In this document: in pieces, positions 1-64,000 of the stretch
Layout: the number at the start of each line of letters is the position of its first letter
Numbering within the stretch: the stretch's first letter is position 1
DNA from: a virus
Length of the DNA stretch: 64,000 nt
Direction: 5' to 3' (one strand)
Virus record (IMG/VR): IMGVR_UViG_3300024346_009227
Location: 1-64,000 of that record
The notes under the pieces: model-generated
What the model was told of the DNA's origin: nothing
Database searches by the model: none
The model's input: only the letters and a program-made list of their open reading frames with translations
Program-made: the position numbers and the translations under genes

Positions 1-87
1 ACCATAAAGCTTTATTCTGTTTTTAAAAATAAAACATATTGAAATTAGGTGTAATTTCTTATGTAAATTAATTATAGAGACATTAAT

Positions 88-987
88 ATGAAAAAGAAAG
101 TTTTATTGATAGGTTCATCTGGATATATAGGGTCAAGATTTTATTACGAGTGTTTTAAAAAATATAATATTTCAAATGTTGATATAAACTTAAGTCATGA
201 TAAAAAAATTACAATAAAAGAAGATTTTGTAAATTTATCAACTAATTTTATAAATAAACACGACATAATAATTCTTCTTGCTGGACATAGTAGTGTAGGT
301 ATGAGTTGTGGAAAAATAATTCCTGTTATAGAAAATAACTTTATTAATTTTATAAAGCTTTCAGAAAAAATAAATACAAATAAAAAATTTATTTATGCAA
401 GTAGTTCATCTGTATATGGAATGTCTAAAGAAGCTTTAGCAAAAGAAGATAAAAAATTAGATGTTGCAATTAACAATTATGATTACAGCAAACAATTAAT
501 TGACAGTTATTCTTCTTTCATAAAATGCAATTGGGTTTCTTTAAGATTTGGAACACTTAGTGGTTGGTCACCAAACTTTAGAAATGATATTATGATTAAT
601 TGTATGTACTCAAATTATTTAATAAATAAAAAAATATCTATTTCAAATCCTGATATAAATAGACCAATATTAGGAATAAGTGATTTGTGTAGATCTTTTG
701 ATTTTATTATTGAAAATAAAAATAACAATGGGATTTATAATTTATGCTCATTTAATTCTACACCAAGAAAACTATCTGAAAAAATGTGCAAAATTTTAAA
801 GTGCCCAGTAGATATAAGTAAAAAGAAATCTTTTAGTTACGACTTTAAAGTTTCTAATAAAAAATTTAAAAATGATTTTTGTTTTGAATTTAAAGATACA
901 ATAGAATCAATTATATTAGAAATACAAGAAAACTACAAAAACATAAAAAACATTGAGTCTAGAAGGGAGTATTTTGATTATGTTTAA
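88..987 (+). CDS. NAD-dependent epimerase/dehydratase (SDR family)
   Basis: Extended short-chain dehydrogenase of the nucleotide-sugar epimerase/dehydratase type, 299 aa. The N-terminal Rossmann motif GSSGYIG lies at residues 9-15, an SSVYG segment at about 107-111, and the catalytic YxxxK (YDYSK) at 131-135. Family members oxidise or epimerise NDP-sugars in the cytoplasm; the exact substrate cannot be read from the sequence. It overlaps the start of a sugar methyltransferase-like gene and heads a run of glycan genes, which supports a sugar-nucleotide role. The first 87 nt of the window hold no gene; they contain a possible -35-like TTGAAA near 39-44, but I cannot fix a promoter there. Confidence 0.85.
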   Translation: MKKKVLLIGSSGYIGSRFYYECFKKYNISNVDINLSHDKKITIKEDFVNLSTNFINKHDIIILLAGHSSVGMSCGKIIPVIENNFINFIKLSEKINTNKKFIYASSSSVYGMSKEALAKEDKKLDVAINNYDYSKQLIDSYSSFIKCNWVSLRFGTLSGWSPNFRNDIMINCMYSNYLINKKISISNPDINRPILGISDLCRSFDFIIENKNNNGIYNLCSFNSTPRKLSEKMCKILKCPVDISKKKSFSYDFKVSNKKFKNDFCFEFKDTIESIILEIQENYKNIKNIESRREYFDYV

Positions 988-2188
988 AAAAATTAGAATT
1001 TGCAGGTGCTGTAAAAATAAAAATCTTATAAAAATATTAGACCTTGGTATGCATCCTTTAGCAAATTCATATGTTTCTAAACCTCAAAAAACAAAAAAGT
1101 TTCCATTGATATTAATGCTATGCAATAAATGTTTTCATTTACAGATAAGTGTTTCTGTTAATCCAAATTTGTTATTTAAAAACTATCTTTATGTAAGTGG
1201 AACAACAAAAACATTAAATGATTACTTTGAATATTTTGCTAAATTTTCTATTGATAGATTTAAAAAAATAAATAAAAAAAATCCATTGAATGTGTTAGAT
1301 ATAGCTTGTAATGATGGAAGTCAGTTAGATAAATTTAAAAATAAAAAAATTAATACTTTTGGTATAGATCCGGCTGAAAATTTGTATGTTTTATCTTCTA
1401 AAAAACACAATGTTTTTTGTGGATATATTGAAAACTATAACCCTAAAAAAAAATTCGACATTATCGTTGCACAAAATGTATTTGCTCATGTTGATAATCT
1501 TGATGTTTTTTTGTCAAAAGTAAAACAATCTATGAGCAAAGAAAGCGTTTTTTATATTCAAACATCTCAAGCAAATATGTTGTTAAACAATGAATTTGAC
1601 ACTATTTATCATGAGCATTTGTCGTTTTTTAATTCTTTATCTATGAAGAAAGTATTAAAAAAACACAACTTATTTTTAAATAATGTTTTTAAAACTTCTG
1701 TTCATGGAACATCTTATGTGTTTGAAATAAGCATGTCTAATAAAATTGGAAATATATCTGATGTATTAGTGCAAGAACTTGAAAGTGGGCTTTTTGATGT
1801 TGATTTTTATATTAAGTATTCAAAAAAATGTTTATTGTGTGTGCAAAGTTTAAAGAAAAAAATTGATGCTTATAAGAAAAAAAAATATAAAATTATAGGT
1901 TATGGGGCAGCAGCAAAAGGAAATACACTTTTAAATTTTTCAAATATAAGTTTGGATTATATTGTTGATGATAATCCTTTAAAACAAGGAATGTATACTC
2001 CAGGAATGAATATTCCTATTGTGTCAATTGAAAAACTAAATGAATTTTCTAAAAAAGATAAGATTTGTTTTGTTCCTCTTGCTTGGAATTTTTACGAAGA
2101 AATAAAAAACAGAATTAGAAAATTTAGAAATTTTAAATCTGACAAAATAATTAAATACTTTCCGTTTTATAGTGAAGAAATATTGTGA
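980..2188 (+). CDS. sugar C-methyltransferase-like SAM-dependent methyltransferase
   Basis: 402 aa with the three-part layout of NDP-sugar C-methyltransferases (TylCIII/NovU type). An N-terminal zinc-binding region carries CRCC and, further on, CNKC pairs. A central class I methyltransferase domain has SAM motif I around LDIACNDGS. The C-terminal domain has IIGYGAAAKGNTLLN and DDNPLKQG, typical of the family. The ATG at 980 is preferred over an upstream in-frame ATG at 953 because GGGAG lies 10 nt before it and it overlaps the previous gene by only 8 nt. The stop overlaps the GTG start of the next gene. Likely acts with the adjacent epimerase to make a modified deoxysugar; that pairing is inference. 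Confidence 0.82.
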   Translation: MFKKIRICRCCKNKNLIKILDLGMHPLANSYVSKPQKTKKFPLILMLCNKCFHLQISVSVNPNLLFKNYLYVSGTTKTLNDYFEYFAKFSIDRFKKINKKNPLNVLDIACNDGSQLDKFKNKKINTFGIDPAENLYVLSSKKHNVFCGYIENYNPKKKFDIIVAQNVFAHVDNLDVFLSKVKQSMSKESVFYIQTSQANMLLNNEFDTIYHEHLSFFNSLSMKKVLKKHNLFLNNVFKTSVHGTSYVFEISMSNKIGNISDVLVQELESGLFDVDFYIKYSKKCLLCVQSLKKKIDAYKKKKYKIIGYGAAAKGNTLLNFSNISLDYIVDDNPLKQGMYTPGMNIPIVSIEKLNEFSKKDKICFVPLAWNFYEEIKNRIRKFRNFKSDKIIKYFPFYSEEIL

Positions 2189-2994
2189 AAAAAACAATAA
2201 TTTCTCATTTTTATAATGAAGAGTACTTACTGCCTTGGTGGTTAAGCCATCATAAAAAACATTTTGATTATGGAATAATGATTGATTACAATTCAACGGA
2301 TAAATCTAAAGAAATAATTGAAGAAATTTGTCCTCATTGGAAAATTGTAAAAACAAAAAATGAATATTTTGATAGTGATATTATAGATAGAGAAGTTGAA
2401 GAATACGAAAAAAAAATTGATGGTTGGAGAATATGTTTAAATACTACAGAGTTTTTAGTTGGAGATTATTCTGTATTAGATAAATCTTTAAAAAAACAAT
2501 TGTATTTAGGAAATTTAGTTTTTGTTGAAGATAAAATTACTAGTTTAAATAAAAACATTCCAATTTTTTATCAAGTTTCAAATGCTTATAATCAAGTAAA
2601 TGATGCATCTGGAATTTTACATACTGGCAGTAGATCATTTAGATCAATTCACAATTATCCTATAAAATATTCTAATAATGGTGGAAGACATTTTTCTGGT
2701 CCAATATCAACAAATGATTTAAGAATTTTTTATTATGGTTATTTAATTAGCATAGAAGAAATAATATTAAGAAAATTACAAATACAAAGTAAAATTTCTG
2801 ATATAGAATACAATAGGTATAAACATTTAAACCACCCAAATATTACTAATAGAGAAGATTTTTTAAATAAAATAAAAAGATATCAATTACCAAATTGTAT
2901 AGACATGAGTAACGAAATTAATAGGCTAGTTGAATTAGATAATTTAAAGGAAAATTATTGTGAAAAAAACTTTGATCTCACATTTTTACAATGA
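2185..2994 (+). CDS. GT-A glycosyltransferase-like protein, first copy of a tandem pair
   Basis: 269 aa, resembling the family 2/92-like glycosyltransferases that begin with an ISHFYNEE-type nucleotide-binding strand followed by LPWWLSHHKKHFDYG. A conventional DxD is not obvious; IDYNSTD at about residues 32-38 may take its place. The start is GTG, overlapping the preceding TGA (GTGA), as expected for translational coupling. The first ~60 residues are almost identical to those of the next gene, so this is a tandem duplication with divergent C-terminal halves. The product probably transfers a sugar in a cell-surface or virion glycan pathway; donor and acceptor are unknown. Confidence 0.7.
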   Translation: MKKTIISHFYNEEYLLPWWLSHHKKHFDYGIMIDYNSTDKSKEIIEEICPHWKIVKTKNEYFDSDIIDREVEEYEKKIDGWRICLNTTEFLVGDYSVLDKSLKKQLYLGNLVFVEDKITSLNKNIPIFYQVSNAYNQVNDASGILHTGSRSFRSIHNYPIKYSNNGGRHFSGPISTNDLRIFYYGYLISIEEIILRKLQIQSKISDIEYNRYKHLNHPNITNREDFLNKIKRYQLPNCIDMSNEINRLVELDNLKENYCEKNFDLTFLQ

Positions 2995-3742
2995 AGAATA
3001 TTTGTTACCTTGGTGGTTAAAACACCATAAAAAATATTTTGATTATGGAATAATGATTGATTATCATTCAACAGACAATTCTAAAAAAATAATTGAAGAA
3101 ATTTGTCCTCATTGGACAATTGTTACTTCAAATAACAAAGATTTTGATGCCCCAAAAGTAGATTGGGAAGTTATGGAAATAGAATCTTTAATTTCTGGAT
3201 ATAAAATTGTTTTAAATACTACAGAATTTTTAATTTCTACAAAAGAAGATTGGGAAAAAGATTTTTTATTTGAAAAATACGACCAAATTTTAATTCCTTC
3301 TAGCGTAATGGTAGACGATGATTTGAATCAAAATGAATTAGACTACAATATACCTTTGCACAAACAAAAAAATAAAGGTATGGATATACACATTAAACCT
3401 AAATTTTATTCATTAAGAAATTCAAGATCTATGCATAAAGTAAAAGTAAATTATTCTGCTGGAAGACATTTTTATTCATATAATACACAAGAAGATCTTA
3501 TTAAAACATTTGATGACGGAACAACATCAACTATTTTCAATATTTTATGGTTTGGTTTTTCTCCATACAATGAAAAACTTTTAAAAAGAAGATTGCAAAT
3601 CCAGAATGTAGCACCTAGAAGCCCTTCTTTTGGAGGACATCATTTTACAGATAAAGAAGGTTTAGATATTCAATACGCTAATCTTTTGCCAAATTCTAGC
3701 GAAATTAATTTTTTAAAAAAACAAAATATTTTAAGTTATTAA
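2960..3742 (+). CDS. GT-A glycosyltransferase-like protein, second copy of a tandem pair
   Basis: 260 aa, paralogue of the preceding gene. Both have ISHFYNEEYLLPWWL, HHKK-FDYGIMIDY, STD-SK-IIEEICPHW and an NTTEFL segment, then a shared GGRHF/AGRHF region with different flanks. The GTG start at 2960 lies inside the end of the upstream gene (35-nt overlap) and has an AAGGA Shine-Dalgarno just before it. The first copy also starts with GTG, so the duplication seems to have carried the translation signal along. The stop overlaps the stop of the convergent minus-strand gene in a shared TTAA. Confidence 0.7.
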   Translation: MKKTLISHFYNEEYLLPWWLKHHKKYFDYGIMIDYHSTDNSKKIIEEICPHWTIVTSNNKDFDAPKVDWEVMEIESLISGYKIVLNTTEFLISTKEDWEKDFLFEKYDQILIPSSVMVDDDLNQNELDYNIPLHKQKNKGMDIHIKPKFYSLRNSRSMHKVKVNYSAGRHFYSYNTQEDLIKTFDDGTTSTIFNILWFGFSPYNEKLLKRRLQIQNVAPRSPSFGGHHFTDKEGLDIQYANLLPNSSEINFLKKQNILSY

Positions 3743-4326
3743 TTGTGAGTGCCTATTAACTTATCAGAATAAACAATAAGAAAATTATTTTCCAAACAAT
3801 ATTTTTCAATATCTTTTATTGCAAAAAAATCAGCATCATACGACATTCTCCATTCTATTTTTTTAGCAATATCAGTTTTAACCATAACATTTAATGTGTC
3901 TATGTTTCCACCAGTAATATTTTGATATGTTGGTATAATTCCGCAAGCATTGTGCTTTATTTTGTGTACTAACATTCCATATTGATCATTAATCAATTCA
4001 TTATTTGAAAATGACAAATAATCTTTTTCAATAGTGTTATCGTCATCTAACCATATTGTGTAGTCACCTGTGCATTTTGAAATCATAGCGTTTCTTTGAG
4101 CATGACCCCAATTTTTAAATTCTTTTTTTTCTATAAAATTGTAAATAAAACGATTGTCGTTCATGTTTAATACACATTGTTTATCTTCTTCGCTATATCC
4201 ATCTGAACAAATTATAACTTCATAATTTTCATAGTCTTGATCCTTAACGCTGTTCATTGCACGATTAAGTAATTCTGTTCTTTTATATGTTGGGATTATT
4301 ATTGAAAATTTTTTGTTTTGATGCAT
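3739..4326 (-). CDS. family 2 glycosyltransferase
   Basis: 195 aa, a compact GT2 (GT-A fold) enzyme. It opens with FSIIIPTYKRTELLNRAMNS, has VIICSDGYSEED for the nucleotide-binding Asp, and WLDDDN as the metal-binding DxD. It is short for GT2, so it is essentially the catalytic core. It is read from the minus strand within plus-strand genes, like a cassette acquired separately. AAAGGG lies a few bases upstream of the ATG on its own strand. Its stop codon shares bases with the stop of the convergent upstream gene, leaving no room for a terminator. Confidence 0.85.
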   Translation of the reverse strand: MHQNKKFSIIIPTYKRTELLNRAMNSVKDQDYENYEVIICSDGYSEEDKQCVLNMNDNRFIYNFIEKKEFKNWGHAQRNAMISKCTGDYTIWLDDDNTIEKDYLSFSNNELINDQYGMLVHKIKHNACGIIPTYQNITGGNIDTLNVMVKTDIAKKIEWRMSYDADFFAIKDIEKYCLENNFLIVYSDKLIGTHN

Positions 4327-4344
4327 TTTAAAACCCTTTGATTA

Positions 4345-4373
4345 TTGTTTTAAATATAAAATTGTCATATAAT
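4345..4373 (+). promoter_or_regulatory. candidate sigma70-type promoter
   Basis: TTGTTT at 4345-4350 and TATAAT at 4368-4373 are separated by exactly 17 nt in the divergent gap between the minus-strand glycosyltransferase and the gene starting at 4406. This is a near-consensus bacterial housekeeping promoter, although AT-rich DNA produces such matches by chance. Confidence 0.5.
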
Positions 4374-4405
4374 ATATAACACCATTTTATTTTTACGAGA
4401 TAATT

Positions 4406-4687
4406 ATGAAATATCTTTATGAAGTATGGTTAAAAACAAATAATAAAAAAAATAAATATAAAGCATCTATTAGCAAGGAAGGTGGTTCATGTATACCTTT
4501 ATGTGCATCATCAGATGAAGAAGCGATTTACATTTTACAAAAAGCATTTTTGTGTTTTGATTCAAGACCAATAAAAAACAAAAAGAAAATAGGTAATTAC
4601 AGATTGAAAGATGGTTGTTCAAAGTATATATTTGTTTTGTGTAGTGAGAATTTAGAAAGCTATATACAAGCTTATGATCATAAGTAA
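4406..4687 (+). CDS. hypothetical protein
   Basis: 93 aa, not recognised. It begins MKYLYEVWLKTNNKKNKYK and ends SENLESYIQAYDHK. There are no membrane segments or obvious motifs. The opening (YEVWLK) and small size resemble the separate 64-aa gene at 10438 (YFEVWGV), so the two may belong to one family of small phage proteins; that is weak inference. It is the first plus-strand gene after a divergent gap with a good promoter-like sequence and is followed by the long structured leader at 4688-4981. Confidence 0.6.
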   Translation: MKYLYEVWLKTNNKKNKYKASISKEGGSCIPLCASSDEEAIYILQKAFLCFDSRPIKNKKKIGNYRLKDGCSKYIFVLCSENLESYIQAYDHK

Positions 4688-4981
4688 CTGCGTTATCAAA
4701 TTCAATAACGGTTCTTTCGCAGTTCTTTCCCCGAAGTAATCATAACACCAGGGTATGGACCCAAAGACTGCCATAGAGTAGCCAAACTCTTAACAGGTGG
4801 CACGAAAAGTTTAATTAAGAATCAACACTAAGATTGGAGTGACCCCTTCTCCACTTAGACCTGATAGAGCAAAAGCAAAAAATTCTTAATTAATGTCTTG
4901 TTTGGTAGAGTTTATAGCACACCGAAGGCAAACAAAAGAACTCTGATGCTATGCTATCAGGGTAAAGAAGGGGTATTTGAA
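4688..4981 (+). promoter_or_regulatory. candidate structured 5' leader RNA (cis-regulatory) of the cupin gene
   Basis: About 290 nt without a convincing gene but with many inverted repeats. ACTGCG/CGCAGT (4687-4692, 4718-4723) encloses TTAT/ATAA. GGGT/ACCC lies at 4751-4762. TGCCA/TGGCA (4769-4773, 4798-4802) encloses AGAGT/ACTCT (4775-4790). A perfect 12-bp helix joins 4811-4822 and 4882-4893. It encloses a hairpin CTAAG-TGGAG/CTCCA-CTTAG (4828-4858). The apical loop region 4842-4850 (ACCCCTTCT) is perfectly complementary to the Shine-Dalgarno region 4966-4974 (AGAAGGGGT), 7 nt before the ATG at 4982. CCTGATAG (4860-4867) can also pair with CTATCAGG (4954-4961). AGAGTT/AACTCT and TAGCA/TGCTA (4907-4951) interlock as a pseudoknot. 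This looks like a riboswitch-like translational control element; I do not recognise a known class. Confidence 0.6.
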
Positions 4982-5335
4982 ATGAGATTTAAAGCAGATA
5001 TAACACTTAAAAAGTGGGGCAGCGAAGAAACAATAGCAAACGAATCTTTTAGAGACACATGTTTGAAAATATTAAAAATGGACATACTGAAACAAACAAG
5101 CTGGCATTACCATGCCCAAAAAGAGTCTTATTTTTACATATTCTCTGGAGAGGTGTCCATACACATATCTGATGGAGATAACTTAAATTTAGCCCATATA
5201 GAGCTTTTAAAACAAGGCGATTGTATTTTTGTAAAAGCAAATCAAAGACACATGATAACAGCGATGAAAGAGAGTGTATTACTTGAGTCATCCAGCTTTG
5301 ATGATCCACTAGACAAAACTATAGTTCCTCACTAG
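4982..5335 (+). CDS. small cupin-fold protein
   Basis: 117 aa, single cupin domain. Motif 1 is WHYHAQKESYFYIFSG (metal ligands H42, H44, E48) and motif 2 is GDCIFVKANQRH (H90). Single-domain cupins of this size include sugar-phosphate isomerase/epimerase-like and small-molecule-binding proteins. Given the glycan setting, a sugar or sugar-phosphate ligand is plausible but unproven. The ATG at 4982 is chosen because a strong AAGAAGGGG lies 8 nt upstream; an in-frame TTG at 4898 would extend the protein into the structured leader. The 3' end overlaps the convergent gene at 5319 by 17 nt. Confidence 0.8.
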   Translation: MRFKADITLKKWGSEETIANESFRDTCLKILKMDILKQTSWHYHAQKESYFYIFSGEVSIHISDGDNLNLAHIELLKQGDCIFVKANQRHMITAMKESVLLESSSFDDPLDKTIVPH

Positions 5336-5597
5336 CTATGTCGCAAAATATTTGAACTACGCTTTTTTCTATAAAACCAAATGAATTTAGATGCCCAACA
5401 TCTTTTCCAACTATTAAGGTTATTTCCATAAATTCAGATTCAGATATATATCCAGTCGAATAAGCTTTTCTTATTATTTCTTTAAACAAAATAAATTGAG
5501 AATTAGTAAAATCTATGGTTTTTAAATTGAGAAAATCAATTTTGCCTTTAAAATAAGCCTTGAGTGTTTGTTGGCTTTCCTTTATTCTATTTTTCAT
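5319..5597 (-). CDS. hypothetical protein
   Basis: 92 aa, not recognised. It is mostly helical-looking and acidic at the C-terminus, with no membrane segment or metal motif. An AAGAGG Shine-Dalgarno lies just upstream of the ATG on the minus strand, which supports expression. It is one of three isolated minus-strand genes in the left half of the window and overlaps the convergent cupin gene at its 3' end. The intervening antisense overlap may matter for regulation, but that is speculative. Confidence 0.6.
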   Translation of the reverse strand: MKNRIKESQQTLKAYFKGKIDFLNLKTIDFTNSQFILFKEIIRKAYSTGYISESEFMEITLIVGKDVGHLNSFGFIEKSVVQIFCDIASEEL

Positions 5598-5622
5598 ACT
5601 AACCTCTTATATCGAGAACATT

Positions 5623-6114
5623 ATGGCAAAGAAAAACGAACCAGAGATAAATGTAAAGTTATTAATAAAGAGAAATCTCTTAGATGTAGTAGAAATAGAG
5701 AAGGCATCATGTTACACAAATGATCCAGACTTTGGCAAAATTCAAAATGATTCTGCTTGGTCCTCATCTTCTTTTACAAGTTTTGTAAGAAAAAAGAATA
5801 CATTCTCTTATGTTATTTATGAAAATTCTAAAATAGTTGGCTTTATTTTGATTGAAAATGCAATTAATGAAACAATAATAGAAAAATTAGTTGTGCATCC
5901 AAAGAATAGAAGAAATGGATATGGAACTAAAATGATTGAATTTTTAATTCAAAAATCATTTAAACCAATAATTTCTGCTTATTGCAGAGAAGATGACAAT
6001 GATAGTATCAAATTCTACAGCAGCAAAAAATTTAAATCAAAATTACAAAAAAAATATTTTATTAATGATATAGATGCTGTAAAATTTACTATGGAGATTG
6101 ACGATGAAAAATAA
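5623..6114 (+). CDS. GNAT family N-acetyltransferase
   Basis: 163 aa with the GNAT core similar to RimI-like enzymes. KIVGFILIENA forms the central strand, then EKLVVHPKNRRNGYGTKMI carries the acetyl-CoA-binding R/Q-x-x-G-x-G (motif A, RRNGYG). SIKFYSSKKF is the usual C-terminal helix with a conserved aromatic. Such enzymes acetylate protein N-termini or small amines in the cytoplasm; the target here is unknown. The ATG at 5623 is preferred over 5560, whose extension would be hydrophobic and lie antisense to the gene at 5319-5597. It overlaps the next small gene by 11 nt. Confidence 0.82.
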   Translation: MAKKNEPEINVKLLIKRNLLDVVEIEKASCYTNDPDFGKIQNDSAWSSSSFTSFVRKKNTFSYVIYENSKIVGFILIENAINETIIEKLVVHPKNRRNGYGTKMIEFLIQKSFKPIISAYCREDDNDSIKFYSSKKFKSKLQKKYFINDIDAVKFTMEIDDEK

Positions 6115-6274
6115 AGTTTTAGTAGACTGTTTGGGGTGGTGCAATAAAAAATTTTTAAGTCATAATCCATCAACAAACAGAATATGCAAAAAGTGCAAAG
6201 AAAAAATGAACAACAAGAAAAATGAAATGGGCAAAAATTACTTTTACGAAAAAAAAATAGAGATAAATGAATAA
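6104..6274 (+). CDS. small four-cysteine zinc-ribbon protein
   Basis: 56 aa, MKNKVLVDCLGWCNKKF... The four cysteines are arranged CLGWC at residues 9-13 and CKKC at 28-31. With NPSTNRICKKC this matches a small zinc-ribbon type often seen in phage genomes (C-x3-C ... N-R-x-C-x2-C). The remainder is Lys/Glu rich. It starts inside the acetyltransferase gene and its TAA overlaps the ATG of the next glycosyltransferase (ATGAATAA), so it fills the only gap between these genes. Role unknown; nucleic-acid or protein binding is likely for the fold. Confidence 0.65.
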   Translation: MKNKVLVDCLGWCNKKFLSHNPSTNRICKKCKEKMNNKKNEMGKNYFYEKKIEINE

Positions 6275-7307
6275 ACCAAAAGTTGCACTTATAACGCCAT
6301 CATTGGGTATGGGTGGTGCAGAAAGATGGATTGTAACTCTAGCAAAATTCTTTAATGAAGTTGATCCTTATTTAATTTTAAATCTAAGTGGCCAAAGCGA
6401 TTCAATTTTATTAAATGAAATACCAAGCACAACAAGAATTATATCTAATTTTTATTCAAGACCAGAAAAAATTATAGATGCTTTAAGTGATGCTGATGTA
6501 GTTATATCTTGGTGTTTTAATTTAAATTTAATCTTAAAAGATAAGTTAAAATGTCCAACAATAGATGTTTCTCACAGTGATCCACAATGGAAAGATCATA
6601 AATCTTTAATTGATCACACATCAAAAAATTCAAAATATCATGTTGGAGTAAGCAAGATTGCTGCTTCATCATATAAAAAAAATAATTCAGATGTAATATA
6701 TAACGGAATAGATACAAAAAGACTTAAAAAATCAAAAGGTAGAATTGAACAAAGAAAAGAATGGGGTTGTGAAAATAACAAAGTGGTTATTTTTTTAAGC
6801 AGATTATCAGAAGAAAAAAATCCAAAAATATTATTAGAATGTTCAGAATTATTTGATGAAAGCTGGAAATTTTTATTTGTTGATATTGGTTCATTAAAAC
6901 AACATTTTAGTTCAATAAAAAAATCTAACATTAAGATTATAAAAAAAACAAAAGATATTGGTGATTATTATTCTGGTGCAGATGTAGTGGTTCTTCCTTC
7001 AGATATAGAAGGAATGCCATTAGTTTTATTAGAATCTTGGTTTTGTGCAGTTCCTGTTGTAACAACAAGATATGCTTCTTATTTAGAATTAGAAGATATG
7101 CATGGAGAATTATGTTTATCGACACAAGTAAGACCAACAGCAATTGAATTTTCAAATAAAATACAACAAGCTTTTTATGAAGGAAGAAATTCTAAAAGAG
7201 TTGTTTTAGCCAAATCAGTCGTTGAAAATAATTACACACATGAAACAATGATTAAAAATTGGGAAAAGTATATTTTTTTAAAAATAAAAGAATTCCATGA
7301 TAGTTAA
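6267..7307 (+). CDS. GT-B glycosyltransferase (family 4 type)
   Basis: 346 aa, GT4-type retaining glycosyltransferase. The N-terminal glycine-rich loop is PSLGMGGAERWIV; the linker region has GVSKIAASSYKKN and VIYNGIDTKRL. The C-terminal domain has VIFLSRLSEEKNP and the donor-binding region ADVVVLPSDIEGMPLVLLES, with the E-x7-E pattern replaced by DIEGMPLVLLE. Cytoplasmic, transferring a sugar from an NDP donor to an unknown acceptor. It overlaps the following sulfotransferase by 11 nt, suggesting coupled expression. Confidence 0.9.
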   Translation: MNKPKVALITPSLGMGGAERWIVTLAKFFNEVDPYLILNLSGQSDSILLNEIPSTTRIISNFYSRPEKIIDALSDADVVISWCFNLNLILKDKLKCPTIDVSHSDPQWKDHKSLIDHTSKNSKYHVGVSKIAASSYKKNNSDVIYNGIDTKRLKKSKGRIEQRKEWGCENNKVVIFLSRLSEEKNPKILLECSELFDESWKFLFVDIGSLKQHFSSIKKSNIKIIKKTKDIGDYYSGADVVVLPSDIEGMPLVLLESWFCAVPVVTTRYASYLELEDMHGELCLSTQVRPTAIEFSNKIQQAFYEGRNSKRVVLAKSVVENNYTHETMIKNWEKYIFLKIKEFHDS

Positions 7308-7908
7308 TCATATAAAAAAATGGGTATATATTGGACCTCCTAAAACTGGAAGCACAGCTATCTCGTATGTTTTAACAGATGGAAAATACAACACAAATGA
7401 ATTTATTCAAGATTCAAATGTTAATTTTAAAGGTATAGAAATAAATGGTCAACATACACCTTGGCCTCCTAATAAATTAGGCTCTAAATATGATGATTAC
7501 AATGTTTTTATAAGTGTAAGAAATCCTTTTTCTAGAATAGTTTCTCTTTACGATCATTGGAAATATGGGCAAAATTACGAAAACGAATTATTTTTTAAAG
7601 AAAAAACACTTGAAGAATTTATGCATCTTGTTTTAGATAAAAATCTTTCTAATGATGGTTTTTTTCATACTACAATAACAGATTGGGTTACTAGATATGA
7701 TTTTTTTATAAAACAAGAAAGTCTAGAAAATGATTTAAAGATGCTGAATATTCACTCTATCGATTTTAATGTTCCACTAATAAATGAAAAATTAGGATCG
7801 ACAAAACACTGGAAAGAAGAACATAATAAAAAAACAATTGAAATGACAATTGAATGGGCAGAAAAAGATTTTTATAATTTTGAATATAGTAAGGATATTA
7901 ATGTTTAA
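7297..7908 (+). CDS. sulfotransferase family protein
   Basis: 203 aa. The N-terminal VYIGPPKTGSTAIS is the P-loop-like 5'-phosphosulfate-binding motif of PAPS-dependent sulfotransferases, and VFISVRNPFSRIVSLYDHW is the 3'-phosphate-binding segment (R-NP-x-R-x-x-S). This matches the carbohydrate sulfotransferase family (sulfotransfer_2-like). Together with the upstream glycosyltransferase it suggests that the glycan made here can be sulfated; PAPS would have to come from the host. It overlaps the next gene by 8 nt. Confidence 0.8.
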   Translation: MIVNHIKKWVYIGPPKTGSTAISYVLTDGKYNTNEFIQDSNVNFKGIEINGQHTPWPPNKLGSKYDDYNVFISVRNPFSRIVSLYDHWKYGQNYENELFFKEKTLEEFMHLVLDKNLSNDGFFHTTITDWVTRYDFFIKQESLENDLKMLNIHSIDFNVPLINEKLGSTKHWKEEHNKKTIEMTIEWAEKDFYNFEYSKDINV

Positions 7909-8617
7909 GTATTTTTTTGTTTTTTTAAAGTATGATCGTTCTGGCAAATGGTGGACTATTCGTTGTGAACACATTAAAGATAATCCATCATGTATAGGTT
8001 GTGGCACAAAAAAAGATGTTCAAGTTCACCACATTATACCAGTTGGAGTTGATGCATCTAAAGAATTATTAAGAAGCAACTTATGCACCCTTTGCAAGTA
8101 TTGTCACTTTGTTTTTGGGCATTTGCACAACTATAAAAATTACAATCCAGAAGTAATTAGGGATTGCCAAGAGCATTACAAAAGAGTAAAACAATTTAGA
8201 GTTAAGACTTTTCAAAGACCTATTTCTTTATGGAGGACTATTATGGCTAAGTTTTTTGGTTCTATTGCTTTGGTTTTCTTAGGTTATTCAATCTATGTTA
8301 GTCATATGTATGTAGTAGAAACTAATAAAAATTCAACAGTTAAGGAGCTTTTAGCTGCTGAAAATAGACTTTTAAAAGATGAAATTTATGCAGACAGAAG
8401 TAAACCAACTTATGAAAATGGTTATAGAGATGCTATTTTAAGGGCTGGTTCACCAACTGGTTCTGGTTCATATCGTGATGGTTGGGAAGCTTGTGCAAAA
8501 CTTTATGCAGATGGTTCATGGACAAGTGGCTACCATACAGCACTAGAACAATTTGGCTGGAAAAATGAATCAACAGCATTCAAAAATTCAAACCCACAAG
8601 CTGTTTCTATGAAATAA
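7901..8617 (+). CDS. HNH nuclease domain joined in frame to a membrane-anchored domain
   Basis: 238 aa. Residues 1-100 hold an HNH-type nuclease: CIGC at 31-34, VHHIIPV at 42-48, and CTLCKYCH at 62-69, with structural zinc cysteines and the catalytic His pair. A single transmembrane segment follows at about 117-132 (MAKFFGSIALVFLGYSIYV) and then a Gly/Tyr-rich soluble tail with repeated YRDG/YENG-like segments. An in-frame internal ATG at 8243 (residue 115) has a near-perfect GGAGGA Shine-Dalgarno 5 nt upstream. The region may therefore express both a fusion and a shorter 124-aa membrane protein, or the HNH part may have inserted in front of an older membrane gene. Confidence 0.65.
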   Translation: MFKYFFVFLKYDRSGKWWTIRCEHIKDNPSCIGCGTKKDVQVHHIIPVGVDASKELLRSNLCTLCKYCHFVFGHLHNYKNYNPEVIRDCQEHYKRVKQFRVKTFQRPISLWRTIMAKFFGSIALVFLGYSIYVSHMYVVETNKNSTVKELLAAENRLLKDEIYADRSKPTYENGYRDAILRAGSPTGSGSYRDGWEACAKLYADGSWTSGYHTALEQFGWKNESTAFKNSNPQAVSMK

Positions 8618-8629
8618 TCTTTAATGATT

Positions 8630-8660
8630 TACCCTCATACTGTGTATTAGTATGGGGGTA
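8630..8660 (+). promoter_or_regulatory. hairpin sequestering the Shine-Dalgarno of the HNH-like gene
   Basis: TACCCTCATAC (8630-8640) and GTATGGGGGTA (8650-8660) form an 11-bp stem with one G-T wobble around a 9-nt loop. The 3' arm contains the GGGGG Shine-Dalgarno for the ATG at 8664 and an upstream ATG at 8652. It could block translation or act as a weak terminator, although no U-tract follows. Confidence 0.45.
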
Positions 8661-8663
8661 ATC

Positions 8664-9050
8664 ATGAAAAAGAAATCACACAACAATAAAACTTTTGGTG
8701 AAATTTCTGGAAAATATTGGGCTTCTTTAATCAAGAATGCAAAAAAAAGAAATATAAAAATAACGGCAACAATAGAAGATGCTTGGGAAATATTTTTAGA
8801 ACAAAACAGAAAATGTTTTTATACTGGTTTAAAAATAACCCACAAAAAATATTTAAAAAGAATTAATAATAAAGATATATATTCTTTGGGAACAGCATCG
8901 CTAGATAGAAAAAATAGCGATCTTGGATACACTAAAGAAAATATACAATGGGTCCATAAAGATGTCAACTATATGAAGATGAGTTTGAATGAAAGATATT
9001 TTGTGAAGCTTTGCAAACTTATAGCTAGGAGATTTTCAAAATGCCTTTAA
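8664..9050 (+). CDS. HNH-like phage endonuclease family protein
   Basis: 128 aa. The C-terminal half carries a signature common in phage HNH-type proteins: CFYTGL, then ASLDRKNSDLGYTKENIQW and VHKDVNYMKM, followed by a YFVKLCKLIA helix. In this subfamily the structural cysteines of classic HNH enzymes are missing. Likely a free-standing homing or nicking nuclease; activity is not proven. The ATG at 8664 is preferred over 8652 because GGGGGT then stands at a usable distance. It overlaps the next gene by 10 nt. Confidence 0.65.
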   Translation: MKKKSHNNKTFGEISGKYWASLIKNAKKRNIKITATIEDAWEIFLEQNRKCFYTGLKITHKKYLKRINNKDIYSLGTASLDRKNSDLGYTKENIQWVHKDVNYMKMSLNERYFVKLCKLIARRFSKCL

Positions 9051-9529
9051 AAAATTGCTCTGAAAATGGAAAAGATGGTTGGAAATGGGGGGATGAAGGA
9101 AAATGTTATTTTGGAAAAGATGGTAAAAAACAAGCCATAAGACAAGGAATTTCTATTGAAGGTCCAGAAAAATTTTCTAAAATAATGAAATCGCAATCAG
9201 ATGAAGATCTTTATTCACAACTTTCAAGTGATGAAAAAGTATTGGCTGATTTATTGTTATCTTTAGCAGATAAAGTTGGTCCAATTGATAAAAGCGATGG
9301 TATTTGGGTTGGTTATGAAAATGCGGACAACAATAAAGTAAAAGACATTGGAGTTAAATGCGGTAACTGTGCTTTGCATAAATCAGAAAATTCATGCAAG
9401 ATAATTAGCCAACCAATAGAACTTGATGGTGCTTGCAGATTTGCAGTAATTCCAGATGGGTATGTTAGTTCTGCTAAAGTAAAAAAACATATAGAAGAGT
9501 ACTTAAATGAAAATAATTCTAAACAATAA
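9041..9529 (+). CDS. conserved phage protein with four-cysteine cluster
   Basis: 162 aa, no assigned function. The N-terminus (MPLKNCSENGKDGWKWGDEG, then KCYFGKDGKKQA) matches a segment often found at the start of phage head- or assembly-associated proteins. The C-terminal part has CGNC, then SC and AC (residues about 107-132). This pattern resembles the Cys cluster of small high-potential iron-sulfur-like or zinc domains in phages. The start has GGAG 11 nt upstream. It overlaps the deformylase gene by 23 nt. Whether it binds Fe-S or Zn cannot be told from the sequence. Confidence 0.6.
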   Translation: MPLKNCSENGKDGWKWGDEGKCYFGKDGKKQAIRQGISIEGPEKFSKIMKSQSDEDLYSQLSSDEKVLADLLLSLADKVGPIDKSDGIWVGYENADNNKVKDIGVKCGNCALHKSENSCKIISQPIELDGACRFAVIPDGYVSSAKVKKHIEEYLNENNSKQ

Positions 9530-10001
9530 CGAGTTGTTAAAAAAAAAGTGTTTGAATGTAGATTTAAAAACTGGATTTAAAGTTGCCAAAAGAATAGGCA
9601 TGTTTTTAAATGCACTAAAGAAAAAAACAAAGAATAAAATAGTTGGTTTAGCAGCAAATCAAGTTGGCGTAGATGCCTGTGTATGTATAGTTTTAAAAAA
9701 CAACAAGCCATTTGTTTTAATAAATCCAAAAATAATTTCTTTTTCTGATGTAAGAATTAGAAATAAAGAACAGTGTTTAAGTTATCCAGACATAGAATTA
9801 GATATATATAGACATATGTGGATTGAAGTTTCTTGCGATAATCATAAGGAAACAATTTTTTTTGGAAATATTTCTCTTGAAAGTGACACAACCAAAAATC
9901 TTGAAAGTGCTGTTGCTCAACATGAAATATGTCATTTAAATGGATTGACCTTTCATGATTTTCAATGGAACAATGCACCAACACCAGCGGAGTGGAATTA
10001 A
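9507..10001 (+). CDS. def: peptide deformylase
   Basis: 164 aa, metal-dependent hydrolase that removes the formyl group from nascent protein N-termini. The three deformylase motifs are present: GLAANQVG (residues 47-54), EQCLSYP (88-94, metal ligand C90; usual form EGCLS), and QHEICHLNG (138-146, ligands H139 and H143, catalytic E140). Two family positions differ: Q for G in motif 2 and C for D/N in HEIxH. The metal-binding residues are complete, so activity is plausible. Phage deformylases are known, especially in aquatic phages. Read from ATG 9507 with GAAGAGT upstream. Confidence 0.9.
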   Translation: MKIILNNNELLKKKCLNVDLKTGFKVAKRIGMFLNALKKKTKNKIVGLAANQVGVDACVCIVLKNNKPFVLINPKIISFSDVRIRNKEQCLSYPDIELDIYRHMWIEVSCDNHKETIFFGNISLESDTTKNLESAVAQHEICHLNGLTFHDFQWNNAPTPAEWN

Positions 10002-10002
10002 C

Positions 10003-10272
10003 ATGCAAACTCATTACACAAAAAACAAGTTGATTGGAAACGAAAGATTTTCTAGCGAGCTAGATAGTTTGATATATCAAAATATACCTTCTGATTATTT
10101 AATACCAGAAGAAATGCTTCTCGAAAAAATATACAAAGATATTCTTAAAGAATTTTCTCATAATAAATATTCATCTAGAGAAATAAGTGACAGTTTAAAA
10201 AACATGATCCAAAAAAAACAAGTAAAAGAACTTTATGGAACAAAACTATCCAAATACATTTCTATACAGTAG
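10003..10272 (+). CDS. hypothetical protein
   Basis: 89 aa, unrecognised. The sequence is helical-looking, with an acidic/aromatic middle (LIYQNIPSDYLIPEEMLLEK) and a basic C-terminus. The ATG at 10003 is chosen because GCGGAG lies 8 nt upstream inside the end of the deformylase gene; an upstream ATG at 9955 would overlap that gene by 47 nt. No domain assigned. Confidence 0.6.
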   Translation: MQTHYTKNKLIGNERFSSELDSLIYQNIPSDYLIPEEMLLEKIYKDILKEFSHNKYSSREISDSLKNMIQKKQVKELYGTKLSKYISIQ

Positions 10273-10393
10273 AGGATTCAAAAACATAATTATAATAATA
10301 TTATGTTTTTTGATAATGTATGCAATATTTAGCTATATACTTGTAGATTTAACGCACAACAACAGTTGTAAGTGCGTTGATACTATAGATTAA
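10235..10393 (+). CDS. small single-pass membrane protein
   Basis: 52 aa, MEQNYPNTFLYSRGF..., with one long hydrophobic stretch at about residues 17-37 (KNIIIIILCFLIMYAIFSYI) and a short tail carrying CKC. It overlaps the preceding gene by 38 nt in another frame. The Shine-Dalgarno is weak (AAAGAA). The composition is far from random out-of-frame DNA and it fills an otherwise empty 165-nt gap, so I lean toward a real gene. Function unknown; small phage membrane proteins of this type often act in lysis or superinfection exclusion. Confidence 0.45.
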   Translation: MEQNYPNTFLYSRGFKNIIIIILCFLIMYAIFSYILVDLTHNNSCKCVDTID

Positions 10394-10406
10394 GGGGTAT
10401 TTAAGT

Positions 10407-10439
10407 ATGGGTTGATATTTCTCTTTGGAGATTTCCCAT
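10407..10439 (+). promoter_or_regulatory. hairpin sequestering Shine-Dalgarno and start codon
   Basis: ATGGG (10407-10411) pairs with CCCAT (10435-10439), and TCTC (10420-10423) pairs with GAGA (10428-10431). The stems trap the GGAG ribosome-binding site (10427-10430) and the first two bases of the ATG at 10438. This is a plausible translational control hairpin for the small gene downstream. Confidence 0.4.
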
Positions 10440-10632
10440 GACAACTTATTTTGAGGTTTGGGGAGTGGTTCCAGGAGGAAAGAATAGGATTAAAATAGCT
10501 GAATATGAAGAAAAATACTGGCAAAGAGCAGAAAAAAAAGCTGCTTTTCTAGAAGAAAATGAGTATACAAAAATTGTAATTTATGAAAAAACAAGATCAA
10601 ATATTATTGATAGAGACAATCGTTTTCTGTAG
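10438..10632 (+). CDS. hypothetical protein
   Basis: 64 aa, MTTYFEVWGVVPGGKNRIK..., with an alpha/beta look and no known motif. GGAG stands 7 nt before the ATG but is inside a hairpin. Its opening is similar to the 93-aa protein at 4406 (a Tyr-x-x-Glu/Val-Trp start followed by a Lys/Arg/Asn-rich segment and a helix with Ala/Glu). The similarity is short and may be coincidental. It precedes a glycosyltransferase gene with a strong ribosome-binding site. Confidence 0.55.
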   Translation: MTTYFEVWGVVPGGKNRIKIAEYEEKYWQRAEKKAAFLEENEYTKIVIYEKTRSNIIDRDNRFL

Positions 10633-10660
10633 TATGACTTAGGAACAAAAGGAGGAAAGA

Positions 10661-11731
10661 ATGAATATCAATTTATCTGCCCCAATCAATCAGCTTGGCT
10701 ATGGTGTTGTTGGAACAAATCTTCTTTTTGAACTTTCAAAAACGCACAATGTTTCTTTGTGGCCAATTGGTCCTATTGATTGCGAAGAAAAAGTAATTCC
10801 AATTGCTAAATCAAGTTTAAAAAATGCTGCATCATTTGATTATGATGCACCAAGCTTTAGACTTTGGCATCAATGGGATATGGGATTAAATGCTGGTCGT
10901 GGAAAAAAATACGGAATGACTTTTTTTGAAATGGACAACATAAAAGATAATGAAAAACACAACCTTAATTTTTTAGAAAAAATATTTGTGTGTTCTGATT
11001 GGGCCAAACAAATAATTGTTAAATCTGGAATAGATGAGTCTAAAGTAAAAGTAGTTAGACTTGGTGTTGATCAATCAATTTTCAAACAATGCGAACCAGA
11101 CAGCGTTAAAACAACCAGAATATTAAGTATAGGTAAATGGGAAATAAGAAAAGGGCACGATTTAATACTTGAAATATTAGAAAGAACATTTAGTGTTGAT
11201 GATGACTTTAAATTAATAATGTGTTGTTCTAATCCATTTCTTTCGCAAGAAGAACAAGATCAATGGATTTCATATTATGAAAATAGCAAGTTTTTTGACA
11301 AAATAGTTGTGTTAAAAAATAGATTAAAAACACAGAATGAGGTATATGACCTTATGAAAAAAAGCGATATAGGAATATTTCCTTATCGTGCAGAAGCTTG
11401 GAATTTAGAATTAGCAGAAATGCTATCCATAGGCAAAAACTGTATAGCCACAAACTACTCAGGACCAACTGAATATGGCATTGAATCTGGTTGTTATTTA
11501 ATTAATCCAGATGGAATGGAACCAGCTAATGATTCAAAATGGTTTGATGGAAGTGCTTCTTGGGCAAAACTCGAAGAAAACTACATAAATAATTTTTCTA
11601 ATCAATTAAAAGAATTGCATATTAAAAAACAAAATGATAATTTAAAAACAAATATTTCTGGAATAGAATTTTTTAAACAAAATACATGGGAAAGTTCTTG
11701 CGAAACAATAATTCGAGAAATATTACAATGA
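10661..11731 (+). CDS. GT-B glycosyltransferase (family 4 type)
   Basis: 356 aa. The N-terminal domain opens NINLSAPINQLGYGVVGTN; FVCSDWAKQIIVKSGI and VVRLGVDQSIF form the interdomain region. The C-terminal domain has LSIGKWEIRKGHDLI and the donor pocket DIGIFPYRAEAWNLELAEML followed by NCIATNYSGPTEYG. This subtype is common in large phages and near tail genes of environmental phages. A perfect AGGAGG lies 6 nt before the ATG, so it should be well translated. It ends in an ATGA overlap with the next gene. Acceptor unknown. Confidence 0.88.
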   Translation: MNINLSAPINQLGYGVVGTNLLFELSKTHNVSLWPIGPIDCEEKVIPIAKSSLKNAASFDYDAPSFRLWHQWDMGLNAGRGKKYGMTFFEMDNIKDNEKHNLNFLEKIFVCSDWAKQIIVKSGIDESKVKVVRLGVDQSIFKQCEPDSVKTTRILSIGKWEIRKGHDLILEILERTFSVDDDFKLIMCCSNPFLSQEEQDQWISYYENSKFFDKIVVLKNRLKTQNEVYDLMKKSDIGIFPYRAEAWNLELAEMLSIGKNCIATNYSGPTEYGIESGCYLINPDGMEPANDSKWFDGSASWAKLEENYINNFSNQLKELHIKKQNDNLKTNISGIEFFKQNTWESSCETIIREILQ

Positions 11732-12120
11732 AAATAAAAGTATCGTTTCTTATATGTGCAAGAGAAATAAATAAAGAACCAGTCATTGCAATACAAAAAA
11801 TTAAAACAAATAATGAATTGCCAACATTTAATTTTGATAGAGAAGATTCAAATATAGATTTGTTTGTTAAAGATAAATTTAAAGAGTTAACTTCTTTTGA
11901 TGCAAAATTTAAAGATATTGAAGGATGGGTAAATTTATTTATTTGTGGAACAATGGTTGATTTAGATTCATCAACTATAGTTTACGCTTGTTATTTACAA
12001 GAATCATTTGAAAAAGAAAGCATTGAATGGAAAAGTATTTCTTCTGTCTTAGAAAACAAAATATTTGAAGATAAGTACACTCAAGAAGTTATATGTTGCT
12101 TTAACTATTTTTCGAGATAA
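11728..12120 (+). CDS. hypothetical protein
   Basis: 130 aa, unrecognised. An N-terminal strand (KIKVSFLICAREINKEPVIA) and a later WVNLFICGTMVDLDSSTIVY suggest an alpha/beta fold. The mix of strands and an acidic middle gives no hint of chemistry; NUDIX-like or NTP-binding motifs are absent. The start is fixed by the ATGA overlap with the upstream glycosyltransferase. Confidence 0.55.
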   Translation: MKIKVSFLICAREINKEPVIAIQKIKTNNELPTFNFDREDSNIDLFVKDKFKELTSFDAKFKDIEGWVNLFICGTMVDLDSSTIVYACYLQESFEKESIEWKSISSVLENKIFEDKYTQEVICCFNYFSR

Positions 12121-12121
12121 C

Positions 12122-12433
12122 ATGATAAACGCAAAAATATATTTTGAATTAATTGACAATGAAATAAATTCAATAGTTCAAATTCCAGAAGATCTTACAT
12201 CTGAAGAGCAAATGATATTTGCAGATAGGTTTTCAAATTTGATTGGGATGATACAGAGTGGAAGCTTGTTTCCATCTATATTTCAATCAGTTGTTGAAGC
12301 TGGAATGTTGACAGAACAAAAAGCATTGTCTGAATTAATCATAAAAAAAATACTTGAAAGTTTTTCTGTTGATTCTGAAAAAACCCCCCTCGTTTCGCCT
12401 AGTGAAGCTTTTCTATTTAGGGAAATAAAATGA
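12122..12433 (+). CDS. hypothetical protein
   Basis: 103 aa, MINAKIYFELIDNEINSI..., begins 1 nt after the previous stop and overlaps the thyX start by 4 nt (ATGA). It looks mainly helical, with a QIPEDLTSEEQMIFADRFSN segment. No domain recognised. It is tightly placed within the operon, so probably co-translated with thyX. Confidence 0.58.
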   Translation: MINAKIYFELIDNEINSIVQIPEDLTSEEQMIFADRFSNLIGMIQSGSLFPSIFQSVVEAGMLTEQKALSELIIKKILESFSVDSEKTPLVSPSEAFLFREIK

Positions 12434-13245
12434 TTGAGTGCAGAATAATTGCTGACTCTATAAGTGAATCAAAAAAAAGAATAACTACTTTTGTTTGTAC
12501 TTTTCCAAGATTTATACTTGCTGAGTTTAATACCCATAGAGTTTTTTCTAGAAATGCTGCTAGTTCTAGGGCTATACCATCTAAAAAGTTTATTGATCAA
12601 ATAAATAATCATCCAGCAATGCCACTTCATTGGGGCAAAGAACAATCTGGAATGCAAGCTTGGTCTGAGCTTTCTCCTTCAGACATTCCTGTTGCCCAAG
12701 AGATTTGGCTTCAAGCTAGAGATAAAATGATACATTGTGCAAAAGAAATGATGTCTATAGGCGTTCATAAGCAAATAGTTAATAGGCTTCTTGAGCCTTG
12801 GTTTAATGTTACTGTAATTCTTACGGCTACAGAGTTTAACAACTTTTTTAAATTAAGATGTCATAAAGATGCACAACCAGAAATACAAGAACTTGCATTA
12901 AAAATAAAAGATTGTTTAAAAGAATCAACTCCAAAAGCTATAAATTTTGGCGATTGGCATATACCATTTGGTGATAGGTTTATTGATGAAAAACTTTCTA
13001 TTCAAGAAAAACTTAAAATTTGCGTGGCACGATGTGCTAGGGTTAGCTATTTAAATTTTGATGGGGTAATAGATCACCAAAAAGATTATGATCTTCATGA
13101 TGTTCTTGCAAAAGAAGGCCATTGGAGTCCATTTGAGCACTGTGCTTCTCCATCTGTAAATCCTTGGGAATATTCTGGAAATTTTATGGGTTGGCATCAG
13201 TATAGGAAGTCATTTGAAAATGAACAAAAAAATATCATGGCTTAA
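12430..13245 (+). CDS. thyX: flavin-dependent thymidylate synthase (ThyX-like)
   Basis: 271 aa. ThyX makes dTMP from dUMP using FAD, NADPH and methylene-tetrahydrofolate. The signature RHRxxSxNxxSxRY appears here as THRVFSRNAASSRAI (residues 35-49), a divergent form seen in a phage subgroup that continues with HWGKEQSGMQ. A second conserved stretch is CVARCARVSYLNFDG, and the C-terminal WSPFEHCASP with GWHQYRKSF also fits. First-position Arg and last Tyr of the motif are changed, so strict thymidylate synthesis should be confirmed. The ATG overlaps the previous stop. Fits with RNR and dNMP kinase in a dNTP-supply pathway. Confidence 0.82.
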   Translation: MIECRIIADSISESKKRITTFVCTFPRFILAEFNTHRVFSRNAASSRAIPSKKFIDQINNHPAMPLHWGKEQSGMQAWSELSPSDIPVAQEIWLQARDKMIHCAKEMMSIGVHKQIVNRLLEPWFNVTVILTATEFNNFFKLRCHKDAQPEIQELALKIKDCLKESTPKAINFGDWHIPFGDRFIDEKLSIQEKLKICVARCARVSYLNFDGVIDHQKDYDLHDVLAKEGHWSPFEHCASPSVNPWEYSGNFMGWHQYRKSFENEQKNIMA

Positions 13246-13810
13246 ATGGGAAGATCCATTTTTCCCAAAACAAGATCCATACTCTGTTGATGATAATGAA
13301 ATACAATCACAGAAAGATAGTTTTTTTGATAAAGATAAGGATGAAGAGCCAGATAGACATATGAGAGTTATTCTTGGGCCTTATGGTACAATACCAATAA
13401 ACGAAAACGCAATAACTAGTAAGCTTTATAAAATGTGGGTTGGTCATTGTAATTTTGATATAACCAGAAACATTATGAGAACAATCGAGGAAGTTGAAGG
13501 AGTAGAAATACTTAGGGTATGGACAAGATATAGATTCTGGATAGGTTTTGGCAATCTTTTTGATGATATTGAAATTCAAAAAAATATAGAAGAAGCAATA
13601 AGTCCAACCAAGAAAAAACCTAAAAATGTTTCTATCAATGCACTTTCTAAAGTTTTAAATAAAAAATACAAAAATTGGATTATATATTCTTTAAAAAACG
13701 GAGAAATAAAAACATTTGGCAGCGAGCAGCTTGACGATGTTTTAAATATTGAAATTCAAAATAAAGACTCTATAACACTTGCTTCTAGTTGGAGCAGTGA
13801 CTACAATTGA
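13220..13810 (+). CDS. conserved phage hypothetical protein
   Basis: 196 aa. After a charged N-terminus there is a conserved-looking core, MRVILGPYGTIPI, HCNFDITRNIM and RVWTRYRFWIGFGNLFDD, of a type that recurs in environmental phage genomes without known function. The N-terminus has KWEDPFFPKQDPY and a highly acidic stretch. The ATG at 13220 is chosen over a TTG two codons earlier; both lie inside the end of thyX (26-nt overlap). Confidence 0.6.
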   Translation: MNKKISWLKWEDPFFPKQDPYSVDDNEIQSQKDSFFDKDKDEEPDRHMRVILGPYGTIPINENAITSKLYKMWVGHCNFDITRNIMRTIEEVEGVEILRVWTRYRFWIGFGNLFDDIEIQKNIEEAISPTKKKPKNVSINALSKVLNKKYKNWIIYSLKNGEIKTFGSEQLDDVLNIEIQNKDSITLASSWSSDYN

Positions 13811-13849
13811 ACAATCGGACCTTTTTACTTTTTTAAACAGGAGATTATT

Positions 13850-14107
13850 ATGAGTGATGTTAAAACTGCAATTAGTCCAGAACAAGTTCAAAAAACAATG
13901 TCTATTGTTATTTCAACTTTGAAGTTTGTTTCGACAATTATCCCAGGCGAAGCAGACGATAAAATTGTTAGTGTTATTTCCACATTGGCACAAGAACCTT
14001 GGGTTATTCCAGCGATTACCTTTCTACTCAACAAGTTTGATAGCACAAAACCAATTAGTTCTGAAGATTTCTTACTAGCTATAAAAGTAGCAAAAAATGA
14101 GGCTTAA
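13850..14107 (+). CDS. small hypothetical protein, possible phage lysis/structural helper
   Basis: 85 aa with good AGGAG Shine-Dalgarno. It has two amphipathic/hydrophobic segments (MSIVISTLKFVSTIIPGEA and VISTLAQEPWVIPAITFLLN) but neither is a clear transmembrane helix. It is followed within 2 nt by an exported protein and then a papain-like protease, so a role in lysis or envelope interaction is possible but not shown. Confidence 0.55.
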   Translation: MSDVKTAISPEQVQKTMSIVISTLKFVSTIIPGEADDKIVSVISTLAQEPWVIPAITFLLNKFDSTKPISSEDFLLAIKVAKNEA

Positions 14108-14109
14108 TC

Positions 14110-14889
14110 ATGTTTAAAAAAACTTTGTTTTTTTTGTTGGTATTTTGCAATTTTACATTTGCAGAAAACTTTATTGTTCCAGAACAAAAAATTGTTGGAG
14201 CAGAAGTTCCTATTCCACTAGGTGAGCTTGTAGATTTATCTATAAGTCCAATTCAGTCTTCACCAAAGTTTTTAATTTCAACTACATATTCGTGGAAAGT
14301 TTTTGATGGGTATGCAGAAAAAAGAATTCGTAATTATGAAAATGGCGTTTTCTTTGGTTCTGGTATACAAGCAAAAAAACTTAAGGTTATTGTTGCAATA
14401 ACTCACTTGTATGTAGTTAAAGATAATGAAAAACTTTTAGAAGCAGCTACTAAAACTAACTTTATTTCAACAGATGTTTTTATTGGAGAGCCAGAACCTG
14501 ATACTCCACCAGAACCAGAAATTGAACCAGAATTTGGAGAATCAAAGTATGAACTTTCTAAATTTGTTTATGATGGCGTTAAAAATATTAAGTTATCAAA
14601 AACAGATAAAATAAAACAATCTACTGCTATTGCAGCATCTTTTGAAAGTATTGCTTCTGCTATTGCTGCTGGAGCTATAACAACACTTGAAGACATATTA
14701 AAGAAAACAGCCGAATCAAATAAGTTTGCACTAACTAAATCTGGTGGAGATAGAGCAAAATGGGAACCTTTATTTACAGAAATACAAGAAAAACTTTTTG
14801 ATCTATATAAAACTAGCAAGATGCAAACCAAAGAAGATTTTGCTGGTGCGTGGAGAGAAATATCTTCTGGACTCAAACTAGTAAAATAG
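14110..14889 (+). CDS. exported hypothetical protein
   Basis: 259 aa with a clear Sec signal peptide: KK, then LFFLLVFCNFTFA, with likely cleavage after the FTFA at about residue 19. The mature part starts ENFIVPEQKIVGAEV and has a Pro/Glu-rich linker (GEPEPDTPPEPEIEPE) at about 137-152. The helical C-terminal half includes AIAASFESIASAIAAGAITT. Signal peptides on phage genes suggest a function in the periplasm or outside the cell. The linker and Ala-rich helix resemble a modular envelope protein. Next gene is a cysteine protease 7 nt downstream, so the two may act together. Confidence 0.65.
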   Translation: MFKKTLFFLLVFCNFTFAENFIVPEQKIVGAEVPIPLGELVDLSISPIQSSPKFLISTTYSWKVFDGYAEKRIRNYENGVFFGSGIQAKKLKVIVAITHLYVVKDNEKLLEAATKTNFISTDVFIGEPEPDTPPEPEIEPEFGESKYELSKFVYDGVKNIKLSKTDKIKQSTAIAASFESIASAIAAGAITTLEDILKKTAESNKFALTKSGGDRAKWEPLFTEIQEKLFDLYKTSKMQTKEDFAGAWREISSGLKLVK

Positions 14890-14896
14890 GTGAAAC

Positions 14897-15820
14897 ATGT
14901 CTGAATTATCAAAGGTTAATGGTTGGGCAGGAAAAGATAATCCTTCGCTTGTTGAAAGTGAATTCAATTTAATTAAAAATGATGGATCTTTTAGAGACTT
15001 TAATGTTTATGGTAAAAGCCAAGACACTAAAGGTAAAAAAATGATGTTGTATGAAGTTGTTCGCAAAGTTCTCGGTAAAGATACAGATAGTTACCCTCAA
15101 GAAATTGGTGACTGCGTAAGTTTTGGTGCTAAAAATGCAATTGAATATTTGATGGCTACTGAAAAACTTATGAAGGGCGATCACGAAAAATTTGAACCTA
15201 TATTTCCTCCGTATCTTTATGGCACAGGAAGAGTTTTAGTTGGTCGTGGACAGCTTAATGGTCAAGACGGATCTCTAGGGAGTTGGATGGCAGATGCTGT
15301 TATTAAATATGGCGTTCTTCGTAGTAATTTTGACGGTCTTCCTAAGTATGCTGGAAGCGTAGCTAAAAAATGGGGTGACACACCAGGACCAGATAAAAAG
15401 TTTATAGAGGAAGGTGCTAAACACCCAGTAAAATCTGCTGCTCAAATTAAAACTTGGGATCAATTAGTAGAGGCTATTGTGAATGGTTATCCTTGTACAA
15501 CTGCTAGTAATGTTGGCTACACGATGACACCAGCAAACGATGGTTTTCATCGCCAAACAGATAATTGGGGTCACCAGATGTGCTTCATAGGTGTTGATGA
15601 TAGAGCAGATGATCCATATGCTATTATCGTTAACAGTTGGGGCGATATTCATGGGGAGCTTAAAGATTTTAATACTGGCCAATCCCTGCCTCTTGCTACT
15701 CTTAGAGTTAGAAAGAAAGATGCTGAAAAACATCTTAGGGCTGGTGAAACTTTTGCATACAGCAATTTTGATGGGTTTAAAGAACAGTTAATAGATAAAA
15801 AGTTATTTATGCTTATATAG
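14897..15820 (+). CDS. papain-like (C1-type) cysteine protease
   Basis: 307 aa. The active-site arrangement of papain enzymes is complete: oxyanion Gln and nucleophile in PQEIGDCVSFG (Q68, C73), His in NWGHQMCFIGVDD (H226) and Asn in IVNSWGD (N246). No signal peptide or propeptide is visible, so it would act in the cytoplasm or be packaged. Its role could be virion protein processing or host-protein cleavage. It lies between an exported protein and a conserved phage protein. A GGTGAAAC precedes the ATG. Confidence 0.82.
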   Translation: MSELSKVNGWAGKDNPSLVESEFNLIKNDGSFRDFNVYGKSQDTKGKKMMLYEVVRKVLGKDTDSYPQEIGDCVSFGAKNAIEYLMATEKLMKGDHEKFEPIFPPYLYGTGRVLVGRGQLNGQDGSLGSWMADAVIKYGVLRSNFDGLPKYAGSVAKKWGDTPGPDKKFIEEGAKHPVKSAAQIKTWDQLVEAIVNGYPCTTASNVGYTMTPANDGFHRQTDNWGHQMCFIGVDDRADDPYAIIVNSWGDIHGELKDFNTGQSLPLATLRVRKKDAEKHLRAGETFAYSNFDGFKEQLIDKKLFMLI

Positions 15821-15829
15821 GATTTAAAA

Positions 15830-16300
15830 ATGTCTAAAAAAAAAGATGATAAACATTTAAAACAACAAATAGATTACAATGAATTTTTAAATTCAATTAA
15901 AGATTTAATCTTAAGCACTAACGCTTATAAAAATCAAAAATTAAAACAATTTTCTACAGCAAAAGAATCTTATGATGCCCCACAATCAGCAAGAAATAAT
16001 GCAAAAAAAGTCTTAGCTTGGAAAGAAAAGTATGGAAAAGAATGTAAAGGAATGACTGCTGTAGGTTGGGCAAGAGCAAGAGACTTGGCTGGAAATGCTA
16101 TGTTGTCTGCCGATACAGTAAAAAGAATGGCTCAATTCAATAGACATGGATCTAATTACGAAAAAGCAAAATCTAAACCAGAGTATAAAACTAAGCCTTG
16201 GACTATTCCAGCAGTAGTTGCATGGTTAGGATGGGGTGGAACATCTGGTATTGAATGGGCAATTAGAACAAGTCAATCCATTATAAAAAAGAAAAAATAA
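15830..16300 (+). CDS. conserved phage protein (head/assembly-associated type domain)
   Basis: 156 aa. The C-terminal ~90 residues contain TAVGWARARDLAGNAMLS, VKRMAQFNRHGSNYE and AVVAWLGWGGTSGIEWA. This domain often occurs fused to or near phage portal or prohead-protease proteins, and its biochemical role is not established. N-terminal part is Lys/Gln rich. A GATTTAAAA segment precedes the ATG. The following 160 nt hold a small possible gene. Confidence 0.6.
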   Translation: MSKKKDDKHLKQQIDYNEFLNSIKDLILSTNAYKNQKLKQFSTAKESYDAPQSARNNAKKVLAWKEKYGKECKGMTAVGWARARDLAGNAMLSADTVKRMAQFNRHGSNYEKAKSKPEYKTKPWTIPAVVAWLGWGGTSGIEWAIRTSQSIIKKKK

Positions 16301-16303
16301 ATC

Positions 16304-16447
16304 ATGTTAAACATAATTCTTTTTTTGTTATTTAATCAAAATATATCTAAAGATCAATTCGCATTAATAGAAAAAGATTCTATTTCATTTTACAAATTAA
16401 TAAATGAAGTTAAGAAAAATACAAAACAAGAAGAGTGTTTTACTTGA
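16304..16447 (+). CDS. possible small membrane-associated protein
   Basis: 47 aa, MLNIILFLLFNQNISKDQF..., a short hydrophobic N-terminus of 10 residues followed by a charged tail with one Cys near the end. It starts 4 nt after the previous stop with a weak Shine-Dalgarno. Its TGA lies just ahead of the GGAG of the next gene. The hydrophobic stretch is shorter than a normal membrane span; it might be a signal-anchor or lipoprotein-like spanin part, but no lipobox is seen. Confidence 0.35.
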   Translation: MLNIILFLLFNQNISKDQFALIEKDSISFYKLINEVKKNTKQEECFT

Positions 16448-16461
16448 CGGAGAAAAAAATA

Positions 16462-16809
16462 ATGCGGTCGCATAAAAAAATACAACAAATATTAGAAAAA
16501 TCAGAAACACTTAAAAAGTATGATGCTATTGGTATTATAACAATAATTATGATTGTTAGTCTTATATTTGAAGGTATAAAAATAATACAATATTGCAAAT
16601 CATCTAAAGTAACAGCCTTAATAATTAAGCGTGGTGGTCCTTTAGTTAGAATGTTTATTAGAAAAAATATTTACAACAAAATAATAAAAGCAAATGTTCC
16701 AGAAAATGATGCTAAAATAATATCTAACACAATAGTAGAAATGCTTCAATCTCTTTCTGTTGAAGAAATAGCTTCTATCTTGGAGTTAGCTTTTAATGAA
16801 AATAGTTAG
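16462..16809 (+). CDS. single-pass membrane protein
   Basis: 115 aa with one transmembrane helix at about residues 23-41 (AIGIITIIMIVSLIFEGIKI) and a basic region after it. A helical C-terminus is rich in Val/Ile/Glu. The GGAG at 16449-16452 supports the ATG at 16462. It overlaps the next gene by 14 nt. A holin or membrane-anchoring role is conceivable from size and position, but no holin family is recognised. Confidence 0.6.
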   Translation: MRSHKKIQQILEKSETLKKYDAIGIITIIMIVSLIFEGIKIIQYCKSSKVTALIIKRGGPLVRMFIRKNIYNKIIKANVPENDAKIISNTIVEMLQSLSVEEIASILELAFNENS

Positions 16810-17665
16810 TGCAAGATATGGACCAAAAGATGTAACAGAAAAAGTAGTTCCTTATTTTAATGGCGAAAAAATCAGCATTTTTGTTTCTAATGATACATTT
16901 GGAGATACAAATCCAGGATATTTAAAAAAATTAATTATTGAATTTGATAACGGAGAAAAAGCAGAATCATATGAAAATCATTATTTAGTATATCCAAAAT
17001 TTTTTAAAGAAAAATTAGGTATATTTTACACAAATAATAATAACAAATTAATATATAATGCAATAGATTATTCTATGCAAACAATAAGAGATTCATCTTA
17101 TGGATTAGCAGATATTGTAACATGTGTTTGGAACAAAATACCAAACAACCCTTTCGTAGAAATATTTGCACAAACAAAAACATCTAGTCATTTAAATCAA
17201 GTTTTGCAAATCCTACAAGCATTATATTTTTCAAGAATGCAAAATAAAAATTACAAGTATGTTAGTTTTTTAGAACATGATTGTTTATATCCAGATGGAT
17301 ATTTTGACTACAATGATTTTTCTGGTAATTGTATATGTAACATGAATTATATTGGATTATCTAAAGATGGATGGCAACATAAAATTAGAAATGATAAGCC
17401 TTTATCTCAAATTACTATGAAGTTTGATTATGCAATTAAACATTTTGAATCAATTTTGCCAAACGCTTTAATTGCAAATTCTGGTATAGCAGAACCACCA
17501 CACGACAATAACAATATTGAAGAATGGAACTGCATTAATCCTTCAGTTCATGTTAATCATGGTTATCACTTCACATCACATTACAGCATATACAGTAAAG
17601 AAAAAACTTCATTAAATTACTATTGGGAAAATTATGAATTATATTCTAGTCTTTTTGTAAATTAA
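16796..17665 (+). CDS. probable GT-A-like sugar-modification protein
   Basis: 289 aa. The N-terminus (SARYGPKDVTEKV, then SNDTFGDTNPG) is followed by a domain with FSRMQNKNYKYVSFLEHDCLYP. A hydrophobic strand ending in EHD at this position is the kind of metal-binding variant seen in some GT-A proteins from phage glycan clusters. A C-terminal HVNHGYHFTSHYS has several His. Not a confident family call. Directly followed by a GT2 gene, which supports a role in glycan synthesis. The ATG is inside the previous gene (14-nt overlap) and has TTGGAG upstream. Confidence 0.5.
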   Translation: MKIVSARYGPKDVTEKVVPYFNGEKISIFVSNDTFGDTNPGYLKKLIIEFDNGEKAESYENHYLVYPKFFKEKLGIFYTNNNNKLIYNAIDYSMQTIRDSSYGLADIVTCVWNKIPNNPFVEIFAQTKTSSHLNQVLQILQALYFSRMQNKNYKYVSFLEHDCLYPDGYFDYNDFSGNCICNMNYIGLSKDGWQHKIRNDKPLSQITMKFDYAIKHFESILPNALIANSGIAEPPHDNNNIEEWNCINPSVHVNHGYHFTSHYSIYSKEKTSLNYYWENYELYSSLFVN

Positions 17666-17683
17666 TAACAATTAGGTTTTATT

Positions 17684-18436
17684 ATGAAAAATCCAAAAGT
17701 TAGTTGTTATTGTGCAACATATGGAAGAGTGAGTTTACTTGAAGAATCAGTACACAGTTTTTTAATTCAAGACTATGATGGCGAAAAAGAATTAATAATA
17801 TTAAATGATTTCTCAGATCAAACAATTTATTTTGATCACCCACAAATAAAAATATACAATTACAAAAAAAAAGAAAGCTTGTTAGGAAAAAAATTTAATG
17901 ATTGTGTAAAATATTGTACTGGAGAAATACTTTTTCCTTGGGAAGATGATGATATTTATCTTTCAAATAAAATATCTTTTTCTGTAAATAAAATGATTTT
18001 AAATAAAACAAAAATATTTCACACTAGAAATGCTTTTTATGAATTAAATGCCGAAAATATAATGAATGCACTTAATTATTTCCAAGCTGATTTATTGTAT
18101 CATACTAATTTATGTATTTATAAAGACGCTTTTGAAAAAGCAGGAGGTTATTATGAATACGATGGAATTGATTTAGATGTAATATCAATGAATAGATTTT
18201 TTGCATCAGAAAAATATGTTAGTGAAAAAATAGATATAAAAGATTTTTTTTATTTATACAGATTATCTACTACAAATAGTTATCATGCAACTTGGTTAAG
18301 TCATGGAAAAGAAGGTATTTCTAAAGAGGCAGAAAAATATATAGAGGGTTTAAGAAAAGACATAGTTTTAGGTGATTATTATTTAAATCCACATTGGAAA
18401 TATGATTACGAATTTTTTTGTAGGAAAATTCATTAA
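17684..18436 (+). CDS. family 2 glycosyltransferase
   Basis: 250 aa, GT-A fold. VSCYCATYGRVSLLEESVHS begins the catalytic domain, KELIILNDFSDQ carries the nucleotide-binding Asp, and FPWEDDDIYLSN holds the DxD. The acceptor half includes GGYYEYDGIDLDVISM, comparable to the ED motif region of GT2. Likely adds a sugar to an envelope or virion glycan. Ends in a shared TTAA with the stop of the convergent GT6-like gene. Confidence 0.87.
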   Translation: MKNPKVSCYCATYGRVSLLEESVHSFLIQDYDGEKELIILNDFSDQTIYFDHPQIKIYNYKKKESLLGKKFNDCVKYCTGEILFPWEDDDIYLSNKISFSVNKMILNKTKIFHTRNAFYELNAENIMNALNYFQADLLYHTNLCIYKDAFEKAGGYYEYDGIDLDVISMNRFFASEKYVSEKIDIKDFFYLYRLSTTNSYHATWLSHGKEGISKEAEKYIEGLRKDIVLGDYYLNPHWKYDYEFFCRKIH

Positions 18437-19200
18437 TCAATTAATTTTAATAATCCATGCTGTATATCATAAGTTTTATCTTTATTTTCTAACATCTGAA
18501 GCAAAAAAGCATTTATATCTAATTTTGTATTTCTAGTTTCTCCAATTCCACCCTTGTCACTAATTAAAAATTTAAAGTCTTCTGTCAAAACTGTTTTGTC
18601 TGGTGGATTAAAATGAAAATAAGAATTTATATAACTTTCATCATTTACTGGTGGTTCATAATTAATTTTTTTATCTTCTATTTGATATCCTCTTAATGTC
18701 TTGCAAAAATCTATAACCCTTTCTTTTGTACCACCAAAAAAAGCACCATAATAATAAGTATATTTTAACTTGCTATCTAAAGGAACATAGGATTTTCCAA
18801 TTTCATTTCTATCAAAACCTTTTCCATCAGATAACCAAGAACGATTTCCATAATGTTCCCCGCCCACAAGCTCACCTAAAAACCATGACTCATCAAAATC
18901 CTTATCTATATTTGTATCTGCATCAAAATAATAAATAAAATCACAATCTTCATTTTCAATTTTAATTATATTTTTAAATTTTGAATTAGTTCCTTCATGC
19001 CAATGATCATGCTTATCTTCTATATAATTGACATTTACATTAGGTAAATACATAGTTGGATCTAAATCAGAAAACAAATAAAATTTTATTTTAAATTTTC
19101 CTTTGTAATAATGATTAAATTTTTTAACAAATCTTAATCCAAGAATAAAATACGAATTTGTACAAACAATACAAATTGCAATTGTTTTTTCTTGATCCAT
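18433..19200 (-). CDS. family 6 glycosyltransferase (ABO-transferase-like)
   Basis: 255 aa. GT6 enzymes are retaining alpha-1,3-Gal/GalNAc transferases related to human ABO transferases. The family landmarks are all visible: YYFDADTNIDKDF (DxD; DAD), GELVGGEHYGN, YYYGAFFGGTKERV, and the late DESYINSYFHFNPP. An ATG at 19200 with GGAG upstream is preferred over 19236, which would add 12 unconserved residues. It is an isolated minus-strand gene. Bacterial and phage GT6 members are known but uncommon, and usually soluble without the membrane anchor of the animal enzymes, as here. Confidence 0.82.
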   Translation of the reverse strand: MDQEKTIAICIVCTNSYFILGLRFVKKFNHYYKGKFKIKFYLFSDLDPTMYLPNVNVNYIEDKHDHWHEGTNSKFKNIIKIENEDCDFIYYFDADTNIDKDFDESWFLGELVGGEHYGNRSWLSDGKGFDRNEIGKSYVPLDSKLKYTYYYGAFFGGTKERVIDFCKTLRGYQIEDKKINYEPPVNDESYINSYFHFNPPDKTVLTEDFKFLISDKGGIGETRNTKLDINAFLLQMLENKDKTYDIQHGLLKLID

Positions 19201-19309
19201 AATTTTTCTCCATAAAAATTCATTGTGATTGATCAAGATATAATATCAACTTAAATAAAAATTACTATTGAAACATGTTTAAAAATAAGTAAGATTTTGA
19301 TCTGTCTTA

Positions 19310-19405
19310 TCATTGTTATGGGTGTATTTATATCCGCTGGTAATCGCCAGTATTACATACCTTTAGAGTTCCGCTTATCCTTGCGATCAGCAGGGAAGAT
19401 GGGGT
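19310..19405 (+). promoter_or_regulatory. candidate structured leader of the class II RNR gene
   Basis: The 209-nt divergent gap before nrdJ has no gene, and its last ~95 nt are less AT-rich than the surroundings. CTGG/CCAG closes a 6-nt loop (about 19337-19350), flanked by a longer stem GGT-GTA with TAC-ACC interrupted by a 2-nt bulge. Downstream, TTCC/GGAA or CCTT/AGGG can form a second hairpin just before the GATGGGG ribosome-binding site. RNA motifs upstream of nrdJ genes have been described from environmental DNA; I cannot confirm that this is one. The cobalamin riboswitch core (B12 box) is not evident. Confidence 0.4.
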
Positions 19406-19409
19406 TTTT

Positions 19410-21701
19410 ATGTCAATTAAAGAATTGCAAAAATATACTGCTGTTTCTAAGTACGCTAGATGGATAGAGTCTGAAAAAAGACGAGAAACTTGGGATGAAA
19501 GCGTAGATAGAATAAAAGATATGATGATTGAAGTTAATCCTTCCTTGCATGAAGATATTGAAAAATATTATGGGATGATTAAAAATCAAAAAATATTAGG
19601 TTCACAAAGAGCATTACAATTTGGTGGAAAACCAATCCTTAAACATAACGCAAGAATATTTAATTGTTCTGCTAGTTATTGCGATAGATTAAGATTTTTT
19701 CAAGAATGTTTTTATTTATTGCTTTGCGGATCTGGAACTGGGTTTAGTGTACAAAAACACCATGTCGAATTATTACCAAAATTTTCATCCACTAGACTAG
19801 ATCCAGAAACATGTTGTTATCAACATCTTGTTCACAGGGTTGAAGATTCAATTGAAGGTTGGGCAGATGCTCTTGGCGTTCTTCTTTCCTCATATTTTGA
19901 AACTCCAATAAAAGGGTTTGAAAAATACAAAGATATTGAAGTTGCATTTAGTTATGTAGATATAAGAGAAAAGGGTTCTCCTTTGGGTTGTGGCATAGGC
20001 AATGCTCCAGGCCATGAACCTTTACAGAAAGCTTTAGAAAATATTGAGGCTTTACTTAAAAGGTGCATTGCAAATGGACAGACAGAATTACGAACAATAG
20101 ATGCATTTGACATAGTTATGTTTACTGCTGATGCTGTTATCTCTGGCGGTGTTCGTAGATCTGCAACTATAGCCTTGTTCTCTGCTGATGACGAGTTGAT
20201 GATCAATGCAAAGACTGGCGATTGGTATTTTACTAATCCACAAAGGGCTAGAGCAAACATCTCTGCCCTGCTTCATAGAAAACACACCAGTAAAGAAGTG
20301 TTTGAAAATCTTTTTAAAGCAACAAAAGAGTTTGGTGAGCCAGGATTTTTCTTTGCTGATTTTTACGATGTCTTATGCAATCCATGCTGTGAGATATCAT
20401 GGATAACTAGGCACTTCTATAAGAAGAACAGTCCAGAACTAGCCGAGGCTTTGTCATTATATGAAGGACCAATAACAACAAAAGAGTCATGCAAAGATGA
20501 CATGCCAGAAGATGAGGTCGGTCTTTCTGGTTGGGGATTCTGCAATTTATCAACCATTAATGGAAAAACAATAACTTCAGAAGAAGACTTCTACGAAAGA
20601 TGTGCTGCTGCTGCGTTTATTGGTACATTACAAGCATCTTTTACCAATTTTCCATACTTGGGTCATGTTACAGAACTTATCGCTCGTAAAGAGGCATTAT
20701 TGGGCGTTTCAATTAATGGTATGCAGCATCATCCAAAAATACTTTTAAATCCAGAAATTCAGCAGAAAGGTGCTGAGATAGTAAAGAATACAAATAAAAA
20801 GTACGCCTCTATTTTAAACATAAACCCTGCTGCCAGAACGACTTGTGTCAAACCAGAAGGCAATTCTGCTGCTTTATTAGGTTCAACATCAGGCATTCAT
20901 CCAGATCATAGCAGGAGGTATTTCCGTATTGTCCAAGCTAACCAGCTTGAATCTCCTTATCAACACTTTAAAACCATTAATCCTCAAGCATGTGAAGAAT
21001 CTGTATGGTCATCTAATAAAACAGATGATTGTATAAGGTTTTGTGTGCAAAGCCAAGATGGCACAGTACTTAAGGAAGAAATAAATGCTATATCTATGTT
21101 GGACAATGTTGTTTCAACATATAAAAATTGGGTAGTTTCTGGTAAAAATCCAGAGCTTTGCATTAGAAAAGAACTAAATCACAATGTGTCTAATACAATA
21201 CATGTACAAGATGATGAGTGGGATAAGGTAAAAGATTATATTTATGATCATCGTGCAGATCTTGCTGGAATATCGCTTATAGCTTCTAGTGGAGATAAAG
21301 ATTATAATCAAGCACCATTTACAGCAGTTTATTCAATTGAAGAACAAATAAAAAATTGGGGTTTTGAAGCTACATCTATGGCTTATGAAATATACCCAAA
21401 ATTTTCTGAGTATAGCTTTAATTCTTTGTGGGATTCATGTTCTTGTGTTCTTGGTTATTTTGAACCAAAAGATAAGAAGCAAGAATCTTGGAAAATCATA
21501 GTGCAAAAATATGCAGACGAATATTTTTCTTCTAATATTAAGTACGCTACATACGCACTTAAAGATGCATATAACTTAGACTTATGGAATAAATTAGTAG
21601 ATAGTTATTCAGAAGTAAATTATTTAAATGTTTTAGAAGAAAAATCTACAATAAATATACAAGGCGAACTGGCTTGTGCTGGCGGTGCGTGTTTATTATG
21701 A
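19410..21701 (+). CDS. nrdJ: class II (adenosylcobalamin-dependent) ribonucleotide reductase
   Basis: 763 aa, monomeric RTPR type. It reduces ribonucleotides to deoxyribonucleotides with a thiyl radical formed from adenosylcobalamin, with no separate small subunit. Visible landmarks: FNCSASYC (redox Cys region), CGSGTGFSVQ, NPCCEISW (radical Cys C326, base E328), GFCNLSTING (C378), CVKPEGNSAALLGSTSGIHP, and the C-terminal redox pair CAGGAC. The distance between NPCCE and FCNLS (about 52 residues) is long and contains a polar insertion with its own Cys. An oxygen-independent enzyme suits a phage of varied-oxygen habitats; it needs host cobalamin. Confidence 0.95.
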   Translation: MSIKELQKYTAVSKYARWIESEKRRETWDESVDRIKDMMIEVNPSLHEDIEKYYGMIKNQKILGSQRALQFGGKPILKHNARIFNCSASYCDRLRFFQECFYLLLCGSGTGFSVQKHHVELLPKFSSTRLDPETCCYQHLVHRVEDSIEGWADALGVLLSSYFETPIKGFEKYKDIEVAFSYVDIREKGSPLGCGIGNAPGHEPLQKALENIEALLKRCIANGQTELRTIDAFDIVMFTADAVISGGVRRSATIALFSADDELMINAKTGDWYFTNPQRARANISALLHRKHTSKEVFENLFKATKEFGEPGFFFADFYDVLCNPCCEISWITRHFYKKNSPELAEALSLYEGPITTKESCKDDMPEDEVGLSGWGFCNLSTINGKTITSEEDFYERCAAAAFIGTLQASFTNFPYLGHVTELIARKEALLGVSINGMQHHPKILLNPEIQQKGAEIVKNTNKKYASILNINPAARTTCVKPEGNSAALLGSTSGIHPDHSRRYFRIVQANQLESPYQHFKTINPQACEESVWSSNKTDDCIRFCVQSQDGTVLKEEINAISMLDNVVSTYKNWVVSGKNPELCIRKELNHNVSNTIHVQDDEWDKVKDYIYDHRADLAGISLIASSGDKDYNQAPFTAVYSIEEQIKNWGFEATSMAYEIYPKFSEYSFNSLWDSCSCVLGYFEPKDKKQESWKIIVQKYADEYFSSNIKYATYALKDAYNLDLWNKLVDSYSEVNYLNVLEEKSTINIQGELACAGGACLL

Positions 21702-21773
21702 TAAGAACTAGTTTAAAAAAACCAAAAAGATGTTCTTGTAGGATTAAAAAGCTTAAAAAGGAAAAAAGGAAAA

Positions 21774-22643
21774 ATGTTAAAAAGAGGAACCCTTAAGGCA
21801 TTTGGTGCTCCATTTAACATTGAGCATTCCAGTTGTTCAAACATTAAACCAACACTATTTGATTGGACAAAAAGCGATTCAGATATAGAAGTCTTTATAG
21901 ATTATTCTATAGTTCAAGAATCATTTTCTATTCCCAAAAAACAATCTGTGCTTAGAGTTGGTTGGTTATGTGAATCCGTTACAATTTATGGCAATCTTTA
22001 TGAATACATAAAATATAACTACAAGAATATCTTCTCTTCTTTGGATTTTGTTTTCACATCTGATAAGTATCTATTGTCATTAGATCCAAGATTTAAGTTT
22101 GCCTATTCTTGCAGCAATATACCTTGGACACCAAGAGAGTTTTGGGGCATTTACCCAAAAACAAAAAAATGTTCAATGATTTGTTCAAACAAAAAGTCTT
22201 GCAAAGAACATCTATACAGACACTCAGTTGCTCAAATATATAAAGATAAAGTCGATATTTATGGTGGTGCTTTTGATTCTCCGTACACTGGAGAAAAATA
22301 CGACAACTTTTATAAAAAAGAAAATGCTTTAAAAGACTACATGTTTTCTATAGTAATACAAAATAATTTTAATTCTTATTTTTTTGCCGAAATGCTAACT
22401 GATTGTTTTGCTTACGGAACGATACCAATATACTTAGGCAATCCAGAAATAGGAAACTTTTTTGATGAAAACGGAATAATACAATACAAAGGTGGATTTG
22501 ATATTGGTACTTTAAACGAAGAATTGTATAATAGTAAAATGAATGCAATCAATAACAATCTAGAAAGAATAAAATCAATGCCCATGTCTGATGACTATCT
22601 ATATGAACAATGCACTAATATATATAGAGGTAATTATGAATGA
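21774..22643 (+). CDS. family 10 glycosyltransferase (fucosyltransferase-like)
   Basis: 289 aa. The C-terminal domain has the GT10 hallmark: YMFSIVIQNNFNSYFFAEML, then TDCFAYGTIPIYLGNPEIGN and a FFDENGIIQY segment. The family's characteristic E-N pair is here QN. Known GT10 enzymes transfer fucose from GDP-fucose in alpha-1,3/1,4 linkage. The N-terminal half is divergent and has several cysteines. The preceding 70 nt contain only a very basic 32-codon open frame. Located just after nrdJ, it is a glycan gene embedded in the replication operon. Confidence 0.75.
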   Translation: MLKRGTLKAFGAPFNIEHSSCSNIKPTLFDWTKSDSDIEVFIDYSIVQESFSIPKKQSVLRVGWLCESVTIYGNLYEYIKYNYKNIFSSLDFVFTSDKYLLSLDPRFKFAYSCSNIPWTPREFWGIYPKTKKCSMICSNKKSCKEHLYRHSVAQIYKDKVDIYGGAFDSPYTGEKYDNFYKKENALKDYMFSIVIQNNFNSYFFAEMLTDCFAYGTIPIYLGNPEIGNFFDENGIIQYKGGFDIGTLNEELYNSKMNAINNNLERIKSMPMSDDYLYEQCTNIYRGNYE

Positions 22644-22875
22644 GTCATTTCAAAATGGTGATGTTGTTTGTTTGAAGTCTGGAAGTATGCCAATGACTGT
22701 TGTTAACACAAATAAAGAAACTAATGAAATTTTAGTTGCTTATTTTGATTTAGATGCAAATGTTATGCGTGATGGTTTTCCACCAGAAGCACTTGAGTTT
22801 ACTCACGATTCTTGGAAGATGAAATATTGTGTTGATTTACATGACGATGATGAAGAAGAAGAGGGTGGATTTTAA
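22636..22875 (+). CDS. YodC/DUF2158-like small protein
   Basis: 79 aa, QNGDVVCLKSGSMPMTVVNT followed by an aromatic ILVAYFD and then FPPEALEF. This is the compact beta-barrel-like pattern of the DUF2158 (YodC) family: GDVVxLKSGxPxMTV. Function of the family is unknown. The C-terminus is very acidic (DDDEEEEGG). Chosen ATG overlaps the end of the previous gene by 8 nt and has a GAGGTAATT upstream. Confidence 0.72.
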   Translation: MNESFQNGDVVCLKSGSMPMTVVNTNKETNEILVAYFDLDANVMRDGFPPEALEFTHDSWKMKYCVDLHDDDEEEEGGF

Positions 22876-22876
22876 T

Positions 22877-23242
22877 ATGCCAACCTACGAATACATATGT
22901 GAAAATTGCAATGCTTTAACAGAACAGTTTCGTACCTTTGCAGAAGGGCATTTAGAAAAATGCCCAACTTGTAAAAAAAACAAATTGGTTCAAGTGTTTT
23001 CTGGTGGAATAATGAGTTATGTTAAAGGTGGAGAAACATTGGGTCAGATAAGCGAACAAAATTTTAAAAGAGAGGGTGGAAAAATAAAAGAAAAGATTGC
23101 AAAGGAAAAAGAAGAAGCAGATAATAAGCTTCCTTGGTGGAGATCAGGAAAAGTAAAAGGTCTTGAAAAACAAGACAAGATACTAAATGTTGATAAGATT
23201 AAGAACATTAGGAAATACATAGACAAAGGAGAAAAAAAATGA
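22877..23242 (+). CDS. FmdB-type zinc-ribbon protein
   Basis: 121 aa. Starts MPTYEYICENCNALTEQF and continues KCPTCKKNKLVQVFSGG: the FmdB/CxxC_CxxC_SSSS regulatory-protein zinc ribbon (cysteines at about 9, 12, 31, 34). The C-terminal part is a Lys/Glu-rich helix (KEKIAKEKEEADNK). The family binds zinc; many phages carry one, function unclear. Begins 1 nt after the previous stop and ends with an ATGA overlap. Confidence 0.82.
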   Translation: MPTYEYICENCNALTEQFRTFAEGHLEKCPTCKKNKLVQVFSGGIMSYVKGGETLGQISEQNFKREGGKIKEKIAKEKEEADNKLPWWRSGKVKGLEKQDKILNVDKIKNIRKYIDKGEKK

Positions 23243-23589
23243 GTAAGCTTAAACAAGAAGACGAAAAAGAAAAACCAAAAGAAGGTTTAGTAGATGGTGG
23301 ACATGTGATTATAAAATGCAGCAATTGCGATAAACCATTAGTAGATGTTTTGATTGTAAAGCCAAATGAAAAAAAGAGTGATGGAACACCATTTGTTTGG
23401 CAATGTGTAGCAGAATGCTGTTATTGTAACGATAAAAGCTTTATTACAGAAGTAAAAGGAATATTTCGTGCTGCTGGAATTATTGTTGAAAACAAAGAAA
23501 ATCCAGAGCACTATACTGGAATTACAAATTTAGATGATATTGTAATTGACGATGAAAATATTTTATTTAAAACTTCTAGGAGAAAGTAA
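23239..23589 (+). CDS. zinc-ribbon-like hypothetical protein
   Basis: 116 aa. It contains KCSNCDKPLVDV, then CVAECCYCNDKSF, giving two CxxC pairs (CSNC and CCYC) about 35 residues apart, so probably one zinc site. The N-terminus is very charged (EDEKEKPKEG). No known family. GGAG lies 7 nt before the ATG. It sits in a run of small, ATGA-coupled genes leading into the recombinase, so a DNA-transaction role is possible. Confidence 0.6.
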   Translation: MSKLKQEDEKEKPKEGLVDGGHVIIKCSNCDKPLVDVLIVKPNEKKSDGTPFVWQCVAECCYCNDKSFITEVKGIFRAAGIIVENKENPEHYTGITNLDDIVIDDENILFKTSRRK

Positions 23590-23933
23590 TGGAAATTTAC
23601 AATGATCCAGAAATAAAATCATATGGATATGATAAAGATGCAAACGATATAGATCCTAATGAAGCTTTCTGTTTGGCTAAAAAATCATTAGATATAAGCA
23701 ACAACACTTATTCTTACTGGGTTAAAATGTGCCTTTCATCTTTTAGTCCAAGCAAATTATTTGATCCAGAAACAGATCTTGTTGAAGAACTAAGAAGATT
23801 TGATAACTATACTGGAAAAAACAAGTATCACTATAGAAAAGTTAGTGAAGAGTGTTTTAATCATTATATTTCATATCTTACAACAAAAAAAACATCTTTT
23901 ATTAGAAACGCAGACAGGAGTGCCATAGCATGA
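23589..23933 (+). CDS. hypothetical protein
   Basis: 114 aa, MEIYNDPEIKSYGYDKD..., no recognised domain. Rich in aromatic residues and probably helical. The start is joined to the previous stop (TAATG) with AGGAGA upstream, and the stop overlaps the next start, indicating translational coupling within the pre-recombinase gene run. Confidence 0.58.
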   Translation: MEIYNDPEIKSYGYDKDANDIDPNEAFCLAKKSLDISNNTYSYWVKMCLSSFSPSKLFDPETDLVEELRRFDNYTGKNKYHYRKVSEECFNHYISYLTTKKTSFIRNADRSAIA

Positions 23934-24217
23934 AAAATAAAAAGTTTGTTATTGACGAAGTGAAAGAGTTTTATATAAAGTCAAACTCACACTTACAAAC
24001 AATTGAATCTATAGCAGAAAAAGTTGGTGCTAAGATTGAAGATATTCAAGAACTATACAATTCTTCAAAAACCAAAGCATCCAATGCGTTTCAAGTTTAT
24101 AGCGGAACAGTCTCTATGACTGAAAAACAAGGTGTTGCAGATGACATGAATGCTAAAAAAGATAATATTAACCATGAATTCTTAGATAGATATAAGAATA
24201 CAAGGCACAAAATATGA
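23930..24217 (+). CDS. hypothetical protein, possible helix-turn-helix
   Basis: 95 aa. Residues about 15-40 (IKSNSHLQTIESIAEKVGAK followed by IEDIQELYNSS) have the spacing of a small helix-turn-helix: a helix, a turn at VG, and a second helix. The C-terminal half is polar. Could be a DNA-binding regulator or an adaptor; not confident. ATGA overlaps at both ends. Confidence 0.55.
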   Translation: MKNKKFVIDEVKEFYIKSNSHLQTIESIAEKVGAKIEDIQELYNSSKTKASNAFQVYSGTVSMTEKQGVADDMNAKKDNINHEFLDRYKNTRHKI

Positions 24218-24630
24218 TTTGTACTAAAGAAGACGATTTTATTTTTGAAAAGCCTAGATGGATAGCTGTACTTTCTGATGGTACAAAAGTCTATCAAGAT
24301 GATGATAGGCCAAACTTAGAAATAAATTCTGCTTGGATTAGATTAAAAAAACATATAATTACTACTGGATTAAAGATTACAAAGCTTTACTTTCAGTTTA
24401 GATCTAATTTTTTTGAACCTTTTCCAGAGAACGCACAAGGTTATTATTTTTCAAATGGGGTAATTGGACAGTTATCATCTGACTATTCCATAAATCTTTT
24501 TGTTTCTGGCGAAATAATTGGCAATGTTGCACGAATAAAGAGTATAAAGGTTCCTGAGTTAATAGTAATAAATGAAGAAGATAGGATCTTAGAAAATCTT
24601 TCTATAGATCCAGTAATAATGAATGATTAA
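24214..24630 (+). CDS. hypothetical protein
   Basis: 138 aa, starts MICTKEDDFIFEKPRWIAVL. A beta-rich pattern (PRWIAVLSDGTKVYQDDDRP, then ITKLYFQFRS, YFSNGVIGQL) suggests a small all-beta fold. No metal motif. Related-looking proteins with a LSDGTxVYQDDxRP segment seem common in phages but have no function that I know. Starts in a 4-nt overlap with the previous gene. Confidence 0.57.
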   Translation: MICTKEDDFIFEKPRWIAVLSDGTKVYQDDDRPNLEINSAWIRLKKHIITTGLKITKLYFQFRSNFFEPFPENAQGYYFSNGVIGQLSSDYSINLFVSGEIIGNVARIKSIKVPELIVINEEDRILENLSIDPVIMND

Positions 24631-24632
24631 TT

Positions 24633-25064
24633 ATGGCAAAACAAAGAAGTGACGATAGCAAATACGAATCCAGACATGGTGGTGGTTGGATTACTCCAGC
24701 ACAATTCTTAGCTGAAGTTATGTGCGAAAGAACAGCCAAAGAAAACCTAGAAGAATTACCTATTAAGTTTTGGAACAAACCAAGATGGAAAAAGGAATTT
24801 TTCAAACAATTAAATTTAGCCAATATAATCTTAAAAGATCATGATGCAGCAGTTGTATCTAAAGCACTTAGATCTAAAGAAGGCAAAAAGATATTTTCAT
24901 TAGGTGCTCCTTGGCTTAAGAAGTTAATTATCTTGGAAGAAAAAAGCTTTAAAGAAATTTCAAGCTTGACTGAATCAAAAGAAGCTGTAGAACTTCCAAT
25001 TAGAAAAACCTTTCAGCAATCTAAATCTTTAATTAAAAGAATAAAGGAACTAGACAATGAGTGA
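24633..25064 (+). CDS. conserved phage hypothetical protein next to the recombinase
   Basis: 143 aa, basic. It begins MAKQRSDDSKYESRHGGGWI, followed by TPAQFLAEVMCERTAK, KFWNKPRWKKEFFKQL and repeated charged helices. Its composition and place directly before the RecA-like gene (8-nt overlap) suggest a DNA-binding accessory protein. No family is recognised. GATTAATT precedes the ATG, a weak ribosome-binding site that may rely on coupling. Confidence 0.58.
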   Translation: MAKQRSDDSKYESRHGGGWITPAQFLAEVMCERTAKENLEELPIKFWNKPRWKKEFFKQLNLANIILKDHDAAVVSKALRSKEGKKIFSLGAPWLKKLIILEEKSFKEISSLTESKEAVELPIRKTFQQSKSLIKRIKELDNE

Positions 25065-27078
25065 CAATCTTGAAAAAATCTTAAAAGAAGTAGATAAACA
25101 GTATGGCAAAGGTGTTGCTATAAATGCTAACGACTTATTGGATGAAGAAAAACATGTAATACCTTTATCTCCAGCATTAAACTTGGGTTTGCATGGTGGA
25201 ATACCAGAAGGTTCTTGGATCACATGCTCTGGACACCCAAAAAGTGGGAAAGAACAACCTGTCTCTGCCATAGTTTATACAGCTAATGGGCCAAAAAGAA
25301 TTGGCGATATCACATATGGAGAAATGATTTGTTGCCCAAACGGAACAACATCTATGGTTTGTGGTATTTATCCACAAGGCGTAAAAGATGTTTACACAGT
25401 AACATTTTCAGATGGATCAACAGCAGAGTGCGGAGAAAATCACTTATGGAATATAAAAACTAGAGAACAAAAATCTTATAAAACTGTAATGTTAAAAGAT
25501 TTTATGAACAAAATATATATAGGCAAAAGCACTAAAGCTAAGTATTCAATACCAATAACAGCACCAGCAAAATTTAATCCGATTAAGATTCCAATAAACC
25601 CATTTGTATTTGGTGCTTTGCTTACTGTTGGATTTTTTAATAAAAAAATTACTGCATTGATTGAGGATGAAAAGCTTCGTGATCGCATTTGCGATCTAAT
25701 GAATGGAGCCAAGATACTTTACACAAAACAAGAAAATCAATTAACAATAAACATACATGATGAGTTAAGAGAGCTAGGTCTTCTTGGTAAAAAAACATCT
25801 CAAAAATTTATACCACCAAATTATTTATATAATTCAGTAGAAAACAGAATGTCTTTACTGCAAGGGATACTCAGCTTTGCACATATAACAAAAACAGAAA
25901 CTCCAATTGTTACAGTTTCATCAAAGCAATTTGCTGAAGACTTTAGGCTATTAGTTCAGTCTCTAGGTGGAATATGTTTAATATCTAGACATCAAAACAA
26001 TGAAGACAACTTTATTTATTATTGTTCTATTATCATTAAAAATAAAAAGAAGTTATTTGAATTTAAAAAAGAAAAGTTTAAAAAGAAAGATGTAAAAAAC
26101 AATTTATCCAGAAAAATAATATCTGTAGTAAAAACAAGAAGAGAACAAAGTGTTTGTATCTCAGTTAGAGATAAAAGCGGTTTGTATTTAACAGACAACT
26201 TTGTTGTAACTCATAACACGCTTACCTCACTATCTTTTGCTGCTCAATGTCAAAAACCAGAGAATGGTTCTAGACATGTGTATTATCTAAACATTGAAGG
26301 TCGATTAAAGCCTATGAATCTAAGGGGCATAGCTGGCTTAGATTTGAATAAAATGACAATCTATAGATCTACTCAAGATAAGATTCTTACCGCAAAGGAC
26401 TACCTAAATCTGGCCTTTAAAGCCATCAATACCCATCCAGGTAGCCTGATCATTATAGATAGCGTTTCTGCTCTATGTGATGAGAAGGAAATGGATCAAG
26501 GTATTGGCTATGAGAATAGAGGGGCTGGTAATAAGCTTTTTGCTGGTTTTTGTAGACAAGCAGCTAATATAGTACCAGTACAAAACTGTATGGTTTGGGC
26601 GATTATGCATCTAACGCAATCTCAAGGTATGTATGGTGGTTATACAGAAAAGGGTTCTAGAACATTGCAATATCAGGCAGATGTTCAAATGAGGGTAAAG
26701 TCTGATAAGCCTTGGACTGTTGGTGGTGAAGGAAAAGACAAGCAAATTGGTCAGCAAGTGCATTGGCTAATTGAATCTTGTTCTTTAGGGTCACCAGGAA
26801 TGGAAGTAGATAGTTATATAAGATATGGTATTGGAATAGATAATACATACGAAGCAATTAATTTAGGTTGTCAGCTTGGCCTTATAAACAAAGCTGGTGC
26901 TTGGATGACATTAGATTTTATGGAAAGACATTTAAAGCTACTGAAAGCTGAAGCTTGGGATGATGCTACTATTAAGTTAGTTAAAACTCAAGGTGCAGAA
27001 AAAATGTATAAATTATTGTTAGAAAATCCTAAGTGGATTGCTGCTCTAGAAAAAGAAATTAAGGCTATTATATCGTGA
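25057..27078 (+). CDS. RecA/UvsX-like recombinase interrupted by an in-frame intein
   Basis: 673 aa precursor; about 351 aa after removal of the 322-residue intein. The protein would pair homologous DNA for recombination-dependent replication and repair. Extein motifs: P-loop GHPKSGK (59-65) continuing as TLTSLSF after the intein, Walker B GSLIIIDSVSALCDE, and the MHLTQSQGMYGGYTEKGSRT region corresponding to the L2/monomer-interface segment. Distal parts (RMKVKSD-like, LIESCSLGSPG) fit phage RecA. The P-loop is split between Lys65 and Thr388, so the recombinase can bind ATP only after splicing. AAAGGA upstream supports the ATG. Confidence 0.88.
   Translation: MSDNLEKILKEVDKQYGKGVAINANDLLDEEKHVIPLSPALNLGLHGGIPEGSWITCSGHPKSGKEQPVSAIVYTANGPKRIGDITYGEMICCPNGTTSMVCGIYPQGVKDVYTVTFSDGSTAECGENHLWNIKTREQKSYKTVMLKDFMNKIYIGKSTKAKYSIPITAPAKFNPIKIPINPFVFGALLTVGFFNKKITALIEDEKLRDRICDLMNGAKILYTKQENQLTINIHDELRELGLLGKKTSQKFIPPNYLYNSVENRMSLLQGILSFAHITKTETPIVTVSSKQFAEDFRLLVQSLGGICLISRHQNNEDNFIYYCSIIIKNKKKLFEFKKEKFKKKDVKNNLSRKIISVVKTRREQSVCISVRDKSGLYLTDNFVVTHNTLTSLSFAAQCQKPENGSRHVYYLNIEGRLKPMNLRGIAGLDLNKMTIYRSTQDKILTAKDYLNLAFKAINTHPGSLIIIDSVSALCDEKEMDQGIGYENRGAGNKLFAGFCRQAANIVPVQNCMVWAIMHLTQSQGMYGGYTEKGSRTLQYQADVQMRVKSDKPWTVGGEGKDKQIGQQVHWLIESCSLGSPGMEVDSYIRYGIGIDNTYEAINLGCQLGLINKAGAWMTLDFMERHLKLLKAEAWDDATIKLVKTQGAEKMYKLLLENPKWIAALEKEIKAIIS
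25252..26217 (+). mobile_element. intein in the recombinase P-loop, class 3-like, degraded homing endonuclease
   Basis: 322 residues (precursor 66-387) between extein ...SGK and TLT.... Block A is EQPVSAIVYTANGPKRIGDI, with Glu instead of Cys/Ser at position 1. Block B has SDGSTAECGENHLW, with His129 and Trp131 (precursor numbering). Block F has SVCISV with Cys367. Block G ends FVVTHN (Thr385, His386, Asn387), followed by Thr388. Trp, Cys and Thr at these places are the hallmark of class 3 inteins, which use the block F Cys as first nucleophile. The middle holds weak LAGLIDADG-like helices (FVFGALLTVGFF and LLQGILSFAH) lacking the catalytic acids, so homing is probably lost while splicing is kept. 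Confidence 0.82.
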
Positions 27079-27473
27079 AAGTAATAGGTCTTGATGGTAA
27101 AACTTACTCTTGGACTTCTGGCAATGTTCCAGATCATGATGATTCTAAACCTAGATCTTCATTGCATTTATTGGCTAGATCTATGCTTAAAGCAATGTAT
27201 CCAATGGACAGAATCTTAGAAGAAGCAACTTTGCCTGGTTCTGGAGGTTTAGCAGCAGACTTTTGGTTGCCATTGAGGAAAACAATAGTTGAAGTTCATG
27301 GGGAACAACACTACAAATTCATACCCTTTTTTCATAATACAATGTTGAACTTTTATCATTCCAAAAAAAATGATAAAAATAAAATAGAGTGGTGTGAAAA
27401 AAACAACATTTACCTTATAGAGTTACCATTCAATGAATCAGAACAACAATGGCGAAAAAGAATTGAAGGTTAG
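27075..27473 (+). CDS. PD-(D/E)XK-type endonuclease-like protein
   Basis: 132 aa. The core is RILEEATLPGSGG, then AADFWLPLRKTIVEVHGEQH, with Asp in ADF and Glu in VEVHGEQHY. This is the D...E-x-x-G-x-Q-H arrangement of Vsr/DUF559-like nucleases. A C-terminal EWCEKNNIYLIELPFNE strand completes the fold. Nucleases of this kind next to phage recombinases act in repair or branch resolution; the precise substrate is unknown. The start overlaps the recombinase stop (GTGAAAG; GTG start) and the 3' end overlaps the next gene by 41 nt. Confidence 0.65.
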   Translation: MKVIGLDGKTYSWTSGNVPDHDDSKPRSSLHLLARSMLKAMYPMDRILEEATLPGSGGLAADFWLPLRKTIVEVHGEQHYKFIPFFHNTMLNFYHSKKNDKNKIEWCEKNNIYLIELPFNESEQQWRKRIEG

Positions 27474-27945
27474 CGAAGAAGAAAAATTTGATTCTCTTTT
27501 AGATAGCTATGAAAATTCAATAGGTTTATCCTCAATCCCTAAAGATTTAGAATTTACTTGTATGAAGTACCTATATCTTTCGCAAGAAGAGTTAAAAAAA
27601 ATGTCTTCTGAAGATTGTGCAGAAGCTTGTGTTCTATTAAATAGCTTCTCCTTTCATTTATCTAGAATGCTCAACAGAGAAAAAGCAAAATTAAGATGGT
27701 GCAACGAAAAGATATTAAAAGCTATTTCGTCTAAACTTACAGATTATAGATACTTCTCTCCAGATGAAAGAATGGCATTATCAGTTAAAGATGATGATTA
27801 TGCACAAAAAGTAAAAATGCTTGCAGTAAAGATACAAGCAAGAATAGACAGGACAGAATATTTACCTATAAGAGTAGAAAAGGTTTCTGATACATTTTCT
27901 AATCTTTCTTACAACAAAAGGAAAAATAATGAGCGTAATATCTAA
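27433..27945 (+). CDS. hypothetical protein, possible recombination mediator
   Basis: 170 aa, mainly helical and strongly charged. The middle holds SFHLSRMLNREKAKLRWCNE, reminiscent in style of the phage UvsY recombination mediator (a helical protein with a conserved E-K-x-K-L-R stretch). Gene order (recombinase, nuclease, this gene) also suits a UvsY-like role. Resemblance is by eye only and weak. The ATG lies inside the upstream nuclease gene; no clear Shine-Dalgarno is seen. Confidence 0.5.
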   Translation: MNQNNNGEKELKVSEEEKFDSLLDSYENSIGLSSIPKDLEFTCMKYLYLSQEELKKMSSEDCAEACVLLNSFSFHLSRMLNREKAKLRWCNEKILKAISSKLTDYRYFSPDERMALSVKDDDYAQKVKMLAVKIQARIDRTEYLPIRVEKVSDTFSNLSYNKRKNNERNI

Positions 27946-28414
27946 ATTAAAAGAAGCAATACAAAAAAGTGATTGGGTATTAGTAGATGAAGTATTGCAG
28001 GATTTGGCTGGCGTTGTAGTGCTTAATAATAAAAAAGAAAAAGTAATTGAACAAAAAAAAGAATCTATTGTTGAAACAGTTAAAAATGATGATGTTCAAT
28101 TGAATAAATTCATGGTGAATACGAACAATACTACAGCAAAGACAAAAGAATCAGTTGCTAGGCCAGTATTTCAAAACAAATTTGTAGATGATCAAACTTT
28201 AGAATGTTCTTTTATTGAAGAGCAATCTAAAGATCTACAACCTAAGAAATACAGAAGGCCAGTAGATGAATCTTCTGGATTTCAAAGCGTTAACTGTACA
28301 AAATGTTCCAATACTATGGAAATAACCTCAGAGGAATATGCGTTTAAGTCTAGAGATAATGAATCTTCTGGATTTATATGCGTTCCTTGCATGAAAAAAG
28401 CGGTGAGAAGATGA
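27929..28414 (+). CDS. hypothetical protein with C-terminal zinc ribbon
   Basis: 161 aa. An N-terminal helix (VISKLKEAIQKSDWVLVDEV) is followed by a long low-complexity charged linker, and the C-terminus is a zinc ribbon: SVNCTKCSNTMEI and GFICVPCMKK (CTKC and CVPC). This domain layout is typical of phage proteins that bridge DNA or protein partners. AAAAGGA stands 8 nt before the ATG. It lies directly before the helicase and could be a helicase- or primase-associated factor; that is inference. Confidence 0.58.
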   Translation: MSVISKLKEAIQKSDWVLVDEVLQDLAGVVVLNNKKEKVIEQKKESIVETVKNDDVQLNKFMVNTNNTTAKTKESVARPVFQNKFVDDQTLECSFIEEQSKDLQPKKYRRPVDESSGFQSVNCTKCSNTMEITSEEYAFKSRDNESSGFICVPCMKKAVRR

Positions 28415-29871
28415 TAGATGTAGGTGCAGAAAGAGTGGTCTTAGCTGGACTTTTTCAGAAAGGCTACGATTGTTTTATTGAAGTTGCAGATATCATTGAT
28501 GAAAACTGTTTTTCTAGCGATGACAATGCTGCTATATTCAAATGTTTTTCAAAAATAATTACTGATAAGAGTTCAAGGGTAGATATACCAACAGTTATTT
28601 CTACTGCTGAATCTTTAAACTTATCACAGTTTTTTAAGACATCAGAACAGGCAAAGTATTTAAGATCACTAACTAGTTTTCCAGTTGAGTTAGTTAATGC
28701 CAGAAAAAGTGCAGCAAAGCTTAAAAAGTTGAGCATTGCTAAAAACTTATCTTTAAATCTAATTAATGGTGCGAACACACTTGAAAATGTGACTGGTGAT
28801 GAGCCTATAAGTCATATTATTTCTATTGCAGAATCATGTGTTTTAGATGCAACATTTAAGATTTCAAACTCCGAAGATCCTAATCCAAAGCTAATGAGCG
28901 ATGGCATAGAAGAATATGTTGAGTATTTAGAGTCAAATCCAATTTCACAGTTGGGTATTTCCTCTGGATTCAAAGCATATGATATGGCTATTGGGGGTGG
29001 ATTTAGGCCAGGAACAGTGAATCTTATTGGTGCTAGAATGAAAACTGGTAAAAGCTTTTTTGCTGACAATGTTGGCATTAGCGTATCATCAAACAAGATT
29101 CCAGTCTTAATGCTTGATACAGAAATGACAGAGAAAGATCATTGGCATAGAATATTAGCTTGTATGTCTGGAGTTAAAATAGAAGAAATTGAAAGTGGTT
29201 TGTTTTCAAAAGATGTTTCAAAAAGAAATAGTATTAAAAAGGCTATTGAAAAAATTAAAGAAATGCCATTTCAATACAAGTCTATTGCAGGAAAAAGCTT
29301 TGATGAAGTTATAAGTATGGCTAGAAGATGGGTAATTAAAGATGTTGGTCTTGATGATTCTGGAAAAGCAAACCCATGTTTAATCATATATGACTATATA
29401 AAGCTAATGGATGATTCTGGCATTGGTAAAAACATGGCAGAATATCAAGCTCTTGGCTTTTTAATGACAAACCTACATAACTTTATGGTTCAATATAATG
29501 CTTCATGTTTAGCGTTTACTCAGTTAAACAGAGATGGCATTAATCGTGAAGATACTGATGTAGCATCTGGTTCTGACAGAATACTTTGGCTATGTTCCAA
29601 CTTTTCAATCTATAAAAGGAAAAGTGAAGAGGAAATGGCAGATGAAGGATTCTCTCAGGATAAGATTAGATACAATTTGAAATTAGTTCCTGTTGTCGCA
29701 AGACACGGCAAAGGAATGGATCAAGGCGATTATATAAATATATTTGCCAATTACGAATTTGGAAAAATAGAAGAAGGTCCAACTAGAAGTCAAATTTTTA
29801 AATCTCAGTCTACAAGACAAAATAATGGTTTTGTAGTGGAAGGATTACCAGATGAAATCGAAGTCAACTGA
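28411..29871 (+). CDS. DnaB-type replicative DNA helicase
   Basis: 486 aa. The N-terminal ~150 residues are the helical DnaB N-domain (AERVVLAGLFQKGYDCFIEV). The C-terminal RecA-like ATPase starts at SSGFKAYDMAIGGGFRPGTV with Walker A GARMKTGKS (207-215), then VLMLDTEMTEKDHWHRILA, Walker B region CLIIYDYIKLM, and LAFTQLNRDG (sensor/DNA-binding H4-like). A hexameric 5'-3' helicase at the replication fork. It is 20 nt into overlap with the primase gene, the usual phage helicase-primase pairing. ATG 28411 is used because it abuts the previous stop. Confidence 0.9.
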   Translation: MIDVGAERVVLAGLFQKGYDCFIEVADIIDENCFSSDDNAAIFKCFSKIITDKSSRVDIPTVISTAESLNLSQFFKTSEQAKYLRSLTSFPVELVNARKSAAKLKKLSIAKNLSLNLINGANTLENVTGDEPISHIISIAESCVLDATFKISNSEDPNPKLMSDGIEEYVEYLESNPISQLGISSGFKAYDMAIGGGFRPGTVNLIGARMKTGKSFFADNVGISVSSNKIPVLMLDTEMTEKDHWHRILACMSGVKIEEIESGLFSKDVSKRNSIKKAIEKIKEMPFQYKSIAGKSFDEVISMARRWVIKDVGLDDSGKANPCLIIYDYIKLMDDSGIGKNMAEYQALGFLMTNLHNFMVQYNASCLAFTQLNRDGINREDTDVASGSDRILWLCSNFSIYKRKSEEEMADEGFSQDKIRYNLKLVPVVARHGKGMDQGDYINIFANYEFGKIEEGPTRSQIFKSQSTRQNNGFVVEGLPDEIEVN

Positions 29872-30979
29872 AATAACTAAGAATGAATATTTGAATGCTG
29901 TAATATGTGACAAAATAGAATTTCTTATGGACTATTTTAATATTCAATACAAATCCGTTTCGGACTCAATAGTTTGTGCTTGTCCAGTTCATGGTGGAGA
30001 TAATAGAACAGCAGTAAATCTTTTTATGTCTGGACATACAAGAGTCGGTAATTGGGTTTGTTATACACATCATTGCGAAAACACATTTATAAATACATCT
30101 ATAGGATTTTTCCGTGGAGTAATGAGTAATAAAAAGTATGGTTGGTCAAAGGTTGGAGATAGAACAGTTAGTTTTTCAGACACAATTGCCTCTCTTTGTG
30201 GTTTATTAAAGATAGATCTTTCCAGCATAAAAGACGATGTTACTTCTCATGCTTTTGATAAACATGCACACTTATTTACAATTGTTAAAAAACAAAAAGA
30301 GTTTTTATACACTAAAAAAGTTGTAAGAGAAAGACTTGATATACCATCAAAATACTTTGTGTCTAGAGGCTATTCTGCACACATATTAGATATGTATGAC
30401 ATTGGGGAATCAAAATCAGACAATAGATTCTTTAGGAAAAGAGCAGTAGTTCCAGTATATGATTCAGACAATAAAACAATTGTAGGTTTTACTGGAAGAA
30501 CAATACTTGATAAATGCAATAAATGCAGTAATTATCATGAAAATGAAAGTTGTGATCCGCAAAATATTATTAGCAAATGGATTCACAACAAAGGATTTTC
30601 AAAAAAGAATTACCTTTATAATTTTGGTAATGCTAAAGATGATATTAAAAAAACTGGAATTGTTATATTGGTTGAAGGTCCAGCAGATGTATGGAAATTT
30701 GTTGAGAACGGAATACACAATGTTGTTGCTGTTTTTGGCTCTTCTCTTACAGATACACAACAGGTTTTGCTTGAATCTTCTGGTGCTACTACATTAATAT
30801 TGCTTTTTGACTCAGATAAAGCTGGCAATAGTGCCTCGAATAAATTAAATTCATCTCTTTCTAGAATGTTTAAAATAATATGTCCATCTTTGCCAGATGG
30901 CATTAAAGATCCAGGCGATCTTAGCAACGAGCAAATAAATAACATGATTAAGCCTTTGATTGAAAGGAACTCGTATTAA
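29852..30979 (+). CDS. DNA primase (zinc finger plus Toprim)
   Basis: 375 aa. The N-terminal zinc-binding domain has CACPVHGGDNR, then NWVCYTHHCEN (CHC2-like). The catalytic Toprim fold carries VILVEGPADVWKFVENG with the acidic Glu, and later LILLFDSDKAGNS (DxD). The C-terminal tail is short, so the helicase-binding domain of larger primases is reduced; the helicase is encoded directly upstream. GAAGGATT precedes the ATG. Synthesises RNA primers for lagging-strand synthesis. Confidence 0.88.
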   Translation: MKSKSTEITKNEYLNAVICDKIEFLMDYFNIQYKSVSDSIVCACPVHGGDNRTAVNLFMSGHTRVGNWVCYTHHCENTFINTSIGFFRGVMSNKKYGWSKVGDRTVSFSDTIASLCGLLKIDLSSIKDDVTSHAFDKHAHLFTIVKKQKEFLYTKKVVRERLDIPSKYFVSRGYSAHILDMYDIGESKSDNRFFRKRAVVPVYDSDNKTIVGFTGRTILDKCNKCSNYHENESCDPQNIISKWIHNKGFSKKNYLYNFGNAKDDIKKTGIVILVEGPADVWKFVENGIHNVVAVFGSSLTDTQQVLLESSGATTLILLFDSDKAGNSASNKLNSSLSRMFKIICPSLPDGIKDPGDLSNEQINNMIKPLIERNSY

Positions 30980-31632
30980 TGACAATTCAAAGACTGATAG
31001 GGTTTTCTGGAAGAAAAGGTTCTGGTAAAGATACTTTAGCTGGATTTCTTTCTTTTAATTCTCTAGAGTTTTTTGGTTGTAATTCATGCATATTTTCCTT
31101 TGCCCAAACAATGAAATCAGTAGCAATCAACTTTTTCGGATTAAAGCATAGACAAGTTTTTGGTTCTTTAGAAGATAAAAATTCACTTACAAGCTACTTA
31201 TGGGAAGATCTACCTCATTATAGTGAAATAAAATCTAGTCGTTTAAACCCACCAATAGGGCAGATGACAGCTAGAGAGTTTCTGCAAGAGTTTGGAACTG
31301 GAATAGCTAGAAAAATGAATAAATCAATTCACATTAATGCTTGTTTTAATATGATAAGTAAAGAGAACTGCCTGTTGAATTTTATTACTGATGCAAGGTT
31401 TGAAAATGAAATTGATAGCATCAAAGATGCTGGTGGAATAGTTATTAGACTAACAAGAAGTACTGATAACGATAGCCATATAAGTGAAATCGAACTAGAT
31501 AAATGCACAAATAAATTTGACATTATTTTAAACAATCAAAATATGTCTAAAGAAGAACAGCAGTTTGAACTTATTAGAAAACTAAAACAAATAAACTGGA
31601 TTAAAAATGATCATAACTTATCTAAGGTCTAG
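30979..31632 (+). CDS. deoxynucleoside monophosphate kinase
   Basis: 217 aa, resembling T4 gp1-type dNMP kinases. P-loop IGFSGRKGSGKDTLAG at residues 7-22, LNPPIGQMTAREFLQEFG as the lid/substrate region, FITDARFENEIDSIKDAGG as a Walker-B-like strand, and VIRLTRS. It phosphorylates dNMPs to dNDPs, completing the phage dNTP pathway with RNR and ThyX. The start overlaps the previous stop by 1 nt. Confidence 0.85.
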   Translation: MTIQRLIGFSGRKGSGKDTLAGFLSFNSLEFFGCNSCIFSFAQTMKSVAINFFGLKHRQVFGSLEDKNSLTSYLWEDLPHYSEIKSSRLNPPIGQMTAREFLQEFGTGIARKMNKSIHINACFNMISKENCLLNFITDARFENEIDSIKDAGGIVIRLTRSTDNDSHISEIELDKCTNKFDIILNNQNMSKEEQQFELIRKLKQINWIKNDHNLSKV

Positions 31633-32638
31633 TTCTGTAAGCTCTTATGCTTGGTGTCAACATAAATACTGGTTAACTTATAATTTAGGTTTCCAAGATG
31701 ATTCCAATAAAAAAGCTGAAAAGGGTAATGTTGTTCATAAGGCATTAGAATTGTTGGCAAATAAAAAGCTTTGCCTACAAAATGAAACCTCTACATTTAC
31801 AGATAGCGAATTAAAAGAAAGTTTTTCCACAATAGACATTTCTCCAGAAAGTGCCATATTATCTGCCTTTAATCATTACAAAAACAAAAGCATCCATGAG
31901 TGGGATGATAAGGATTTAAAAGAATGCTCTAAATGGACTTGGGATACACTACTATTTAATAATGGTATGTTTTCGCCTTTATCTAGAAAGATTGAGCAAC
32001 CAGAGCAATATTTTGATATAGAAATTGAAGAATCTTGGGCTAAATACGAATACTATTTAGACGATGGTACTGTTATGTCTGGAAATCTTAGAATCAAAGG
32101 AACAATGGACTTAATAACCAGAGTAGACAAAAAAACAATAGAGTACATAGACTGGAAAACAGGAGAAAGAAAAAACTGGGCAACTGGAAAAGAAAAAAAC
32201 TACGATGATTTTTATAAAGACTTTCAATTAAGGCTTTATCATTATGCATTAAATAAACTTTATCCAGATGAAGAAAATATAATTATTACTATTTTTTTTA
32301 ATAAGGCTGGTGGTCCTTTTACATTATGTTTTCATAAAGATGATGTTAAAACAACAATTGAAATGATTAGATATGAATTTGAAAAAATAAAGTCTTGTCA
32401 TTTCCCATCAAGAATTATAGACTATGGAAAGGATAAGTGGAAGTGTGAGAAGCTTTGTAGATTTTATAAAGAAAAATACGAAGACACAGAAAAATCAATA
32501 TGTGACTTTATGAATAAAGAACTTATACAATTGGGCATGAATGTTGCGTATACTAAATATGCCAATAAAAAAACAGTTGTATCTTATGGCGATGGTGGTG
32601 GTCAATCTAATAGGGAGAATAATGATGTCAAAAAGTAA
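31607..32638 (+). CDS. PD-(D/E)XK exonuclease (Cas4/RecB-like)
   Basis: 343 aa. An early RSSSVSSYAWCQHKYWLTYN, KGNVVHKALE, and the nuclease core KGTMDLITRV - EYIDWKTGE - QLRLYHYAL give the conserved D, D/E-x-K and Q-Y of RecB-family nucleases. The C-terminus includes WKCEKLCRFYKEKYEDTEK with cysteines C...C, possibly part of an Fe-S cluster as in Cas4/AddB. It probably processes DNA ends for recombination. The ATG lies in the end of the dNMP kinase gene (26-nt overlap). Confidence 0.82.
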   Translation: MIITYLRSSSVSSYAWCQHKYWLTYNLGFQDDSNKKAEKGNVVHKALELLANKKLCLQNETSTFTDSELKESFSTIDISPESAILSAFNHYKNKSIHEWDDKDLKECSKWTWDTLLFNNGMFSPLSRKIEQPEQYFDIEIEESWAKYEYYLDDGTVMSGNLRIKGTMDLITRVDKKTIEYIDWKTGERKNWATGKEKNYDDFYKDFQLRLYHYALNKLYPDEENIIITIFFNKAGGPFTLCFHKDDVKTTIEMIRYEFEKIKSCHFPSRIIDYGKDKWKCEKLCRFYKEKYEDTEKSICDFMNKELIQLGMNVAYTKYANKKTVVSYGDGGGQSNRENNDVKK

Positions 32639-33377
32639 AAAGTGGATAATGGATCTTTTTGAAAAACAAGCTTCTACTACAGAAGATCCAACTCTTACTT
32701 CTACAAATGAAGATTGTCCAAACTTTTCTGATGAAGAAACAGATACCTGTTTAAAAACATCAGAATATATACCAAAATACAATGGTGAAAAGGTTCTTGT
32801 TTTCAAAAAAGAATTATTAACTCAAGACTTTTCATTTCAAGGCATGTTGACTGGAGAAAAAGCTTCTTTTATTAAAAATAAAATTCTTACTCCAGAAAAT
32901 TTGTTTTATATAGATAGAGATACAGCAGAAAACGACTTGAATTATAAACAAGTAATTCCATATTGCGTTTTTACAAAAAACGATCAATTATTTATTTATC
33001 AAAGATCAAAGCATGGTTCTGAAAATAGACTACATGATCTATGGTCTGTAGGTGTTGGTGGTCATGTTAATCCTTGCGATGGAAATAACATTGAAACAAT
33101 AGGAAATGCTTGTAAAAGAGAAATAGAAGAAGAGGTTCAATTTTCAGATCCTCATTCTGTAAGATTAGTTGGTGTTATAAATGATGATTCATCTACAGTT
33201 AATGCTGTTCATTTTGGCGTTGTTTTTCATGTTCACTTAAAAGATGGAACTCCATTTAATACAATTGATAAAGCTCTTGCAAATGGTGGTTTTAAACATA
33301 AAAAAACAACAGTAATATCAGATGTAAATTGGGAAGATTGGTCAGTACATGTAATTAGGAACTACTTAAGAAATTAA
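32625..33377 (+). CDS. Nudix hydrolase domain protein
   Basis: 250 aa. After a low-complexity N-terminus the Nudix fold begins at about residue 105 with VIPYCVFTKNDQLFIYQR; the Nudix box is GGHVNPCDGNNIETI followed by ACKREIEEEV (G-x5-E-x7-REUxEE). Such enzymes cleave nucleoside diphosphate linkages, e.g. in modified dNTPs or NDP-sugars. A long N-terminal extension is unusual for a small phage Nudix. The ATG at 32625 (with a second at 32622) has GGGAG 7 nt upstream. Confidence 0.78.
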   Translation: MSKSKKWIMDLFEKQASTTEDPTLTSTNEDCPNFSDEETDTCLKTSEYIPKYNGEKVLVFKKELLTQDFSFQGMLTGEKASFIKNKILTPENLFYIDRDTAENDLNYKQVIPYCVFTKNDQLFIYQRSKHGSENRLHDLWSVGVGGHVNPCDGNNIETIGNACKREIEEEVQFSDPHSVRLVGVINDDSSTVNAVHFGVVFHVHLKDGTPFNTIDKALANGGFKHKKTTVISDVNWEDWSVHVIRNYLRN

Positions 33378-33405
33378 TTAATTGAAAAAAATTTAAGGAT
33401 TGAAT

Positions 33406-35322
33406 ATGAATTGGATACCATTGCATTGTCATACCCATTATAGCTTATTGGATGGATTAAGTAAGCCAGATCTTTTAGCAAAAAGATGCAAAGAACTTGG
33501 ATATACTTCATGTGCCATAACTGATCATGGAACTATATCTGGTGCTATTTCTTTTTCTAAAGCTTGTATTTCACAAGGTATAAAACCAATCATTGGTTGT
33601 GAATTTTATATTTGTGCAAATCCAGCAACAGAACATAATAAAGAAAACTCAAGTTTAACTCATCTGTGTGTCATTGCTAAAAATCTAAATGGCTGGAAAA
33701 ACTTAATTAATTTGTCTTCTTTAGCTAATTCGTTAGATTATTTTTATTACAAACCAAGATTAAACTTAAATGACTTCAAAGGACTTTGCAGTGATTTAAT
33801 TGCATTTTCTGGTCATCCAGGAACAGATTTGGCTAATTCTTTATTTGAAGATCATAAAGAGGCTTACAAAAGAACTGATTATGATGAAATAAAAGAAATG
33901 CTTAAACCCAACTGGCTAAATGAAGCTGGAAATATTTGTGCAAAATACATTGAGATATTTGGGGCAGATAATTTTTTTGTAGAAATACAATTATTTGATA
34001 GCTCTAACTTAGTTGCATCAAAGGTTATTGCTGAATGCCTAAGAGAACTTTGTGCAAAAACTGGTATTAAAAAAATAGCAACTCCAGATGTTCATTATGT
34101 TATGCCAGAAGATGCTCCTGATCAAAGGGTTTTATTGTGTTCTTCAATGGAAACAACCCTTAAGAATGTAAATAGCAAATTAGAAAACAACGAAGAATTT
34201 GGCCTTTCTGTATTTTTTAAATCAAATAAATACTATCTTCCAACAATTGAAGAAATATCTAGCTTCCACGAAGAAGATGAAATAAACAATTGTTGCTTAA
34301 TTGATAGCTTGTGTGAAAATTATTCACTTATAAAACAACCAGCCATACCAAACTTTGCTTGTCCAGATGGTCTTTCTCAGATCCTTTATTTGAGGAAGTT
34401 ATGCAGAGATGGGTGGAATAGGCGTTTCTCTGCAATAAAGCCAAAAACAGATGAATATAAGGTATACACAGAGAGAATAAAGCACGAACTTGAAGTTATA
34501 GATACTTCTGGTTTGGCTGGATACTTTTTAATTGTGCAAGACTATTGCAATTGGGCAAAGTCTAAGGGTTGGATTATGGGTAGAGGTAGAGGTTCTGGTG
34601 CTGGCTGCATGATATCTTACCTCTTGGGTATAACAGAAGTAGACCCCATTAAACATTCTCTTATATTTGAAAGATTCTATAACGCAGGAAGAAACTCTGC
34701 TGGCCGTATAAGTTTGCCAGATATTGACTGTGACTTTCCAATTACAAAGCGTGATAAGGTAATAGAATATATAAAGCAAAAGTATGGGAGCAGCAATGTT
34801 TGTCAAATGATAACATTTAGTCGTATGCAGGGGCGTGGATCATTAAAAGATGTTCTTAGAGTTCATGGGTTTTCCTTTGAAGAAAGTAATAATGTAACAA
34901 AGTATATTCCAGACGAATCAGAGATATCTGAACAGTTACAAGATATGAAAGATGAAGATGGAGATTCTTCAATAATAAGGTGGGCGTTAGAGAATATTCC
35001 TGATAGATTATCTGAGTATTGTAGGATTGAAAAGGATGGTACTTACTCTGGAAGATTAGCAAAGGAATTTGCACAAGCAATAAGATTAGAAGGAACAAAA
35101 AGAAGTCAGGGTAAACATGCTGCCGGTATAGTTATTAGCAACATTCCATTATCAGAAGTTTGTCCAATGACATTTGATAAAAAGACAAAGCAGATGATAG
35201 CTGGCATGGAAATGTCAGACTTAGAATCAATCGGAATGGTTAAGTTTGATATACTTGGAGTTGCAGTTTTAGACAAAATAATGGGTTGTATAAATATTTT
35301 AAAGGGTAAACCAAATGAATGA
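33406..35322 (+). CDS. DNA polymerase III alpha subunit, N-terminal fragment (PHP and palm)
   Basis: 638 aa. PHP domain first (LHCHTHYSLLDG, metal-binding His), followed by the palm and thumb of bacterial C-family DNA polymerases: MGRGRGSGAGCMISYLLGI, LPDIDCDFPITKRDKV (catalytic D441 and D443) and VKFDILGVAVL (third catalytic Asp, D615). It stops 23 residues after that Asp. The fingers and C-terminal parts are encoded by the gene at 36226, after two other genes. An ATG at 33406 with AAGGAT upstream is chosen. The two parts must associate to make the polymerase. Confidence 0.9.
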   Translation: MNWIPLHCHTHYSLLDGLSKPDLLAKRCKELGYTSCAITDHGTISGAISFSKACISQGIKPIIGCEFYICANPATEHNKENSSLTHLCVIAKNLNGWKNLINLSSLANSLDYFYYKPRLNLNDFKGLCSDLIAFSGHPGTDLANSLFEDHKEAYKRTDYDEIKEMLKPNWLNEAGNICAKYIEIFGADNFFVEIQLFDSSNLVASKVIAECLRELCAKTGIKKIATPDVHYVMPEDAPDQRVLLCSSMETTLKNVNSKLENNEEFGLSVFFKSNKYYLPTIEEISSFHEEDEINNCCLIDSLCENYSLIKQPAIPNFACPDGLSQILYLRKLCRDGWNRRFSAIKPKTDEYKVYTERIKHELEVIDTSGLAGYFLIVQDYCNWAKSKGWIMGRGRGSGAGCMISYLLGITEVDPIKHSLIFERFYNAGRNSAGRISLPDIDCDFPITKRDKVIEYIKQKYGSSNVCQMITFSRMQGRGSLKDVLRVHGFSFEESNNVTKYIPDESEISEQLQDMKDEDGDSSIIRWALENIPDRLSEYCRIEKDGTYSGRLAKEFAQAIRLEGTKRSQGKHAAGIVISNIPLSEVCPMTFDKKTKQMIAGMEMSDLESIGMVKFDILGVAVLDKIMGCINILKGKPNE

Positions 35323-35593
35323 TAACTCTCTTGAAATATCTATAATAAGTAAGTTAGTAGTTCAACAAACAGCCTTGTTAGATGCTTTGTCTGATTGTTC
35401 TTCATTAAAGAAAGATCTTGTTAAACAGGCTAATAAACTATTAAAGGCAATAACAATTCAAAATGGAGGCATATTAATTATAGATAAGGATTTTTTAGAT
35501 TCAGCAGAAGATGCAGAAGTTGAACTTAAAATACAGCAAAATGATGATGGATCAATAGAATTAACTATTAAAGGAGAAGAAGATGAAGAGTAA
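35315..35593 (+). CDS. hypothetical protein within the split polymerase
   Basis: 92 aa, begins MNDNSLEISIISKLVVQQTA, a helical N-terminus followed by a beta-like NGGILIIDKDFL and a very acidic end (NDDGSIELTIKGEEDEE). Located between the N-terminal polymerase gene and the exonuclease gene, with 8- and 11-nt overlaps, so it may be part of the polymerase complex. No family recognised; it could be a small bridging subunit. Confidence 0.58.
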   Translation: MNDNSLEISIISKLVVQQTALLDALSDCSSLKKDLVKQANKLLKAITIQNGGILIIDKDFLDSAEDAEVELKIQQNDDGSIELTIKGEEDEE

Positions 35594-36221
35594 TACGATT
35601 ATTGTTTTTGATTTTGAAACAGGATCTTTAGATACAAATACTTGTGAAGTTATTCAAATTGCTGCAAAGGCAATAAATAGAAAAACTCTTCAACCAATAG
35701 AGGGTGCAGTTTTTAACAGTCTTGTAAAACCTAGAGACTTTGGAAATTTGCAAGAAGCAGCACTAGCAGTAAACAAAAAGACAAGAGAAGAACTTCAGCT
35801 TGCACCTAATCTTGATGTTGTTTGGAGTAGGTTTATTGATTTTATATCTACTTTTGCAGTTGGTAAAAGCAATATATTAGCCCCTGTTCCAGCAGGAAAA
35901 AACATCAGATTTTTTGACATGCCAATCTTTCAAAGGGTTTGTGTTGAATTAGGATATGTTCAACCAAATGCCACACAATCTTTCTTCAATAAAAGAAGCA
36001 TGTTTGATTTAGATGAAATGATGTTGCTTTGGTTTGAAAATTCAGATGATATGCCTAATATGAAAATGGATACTATTAGAGATCATTTTGGAATGTCGAA
36101 GGCTAATGCTCATGATGCACTAGTTGATGTTGAGCAAACAGCAGACTTAATCACATACTTCTTAAAACTACATAGATCAATATACCCAAAGGTTAAATTT
36201 AAAGACTCATTTAAGAAATAA
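35583..36221 (+). CDS. DnaQ-like 3'-5' proofreading exonuclease
   Basis: 212 aa, DEDDh exonuclease: VFDFETGSL (D10, E12) and the C-terminal AHDALVDVEQT (H177, D182), with an intermediate FFDMPIFQRVC Asp. This is the proofreading activity of bacterial Pol III epsilon. It sits between the two halves of the alpha subunit, which makes the polymerase gene order alpha-N, small protein, epsilon-like, alpha-C. Confidence 0.85.
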   Translation: MKSNTIIVFDFETGSLDTNTCEVIQIAAKAINRKTLQPIEGAVFNSLVKPRDFGNLQEAALAVNKKTREELQLAPNLDVVWSRFIDFISTFAVGKSNILAPVPAGKNIRFFDMPIFQRVCVELGYVQPNATQSFFNKRSMFDLDEMMLLWFENSDDMPNMKMDTIRDHFGMSKANAHDALVDVEQTADLITYFLKLHRSIYPKVKFKDSFKK

Positions 36222-36225
36222 TAAT

Positions 36226-37851
36226 ATGACAAAAACATACAAATTTTCATGCGGTTGTAGTTTTCCAATAATTGGAGATCCTTTAAGCAAAGATTCTTTG
36301 CCTCTAATGGAAGTAGATCCAACCAATCTTCCTTCTTGCGATATTGCTTGGGATATATTTTCTAGGGGCGATACAAAAGGAATTTTTCAGTTAGAATCAG
36401 ATCTTGGAAAACAATGGTCTAAGAAACTAAGACCAAAAACTGTTGATCATTTAACTGCTTTAGGTGCTCTTATCAGGCCAGGAGCTTTGCGTTCTGTGGA
36501 TGATAAGGGCGTTAGTATGACCGCACATTATTGTCGTATTGTAAATGGTGAGGAACAGGTTTCATCCTATCATCCTATTGTTGATGAAGCACTCAAATCA
36601 ACTTATGGATCACTTGTTTTTCAAGAACAGGCAATGGAACTTTCTAGGGTTATCGCTGGATTTACTTTGCAAGAGGCAGATATGCTTCGTAAAGCAATGG
36701 GAAAGAAATCATCTAGTGAAATGGCAAAATGTAAGAAGATGTTTATTGAAGGTGCTAAAAAAATAGAAGTTGTTTCAGAAGATCAAGCCGAAGAAATATT
36801 TGGATGGATCGAACAGAGTCAAAAATATTCCTTCAATCGCAGTCACAGTTGTTGTTACGGCTTAATTGGATATGATACGGCATATTTAAAAAGTCACTTT
36901 CCAGTTCAATTCTTTACTAGCTGGCTTTATTTTGCTAAGGACAAGGCAGATAGTCAGCTTGAAATATCTGACTTAATTGAAGATGCAAAAAAATTTAATA
37001 TAGCTGTTCACTCTCCAGACATAATGATGTTAAATAGCAATTTTTACACTGACGGAATATCAATTTGGTTTGGTATTACTGATGTAAAAGGAATTGGACA
37101 ATCACAATTTGAAAAAATTAAACTAGCTATAAATAATTATGGCAAAAGTATAGATTCTTGGGAAGAATTTGTTGTTAAATGTTCTGATGAAATGCCAAAA
37201 TCAAGTATTGAAAAACTAATTGCCGTTAACGCTCTAAGAAAATTTGGCAACAAAAGAAAGGTTCTTCTTGCTGAATTTAATGCTTGGTCTGAATTAACAG
37301 ACAAGGAAAAGGAATGGATAAAAGCCAATGTTGAAATTACTAATATACCAGATATGATTTTAAACTCAGCAAAGACAAAAAAAGAAGGTGGTTGTTGTTC
37401 TTCAGTCAAAAGAGTTGAGGTTTTAAAAAGCATAGCCTCTATGATTAAAAATCCTCCTTCTCCTTTGATAGATATTCCAAGTTGGGTGTGTTGGATTGAA
37501 AAGGATTCTTTAGGAATTTCTTTAACATATAATGCTACAGACTCTTGCGATACAAGTAGTTCTAACACTACATGCAAAGAATACTTAGATGGAAAGAATG
37601 GCTATATGGTCTTTGGTGTTGAAGTAAGAAGGTCTAAAGAAGTGCTTACAAAGGCTGGAAAAACACCAGGATCTAGAATGGCATTTTTATCAATATCTGA
37701 TGCTACTGGCAAAATAGATGATGTTATCTGTTTTCCAAACTCGTACAAAGATTTTGCTTCTTTGTTAAAAGAGGGTAATACAGTCTTGATTCAAGGTGAA
37801 CGAGACAAAAAAAGTGACACTCTTTTAGTTAAAACTGTTGTTCAAATTTAG
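36226..37851 (+). CDS. DNA polymerase III alpha subunit, C-terminal fragment (fingers, HhH, OB)
   Basis: 541 aa. After a short N-terminal region with CGCSFPIIG, it aligns with the bacterial alpha subunit from SRGDTKGIFQLESDLGKQW onward: ALGALIRPGALRSV, YGSLVFQEQAMELSRVIAGF (fingers), SFNRSHSCCYGLIGYDTAYL, a helix-hairpin-helix part (ITDVKGIGQSQFEKIK) and a C-terminal OB fold (GSRMAFLSISDATGKIDDVI). The catalytic aspartates are in the N-terminal gene at 33406. No intein sequence is present at either junction, so this is a true gene split rather than a trans-splicing pair. Confidence 0.9.
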   Translation: MTKTYKFSCGCSFPIIGDPLSKDSLPLMEVDPTNLPSCDIAWDIFSRGDTKGIFQLESDLGKQWSKKLRPKTVDHLTALGALIRPGALRSVDDKGVSMTAHYCRIVNGEEQVSSYHPIVDEALKSTYGSLVFQEQAMELSRVIAGFTLQEADMLRKAMGKKSSSEMAKCKKMFIEGAKKIEVVSEDQAEEIFGWIEQSQKYSFNRSHSCCYGLIGYDTAYLKSHFPVQFFTSWLYFAKDKADSQLEISDLIEDAKKFNIAVHSPDIMMLNSNFYTDGISIWFGITDVKGIGQSQFEKIKLAINNYGKSIDSWEEFVVKCSDEMPKSSIEKLIAVNALRKFGNKRKVLLAEFNAWSELTDKEKEWIKANVEITNIPDMILNSAKTKKEGGCCSSVKRVEVLKSIASMIKNPPSPLIDIPSWVCWIEKDSLGISLTYNATDSCDTSSSNTTCKEYLDGKNGYMVFGVEVRRSKEVLTKAGKTPGSRMAFLSISDATGKIDDVICFPNSYKDFASLLKEGNTVLIQGERDKKSDTLLVKTVVQI

Positions 37852-37860
37852 GAGATAGAA

Positions 37861-38247
37861 ATGAATATTTGTTCTTTCCTTGGCAAGCTAACTAGAGAAC
37901 CAGAACTTATAAAATTAAACAACGGAAAATCTGTTGTTAACTTTTGTATTTCGGTTAGAAATCCATCTAAAAATCAAGAAAAACCAGAAATGACTTTTAT
38001 TGATTGTGTTGCTTGGGAAAAAACTGCTGACTTGATAGGGAAGTATTTTAAAAAAGGCTCTAGAATTTTAGTGCATACTTCTGCTAAAACAGAAAGTTGG
38101 GTAGATAAAGAAAATGGTAAAAACAGACATAAAATAAAATTTATAGTTCAAAAATTTTGGTATGTAGATCAGAAATCAAGTGATGAAGAAGAACAACAAA
38201 CAGAAGTATTTGCAGAAGAAGAAGATTTCGGCAATCAAATACTGTAG
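37861..38247 (+). CDS. ssb: single-stranded DNA-binding protein
   Basis: 128 aa, OB-fold SSB: MNICSFLGKLTREPELIKLN, TFIDCVAWEKTADLIGKYF and KKGSRILVHTSAKTESWVD. C-terminal tail is acidic (EEEQQTEVFAEEEDFG), as in bacterial SSB, although the last residues (NQIL) lack the typical DDIPF end. Binds ssDNA at the replication fork; directly downstream of the polymerase with GGAG 5 nt upstream of its ATG. Confidence 0.92.
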   Translation: MNICSFLGKLTREPELIKLNNGKSVVNFCISVRNPSKNQEKPEMTFIDCVAWEKTADLIGKYFKKGSRILVHTSAKTESWVDKENGKNRHKIKFIVQKFWYVDQKSSDEEEQQTEVFAEEEDFGNQIL

Positions 38248-38255
38248 GAATTAAA

Positions 38256-39755
38256 ATGTCAAAAAAACGAATACTCCTGTGTGGTGAAGCAACATTTATA
38301 AATTCTGGATATGCCAACTATGGTTGTCAGATTATGAATAGACTTTATCAAACAGGAGAATTTGAATTAGCAGAAATAGCTTCTTTTGGCAAAGAAAATT
38401 CATCAACTCAAAAACCACCTTGGAAAATATATTATCCAGAAGAAAATAAAGGTAATGGAAGATTTGGATCTTCAATTTTTGAAGATGTTCTTTTGCAATT
38501 TAAGCCAGATATAGTTTGGTCTTTTAGAGATCCTTGGGTTGATGATTTTATTGGAGATTCACCTTATAAAAGACATTTTCATTGGGCTTATATGCCAACC
38601 ATTGATTCTATTCCGTTAGATCCAGAATGGATATATACCTTAACTAAGGCAGACTCTATTTTTACATATTCAGATTGGGCATTAGATGTACTAAAAGAAA
38701 ATTATCCAAATTTAAATTTAATTTCTTCTGCTTCTCCAGCAGCAGATAAAGTATTTACTATGATTAAAGATAAAAAAGAATTTAAAAAGTCTCATGGCTT
38801 AGATCCAGATTCTTTAATAATTGGTTCTGTTATGAGAAATCAAAAAAGAAAGCTGATTCCAGATCTTTTTGATGCATTTGAAATGTTATTAGATCAAGCA
38901 CCAAAAGAAATATCTTCAAAATTAATTTTATATTTACACACTACTTATCCAGATGTTGGTTGGGATATACCAAAACTGATAGCAGAAAGACCAAAAATAT
39001 CAAAAAAACTATTTTTTACCTATAGTTGCAGGGGTTGTTTTAACATATCAATATCTAATTTTAATGGTGCAATTATAGAATGCAATTATTGCAAAAAAAC
39101 ATCTTCTTTGTTTCCCAACACAAGTTCTGGTGCAAAAAGAGACTCTATGGCAATGGTGTATAATCTAATGGATCTATATGTTCAATATTCTTGTGCAGAA
39201 GGATTTGGAATGCCATTAGTTGAAGCAGCTTCTTGTGGAGTGCCTATTTCTGCTACAGACTATAGTGCCATGTGCGATATAGTTAGAAAACTCGATGGTT
39301 TTCCAATAAAAGTACAAAGAATGCATTATGAAGTTGAAACACATAGAAAATTTGCACTTCCAGACAATCAAAATTTTGTAGATATTTGTATTAAATATTT
39401 TAAACAGCCAGAATCAGTAAGAAAATTTAAATCTAATAAAACATTAAGTTTAGCAAAAGAAAAGTATAGCTATGATGCTGTATCAGAAAAATTAAAAAAT
39501 CACTTTTTATCTTTGCCAAGCTCTAGCACATGGAATGAACCCAAAAAATATATGGATATACCTCCAGAAATATCTTTTAATAATAATTCAGATTTTTTAA
39601 AACAATTGTTAAAATGTTTTAACGATGACTTTTCTCTTTTATTTTCAAAGTTTTTAAAGAGAATGAATTATAATATGTCTTCTAAGGAAGATGTATATAA
39701 AGAAGTGGAAAAAATAATATCTAAATACAATTACTACGAATCTATAAGGAACTAA
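38256..39755 (+). CDS. GT-B glycosyltransferase (family 4 type) with inserted zinc ribbon
   Basis: 499 aa. The glycosyltransferase framework is clear: LCGEATFINSGYANYGCQIM at the N-terminus, DSIFTYSDWALDVLKENY, IGSVMRNQKRKLIPDLFDA, and LYVQYSCAEGFGMPLVEAA with SCGVPISATDYSAM. Between the two halves of the C-terminal domain lies CRGC at 258-261 and CNYC at 276-279, an inserted zinc ribbon that is unusual for this family. The C-terminal ~100 residues are an extra helical tail. It follows ssb immediately and precedes another glycosyltransferase and phoH. Confidence 0.86.
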   Translation: MSKKRILLCGEATFINSGYANYGCQIMNRLYQTGEFELAEIASFGKENSSTQKPPWKIYYPEENKGNGRFGSSIFEDVLLQFKPDIVWSFRDPWVDDFIGDSPYKRHFHWAYMPTIDSIPLDPEWIYTLTKADSIFTYSDWALDVLKENYPNLNLISSASPAADKVFTMIKDKKEFKKSHGLDPDSLIIGSVMRNQKRKLIPDLFDAFEMLLDQAPKEISSKLILYLHTTYPDVGWDIPKLIAERPKISKKLFFTYSCRGCFNISISNFNGAIIECNYCKKTSSLFPNTSSGAKRDSMAMVYNLMDLYVQYSCAEGFGMPLVEAASCGVPISATDYSAMCDIVRKLDGFPIKVQRMHYEVETHRKFALPDNQNFVDICIKYFKQPESVRKFKSNKTLSLAKEKYSYDAVSEKLKNHFLSLPSSSTWNEPKKYMDIPPEISFNNNSDFLKQLLKCFNDDFSLLFSKFLKRMNYNMSSKEDVYKEVEKIISKYNYYESIRN

Positions 39756-39756
39756 A

Positions 39757-40896
39757 ATGAAAGTTCTTTACATAGGAAATTATAGAGATGGAACTGGTTA
39801 TGGTCAAGCTGCTGAGGATTATATATTATCTTTAGATTCAGTTGGCGTGAATGTTGTTTGTAGACCATTAAAATTTAACACATTAAATCATGTTCCACAC
39901 AAAAGAGTTCAAGAATTAGAAAAAAAACCATCGGATAATTGCAATGTTGTTATTCAGCACACACTTCCAATTCATATGCAGTATGATTCAAACTTTGATT
40001 TAAACATAGCACTTTTTGCTTATGAAACATCTTCATTTAGAATGTCTGGCTGGCAAAATCATTTAAATAACATGGATTGTTGTGTTGTTATAAATAATCA
40101 AATGATTGAATCATGCAGAGACAGTGGGGTAAAAGTTCCGATATATGTTGTTCCTCACGCTAGAGATTTTTCTATTTATACTGAAAAGTTTGAAAAGCTA
40201 AAACAAGTTGAAGACAATACACTTAAAAATGACTTTATCTTTTACACTATTGGAGAGCATAAAAGAAGAAAAAATTTATCAGCATTATTAAAAGCGTATT
40301 TTTTAGAGTTTTCGAGAGATGAAAATGTTTGCTTAATAGTAAAAACAAATCATGATAACAAAGAAGATTTTACTAAATACTGTAATTCTATTTCGTCTGG
40401 ACTTAATGTAAAAAGACCAGCTAGGGTATTTTGCATAAAAGAAAGATTATCAAATAACGCAATATACAAACTACATAATTCATGCGATGCTTTTGTACAA
40501 GCATCTTATGGTGAAGCTTGGAGTATACCAGCATTTGATGCAATGGGTTTTGGAAAGACACCTATTGTAACTAATTGCTCTGGATACAAAGACTATTTGA
40601 ATGACAATGTTGGTTGGATGGTTGATTGCCACAAGGAATTTGTTTTTGGTGAAGAAAGGATTTTTGATGGCATTTACGATGGTTCTGAATATTGGTGGTC
40701 AATTGATATTCATGATCTAAGAAGGAAGATGAGAGATTGTTATTCGATGGAGGACATCAGAAAATCTAAGGCTACTTCTGCTTTAGATCGTGCCTACGAA
40801 TTCTCCCACGAAAAAGTGGGGTTAAATTTTTTAAAGGTGATTAAACATGCCTCCAAAAAAGAAAAAACAAACTTGGGTAGACATTGCAAACTATAA
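39757..40896 (+). CDS. GT-B glycosyltransferase (family 4 type)
   Basis: 379 aa. Opens VLYIGNYRDGTGYGQAAEDY and has LFAYETSSFRMSGWQ, VYVVPHARDF-like linker, FYTIGEHKRRKNLSALLKAY, and the donor site CDAFVQASYGEAWSIPAFDA followed by MGFGKTPIVTNCSGYKDYL. A family 4 type. Starts 1 nt after the previous gene's stop codon and its 3' end overlaps phoH by 50 nt, so three genes (38256, 39757, 40847) form one tightly linked block. Substrate unknown. Confidence 0.88.
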   Translation: MKVLYIGNYRDGTGYGQAAEDYILSLDSVGVNVVCRPLKFNTLNHVPHKRVQELEKKPSDNCNVVIQHTLPIHMQYDSNFDLNIALFAYETSSFRMSGWQNHLNNMDCCVVINNQMIESCRDSGVKVPIYVVPHARDFSIYTEKFEKLKQVEDNTLKNDFIFYTIGEHKRRKNLSALLKAYFLEFSRDENVCLIVKTNHDNKEDFTKYCNSISSGLNVKRPARVFCIKERLSNNAIYKLHNSCDAFVQASYGEAWSIPAFDAMGFGKTPIVTNCSGYKDYLNDNVGWMVDCHKEFVFGEERIFDGIYDGSEYWWSIDIHDLRRKMRDCYSMEDIRKSKATSALDRAYEFSHEKVGLNFLKVIKHASKKEKTNLGRHCKL

Positions 40897-41581
40897 AGAA
40901 GAACCTACGGAGCTTTCTTGGAAGGAAGAAAGAGATAAGGCAGTTGAAGAAGAAAAAACGAATCAGATAAAAGGAAAAACAAAAAATCAAGATATCTATA
41001 TAGAGGCAATTGAAAAACACACGCTTACAATATGTTCTGGTCCTGCTGGTGCAGGAAAAACATTTATAGCATGTGGTGTTGCTGCTGGACTATTGATGCA
41101 GAAAAAAATAGAAAAAATTATTATAGCTAGACCATTAATTGAATGCGGACAAAAAATTGGTGCTTTTCCAGGCGATTTAAAAGAAAAAACCGAACCTTTT
41201 ATGGTTGCCATGCTTGAAGCAATTGGTAATTTTGTCACAAAAACAAAAATGAAAGCAATCAGAAATGATCAGATATTAGAAATATGTCCTCTTGAATTAA
41301 TGAGGGGCAGAACATTTAATGACTCTATGATTATTTTAGATGAGGCACAAAATGCCACAAGACGGCAATTGAAAATGTTTTTAACTAGGTTTGGCCAAAA
41401 TTCAAAAGTTGTTGTTTGTGGTGATCATACGCAAACAGATTTGCCTCACTATGAAGGAAATACTATGGAGTGGATTTTAGAAAAACTTAACCATAAAGAT
41501 ATTGCTAAAGTCTTCCTAACTGGTGATGATATACAAAGGCATGGTCTTATTAAATATATCGTTGAGCAGTTAGGGGAATAG
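40847..41581 (+). CDS. phoH: PhoH-like ATPase
   Basis: 244 aa. Walker A GPAGAGKTFIA, then IIARPLIECGQKIGAFPGDL, Walker B MIILDEAQNATRRQLKMFLT and a DHTQTDLPH sensor region: the PhoH/RNA-helicase-like ATPase family carried by many marine phages. Role in phages is unsettled (RNA metabolism or host phosphate response have been proposed). Start fixed by AAAGGTG 6 nt upstream; the overlap with the upstream gene is 50 nt. Confidence 0.9.
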   Translation: MPPKKKKQTWVDIANYKEEPTELSWKEERDKAVEEEKTNQIKGKTKNQDIYIEAIEKHTLTICSGPAGAGKTFIACGVAAGLLMQKKIEKIIIARPLIECGQKIGAFPGDLKEKTEPFMVAMLEAIGNFVTKTKMKAIRNDQILEICPLELMRGRTFNDSMIILDEAQNATRRQLKMFLTRFGQNSKVVVCGDHTQTDLPHYEGNTMEWILEKLNHKDIAKVFLTGDDIQRHGLIKYIVEQLGE

Positions 41582-42577
41582 ATGCATCCTGCATTAAGTA
41601 ATATAATAAGGTCATCCACTAGAAAAAGTGGAGATAGACTTAAGATACTTACATTTTCAACTCACGAAAGATATCAGTCTAATATGGCTAATATCAATGC
41701 TGATTTTTGGGTTATAAATAATCCAAAGATTAAGTCTTGGAATACTCAATATGCAGAAATACCAAAAAACCATAAGATACTAAATGATATAGAAAAAATA
41801 TCTGATATTCCAAATTATCTTAATTTTGATGCTATTCTAAGCCATGAAAAATTTATGCAGTTTGATATAGCTTTAACCATATCTAGACATTTACATATAC
41901 CCTTAATATGTTTAGAACATATATGCATGACACAAGCAAGAACGCCACTAAAGAAAAAGATTGGTAATACAAACATATTTATTTCTGAATATTCTGTAAA
42001 ATCATGGGATTTTAAAGGAGAACATGAAGTTATAAATCATGGAGTTGATACGAAAGTCTTTAATAATAAAAAAATAAAAAGAGAAAATAATATTTTAAGT
42101 GTTGTTAATGATTGGCAAAATAGAGATTATGAATGTGGATTTACATTATGGCAAAATATAACAAAAGATATGCCAGTAATTGTAATTGGCAGCAATCTTG
42201 GGCTTTCTGAACCAGCTAAAAATATCGATGATTTAGTCAATGGTTATAATAGATCTAGCATATTTTTAAATACATCAATATTTAGTCCATTGCCAACCAC
42301 TTTAATAGAAGCTATGGCATGTGGGTGCTGTGTTATTACTACTGCAAATGGTATGTGTTCAGAAATAATAAAAAATGGCGTAAACGGATTTATTTCAAAT
42401 GATGAAAATGAACTCAAGTCTTTCTTAAATAATTGTTTAAAAAATCCTTCTTTATGCAGGAAAATGGGTGATGAAGCAAGAAAGACAATACTTGAAAATT
42501 TTTCTTTAGAATCTTTTACGAATAGATGGAATGAAGTTTTACAAAAGGCAGTAACCAAAAACTGGTGGGAATTATGA
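41582..42577 (+). CDS. GT-B glycosyltransferase (family 4 type)
   Basis: 331 aa. It starts immediately after the phoH stop. The N-terminal half has KILTFSTHERYQSNMANINA and LICLEHICMTQARTPLKKKI, the linker FISEYSVKSWDFKG, and the C-terminal domain RSSIFLNTSIFSPLPTTLIE with AMACGCCVITTANGMCSEII. The family 4 E-x7-E appears as SPLPTTLIEAMA, retaining one Glu. Substrate unknown. Heads the second glycan cluster. Confidence 0.86.
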   Translation: MHPALSNIIRSSTRKSGDRLKILTFSTHERYQSNMANINADFWVINNPKIKSWNTQYAEIPKNHKILNDIEKISDIPNYLNFDAILSHEKFMQFDIALTISRHLHIPLICLEHICMTQARTPLKKKIGNTNIFISEYSVKSWDFKGEHEVINHGVDTKVFNNKKIKRENNILSVVNDWQNRDYECGFTLWQNITKDMPVIVIGSNLGLSEPAKNIDDLVNGYNRSSIFLNTSIFSPLPTTLIEAMACGCCVITTANGMCSEIIKNGVNGFISNDENELKSFLNNCLKNPSLCRKMGDEARKTILENFSLESFTNRWNEVLQKAVTKNWWEL

Positions 42578-43053
42578 AAATAAATATAGGAATACCATTC
42601 TTTAAAGAAGATGTCGAGGACAGTGAGTTTACATATATAAGCCCATTTCCAACATCGTCTGAAAGTGTTTTATATTGTCATTATCAAGATTTAAGTAAAA
42701 TTGCAGATGATGGTGAACTAGATGCTATTTCCTGCAAAAGAGTTTTAAATTTTATAAGTCATTTAGAAATAAAAGATACTATTAAACATTGGTGCAAAAA
42801 ATTAAAGCACGAAGGAAAATTATTTTTATTTTTTGAAGATATTATTGAATTATGCAGATTAATAACAATTGGATCTATTAAAGAACAAGATATTTCACAA
42901 TATGTTTATGGCGGTCAAGAAGAAGGATGGAACTTTAAAAAATCTGGATTTACAATACCTTTTATAAAAAATATACTTGTAGAAAATGGTATGATAATAG
43001 AGAATGTTAAACTTGACTCATTTTACTGTTATATAGAATCAAGGAGAAAATAA
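42574..43053 (+). CDS. shortened SAM-dependent methyltransferase-like protein
   Basis: 159 aa. The central part (AISCKRVLNFISHLEIKDTI and KHWCKKLKHEGKLFLFFED) matches the second half of class I methyltransferases, the E/D-x-x-H-F/L-S-H region and the GG-x-L strand, but the glycine-rich SAM-binding motif I is missing. It is therefore degenerate or a non-catalytic remnant that still binds a sugar or protein partner. ATG 42574 has GGTGGGA upstream; it overlaps the upstream stop by 4 nt. Confidence 0.58.
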   Translation: MKINIGIPFFKEDVEDSEFTYISPFPTSSESVLYCHYQDLSKIADDGELDAISCKRVLNFISHLEIKDTIKHWCKKLKHEGKLFLFFEDIIELCRLITIGSIKEQDISQYVYGGQEEGWNFKKSGFTIPFIKNILVENGMIIENVKLDSFYCYIESRRK

Positions 43054-43874
43054 TGCTAGGAAGTGTTCATACATCATGTAAAGATTGTATTTTTGCTATT
43101 TATTCTGATAAAACACAAACGGACTGCTCTTTTGATAAAATAAAAAAGCTTAAAGAAAATGGTGTTGCTGTAGATGAATCATTTGATGATGAAAAAGAAT
43201 TTTTTGTAATTAACAATCATGCTTGTATGACATATAGACCTCCAATTTTTTTAGAAGGAAAAACATTTGAAGAAGCAAAGCAGAGTGCTAGAGATAGATG
43301 TTCAGTTAGAATTGGTTGTTTAGTTATGATAAAAGAAAATCAGGAAAATTTAATTAGAATTATAGATAGCATTTGCAATCAAACCAAACAATTTAGTGAA
43401 GTAATTTTTTGTGCCAATCCAGAAGTTCAACCATCAAAAATAATGAAACTTCTTAATGATAAAAAAGTTACATTTAAGTGGTCTATTAGACATATACTTG
43501 ATAGTGAATATATTGGTGATGTTTCTATAAATGTGGCAATGCAAAAAACAAATTGTATATATATGTCTGTTTTTACTTCAGACTTTATTATTCCAAATAA
43601 ATTTGTAGAAGAAATTGATATTGCATTAAATGATGATATGCAAAGATTTTTATTGTTAGAACCAATTGATTCTAAAAATAATGGTCTTACCTTTCAATCT
43701 TTTATATTTAATTCCTTGCGTGGAAATGAAGAGGCTGTTCTTGATGATGATTCAGAAAAGTCGGCAAATAGCATTATTGAAAAAATAAAATATGTGGCTA
43801 CAACTCAAAACCTCACTTCCATGATTAAAAAGTGTGAAGATATATGTCCATGCATAGTAAACAGCCAAGAGTAA
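43053..43874 (+). CDS. GT-A-like protein with N-terminal cysteine cluster
   Basis: 273 aa. The N-terminus has HTSCKDCIFAIYSDKTQTDC, like small metal-binding segments common in phage proteins. A GT2-like core follows (RIGCLVMIKENQENLIRIID and FSEVIFCANPEV) but the DxD is not evident, the corresponding site reading FTSDFIIPN. The protein may be an inactive or unusual family 2 member, or a fusion of a zinc-binding head with a sugar-binding fold. AAGGAGA precedes the ATG. Confidence 0.5.
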   Translation: MLGSVHTSCKDCIFAIYSDKTQTDCSFDKIKKLKENGVAVDESFDDEKEFFVINNHACMTYRPPIFLEGKTFEEAKQSARDRCSVRIGCLVMIKENQENLIRIIDSICNQTKQFSEVIFCANPEVQPSKIMKLLNDKKVTFKWSIRHILDSEYIGDVSINVAMQKTNCIYMSVFTSDFIIPNKFVEEIDIALNDDMQRFLLLEPIDSKNNGLTFQSFIFNSLRGNEEAVLDDDSEKSANSIIEKIKYVATTQNLTSMIKKCEDICPCIVNSQE

Positions 43875-44617
43875 CTGTAGTTGTACCAAATTACAATTAT
43901 GGTCGTTGGATAGAAAGCTGTTTAGATAGCATAGCTAATGATCCGTATGATAGCAAAAGCATTGTAGTTGTTGATGATGGATCTACAGATAACTCAGCAC
44001 AAAAAGTATATAATTTAATAACTAATCCAAAACCATTTTTAGAAAATGAAATATCTGGAATAATTGGAACATATAAAGATTATAATTTTAAAATAAAATT
44101 AATTGCTGCAAATGTATCTAGAGGCCCATCAGCAGCTAGAAATATTGGAATAAAGTCTTGTTTTAATGAAACAGATTTCTTTTCATTTATTGATTCAGAT
44201 GACATGCACATTTCTGGGAAAATAAAAAAAACAGTTAAAAAAATGATTGAGCATCAAGGTTATGTTGGAGTTGTATATTGTGATTATGAAAATTTACATG
44301 TAGATAAAAATAAAGTTGATCAACAATATAAAGAACCATTCTGTTTAGAGAGATTGCTTTTGGAGTGCATAATTCCACCACATAGTTTAGTTGCCAAGTA
44401 TGCAATTGAAGAATCAGGTTTTTTTGACGAAGAAATGCGTGTGGCAGAAGATTATGATTGGTGGATAAGAATAGCTAAAAAATTTGTTTGTTATCATATA
44501 CCAGAAAAATATGTAATCATGAGAACAGGAAAACATAATTCTTCTAATACAGTAGAAGAAAATATATGGGTTAAAAATTGGGCAAGAATAAGAGACAAAA
44601 TAAGTAATGGCTCATAA
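43844..44617 (+). CDS. family 2 glycosyltransferase
   Basis: 257 aa, GT-A: RVTVVVPNYNYGRWIESCLD, SIVVVDDGSTDNSAQ (nucleotide-binding DDGS), GPSAARNIGIKSC, FFSFIDSDDMHIS (DxD) and an acceptor-side EEMRVAEDYDWWIRIAK, where ED is the catalytic base motif. All standard GT2 elements are present, so active. Starts inside the previous gene (31-nt overlap). Confidence 0.9.
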   Translation: MSMHSKQPRVTVVVPNYNYGRWIESCLDSIANDPYDSKSIVVVDDGSTDNSAQKVYNLITNPKPFLENEISGIIGTYKDYNFKIKLIAANVSRGPSAARNIGIKSCFNETDFFSFIDSDDMHISGKIKKTVKKMIEHQGYVGVVYCDYENLHVDKNKVDQQYKEPFCLERLLLECIIPPHSLVAKYAIEESGFFDEEMRVAEDYDWWIRIAKKFVCYHIPEKYVIMRTGKHNSSNTVEENIWVKNWARIRDKISNGS

Positions 44618-45293
44618 ACTTGGCGTTGTTATATTAGCTGCTGGCCTTGGCAAAAGAATGAAGGCATATGGTCCTAAATCGGCTATTGGTATATCTTCAG
44701 ATCAAACAGTTATAGGTAGACAAATAAGTATAATTCAATCATGTTTTCCAAAATATGAAATAACTGTAATAGTAGGCTTTCAAAAAGATAAAGTATTAGA
44801 AAAAATGCCATCTTTAATTTCATATATAGAGAACAAAAGCTATGAATCTACTAATACATCAATGTCTGTTAATTTAGCTTTAAGTAGAAATAACTATTCA
44901 AAACTTTTAATAATTTATGGCGATCTTGTTTTTACAGATGAAATATTTAAGGAAACGCCAAAAAATAATTCTTGGGTTGCTATAGATAATGAAAAAAATC
45001 AAAGGTCTATGGAAGTTGGAGTTAATGTAGTTGATAATAATGTGGTTCATTTTTCCTATGGCGTAAGTCCAAAGTGGGGGCATATAGCTATGCTTACTGG
45101 GAATGAACTACTTCTTTATAAAAAAATAACAAATAACGAAAGATCACATAAGAAATTTTGTTTTGAAATTTTTAATGAAATAATAGATCAATCTGGTATA
45201 TTCAAAGCTCATAGAAACAACAATTGGAAAATGGTTGAAATAGATACTTCCAAAGATATAGATAGAGCAAAGAAACTAGTGAAAAGAGGCTAA
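44607..45293 (+). CDS. sugar nucleotidyltransferase (MobA/IspD/GlmU-like)
   Basis: 228 aa. The signature LGVVILAAGLGKRMKAYGPK (L-A-A-G-x-G-x-R-M...PK) is that of NTP-transferases activating sugar-1-phosphates; LLIIYGDLVFTDE holds the metal-binding Asp and the C-terminus ends WKMVEIDTSKDIDRAKKLV, typical of this group. It would make an NDP-sugar or a CDP/CMP-alcohol. With the GHMP-kinase-like gene at 46820 it points to a dedicated sugar-activation step. GTAATGG overlaps the preceding gene by 11 nt. Confidence 0.85.
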   Translation: MAHKLGVVILAAGLGKRMKAYGPKSAIGISSDQTVIGRQISIIQSCFPKYEITVIVGFQKDKVLEKMPSLISYIENKSYESTNTSMSVNLALSRNNYSKLLIIYGDLVFTDEIFKETPKNNSWVAIDNEKNQRSMEVGVNVVDNNVVHFSYGVSPKWGHIAMLTGNELLLYKKITNNERSHKKFCFEIFNEIIDQSGIFKAHRNNNWKMVEIDTSKDIDRAKKLVKRG

Positions 45294-45294
45294 G

Positions 45295-46161
45295 ATGAAT
45301 ATTCTTTGTGTTCATGGAGAACAATTAAACATAGAAGAATTCTCAGGTTGGGGTAAGGCTTTTATATCTTGTGGACATGATTTCTTATTTATTAAACAAA
45401 AAGAAAAATCAATTTTAGATGCTTTTTACGAAAAAAAACCAGACTTATTTATTACATGTGAATCAGTATTTGATAGAGCCACAAAAAAAGCAATAAACCT
45501 TTATCCAAAATGCAAGGTTGTTATATTTTATAAAAACATATCTTTTTTACAAAACAAAAACTTTCATGAAAATGTTTATTGTTTTAATCAATTTGATCCA
45601 TCTATAGATATCTATCCTTTGCTCAAAGGAAAATCAAAACCAAATTTAATTTCTGACATTAATTATGTAGGCGAATATATAGATCATGATGACAATGTTA
45701 TTTTAAATACGCTTTCTGAAAATGGATTTGTTGTTAAGGTATGGGGAGATAAGAAGTGGCCTTACAGACAGTACTTAGGTAAGGCAAAGGAAAAGCTAGT
45801 TAAAGACATTATAATGTCATGTTCACTGTCTATTTCCTCTGATTTATTTTCTGGTGAAATTTGGCCTTTAAAGGTGTTCGCATCTGGAAAACCATGTATA
45901 CTGTATAGATCGGCTAAGACTAAAGATTTAATAGGTGCAGATAACTTTAATTATGAAGATGAAGAATCGTTTTTTAAAGCTATTATCGACTTGCTTCAAA
46001 ATCCAGATTCTTTAAATGACGAAGTAGAAAGAATAAATAAAGATGTAAGGAATAATCATACATCACATAATAGAGTAGCAAAACTTTTTAATCTATTGGG
46101 TATGGAACAGGAGTCAGATAAATGTCTACTGGAACTAAAGAAAATTCTAGAGAAGTATTAA
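45295..46161 (+). CDS. CgeB/GT1-like glycosyltransferase
   Basis: 288 aa. The C-terminal half has LVKDIIMSCSLSISSDLFSG, then WPLKVFASGKPCILYRSAKT and the IIDLLQNPDSLNDEV segment of CgeB-like family 1 glycosyltransferases. The N-terminal half (ILCVHGEQLNIEEF, KKPDLFITCESVFDR) is a Rossmann-like domain. It lies 1 nt after the nucleotidyltransferase stop and overlaps the next gene by 40 nt. Acceptor unknown. Confidence 0.75.
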   Translation: MNILCVHGEQLNIEEFSGWGKAFISCGHDFLFIKQKEKSILDAFYEKKPDLFITCESVFDRATKKAINLYPKCKVVIFYKNISFLQNKNFHENVYCFNQFDPSIDIYPLLKGKSKPNLISDINYVGEYIDHDDNVILNTLSENGFVVKVWGDKKWPYRQYLGKAKEKLVKDIIMSCSLSISSDLFSGEIWPLKVFASGKPCILYRSAKTKDLIGADNFNYEDEESFFKAIIDLLQNPDSLNDEVERINKDVRNNHTSHNRVAKLFNLLGMEQESDKCLLELKKILEKY

Positions 46162-46826
46162 GTGTAAATTTAGGTTTTGTCAAATCTTCAGATCATCTTA
46201 GAAAGTGTTTGTGGTGGATAACTAGAGACTTTACTAATACTACCTTAAAAGTAATTATAGCCATAGAAGACAATGAAACATCTAATGATATAATAGATGT
46301 TTTAGAAACATATTCAACAAGATGTTCTTGGATTGTTATTAAAACTAAACCAGAACATTTAATAGAAACATATAACTTAAAAACATATCAACAATCAAAA
46401 AGTTTAGCTCATAAAATATGCGATAAGTTTTGCACTAATAAAAAAATAATTGCAAGTCCTCAGATAATTTATGGCAATAATTGCTTCAAAGAATTTGCAG
46501 ATCAAATAAACAATGATTTTGTAAATACAATGAATTGCTATTCAATGCCACCATATGTTCAAGTTGGTCTTATGGATGCCTCTTCTAATCTTTCAAACTT
46601 TTTAATGAAAGAGTGTTTTAAATTCCCAATATACAATTTTGAATATCCAGCAAAAATAGCTGATTATACAGTTAAGTCGTTTTATAAAACCGAAGAAAAT
46701 AAAGAAGTTAAATTTTTAGATTTTAATTGTTTCTTTTTAGAAACAAATGATTCTTGCCCACAAATAGATGTTGAGCCTAACGAATCTACAATAGAACAAA
46801 GCAGTATTGTGGAGTGGTTATGTTAG
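46122..46826 (+). CDS. GT-A-like protein of uncertain activity
   Basis: 234 aa. The N-terminal half (REVLSVNLGFVKSSDHLRKC, LKVIIAIEDNETSNDII) has the look of a family 2 core with the usual VVPxYN and DDGS replaced. A TSASPQIIYGN-type segment replaces the DxD. Probably a degenerate glycosyltransferase or glycan-binding protein. GGAG lies 8 nt before the ATG, so it is likely translated. Confidence in family low. Confidence 0.5.
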   Translation: MSTGTKENSREVLSVNLGFVKSSDHLRKCLWWITRDFTNTTLKVIIAIEDNETSNDIIDVLETYSTRCSWIVIKTKPEHLIETYNLKTYQQSKSLAHKICDKFCTNKKIIASPQIIYGNNCFKEFADQINNDFVNTMNCYSMPPYVQVGLMDASSNLSNFLMKECFKFPIYNFEYPAKIADYTVKSFYKTEENKEVKFLDFNCFFLETNDSCPQIDVEPNESTIEQSSIVEWLC

Positions 46827-47560
46827 CATTTAAAATACCAAAACCAATAACTATAATCGGTGATCATACTAATAGAGCAATTAGTTTTGCATCATGTAAT
46901 TTTTGTACATGCATTAACTTTAATACTATAATTGAGCAAAAAGAACCATGTGATTCAACATTAAAGGTATTAAAGTATTTAAATTTACATAAAACTTTTG
47001 AGAAAAATATAATTATAAAAGATCTTTATCCCAATGATGACTTTGCTAAAGTTCAATCTGCTGTATTTGGTGGGTTAAATTATTTAACAATTTCAGATCA
47101 TCTTTGGTTTTCAATAAAGCTTAATTATAAAAAAGAATTTTTTGACCATATTATGCTTTATGAAATAAATAAAGATTTTTTTGAATACGATAAATCTATA
47201 GCTAAATCATTTCATAAAATGGACAACCTTGAAAAGATGGTTGGTGATTTTTATGATGCATATCAAGAAAACAATTGGTTGTTTTTAGGACAATTAATAA
47301 ACTCCTACTGGAAAATAAAAAGAGATATTGATCCAGCATCTAAAAACCCATACATAGAAAAACTCTATTCTGATTGCAGATTGAATGGTGCAATAGGTGG
47401 TAAAATGGATGGTTCTTTAATGTTGTTATTTGTAAAACCAGAAAATCAAGATTCAATAAAGTCAATAATGAAAGACCATGTTCAAATAAATAGTGGTTTA
47501 GATTTAACTGGCATAATTCATGAGGAACTATTCAGTGGAAATAGCAATTGTTGTAAATAA
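46820..47560 (+). CDS. GHMP kinase-like protein, reduced
   Basis: 246 aa. The C-terminal DCRLNGAIGGKMDGSLMLLF resembles motif 3 of GHMP kinases of the heptose-7-phosphate kinase (HddA) subgroup (GAxGxKxxGxGxGG-x-L-L-F). The N-terminus ITIIGDHTNRAISFASCN is a weak match to the G-D-H/GE-H-T start. The ATP-binding PxxxGLGSS motif is not seen, so a catalytic kinase is doubtful; a truncated or diverged relative is likely. Paired in the cluster with a nucleotidyltransferase, as in NDP-heptose synthesis. ATG 46820 has GGAG upstream. Confidence 0.5.
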   Translation: MLAFKIPKPITIIGDHTNRAISFASCNFCTCINFNTIIEQKEPCDSTLKVLKYLNLHKTFEKNIIIKDLYPNDDFAKVQSAVFGGLNYLTISDHLWFSIKLNYKKEFFDHIMLYEINKDFFEYDKSIAKSFHKMDNLEKMVGDFYDAYQENNWLFLGQLINSYWKIKRDIDPASKNPYIEKLYSDCRLNGAIGGKMDGSLMLLFVKPENQDSIKSIMKDHVQINSGLDLTGIIHEELFSGNSNCCK

Positions 47561-47993
47561 AATAAGATTTAGCCAGCTTTCTTATCTTCTTACTAAACAG
47601 TCAGAAGACAACAACTTAATTGTATTTTCTCAAAGAGAATACACTATTAACGCAAACAATGGATTTTCTATCTGTATGATGTATGATTTTTGGAATTATA
47701 AAGGCAAGAACATTGTTGCTACAGATATAGATTCATGTAAACTTATCTTAAAAAACCCATCTGTAAAAAGTTTTTATTTTTATGTTTGGGATTTAGAATG
47801 GATTAGGTTTGAGTCTTTTGATTATGAAGACATTCAACAAATATATGGTAATAGCAAAATTAAACTAGTTGCTAGAAGTGATAGACACGCATTAGCGATT
47901 GAACAAGCATGGAATAAAAAATGTTTGGTGGTTGAAGACTTTAAATTAAGCGAAATATTTAGGAGCGATAAAAATGAACCAGTTAACGCATGA
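47535..47993 (+). CDS. hypothetical protein, GT-B N-terminal-like
   Basis: 152 aa from a GTG at 47535, which has GAGGAA 7 nt upstream; an in-frame ATG at 47520 would add 5 residues without a visible ribosome-binding site. It looks like one Rossmann-type half of a GT-B enzyme (VEIAIVVNKIRFSQLSYLLT, MYDFWNYKGKNIVATDIDS, IKLVARSDRHALAIEQAWNK) with no C-terminal donor domain. It may be a remnant or a partner subunit of an adjacent glycosyltransferase. It overlaps the next gene by 20 nt. Confidence 0.5.
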   Translation: MEIAIVVNKIRFSQLSYLLTKQSEDNNLIVFSQREYTINANNGFSICMMYDFWNYKGKNIVATDIDSCKLILKNPSVKSFYFYVWDLEWIRFESFDYEDIQQIYGNSKIKLVARSDRHALAIEQAWNKKCLVVEDFKLSEIFRSDKNEPVNA

Positions 47994-48738
47994 GTATCTA
48001 ATAGAACATTATGTGCAACAACTTAAATCTACATATCAAATAGCAGAAGAATTTGGCACATACCCCAACAAGGTTAGAAGGGCTTTAGTTGAGTTTGGTA
48101 TACCACTTAGGGATAAATCTCAAGCACAAGAGAAGGCTATAGAAACTGGTAGGTGTAAACACCCCACAAAAGGGAAGAAAGCATCAGAAGCAACAAAAAA
48201 TAAGATAAGTGATTCTATAGCTAATGTATGGCAAGAAATGGGTGAAGATGAAAAGAAGAGAAGGGCTGAAATGTCTAGACAGCAATGGGAATCTAAGTCT
48301 GTGCAAAAAGTAGAAGAAATGCAAAAGGCAGCAGCAATATCAGTTAGGGCAGCAGCAGTATACGGATCTAAACTAGAAAAGTTTTTGATTACTGGATTAA
48401 AAAAAGAAGGCTTTAAAGCAGACTTTCACAAAGAATTTTGGGCTATTGACAGAAAACAGCACATAGATATATTTATATCTGATCTTAATTTGGCAATAGA
48501 AATAGATGGGCCAAGTCATTTTAGATCAATTTGGGGTGAGGATATACATAAAAAACAAGTAGCTAGTGACAGTAAAAAGACTGGGTTTATAATAAATGCT
48601 GGAATGAAAATGATTCGTGTAAAAAATATAGATGGAAATAGTTCTGGATTTTATATGAGAACGATCTTGAAAAAACTTTTACATACAATAGACTTAGTGA
48701 AGAATGGTACGAAGGAAAGCTTTTTTGAACTGGAGTAA
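47974..48738 (+). CDS. homing-endonuclease-like protein (HTH, NUMOD3, PD-(D/E)XK)
   Basis: 254 aa with three parts. An N-terminal helix-turn-helix (LKSTYQIAEEFGTYPNKVRR) is followed by a NUMOD3-type DNA-binding segment (KGKKASEATKNKISDSIANV). The C-terminal nuclease resembles Vsr/DUF559 proteins (LEKFLITGLKKEGF, HIDIFISDLNLAIEIDGPSH). D in DIFI and E in IEIDGPSHF are the likely catalytic acids. This combination is common in free-standing homing endonucleases of large phages. It sits at the border between the glycan cluster and the next module. AGGAGCGAT precedes the ATG. Confidence 0.7.
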   Translation: MNQLTHEYLIEHYVQQLKSTYQIAEEFGTYPNKVRRALVEFGIPLRDKSQAQEKAIETGRCKHPTKGKKASEATKNKISDSIANVWQEMGEDEKKRRAEMSRQQWESKSVQKVEEMQKAAAISVRAAAVYGSKLEKFLITGLKKEGFKADFHKEFWAIDRKQHIDIFISDLNLAIEIDGPSHFRSIWGEDIHKKQVASDSKKTGFIINAGMKMIRVKNIDGNSSGFYMRTILKKLLHTIDLVKNGTKESFFELE

Positions 48739-48741
48739 TTA

Positions 48742-49407
48742 ATGTTAGATGAAGAAGAGAATGAAATTCCTCTTAGGACTAGTAGAGATTGGAACGAGTA
48801 TGTACTATCTCATTTTGGTCCAGATGAATTAGCTGATGGAAACCCAACAGTAGATGGTTTAAGAAGGGTTACAGAACTTCTTCTTGGGCCAATTATTGAT
48901 GGAAATGCCAAGGTAGTACAATCACCAACACCTCAGAATGACAATAGATGTGTTGTTGAATATGAAGTTACAGTTCGTATTGGAGAGGAAGTAGTATCGC
49001 AACAAAGTGTGGCTGATTGTTATCCTGGCAATTGTGACCACCGATTTGCCGTCTATTCTTCTGCAATAGCTGAAACTAGGGCTGAAGGTCGAGCATTGAG
49101 GAAACTTCTCAAATTACGCAAAGTAATCGCTGCTGAAGAAGCAGGGCTAGTTCCTCTTGAAGAAACTGGGGTTAATGGTAAAATAACTCCTACGCAGATG
49201 AATTTCATAGAAACTCTCTGCCAAAGAAATGATATCAATGTACCAGCTTATTTGGGTGCAGCAAAGGATTTTAACTTTAATGGAAAGCTTGAAGAAATTC
49301 CATACAAGTCAGCAGTTGCTGTAATATCACATTTGTCTGAAATGCAAAGAAATCAAGCGTCTATTAATGTTAAGTTCAAGGGCTATAACTCTAACTGGAG
49401 GAAGTAA
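48742..49407 (+). CDS. conserved phage protein, possibly ssDNA-annealing
   Basis: 221 aa. It has a central stretch (FAVYSSAIAETRAEGRALRK, then LLKLRKVIAAEEAGLVP) of the type A-x-x-R-A-x-G-R-A-L-R found in some phage Rad52/Erf-like single-strand annealing proteins, plus a C-terminal helix-rich part starting at ITPTQMNFIETLCQR. The match is only by eye, so the role is a suggestion. Neighbouring replication genes and the homing nuclease fit DNA metabolism. TGGAG is 7 nt before the ATG. Codon choice here is slightly richer in G+C than in the glycan cluster. Confidence 0.5.
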   Translation: MLDEEENEIPLRTSRDWNEYVLSHFGPDELADGNPTVDGLRRVTELLLGPIIDGNAKVVQSPTPQNDNRCVVEYEVTVRIGEEVVSQQSVADCYPGNCDHRFAVYSSAIAETRAEGRALRKLLKLRKVIAAEEAGLVPLEETGVNGKITPTQMNFIETLCQRNDINVPAYLGAAKDFNFNGKLEEIPYKSAVAVISHLSEMQRNQASINVKFKGYNSNWRK

Positions 49408-49409
49408 TT

Positions 49410-49778
49410 ATGAAGGCTATCATCCCAACAAAGTTTTGCACAATTGAAATTGATTGTGACTCTGTTAAAGATGTGTTTAGAGAAGTAGGAGGAATCTCCG
49501 AGATCTTTAATGAAGAAAAGTGTGGGTTGTGTGGTAATACAGCAATTATGCCAAAAACACGATCTGTAGAAAAAAACAAGAAAGTTTACGAATATTTTGA
49601 GATGGGTTGCACTAACTCAAAATGTAGGGCAAGGTTGTCTTATGGGCAGCGACAAGATGGTGGTGGGATTTTCCCAGTACGCAAGCTTGATACTAATGGT
49701 AAGCCTGATCGTGAAGCTGGTTCTTATGGTCCACATAATGGTTGGAGCAAATACCGAGGCGAAAACAAAGATGAGTGA
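49410..49778 (+). CDS. zinc-ribbon hypothetical protein
   Basis: 122 aa. Cysteines are arranged KCGLCGNTA and GCTNSKCRARL (CGLC... CTNSKC), a zinc-ribbon. The C-terminus has a Gly/Asp-rich segment (GQRQDGGGIFPVRKLD, NGWSKYRGE). Commonly found in phage accessory regions; role unknown. The ATG follows GGAGGAAG directly and overlaps the next small gene at its end. Confidence 0.6.
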   Translation: MKAIIPTKFCTIEIDCDSVKDVFREVGGISEIFNEEKCGLCGNTAIMPKTRSVEKNKKVYEYFEMGCTNSKCRARLSYGQRQDGGGIFPVRKLDTNGKPDREAGSYGPHNGWSKYRGENKDE

Positions 49779-49929
49779 TGTTGGTATTGATGTTAGCTCT
49801 TTAAAGACTGAAGAGCTTAAAAAAGAACTCCTTTGGCTAGACGGATATGATACCGAATGGTCAAAGGAGATTTCTAAATTAATTAAAGAAGAACTTAAGC
49901 TTAGAGATATTCAAGTTCAACCCACATAG
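49771..49929 (+). CDS. small hypothetical protein
   Basis: 52 aa, MSDVGIDVSSLKTEELKKEL..., a small acidic/basic helical protein. The ATG is inside the end of the previous gene (8 nt). Its 3' end overlaps the convergent minus-strand virion gene by 29 nt, so the two modules meet without a terminator between them. Real, though short, judging by codon use and fit. Confidence 0.5.
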   Translation: MSDVGIDVSSLKTEELKKELLWLDGYDTEWSKEISKLIKEELKLRDIQVQPT

Positions 49930-50515
49930 CATATTGGGTTTTTGAACCAATCGAGTCTGGAGATGCAGATAGAGCAAGATACCAGTCGTGCCTATTTGAT
50001 ATAGTTCCACTTCCACTTGGACTTAAGCCTGACATTCCAGGCGAACTGGCTAATGATACAATTGATCCAGATCCTGCTGGCGTTTGCCAAGAAGAAGATC
50101 CAGAACCATCTAAGACATTGGTTACGCTAGGATGAATAAGCTCTGCAACTTTAGTAGTAACACCACTAGCTGCATTATTAATGTTTGATCTATCGTAGAT
50201 CCTTAGCTTTACATTCTGTGTAGCTACTGGGCTAGTATGGGTAAAACGCACATTTAAACTAGCTTGAGCATTGGTTATTGCTTGAAGATTTAGACCACTT
50301 GGAGATCCAATCCCATTAACTATTCCAGAGCTTGGATGAGAATATTTAATATTTGTTAGTGCAGCACCAGCAATTGTGCCATTACTATTAGTTATATAGG
50401 TAGAATCTTGATATGCACCTACAGAAACAGACGATCCAAATCCAGAGCTTCCAAAGAAACCTACACCACTGGAACCAATATCGTTTGTTGCTGAATAAAA
50501 AGCAAATGTAGCCAT
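49901..50515 (-). CDS. virion structural protein, Gly/Ser-rich
   Basis: 204 aa, N-terminus MATFAFYSATNDIGSSGVGF followed by FGSSGFGSSVSVGAYQDSTY, then a beta-rich body (SLNVRFTHTSPVATQNVKLR) and a Gly/Ser linker before HDWYLALSASPDSIGSKTQY. Proteins of this make-up are minor virion components of environmental phages (decoration or tail-edge proteins). It is the last gene of the minus-strand virion block. GGAG is present on the minus strand just upstream of the ATG. Confidence 0.62.
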   Translation of the reverse strand: MATFAFYSATNDIGSSGVGFFGSSGFGSSVSVGAYQDSTYITNSNGTIAGAALTNIKYSHPSSGIVNGIGSPSGLNLQAITNAQASLNVRFTHTSPVATQNVKLRIYDRSNINNAASGVTTKVAELIHPSVTNVLDGSGSSSWQTPAGSGSIVSLASSPGMSGLSPSGSGTISNRHDWYLALSASPDSIGSKTQYAMWVELEYL

Positions 50516-50541
50516 GATTTTTTCTCCTGATATATAGTATA

Positions 50542-51951
50542 TTACACCAATCTGGTTATAGTTACAGTTCCTTTTTTATATTCATGGTCAGGTGTATTAA
50601 TCGTAAATGCCCTACTTGTTACGACATAATATGAATAATATTCATCTAAATCAAGCGTTACTTTAGAATCTTCCAAGGTATTACGCCAAGTACAATCCAA
50701 AACTAATTTTCCATCTTTTGCATTAAAATCATTGAAAAATACATCAATTCTAGAGTCAGAAGACATAGAAATCTTTTGATTGTTTCCTGCACCACAGTCG
50801 CAAATCGCTATGCCAAGATCTGTTCCTTGACTACTTGAAAATGAAAGTGGAGTAATCATATAAGGATAAGTTAATCTAGAATCAACACAATTTTTGTGAT
50901 CTACAAAAACACATTCAAGATTACCTGTTTCATATCTATAATTATCTCGCTCTATGCCACCTTGAATAAATGTGTATATTCTTTTTGCATTATAATTTCC
51001 ATGCGATACACATTTTGGTTCATTAGTAAATGCTACTGGATTAGTAACCCAACTTGCCTGACCATTGCCTTCAAGTTTATATACTGGTTGCTCTTCATTA
51101 GCTGGTCTTGCATAACATAATAATTGTTGGCAAACATTTATTTTTAAATCTACTCCTGTTACTCCACAACAAAACCATTCTGATGGTAAAGAAACTATTA
51201 TAGCTCCATCTTGCATATTTGTTTTTTTAGTTGAATAAACTTTTGTCCATTCTACATCATCAAAAACTGGAAGAGTTCCACCAAATGTTCTTTTCGGTCT
51301 TGCGTATAATGAACAATTAATTCCATTATTAGTTTCTTTTACTTGAATCCATGTAGTTGATTCTATAGTGTTAGTGCCATCTTGAGATCCATTCCAATCA
51401 TCTACTCCAAATGCACCCTGATAAAGTCCAGCATATTTCATATTATATACATTTCCACTTTTTGTACTCCATCCCGAAAAATCTATGGTTCCAGCAAACA
51501 ACAATCTTTTTCTTCCGTCTGGCATAACATTTCCATATGGACCCTTATCTGTTTCTACCATGTCTGGTGCAGTATATACTCCATATGTGTTGCTCCATAC
51601 TGCTTCATGTGCTGGTATTGGGTATGGTCTATGTACAAAAATTAAAAATCCAGTAACAAGACTAAAAGTGCTTTTAACACCATCCATTTCTTTACATGGA
51701 CATAGACCCTTTGAGCAACAAGCACATATTACTGGGGGTGGAGTTGTTGATGGTTCTGGTGGTCCAACAGTTGTCGTATTTGGATTAACAGTTGTCGTGT
51801 TTGGATTAACAGTTGTCGTATTTGGATTAACAGTTGTCGTGTTTGGATTTGTGGTTGTAGTTGGTCTAACTGTAGTTGTTGGTGCAGCAGTAGTGGTTGT
51901 TGTTGTAGGGCAACATACAGAACACTGAAATGTTTCTGGTGACTTAGGCAT
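50542..51951 (-). CDS. tail/virion protein with N-terminal Thr-rich linker
   Basis: 469 aa. An N-terminal cysteine head (CSVCCPTTTTTTAAPTTT) is followed by four NPNTTTV repeats and then a second cysteine cluster (CACCSKGLCPC), then a beta-rich domain of about 370 residues. The Thr/Pro/Asn linker is mucin-like and likely extended. The remaining domain has KRLLFAGTIDFSGWSTKSG and similar segments, no known family. A tail-surface adhesin or decoration protein is the best guess. On the minus strand, TAGGAAAAAAATA precedes the ATG. Confidence 0.62.
   Translation of the reverse strand: MPKSPETFQCSVCCPTTTTTTAAPTTTVRPTTTTNPNTTTVNPNTTTVNPNTTTVNPNTTTVGPPEPSTTPPPVICACCSKGLCPCKEMDGVKSTFSLVTGFLIFVHRPYPIPAHEAVWSNTYGVYTAPDMVETDKGPYGNVMPDGRKRLLFAGTIDFSGWSTKSGNVYNMKYAGLYQGAFGVDDWNGSQDGTNTIESTTWIQVKETNNGINCSLYARPKRTFGGTLPVFDDVEWTKVYSTKKTNMQDGAIIVSLPSEWFCCGVTGVDLKINVCQQLLCYARPANEEQPVYKLEGNGQASWVTNPVAFTNEPKCVSHGNYNAKRIYTFIQGGIERDNYRYETGNLECVFVDHKNCVDSRLTYPYMITPLSFSSSQGTDLGIAICDCGAGNNQKISMSSDSRIDVFFNDFNAKDGKLVLDCTWRNTLEDSKVTLDLDEYYSYYVVTSRAFTINTPDHEYKKGTVTITRLV
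51766..51849 (-). repeat. four 21-bp tandem repeats coding NPNTTTV
   Basis: Four tandem units of 21 bp (51766-51786, 51787-51807, 51808-51828, 51829-51849) differ only at one position (A/G alternating). On the minus strand each encodes the seven residues NPNTTTV. The alternating A-G-A-G pattern indicates duplication of a 42-bp pair of units. Confidence 0.85.
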
Positions 51952-53361
51952 TTATTTTTTTCCTATAATCTTTATTCCATACATTTCAAGTGTTTTATAT
52001 ATATTTGAAAGTTCCTCTTTGAGCAAAGAGAGTTCATCAGTTTCTTCTTGGTTAGATTGTTTAAATGGTGAGTATGAAGATATAGAGCATCCTTGAACAT
52101 CTGCATATGTAACAGTTATGCTTCCATTAGAACAACTAATGCTTTTAACTACCGAAACTACATTTGTACATGTATTTGGTGAAGAAGTTGTTGTTGGCGT
52201 AGCAGTGGTTGTTGGCTCTGAAGTAGTTGTAGTAGTTGGATCTGGAGTTGTGCTAGTTGTTGTACTTGTAGTTGTACTAGTTGTTGTACTTGTAGTGGTA
52301 CTAGTTGTTGTGCTGGTAGTGGTACTGGTGGTTGTGCTTGTCGTACTAGTTGTACTAGTTGTGCTGGTTGTAGTCGTTGTTGTTGTTGGATCTGGTGTTG
52401 TACTGGTCGTTGTAGTTGTAGTAGTTGTTGTGGTTGTTGTTGGATCTGGAGTTGTACTAGTCGTTGTACTAGTCGTGCTAGTGGTGCTAGTTGTAGTCGT
52501 TGTTGTAGTTGGATCTGGCGTTGTACTAGTCGTTGTACTGGTGGTTGTCGTTGTAGTTGGATCTGGAGTTGTGCTGGTCGTTGTACTTGTTGTGCTAGTC
52601 GTGCTAGTTGTAGTCGTTGTTGGATCTGGAGTTGTGCTGGTCGTTGTACTTGTTGTGCTAGTCGTGCTAGTTGTAGTCGTTGTTGGATCTGGAGTTGTGC
52701 TGGTCGTTGTGCTTGTTGTGCTTGTTGTGCTAGTTGTACTTGTCGTAGTAGTCGTAGTAGTTGGATCTGGTGTTGTGCTTGTTGTAGTAGTAGTAGTCGT
52801 AGTAACAGAATCACAAGAACCTAATGATGCAACTGTTCCTCCTGATATGTTATAAAAATTAGTTTTGTCTGAAAGAATAATTGATATTAAATATGGATCA
52901 TTTAATCCTGTGTCAAGATACAATGATGAACCGATTACTAAGTTTTCATCTTCAGAATATAAAGGAAAGCTATCTGTAGAATCACAAGCTTCTAATGCTA
53001 TGTTACCACTGATTCCATAATATAAAGTATGTGTGTAGTATACCGGTGGAGTAAATGTAAGATATCTTGTAAGAGTTGCCCCAGTAATACCAGTAGGATA
53101 GTCTGCACCAAAAGTTATATTTGAGTACTGACTAAATACCCCTAATTGAAGAAATGATGACCCACCAGGAAAAATAACTTCATAACCATTAACTGTTGCA
53201 CTACCTCCATCAAAGTTATAAGTTGAAATAACTTCTAATGTTCCACGATAGTAAAGTCTCCAAACAGTATTGCAATAACCATCTACAGTTAAAGTATTTC
53301 CACTAACGCTTCCGCAAATACTATTTCCGCTAACATAACTAAATGTTGGATTTGCTGGCAT
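51952..53361 (-). CDS. virion protein with very long Thr/Ser linker and shared C-terminal motif
   Basis: 469 aa. Residues 1-193 form a beta-rich domain with several cysteines (ICGSVSGNTLTVDGYCNTVW). Residues about 194-395 are a Thr/Ser tract with eight STTPDP landmarks. After TCTNVVSVVKSISCSNGSIT comes a short coiled coil: LKEELSNIYKTLEMYGIK. The last ~25 residues match those of the 1573-aa neighbour (LTGQLSNLYNMLELYGIK). Thus head, stalk and an assembly module are separate. Probably a tail-tip or fibre protein. The stop abuts the next gene and the start overlaps the previous one by 1 nt. Confidence 0.68.
   Translation of the reverse strand: MPANPTFSYVSGNSICGSVSGNTLTVDGYCNTVWRLYYRGTLEVISTYNFDGGSATVNGYEVIFPGGSSFLQLGVFSQYSNITFGADYPTGITGATLTRYLTFTPPVYYTHTLYYGISGNIALEACDSTDSFPLYSEDENLVIGSSLYLDTGLNDPYLISIILSDKTNFYNISGGTVASLGSCDSVTTTTTTTTSTTPDPTTTTTTTSTTSTTSTTSTTTSTTPDPTTTTTSTTSTTSTTTSTTPDPTTTTTSTTSTTSTTTSTTPDPTTTTTTSTTTSTTPDPTTTTTTTSTTSTTSTTTSTTPDPTTTTTTTTTTTTSTTPDPTTTTTTTSTTSTTSTTSTTTSTTTSTTTSTTTSTTTSTTTSTTTSTTPDPTTTTTSEPTTTATPTTTSSPNTCTNVVSVVKSISCSNGSITVTYADVQGCSISSYSPFKQSNQEETDELSLLKEELSNIYKTLEMYGIKIIGKK
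52193..52803 (-). repeat. low-complexity Thr/Ser codon repeat (coding)
   Basis: A ~610-bp tract of ACN/TCN-type codons read on the minus strand, with recurrent GGATCTGG blocks (complement of the codons for PDP). Repeat units vary in length (roughly 48-150 bp) between the eight STTPDP landmarks, and the tract shows runs of TTS repeated several times, typical of slipped-strand expansion. The other frames are open by composition only. Confidence 0.8.
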
Positions 53362-56300
53362 TATTTATCCCCTAATGTTTTTATCCCATACAATTCAAGC
53401 ATGTTATATAGGTTTGACAATTGACCAGTTAATGATTGAACTTGAGCACTTAAAAGTTTTATTTGTATACTTGTTGGCAATCCACTTTGAGGTGGTGGTG
53501 GCATAGTTGTGGCACATTTTACTGCATAATCATAGTCTACAGATAGTTCGCCATCAGCATCACAAGTAACGCCAACCACAACCCTTAGACAACCAGCATT
53601 TGGATCTGCTGTTGTTGTTGGTCCTTCAGTGGTAGATGTTGGGCTAGCTGTTGTAGTTGGAGCCTGAGTGGTGCTGGTAGTACAATATCCCCCTAATGGT
53701 TCATCTGTTACAACTCTAGCATCTTCACAATTATTGGGTGCATCACAACCTGTGTATGGACCAGAACTACTTTCATCTACTTCCGTTGAGCAATAATGAC
53801 ATTCATTATCTTCATATTTATTTAACCAATAATCTGGACATAAAGTTGTCGATGTTGATGTAGTTGTTACACATGGGTATCCTACATTCTCATTTTGTTG
53901 ATCTGCATCTATAGCACAATCTTCTGCTTTAGTTGGACCAGTATATTCTCCATTTGAATCATAATGACAACTAAAGCATGGATCATCAAAAACAAGTGTC
54001 ATTGAACAATTAGTGTTAAGTCCAGGCAATTGTGATTCACAGACCTCTAATGTGAATGGTCCAGATACATAATTAGGACTTCCACAAAATTGAGTACAAT
54101 TATAACATTCTGACTCTGTTTCAACAACACAGTATGCTGGTGCAGGAGTTGTTGTTGGTGCTATTGTTGTTGGTGCTATTGTTGTTGGTGGAGCAGTGGT
54201 ATTATTATTAGGATCTGTTGTTACTGGAACAATGTCTTTTAAAAGACCATTTTTAAATTTTAAGGTTGTTATTGATCCTTCTTTTGTAACTAATACTGCT
54301 TGATTACCAGTAAATCCATTTGTATTAACAAAGAACATTCCTTCTGTTGATTCGCATTCATCCTGTGCAACTTGTACTTTAAAGTCAGAACTATTCTCTT
54401 TAGTGGTTGTTGTTGTTGGTGTGTTTGGATCTACAGCAGCAGGACAATCTGATACTTGACCATCAAATTTTATTTTTATTTGTTCGCCTTTAATAATCCA
54501 TCTTCCGTCATTAGCTGAATAGCAAAGAAGTACAGATTGATTAGCGTATATTTTTCTTGCTGAAAAATTTTTAATTAATATTTGTTGTGATGATCTATTA
54601 CCATTCATGTTTAAATATACATAGCCATCATCAAATGGTCTTATGTTTGATACAGCAAAGCCAGTGGCTATATCGTGAGAAGTCCAAACACCTCTATACT
54701 TATCCCACATTAAATCAACTGGTCCAGCTAAACCTTCTCCTGTTGCATAAGCAACACTATTTGGCAATACTTTTGGTATAGGAACAGCAACTACTTCATC
54801 ATATCTATTTTTTACTGTTACTAAATTTCCATCGCCATCAGTTAATAAATCATAATCCATATATGAATTGCCATACCCAACAACCATAATTGGGCCACGA
54901 AGACCTACTGGTTGACATTTAATTACATTTCTTGGACCATATCTTGAATGAACATATATTGCTTCTTTATTGCCATTAAGAACATTTCCTGACGATTCAA
55001 GAAAATCAGCAGCATGATAATTATCATAAATATAACCTCCATCACCATGAAAGCTATGTATTGCTGGAGGTCTGCCACCAGGAAATTTCCAATCTCCTTT
55101 TACTTCATCTGTATATCTGTATGGATTATATGTGTATGCTGTTGGGAGTCCTTCTGGAGCAGAAAGAAAAGAGCCATATGGAATTGATGTCACTGTATTT
55201 AATAGAGATTGACTTCCAAAATTGTTGAATGGTGAAAATAGACCATCATAAGAAACAGCACCTTTATTTCTATAATCTCCAGATTGAATCGCCATAGCAC
55301 CAGCACTCTCTATGTTGCTATGAGATCCACCAATTGTTTTTCTTCTTACAGTTGCACCCTTATCTGCCATAGGATCAATTGTTTGGGCTAATACTATATT
55401 TTGATGTGGTGTATTTCTGTCGTATCTTCTTCCAAGATAATTTAGTACAAAGTTTTGTATTTTTGCTCCAGCAAAAGATCTCTGTAGAGATTGAGCTTTC
55501 TTTATTGATTCCATATAAACAAACAATATATTTTTTCTGTCAGAATATGCTTTTATGGCAGACTTTTTAAGTCTTTCTGTATTATATCTTGATGGCATTC
55601 CAAATTTTGGAGTAAATGTTCTAAATGAATATTGTGTGGTTACACCAGATGGTCCATATGATGTATTTATTGATGTTACTATTGGACCATTCTTTACTAT
55701 TTCATCACCAAGATTATGTTCTGGCAAACCAATTTTATTTAAAGAACCAGTTTCAAAATAAGGAACTGGATTTATATCTTTTAATCTATTTTTAGCAGCT
55801 TCTTCTAATGTTCCAGATGCGTTGAATTGCCAAGGAACTAAGTCGTTGTTCTGCTCTATTTTTGTTTTTCCACCTTTTGTATTCCCAAAATACCAAGGGC
55901 CATAAAAATCATTTCTTGTAGATTTGAAGTTAAGCATTGCTTGAAATGGATATAGTGCAGGAAGACCTGTTTTAAAATTTTCAGATTGACCAAGCACTTG
56001 ATTTCTATATTGTAATCCAAAATAGCATGTTACAAGTGCATCAACGCCAAATTGATTGTGTATCAATCGATTAAATGCAGCAACAGATTGTCCTATTGAA
56101 ACTAATACATGCTCTGAATCTTTTTTGTCTACACCAATATATTGAGTGCTTATCCATGTTCCAACAGTTCCTAAACCAACTACTTCAGAATGCACTGTTG
56201 TTTTTATTAATGCGTTTTGGGCTATTGGAATAGTTACATATTGTTCGTTTACTGAGGCTTTGACCCATAAATATTGAGAACCGCTATCTGAATAAGAAAT

Positions 56301-58082
56301 TGTGTCTGAAGAACTACTATCGTATGTAAATTGAGTTTCCCATGAATTTGGTAAGTTAAAAATTAACCAATTCTGCATTTTTCCATCTTGATTTAATGCC
56401 ATAGCATTTAACATTTCTCTAGGCAAAGAAGTATTTGTCTTTGCTTCAAGAATTGCTGGATCTATCCATCCAGAATCAGTTGGTAAAATATTGTATATTT
56501 TTTTAGGTTGATTTTGTTTAATATTTAAATCTAAACTGTCTGAACTTGTATAGCTTTCTAATACTTGTTTTATTAAAAGGCCATCGCTTTTAGAATCTGG
56601 CTTGTTTTGTCCATTATCAACAGTATTATAATTAAGGTCACCTTTATAATTAACTTCTACTAAAAATTGTTTGCCGTAATATGAATCTATTACTGATTTT
56701 AAATAGGTAAAAAGTTGTGCCCCACGAATAACTCCTATATCATTATCTTTTTCTGAAAACTCTCTTTTCAATGGAAATTCTGTAGATCCACCACCAGCCA
56801 TAAAGTTGGCAACCATAGAGATATTTGTTCTTGGAGCTTTAAGAAATACTCTAGTGTATATATTGTCATTAGCAAAAGCATCATCCCATATTTCTAAATA
56901 CAATGACCAATTGTCTTGATTGCCACCAGTTATCAACAACAACTCATCCATTGTCATTTCATAATATGTAGCACCAGGAAATATTGATTCCATTCCAACT
57001 AAAGGTATTCCCCAAGCATTTGCTTTTATAGTAGAATGACTAGATATGGAAGGTCTTAAACTATTAAATCTATAGTTATAATACGGACATGCACATTTTA
57101 CAACATCATAAGATGCAGATGACCAATATGCTTCTCCATTAATATCATATCCCCAAAATTGTTTTATTCTTGAATTTGGACCAGCAGCATTGCCATAATA
57201 ATTTTGAGTGTAATTTACTGGTGTTCCAACAACAACATTCATTTGAGTTAAACTTACATCGTTATTAAAACAAATACTATGTTCTTTTAATCCACCCCAA
57301 AGCATAAAGTTTGATTCAATATTGTTGGAAGACTCAACTCCAGCATCCCAAGAAATAACATTCCTGTCTTTTGCCAAATCTTTTATAACATTTTGAACTT
57401 TTTGATTGGCTGCATCTACACCTAGACTTGTTGTTTGAACTGTAAATTCTGTGCCTGTGAGAGTAATCTTAAACAATAAACCTAAATCGTCACAAATTTT
57501 AGATATTAAATCCATTAAGTTTATATATGGGCCTTCTATTCTATAAAATTTTGGTACTTTGGTTGCAAAATCTAACTTTATTGAATATGGTACTCCAGCA
57601 GAAATAATCCCATATTTTTTAGAAAGTTCATTTATGCCTTCTTCAAGTTTTGAATACGGCATCCCTCCTTCATTAGCCTGACTCTTTCCAAACTCTTTGC
57701 TCTCCCACCATCTAAAAACATTGAACATGTTTATTATTGGGGAGTCTTCTTTTGCATCATTAGTTCCATATAAACTACTAGTTATTACTTCAACATTTTT
57801 AATTAATTCTTTTCCATCATTTAATTTTACTTCATAAAAAGTTCCACCAGTATCATGTTTTTCAATAACTCTATCTAGAAAACCATTAAAAACAAAAGCG
57901 TTATCTTTTTTTAACTTAAACTCATAATTTTTTCCTAACTCATATGTACCTATTGTTGTTTCATTATTTTCTGGATCTGGAGCAAGTTTTATATTTACAG
58001 ATGATTCTGTATCATTCCACCCAATAGATGAATTGAAATCTACTATTGTTAAACCTAAAAATTTTAATCTTTCAAAACTCAT
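53361..58082 (-). CDS. giant tail protein, modular with Cys-rich domains and Thr linkers
   Basis: 1573 aa. The N-terminal ~450 residues (FLGLTIVDFNSSIGWNDTES, KNYEFKLKKDNAFVFNGFLD) resemble in style baseplate hub / late-control-type tail proteins. A long beta-rich middle runs to ~1200. Four Thr/Pro linkers then separate small Cys-rich modules: ESECYNCTQFCGSPN, DPCFSCHYDSNGEY, NECHYCSTEVDE, each with several paired cysteines. It ends in the coiled-coil motif shared with the 469-aa neighbour (LYNMLELYGIKTLGD). Probably the tail-tip or host-contact protein. ATG 58082 has GAGTTTTG-like context and follows directly the preceding gene. Confidence 0.65.
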   Translation of the reverse strand: MSFERLKFLGLTIVDFNSSIGWNDTESSVNIKLAPDPENNETTIGTYELGKNYEFKLKKDNAFVFNGFLDRVIEKHDTGGTFYEVKLNDGKELIKNVEVITSSLYGTNDAKEDSPIINMFNVFRWWESKEFGKSQANEGGMPYSKLEEGINELSKKYGIISAGVPYSIKLDFATKVPKFYRIEGPYINLMDLISKICDDLGLLFKITLTGTEFTVQTTSLGVDAANQKVQNVIKDLAKDRNVISWDAGVESSNNIESNFMLWGGLKEHSICFNNDVSLTQMNVVVGTPVNYTQNYYGNAAGPNSRIKQFWGYDINGEAYWSSASYDVVKCACPYYNYRFNSLRPSISSHSTIKANAWGIPLVGMESIFPGATYYEMTMDELLLITGGNQDNWSLYLEIWDDAFANDNIYTRVFLKAPRTNISMVANFMAGGGSTEFPLKREFSEKDNDIGVIRGAQLFTYLKSVIDSYYGKQFLVEVNYKGDLNYNTVDNGQNKPDSKSDGLLIKQVLESYTSSDSLDLNIKQNQPKKIYNILPTDSGWIDPAILEAKTNTSLPREMLNAMALNQDGKMQNWLIFNLPNSWETQFTYDSSSSDTISYSDSGSQYLWVKASVNEQYVTIPIAQNALIKTTVHSEVVGLGTVGTWISTQYIGVDKKDSEHVLVSIGQSVAAFNRLIHNQFGVDALVTCYFGLQYRNQVLGQSENFKTGLPALYPFQAMLNFKSTRNDFYGPWYFGNTKGGKTKIEQNNDLVPWQFNASGTLEEAAKNRLKDINPVPYFETGSLNKIGLPEHNLGDEIVKNGPIVTSINTSYGPSGVTTQYSFRTFTPKFGMPSRYNTERLKKSAIKAYSDRKNILFVYMESIKKAQSLQRSFAGAKIQNFVLNYLGRRYDRNTPHQNIVLAQTIDPMADKGATVRRKTIGGSHSNIESAGAMAIQSGDYRNKGAVSYDGLFSPFNNFGSQSLLNTVTSIPYGSFLSAPEGLPTAYTYNPYRYTDEVKGDWKFPGGRPPAIHSFHGDGGYIYDNYHAADFLESSGNVLNGNKEAIYVHSRYGPRNVIKCQPVGLRGPIMVVGYGNSYMDYDLLTDGDGNLVTVKNRYDEVVAVPIPKVLPNSVAYATGEGLAGPVDLMWDKYRGVWTSHDIATGFAVSNIRPFDDGYVYLNMNGNRSSQQILIKNFSARKIYANQSVLLCYSANDGRWIIKGEQIKIKFDGQVSDCPAAVDPNTPTTTTTKENSSDFKVQVAQDECESTEGMFFVNTNGFTGNQAVLVTKEGSITTLKFKNGLLKDIVPVTTDPNNNTTAPPTTIAPTTIAPTTTPAPAYCVVETESECYNCTQFCGSPNYVSGPFTLEVCESQLPGLNTNCSMTLVFDDPCFSCHYDSNGEYTGPTKAEDCAIDADQQNENVGYPCVTTTSTSTTLCPDYWLNKYEDNECHYCSTEVDESSSGPYTGCDAPNNCEDARVVTDEPLGGYCTTSTTQAPTTTASPTSTTEGPTTTADPNAGCLRVVVGVTCDADGELSVDYDYAVKCATTMPPPPQSGLPTSIQIKLLSAQVQSLTGQLSNLYNMLELYGIKTLGDK

Positions 58083-58090
58083 TTGTTCAC

Positions 58091-59347
58091 CTAGTTATAA
58101 TTCCAAACTACTGATCTTGTAACTTTTTTAGTTCTATAATCAAATGTCATATCATCTTTTTCTACAAATATTTCAGTGGCTGTTGGTGCATAAGAAGAAA
58201 CATCTGGTGGACCTTTAGAGCCATCATTATATAATACTTCAATATTGAGTGTTTTAACACCATTTTTTTTGGCAGGAAGCTTTTGTATAATTGGACCTAA
58301 TTCTTTACCAACTGCTGGTATTACAACAATAAGATCTATGGGTGGCGTATCTGTCCAGCTTATAGACTTAAATCTTTCATCAGTTTTTTCTATACCTTCA
58401 GAAATTTCTACAGAATAATTTATTGTTCCAGATATTTTGTTTGTTCCTACAGAAACAGACTTTACTTTACCAGTTATTGTTCCAATAGTATATGATTTGC
58501 CTATTTCCCATTTTTTAACCAAATCAAATTTTTCTGATGCATTTGTATATTTTGTTTTACCTTTACCTTCGTATCCAGTTATAGTTCCTTGTAAGCTTGC
58601 AGATTTATATGCAGAATCAAAACTTTCTTTTTCTGTATATGTTTCTTCAATTACAAATGGGTCTTTTGATAGTATCCAAGATTCATTACAATCAACAGTA
58701 TTCTTATATGTATTGACTGAATAACTAGTTGTTTTATTATAAGAATCTTCTGTTGGCAAAGTAAAGTATGTAGCAGCATCAGAATCAGCTATAGATGTAG
58801 TTAAAAGCATCTTCTCATTTTCCATCGCTAATTGATAATCTTTAGCTGGATCTTCAGTGCTTTTTATTTGTATGCTTCTAGTTCTGTTTATTTTTACAAA
58901 TCTATTGTATTCATCTGCTGGATCTAATGACCAAGTTTCATCTGGTTCTTCGTTATCCAATACTATTTGTTCTAAAGATATTGTGTAATCACATATTAAA
59001 CTTGATTGTTCAAGCTGAAAACTTTTAGATTTTAATTTAAATTTTCCAGATAAATTTGGGCCACTTATTGATGTGCTTATATTGATGTCATCTATTTTAT
59101 GGCTTACTAAACCTTCTAAAGTTGCCATTTTTCCTATAATCAACCCTAATTTAGCTTTGTCTGCTTCTTCAGCAGTTCCAGTTGGTTCTGAGTCACCCGC
59201 TATTGGATCTACAGCTAAAATTTTTCCTTTTAAATCTACTGTTATTGTAGTAGTTTTTACTTTACCACTTTCTCTAAACTCTGATTGTTGAGTAATACTT
59301 ATTAATGGTGTTGGTCTTATTGCAGTTCCATTTAATGATATAGACAT
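58091..59347 (-). CDS. tail protein, paralogue of the next gene
   Basis: 418 aa. Beta-rich protein with repeated Lys/Thr-rich strands. Residues around 120-160 contain LICDYTISLEQIVLD and DETWSLDPADEYNRFVKINR, matching FCDYTIEMEA and DESWSVDYNDEDLRFTKVNH of the 451-aa protein encoded just upstream (in transcription order). A second region GTITGYEGKGKTK..., and the C-terminal KTLNIEVL and RSVVWNYN parts also correspond. The two are full-length, diverged paralogues of an unknown tail family, perhaps forming two rings or a heterocomplex of the tail tip. Confidence 0.62.
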   Translation of the reverse strand: MSISLNGTAIRPTPLISITQQSEFRESGKVKTTTITVDLKGKILAVDPIAGDSEPTGTAEEADKAKLGLIIGKMATLEGLVSHKIDDINISTSISGPNLSGKFKLKSKSFQLEQSSLICDYTISLEQIVLDNEEPDETWSLDPADEYNRFVKINRTRSIQIKSTEDPAKDYQLAMENEKMLLTTSIADSDAATYFTLPTEDSYNKTTSYSVNTYKNTVDCNESWILSKDPFVIEETYTEKESFDSAYKSASLQGTITGYEGKGKTKYTNASEKFDLVKKWEIGKSYTIGTITGKVKSVSVGTNKISGTINYSVEISEGIEKTDERFKSISWTDTPPIDLIVVIPAVGKELGPIIQKLPAKKNGVKTLNIEVLYNDGSKGPPDVSSYAPTATEIFVEKDDMTFDYRTKKVTRSVVWNYN

Positions 59348-59356
59348 AAATCATTC

Positions 59357-60712
59357 CTAATATGGTCTAGGTATTTGTGTGCTTATCAAATCAAAACTGG
59401 TAATGGTTGGTAAAGCTGGTTTTGAACCATCTGCCCATATAAATACTGTAGTTCTTGATATTTTTTTATTTTGTGCAGTAAAATTAATAGTATCAGATTC
59501 AATCATACTTCCTGCTGGTTGATATTGCAATGTGTTTGGAGTAGTCTCTGTTCCAACTCTTTCTATTGTGATAGACATAGTTTTTGCTTTATTCATATCA
59601 ATACTTTGAAATACTGGCCCCTTATCTCCATAGATAGTATTATGTATGACATAAGTCTTAAGGGCATCAGCTAAATCTCCAAAGTAACTTACAGTTATTG
59701 TTTCATTTTTTACTCCAGTTGTTGTTGGTCTTTTTATATTTTCAATTTCATAGTTATAAGTAATTATTCCTTTTACTTTATCATGTGTTTCTGAAAATGA
59801 AGTTATTGTTAATGCAAGATATTTAGTGTTTAAAGCACTCTTTACCGTTGTCCATAATGCCAATGCTTCTGTATATCTATTGCTTGGAGTTGATGTAGAA
59901 GATGAAGATAGACCAGTTATAGTTCCTTCTATAGAAAGCGTATCTCTTAATGTTTCATTAGATTGTTTGTCTGTAAGTGTTTGTTCATGGTGTGCTTGTG
60001 GTAATTGAGGAATAATTGAATTTTTTAATAAATCATTATGATAAGTTAAATTTATTTCAGCAGAGAATTCCCCACCAAGTACATTGACACTATAATTAAT
60101 TAATTTATTTGAAGGTGAAGCTTTTAAATAAGTATTTTTAGCAGCATCTTTTATATCTGTTGGAATAAGTTCGTTTATTTTTTTTAGAACTTCTGTTTTT
60201 GATGTTTCCCAACCATTTTTGCCATCAACATCTTTAGACTTACAAGAAATTTTATGGTTTACTTTTGTGAATCTTAAATCTTCATCGTTATAATCAACTG
60301 ACCATGATTCATCTATATCTGAAGCGTTGGTTTTATCTGGTACTGATTTTGATCCAATGGTTACTGAATCTGCTTCCATTTCAATTGTGTAATCACAAAA
60401 ATTAACCCAAATATCTTCTTTAAAATTTAGACTTTTAATTCTAGGAATAAATTTAATTGGTGAGCTTTTACCATCTCTTGATTGAATCTCAAAATATGTT
60501 TTGTCTGTAAAAGCATTGACTTGTGCTATTATCGCTGCTTGTCTTGCAATAATGGCAGAGTGTCTTGCATCTACAGATATAGCTTGACTTGGAACAATTT
60601 TTGCAGATACAGATATATTAAAAAGATATGTCTTTGCTTTTCCATTGTCATAAAATTGAACGCTTTCTTGCAATGAAAATGTTTGAATTGGGTCTGATAA
60701 TGTTCCAGCCAT
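59357..60712 (-). CDS. tail protein, paralogue of the previous gene
   Basis: 451 aa. Opens MAGTLSDPIQTFSLQESVQF with FYDNGKAKTYLFNISVSAKI, like FRESGKVKTTTITVDLKGKI in the paralogue. The conserved pairs (CDYTI, DESWSVD, RFTKVN, GTITG, KTMSITIER, ISRTTVFIW) run over the whole length. It has about 30 residues more than its partner, mostly in the HSAIIARQAAIIAQV helix region. No recognised family. Located between the fibre-like gene and its paralogue, so part of the tail assembly block. Confidence 0.62.
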   Translation of the reverse strand: MAGTLSDPIQTFSLQESVQFYDNGKAKTYLFNISVSAKIVPSQAISVDARHSAIIARQAAIIAQVNAFTDKTYFEIQSRDGKSSPIKFIPRIKSLNFKEDIWVNFCDYTIEMEADSVTIGSKSVPDKTNASDIDESWSVDYNDEDLRFTKVNHKISCKSKDVDGKNGWETSKTEVLKKINELIPTDIKDAAKNTYLKASPSNKLINYSVNVLGGEFSAEINLTYHNDLLKNSIIPQLPQAHHEQTLTDKQSNETLRDTLSIEGTITGLSSSSTSTPSNRYTEALALWTTVKSALNTKYLALTITSFSETHDKVKGIITYNYEIENIKRPTTTGVKNETITVSYFGDLADALKTYVIHNTIYGDKGPVFQSIDMNKAKTMSITIERVGTETTPNTLQYQPAGSMIESDTINFTAQNKKISRTTVFIWADGSKPALPTITSFDLISTQIPRPY

Positions 60713-60714
60713 GT

Positions 60715-61866
60715 TTAATCCTCAAAGCCATGTGTATATAACTGCATGGTTTCATTAAATGGTTGATTTACTTCTGGAATAACTAACTCTATTGAATCAA
60801 AACAAACATCATTTGCATATATATTAAAATCAATACTATTAGTTATGGCAGAAGAAGCACCATAAGCTATTAAAGGCATATAATTCCAAGTTGCTTCAAC
60901 ATCTCTTTGTATAAACATCTCCATAGATGAACCATCTGGTATTGCATTGAATGTAGTTCCAAGACCAATTATAGTAATACTTAATGATTCATTAATAGAT
61001 GCATACTGATTGCTCAAATAAAGATTTAAACTTTCAAAGTGTGATGGGTTTATTATATCTCCAGATATATATGTATAAACAAACCCTGTTGTTAGTGCAG
61101 TATCATCTACCATCAAAAACAATTCTAAATTATTTTCAAAAAATGATTTTATATAAAGCTCTACACTATTTATTTGTTGGTCTATTGTTGATGAACGAAT
61201 ATTGAAATCAATAGATCCATCTGCATCAGTATATAAATACAAATTTTTTATGAATAAATCGGCTGATGATTCTACAAATGCTTTTAAATAAAGTTCTTTA
61301 TTGTCTTGATGTTCATTCCAATATTTTATAAATAAATTAATTGAATTTTGTGGAAATGATTTTAAATATAAATTTGTTTGTTCTTGCGTGTTGGCTTCTA
61401 AATACAAAGCTCTTGCACCAAAAAACATAGCTGTTGATTTTATATATAAAGAAACATTGTTGTCAAAATTTGATTTTAAAAATAAATTCCTAAAATTAAA
61501 AAATGTTGATGGTGAAGGAGTGGGTGCAGGAGTTGTTGTGGTAGTGGTAGTTGTAGTGGTAGTTGAGGGTTGTGGGGTTGTTGGTTCGCCTGTTGTAGTA
61601 GTAGTTGTTTCTAATGTGATCGTTGGTGCTGGTGCTGAACCTAAAAATGGTAACCATCCTGATAGTGGCACATTTAATGGGTCATCTGAGGTGTTATAGT
61701 AATAAACATCTGAATACTGTTGAATAACCCATTGAGATACTATAATGTCATAAAACAACACATAGCTTGTATCTAAAGAGTTTCTATATGTAACAACATT
61801 GTAGTATTCAAATGTTCCATTAAAATTACCTCCGCTACCAGCACCAGATATAATATAATTTGCCAT
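60715..61866 (-). CDS. tail fibre-like protein with LYLKS-type repeats
   Basis: 383 aa. A short N-terminal domain (YYNVVTYRNSLDTSYVLFYD and PLSGWLPFLG) is followed by a Thr-rich linker (ETTTTTTGEPTTPQPSTTTT) and then a repetitive region with recurring strands at roughly 14-30-residue spacing: NLFLKS, SLYIKS, ALYLEA, NLYLKS, NLFIKY, ELYLKA, DLFIKN, ELYIKS. This regular alternation suggests a beta-solenoid or trimeric beta-helix fibre shaft. Acceptor unknown. GAGGATTAA precedes the ATG on the minus strand. Confidence 0.65.
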   Translation of the reverse strand: MANYIISGAGSGGNFNGTFEYYNVVTYRNSLDTSYVLFYDIIVSQWVIQQYSDVYYYNTSDDPLNVPLSGWLPFLGSAPAPTITLETTTTTTGEPTTPQPSTTTTTTTTTTTPAPTPSPSTFFNFRNLFLKSNFDNNVSLYIKSTAMFFGARALYLEANTQEQTNLYLKSFPQNSINLFIKYWNEHQDNKELYLKAFVESSADLFIKNLYLYTDADGSIDFNIRSSTIDQQINSVELYIKSFFENNLELFLMVDDTALTTGFVYTYISGDIINPSHFESLNLYLSNQYASINESLSITIIGLGTTFNAIPDGSSMEMFIQRDVEATWNYMPLIAYGASSAITNSIDFNIYANDVCFDSIELVIPEVNQPFNETMQLYTHGFED

Positions 61867-61877
61867 AATTTACCTTA

Positions 61878-64000
61878 CTATGAATTCATTTCATTTTTAA
61901 GTTGTTTACCTATCTGTGTAACTATCCATCCTTTTAGTTCTTCTGTCGCTTGTGTTACCGCTGTATATACACCTTCTGGATTAAAGTCAATATTTAAAGA
62001 AGCATTCAAATTGCCCATTACTTCTATATTTATTATTGATGGTATTTTATTAACTTGTGTTTGTAATGCTTCAGCATAAGCTTTAAATGTATCTATTTGT
62101 TCGCCAAAAGGCTTAAGGAATGTAGTTCCTAGTTTGTTTATTGCATCAGCTAATTGTGTAACGGAAGTCATATCTATTGCTGGAGTTGCGTTTTCTTGCT
62201 GATTTGGAACAAATGCCCCTCTTCTAGCATACATAACTCCACCATTAGACATATAACTAGTATTTCCATTTATATGTTTTAATAAATTTAAATTTTTAGA
62301 TGTTGATTCTCTATTTACCACAAACTCTCCTGGTGTGAGCATGGCAGGAACAGTGTCTGTACCTCTTGGTGTGAATCCACCATCTGCAAAATAGTTTACC
62401 AGACCACCAGAATTATAACCTTTTCTTTTTGACATTTTGTTGGCAGAATCAGCAAAACTTCCAACTCCAGCATTAAATCTAGACGAAGAAGCTAATATGT
62501 TTTGTGATCCTTCCTTATTAGCATTTGCCCCACTCTTAAATGAATCGCCACTTTGAACAAATTTGTTTCCAACTCCAGATAATTTTCCAGTTAATTCATT
62601 TATTCCAGATTCTATTGGATCTACTTTCTTGCCACGAATATTTCCAACACTACCACCAGTTCTAAACCCAGTAACTTCTTTGCCACTATTGATTGCATGT
62701 AACAGAGAATAATTTTTAGATGAAGCTTGTTTATTTACTACAAACTCACCTGGAGTCAACATAGCTGGAATAGTATCTACATTGCCACCAGTACTATATG
62801 AACCTAGATCCATTCCAAGAAAACTTAATTTTTGTCTTTGTGGTTGTTGTGGTTGTTCCTGTCTCTTTTTGGCAAATGCTGCCATTTGACGATAACCACT
62901 AGGCATTTGTTCTTGTGGTTGTTGTTGCATCTGTTGCTGTGGAGCTTGATTAAAGAAGCTTTCTGCATAATTACTTGATTGAAATGCTGGTTGAGCAACT
63001 TGAAGGTTTTGTGGTCGTTGTTGTGCCTGTTGTTGTGGCAACTTTCCTGCAAAATTACTTGGTCTTGGACCTGATTGTAATGCTGCTAATGCTGCTTGTT
63101 GTTTTTGTTGTTGTGATTGTTGCTGAGGATTCTGATTAACTTGAAGTTGTGATCTAAATCTATTCGCTCTTTGTCGTTCTATAGCATTTCTTGCTAGTGT
63201 TGATCTTTGTTGTCTAGCCCAATCATCTTGAAGTTCTCTTTGTTTTTTTTCTTCCGCTTCTTTTTTAAGTTTCGCCCTTAAATATTCATCTGTTGCAAAT
63301 GGGTTTGCTGGTGATAATGTTGTAAGTCCATTTTCCGCATAAATCAAACCACCTAAACTTGCATATGTACTACCAGATTCTTCTTCTTGTTGTTTTTTTT
63401 GTTCTTCTAGATATTCTTTGATTTGTTTTTTAAATTCATCAGAATTACTTTGTATTCCTGATTCATTTGCTTTTGCTGTTTTTAATGCGTTTACTTCTGC
63501 ACCAGTAGCAGAAATATTTCCAAAGGGATTGTTGCCACCACGCATTCTAGACTGAACATCTCCAAGCATACCCATTGCTGCTGATGTTACGCCTTCGCCA
63601 CCAGGCTTAGTTGGATCTTGAAAAGATAGTGCTTGTTGAGCAGAAACGCCACCAGACCCAGTAGAAAATCCAGCTTGCGTATTATCAAAAAGACTACCAG
63701 TTCCATCATTAAATCTAGTGTTAGAAAACATTTGGAATGCATTGTTTTCAGCTTGATTTTTTGCTGCTATTCTATTAGTTATGTCTGAAGTAGTAGCTTT
63801 TCCAATATTGTCAATATATCCTTCTTGATCAACAGTAAGAGATGTTTCTTCTTCACTGCCACTATAAGAACCTAAATTTGCTCTTCTTTTTAAGTATCCG
63901 CCATCATATAAATAACTTACTAATCCACCGCTTGCATATCCAAGTAATTTTTCCGTATTTGACTTAAAAAGATCTACGCCTTTATGCTGTACTTTTTCTT
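61878..64000 (-). CDS. tape measure protein, partial (start outside window)
   Basis: The frame stays open from the stop at 61878 to the window edge at 64000 (at least 707 residues), so the true start is beyond the window; an internal Met at 63731 is not the start. The protein contains a coiled-coil, Gln-rich stretch (SQQQKQQAALAALQSG) and two copies of a tape-measure hallmark, DTIPAMLTPGEFVVNKQASS and DTVPAMLTPGEFVVNRESTS, each followed by a short loop and NLLKHIN-like text. The additional upstream part has SGGLVSYLYDGGYLKRR, repeating the downstream SGGLVNYFADGGFTPRG. It would set the length of the tail tube; the C-terminal end may anchor the tail tip. Confidence 0.78.
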   Translation of the reverse strand, partial: EKVQHKGVDLFKSNTEKLLGYASGGLVSYLYDGGYLKRRANLGSYSGSEEETSLTVDQEGYIDNIGKATTSDITNRIAAKNQAENNAFQMFSNTRFNDGTGSLFDNTQAGFSTGSGGVSAQQALSFQDPTKPGGEGVTSAAMGMLGDVQSRMRGGNNPFGNISATGAEVNALKTAKANESGIQSNSDEFKKQIKEYLEEQKKQQEEESGSTYASLGGLIYAENGLTTLSPANPFATDEYLRAKLKKEAEEKKQRELQDDWARQQRSTLARNAIERQRANRFRSQLQVNQNPQQQSQQQKQQAALAALQSGPRPSNFAGKLPQQQAQQRPQNLQVAQPAFQSSNYAESFFNQAPQQQMQQQPQEQMPSGYRQMAAFAKKRQEQPQQPQRQKLSFLGMDLGSYSTGGNVDTIPAMLTPGEFVVNKQASSKNYSLLHAINSGKEVTGFRTGGSVGNIRGKKVDPIESGINELTGKLSGVGNKFVQSGDSFKSGANANKEGSQNILASSSRFNAGVGSFADSANKMSKRKGYNSGGLVNYFADGGFTPRGTDTVPAMLTPGEFVVNRESTSKNLNLLKHINGNTSYMSNGGVMYARRGAFVPNQQENATPAIDMTSVTQLADAINKLGTTFLKPFGEQIDTFKAYAEALQTQVNKIPSIINIEVMGNLNASLNIDFNPEGVYTAVTQATEELKGWIVTQIGKQLKNEMNS

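Follow-up and report, generated by a model that had tools for sequence, protein, structure and literature searches.

A class 3 intein with a probably non-cutting endonuclease domain in the P-loop of a phage UvsX-like recombinase

The window analysed here comprises the first 64,000 nucleotides of the 116,974-base IMG/VR virus record IMGVR_UViG_3300024346_009227. One of its genes encodes a UvsX/RecA-type recombinase (Pfam RecA, 8.7e-12; TIGR02012, 7.7e-19; phrog_97 UvsX-like, 1.3e-23), in which the Walker A motif of a RecA-family ATPase core is interrupted between Lys and Thr (GHPKSGK/TLT, the slash marking the junction) and becomes contiguous only after precise excision of the insert. The insertion of 322 residues between GHPKSGK and TLTSL described in the initial annotation is borne out: the insert spans exactly 322 codons. 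The features of the gene and of its surroundings in the window are as follows.

25057..27078, + strand: UvsX/RecA-type recombinase precursor, 673 amino acids (N-extein, intein and C-extein), from RecA/UvsX profile matches
25057..25251, + strand: N-extein, 65 amino acids, ending in the Walker A sequence GHPKSGK, the Lys of which is residue −1
25252..26217, + strand: class 3 intein as judged from its sequence, 322 amino acids, Glu1 to Asn322 (E66-N387 of the ORF)
25252..25467, + strand: N-terminal part of the Hint domain, residues 1-72, with Glu1 and block B (ECGENHLW), which contains Gly61 (B:7), His64 (B:10) and Trp66 (B:12)
25585..26061, + strand: LAGLIDADG domain, residues 112-270, predicted to be catalytically dead (profile, AlphaFold2, Foldseek, alignment)
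26086..26217, + strand: C-terminal part of the Hint domain, residues 279-322, with Cys302 (F:4), Thr320 (G:5), His321 and Asn322
26218..27078, + strand: C-extein, 286 amino acids, starting with the Walker A Thr (the +1 nucleophile); the stop codon takes up the final three bases
27075-27473: 132-amino acid nuclease-like protein overlapping the recombinase stop codon (phrog_9084 homing endonuclease, 5e-15)
19410-21701: 763-amino acid protein matching a ribonucleotide reductase family of phages (phrog_367, 5e-89)
33400-35322, 35583-36221 and 36226-37851: DNA polymerase III alpha in two pieces, separated by a DnaQ-like exonuclease ORF

The ribonucleotide reductase-like protein matches one Pfam model of that family only, below the cut-off. 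The polymerase pieces carry PHP and NTPase domains, and finger, HHH and OB domains; a split intein was considered for this fractured gene and rejected, there being no recognisable intein sequence at the fragment ends. Two proteins of 469 and 1573 amino acids on the − strand (50542-51951 and 53361-58082), which belong to a block of large minus-strand ORFs, have no PHROG match.

The insert in the recombinase is an intein, as first proposed, and chance resemblance is excluded. A tblastn search with the intein matched 423 phage records (best E 2e-44), and a profile of the intein and its relatives matched the solved inteins gp41-1 (5e-21), PI-SceI (1e-17) and the class 3 intein DnaBi1 (4e-13). Its AlphaFold2 model (pLDDT 92, pTM 0.91) has the Hint fold and was matched by Foldseek to the endonuclease-bearing inteins TliVMA (5e-15) and PI-SceI (3e-13), to PhoVMA and to class 3 DnaB inteins. 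The empty site is seen in homologues with C-extein identities of 59-60% (L166-169, TCSGKPKTGK/TVTT) and 37-42% (L257-267, for example FTGEPKTGK/TTT), and these intein-free genes give the exact GK/T junction.

By its sequence, the intein is a further member of the large known class 3, situated in a recombinase P-loop. Class 3 is defined by a Trp-Cys-Thr triplet (PMC3196547, PMC5222942), the Cys of which (F:4) is essential in those members that were tested by mutation (PMC5222942). The triplet is formed here by Trp66, Cys302 and Thr320, which are Trp131, Cys367 and Thr385 of the ORF, and lies in blocks B, F and G just as the initial annotation had placed it; a nucleophile at position 1 is absent, this residue being Glu (Ala in L120-122). 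Trp66, Cys302, Thr320, His64, His321 and Asn322 were invariant in 12 and then in 35 diverse relatives, and the triplet, the B:10 His and the terminal His-Asn are also invariant in all aligned inteins of the clade. The +1 residue is Thr, and 125 of 126 relatives have Thr or Ser at this position. A tree of the splicing blocks (133 columns), in which eight class 1 inteins served as the outgroup, places the intein with the class 3 set and apart from class 1 with 100/98 support; because the columns are few and the branches long, only this deep split is used. The class 3-like nature put forward at the outset is supported by alignment and phylogeny alike.

The closest known parallels are the class 3 inteins Msm DnaBi1 and MchDnaB1 (6bs8, 6rix), which share the triplet, the Hint fold and insertion into a P-loop directly before the Mg-coordinating Ser/Thr, but are mini-inteins devoid of an endonuclease domain and reside in a replicative helicase; DnaBi1 furthermore combines Ala1 with an Asp at B:7, and its +1 residue is Ser. 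Phage terminases and helicases (Methanosarcina virus MetMV TerL, the helicase of Vibrio phage 424E50-1 and others) harbour class 3 inteins that resemble the window intein in full-length identity (about 32%), blocks and GK/T sites, but mostly combine Ala1 with a residue other than Gly at B:7 and retain the LAGLIDADG Asp residues. The same P-loop site is also occupied by class 3 inteins in divergent viral recombinases, where residue 1 is Ala (L032/L034), Cys (L033), Leu (L039) or Asp (L043).

Two further features of the class 3 group were observed in passing. Cys is found at position 1 of L033, L087, L186, L368 and L377, and L033, from one of these other recombinase P-loops, has the complete Trp-Cys-Thr signature. 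Definitions that require Cys1 to be absent exclude these five from class 3; they are possibly intermediates between classes 1 and 3. HNW takes the place of HLW in block B of L039, L077 and L104.

Following the established class 3 chemistry, splicing would proceed in four steps: (i) Cys302 would attack the Lys(−1)-Glu1 peptide bond to form the block F branched thioester, (ii) transesterification would move the N-extein to Thr+1, (iii) cyclisation of Asn322, assisted by His321, would release the intein, and (iv) an O-to-N acyl shift would restore GHPKSGKTLT and with it an active P-loop. Glu1 would play no part in this chemistry. Because the insert bisects Walker A and no second recombinase of the family was detected within the record, it is reasonable to expect that recombinase activity would depend on splicing. 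No second intein was found in the record either, whether by a class 3 profile or by TIGR01445. The dN/dS of the C-extein is 0.01-0.07 throughout, and the intein-bearing gene is therefore functional. Non-splicing class 3-like inteins do exist (PMC3196547), and the insert might be an inactive pseudogene of this kind, like Arsp-FB24 Arth_1007; Arth_1007, however, has lost Cys F:4 and His B:10, whereas the catalytic residues here are intact and conserved in the clade, and the gene that carries them is the single recombinase copy found in the record, all of which makes such a pseudogene highly improbable.

The intein is passed on vertically with the phage. It is present in all 61 informative homologues with a C-extein identity of at least 74% and in none of the 15 with an identity of 60% or less; extein and intein trees agree in their main groups, and third-position distances of exteins and inteins are correlated with r = 0.95 and a slope of 1.0, as vertical inheritance predicts. 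The overlap of the nuclease-like gene at 27075-27473 with the recombinase stop codon, along with its 'homing endonuclease' profile match, raises the prospect of collaborative homing, in which its product would take over from the dead endonuclease domain in mobilising the intein. The gene, however, is just as regular downstream of the intein-free recombinases L166-169 and L257-267, and we rejected this explanation as very remote. Its position immediately after UvsX-like genes is conserved whether or not these carry the intein, and it therefore seems to be a partner within the operon, not a homing gene.

The endonuclease domain of the intein itself, which the initial annotation does not mention, has probably ceased to cut and to drive its spread, as read from its motifs. 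Block C is FGALLTVGFF and block E is LLQGILSFAHI, so that Val126 and Ala210 occupy the positions of the catalytic Asp residues in the alignment with PI-SceI and relatives. In 115 of 126 relatives, GDG closes the first motif, and the second mostly ends in DTD or DSD. The clade itself falls into three groups: group C (335-339 amino acids), with LGNG and an intact DTDG; group B (309-310 amino acids), with LGAG or LGCG and KVAG; and group A (322 amino acids), which includes the window intein, with LTVG or LTIG and SFAH or AFAH. Both catalytic Asp residues are gone in all members of groups A and B, and it is this loss that makes the endonuclease most likely non-cutting.

The dead domain has nonetheless remained under selection. 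The pooled dN/dS of its core is 0.125 (95% interval 0.07-0.20) in the main group A, 0.20 (0.15-0.27) in group B and 0.056 (0.035-0.082) among the close members of group C, compared with 0.03-0.15 for the Hint domain within groups; between groups A and B it rises to 0.59 (0.42-0.85), a value obtained at a synonymous distance near saturation. These values are most simply read as a period of relaxed selection at about the time when the two Asp residues were lost, with constraint restored afterwards. The purifying selection may mean no more than that the domain has to fold and to keep its reading frame.

The domain could be a leftover of the homing cycle, an endonuclease decaying after fixation and retained merely since clean deletions are rare. 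PhoVMA, which Foldseek matched to the model, has likewise lost both catalytic Asp residues and kept the domain (PMC8966425), although it is a class 1 intein with Cys1 in a V-ATPase subunit; moreover, the group B intein is 12 amino acids shorter than that of group A, and in both groups the endonuclease domain has evolved more rapidly than the Hint domain. A decaying remnant is harder to square with a dN/dS well below 1 in both groups that lack the catalytic Asp, and no frameshift or large deletion was seen in 20 distinct sequences. We regard this as a serious contender, with a likelihood somewhat short of even.

The PhoVMA and RadA precedents make conditional splicing a candidate to consider as well: the P-loop intein would be a switch that keeps the recombinase off until ssDNA, redox or a host signal is sensed, with the dead endonuclease domain as a regulatory hinge or DNA sensor. 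The RadA inteins of P. horikoshii and T. sibericus occupy the same functional site, the P-loop of a RecA-family recombinase, but are archaeal mini-inteins without the endonuclease domain and not of class 3; their control by ssDNA and temperature was shown experimentally (PMC5790916). ssDNA speeds up the P. horikoshii intein nearly 50-fold, and the region that formerly held its endonuclease serves as a hinge (PMC5790916); DnaBi1, a class 3 intein likewise situated in a P-loop, is under redox control (PMC6195587). In the clade studied here, constraint on the dead domain is evident inside each of groups A and B (dN/dS 0.12-0.20), although the domain evolved rapidly between the two (0.59). This constraint may, however, be purely structural, and a phage may need fast, unconditional splicing, so that we consider a switch of this sort unlikely. 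In the reading that we prefer, the dead domain would be retained as a scaffold for splicing or folding, or as a modulator of splicing; removal of the endonuclease domain impairs splicing in some inteins (PMC8966425).

The initial annotation had singled out Glu1 as unusual. In a census of 126 distinct class 3 inteins outside the clade, residue 1 was Ala in 100, Ser in seven, Glu in five, Cys and Leu in three each, Asp and Val in two each, and others once each, and Glu1 is indeed uncommon; no class 3 intein with Glu1 was found among the experimentally tested ones in the literature surveyed. It is not an oddity of this phage, however, because it recurs in several unrelated hosts and is predicted by the Gly at B:7. 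Within the clade, residue 1 is Glu wherever the N terminus is visible, save for L120-122 (contigs identical with L015-017), and outside it Glu1 occurs in terminases (L025, L045, L076), helicases (L038, L104) and an SNF2-like ATPase (L222), the names of these hosts being read from flanking sequence and annotated only in part.

Residue 1 covaries with B:7: Glu, Asp, Gln, Leu, Val and Met go with Gly, and Ala, Ser and Cys with residues other than Gly. In the census, Gly occupies B:7 in every Glu1 and Asp1 intein and in nearly all those with Leu, Val or Met, and in none of 106 Ala1 inteins. L120, the sole Ala1 member of the clade, has Glu instead of Gly at B:7, so that both positions differ together. 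The pattern was replicated in 38 inteins from a new scan, the search patterns of which touched neither position: Gly was present at B:7 in all nine with a large residue 1 (including Gln, not seen before) and in none of the other 29 (Fisher p = 6e-9, uncorrected for kinship). Overall, 185 of 186 class 3 inteins obey the pairing, the exception being L080 (Val1/Cys7); scan A6 did not enter into the rule, since Cys at B:7 is prescribed in one of its search patterns. When the two columns were removed before tree building, 12 independent phylogenetic pairs on supported branches were concordant in nearly every pairing and never opposite (sign test p = 0.0005). The named phage inteins examined later mostly fit (residue 1/B:7: Vibrio phage 2, Glu/Gly; KpGz_1, Asp/Gly; EFP01, Ala/Asn; FL15, Ala/Asp), as does the helicase intein of mycobacteriophage Stubby (Ala/Asp); the N-terminal junction of the Makemake TerL intein can be read in two ways, leaving its residue 1 ambiguous. 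A version of the rule based on a charge swap between an acidic residue 1 and an acidic B:7 was weaker than that based on size and Gly, and was dropped.

Published structures of other class 3 inteins place the two positions side by side: Asp62 (B:7) adjoins Ala1 in DnaBi1 (PMC6195587), and in AceL NrdHF Ser65 (B:7) hydrogen-bonds the Ala1 carbonyl (PMC7891396). AceL NrdHF shares the class 3 mechanism proposed for the window intein, but is split and has Met at B:12 (PMC7891396). The same work describes class 3 inteins as having no conserved residue at B:7, and no earlier report of the pairing was found in the literature searched, a set that lies outside key subscription papers. We infer a steric basis: the Glu1 side chain would occupy the space left by Gly at B:7, which elsewhere would be filled by a larger B:7 residue beside Ala1. 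It is improbable, on present evidence, that both parts of a bolder reading hold: that class 3 inteins are subject to such a packing lock, in which a large residue 1 needs Gly and a small one needs a side chain, and that in this phage lineage the dead endonuclease domain has been recruited as a DNA-responsive switch holding UvsX off until it is required.

Taken jointly, the observations are best explained by an intein of class 3 that splices in cis and lies in the P-loop of a UvsX-like recombinase, with an endonuclease domain that likely no longer cuts, vertical inheritance and a dead domain serving as scaffold or modulator, to which we assign a probability of about 90%; splicing, the loss of cleavage and the scaffold role are its inferred components. 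Most deserving of further attention are the pairing of residue 1 with B:7 and the dead endonuclease domain that is still under constraint. If true, the pairing rule would explain which first residues class 3 inteins tolerate and would aid their engineering. The clade, in turn, presents a series of endonuclease decay, in which one Asp and then both were lost in a P-loop recombinase intein that is still retained, and thus offers a way to ask whether the needs of splicing keep dead homing endonucleases in place.
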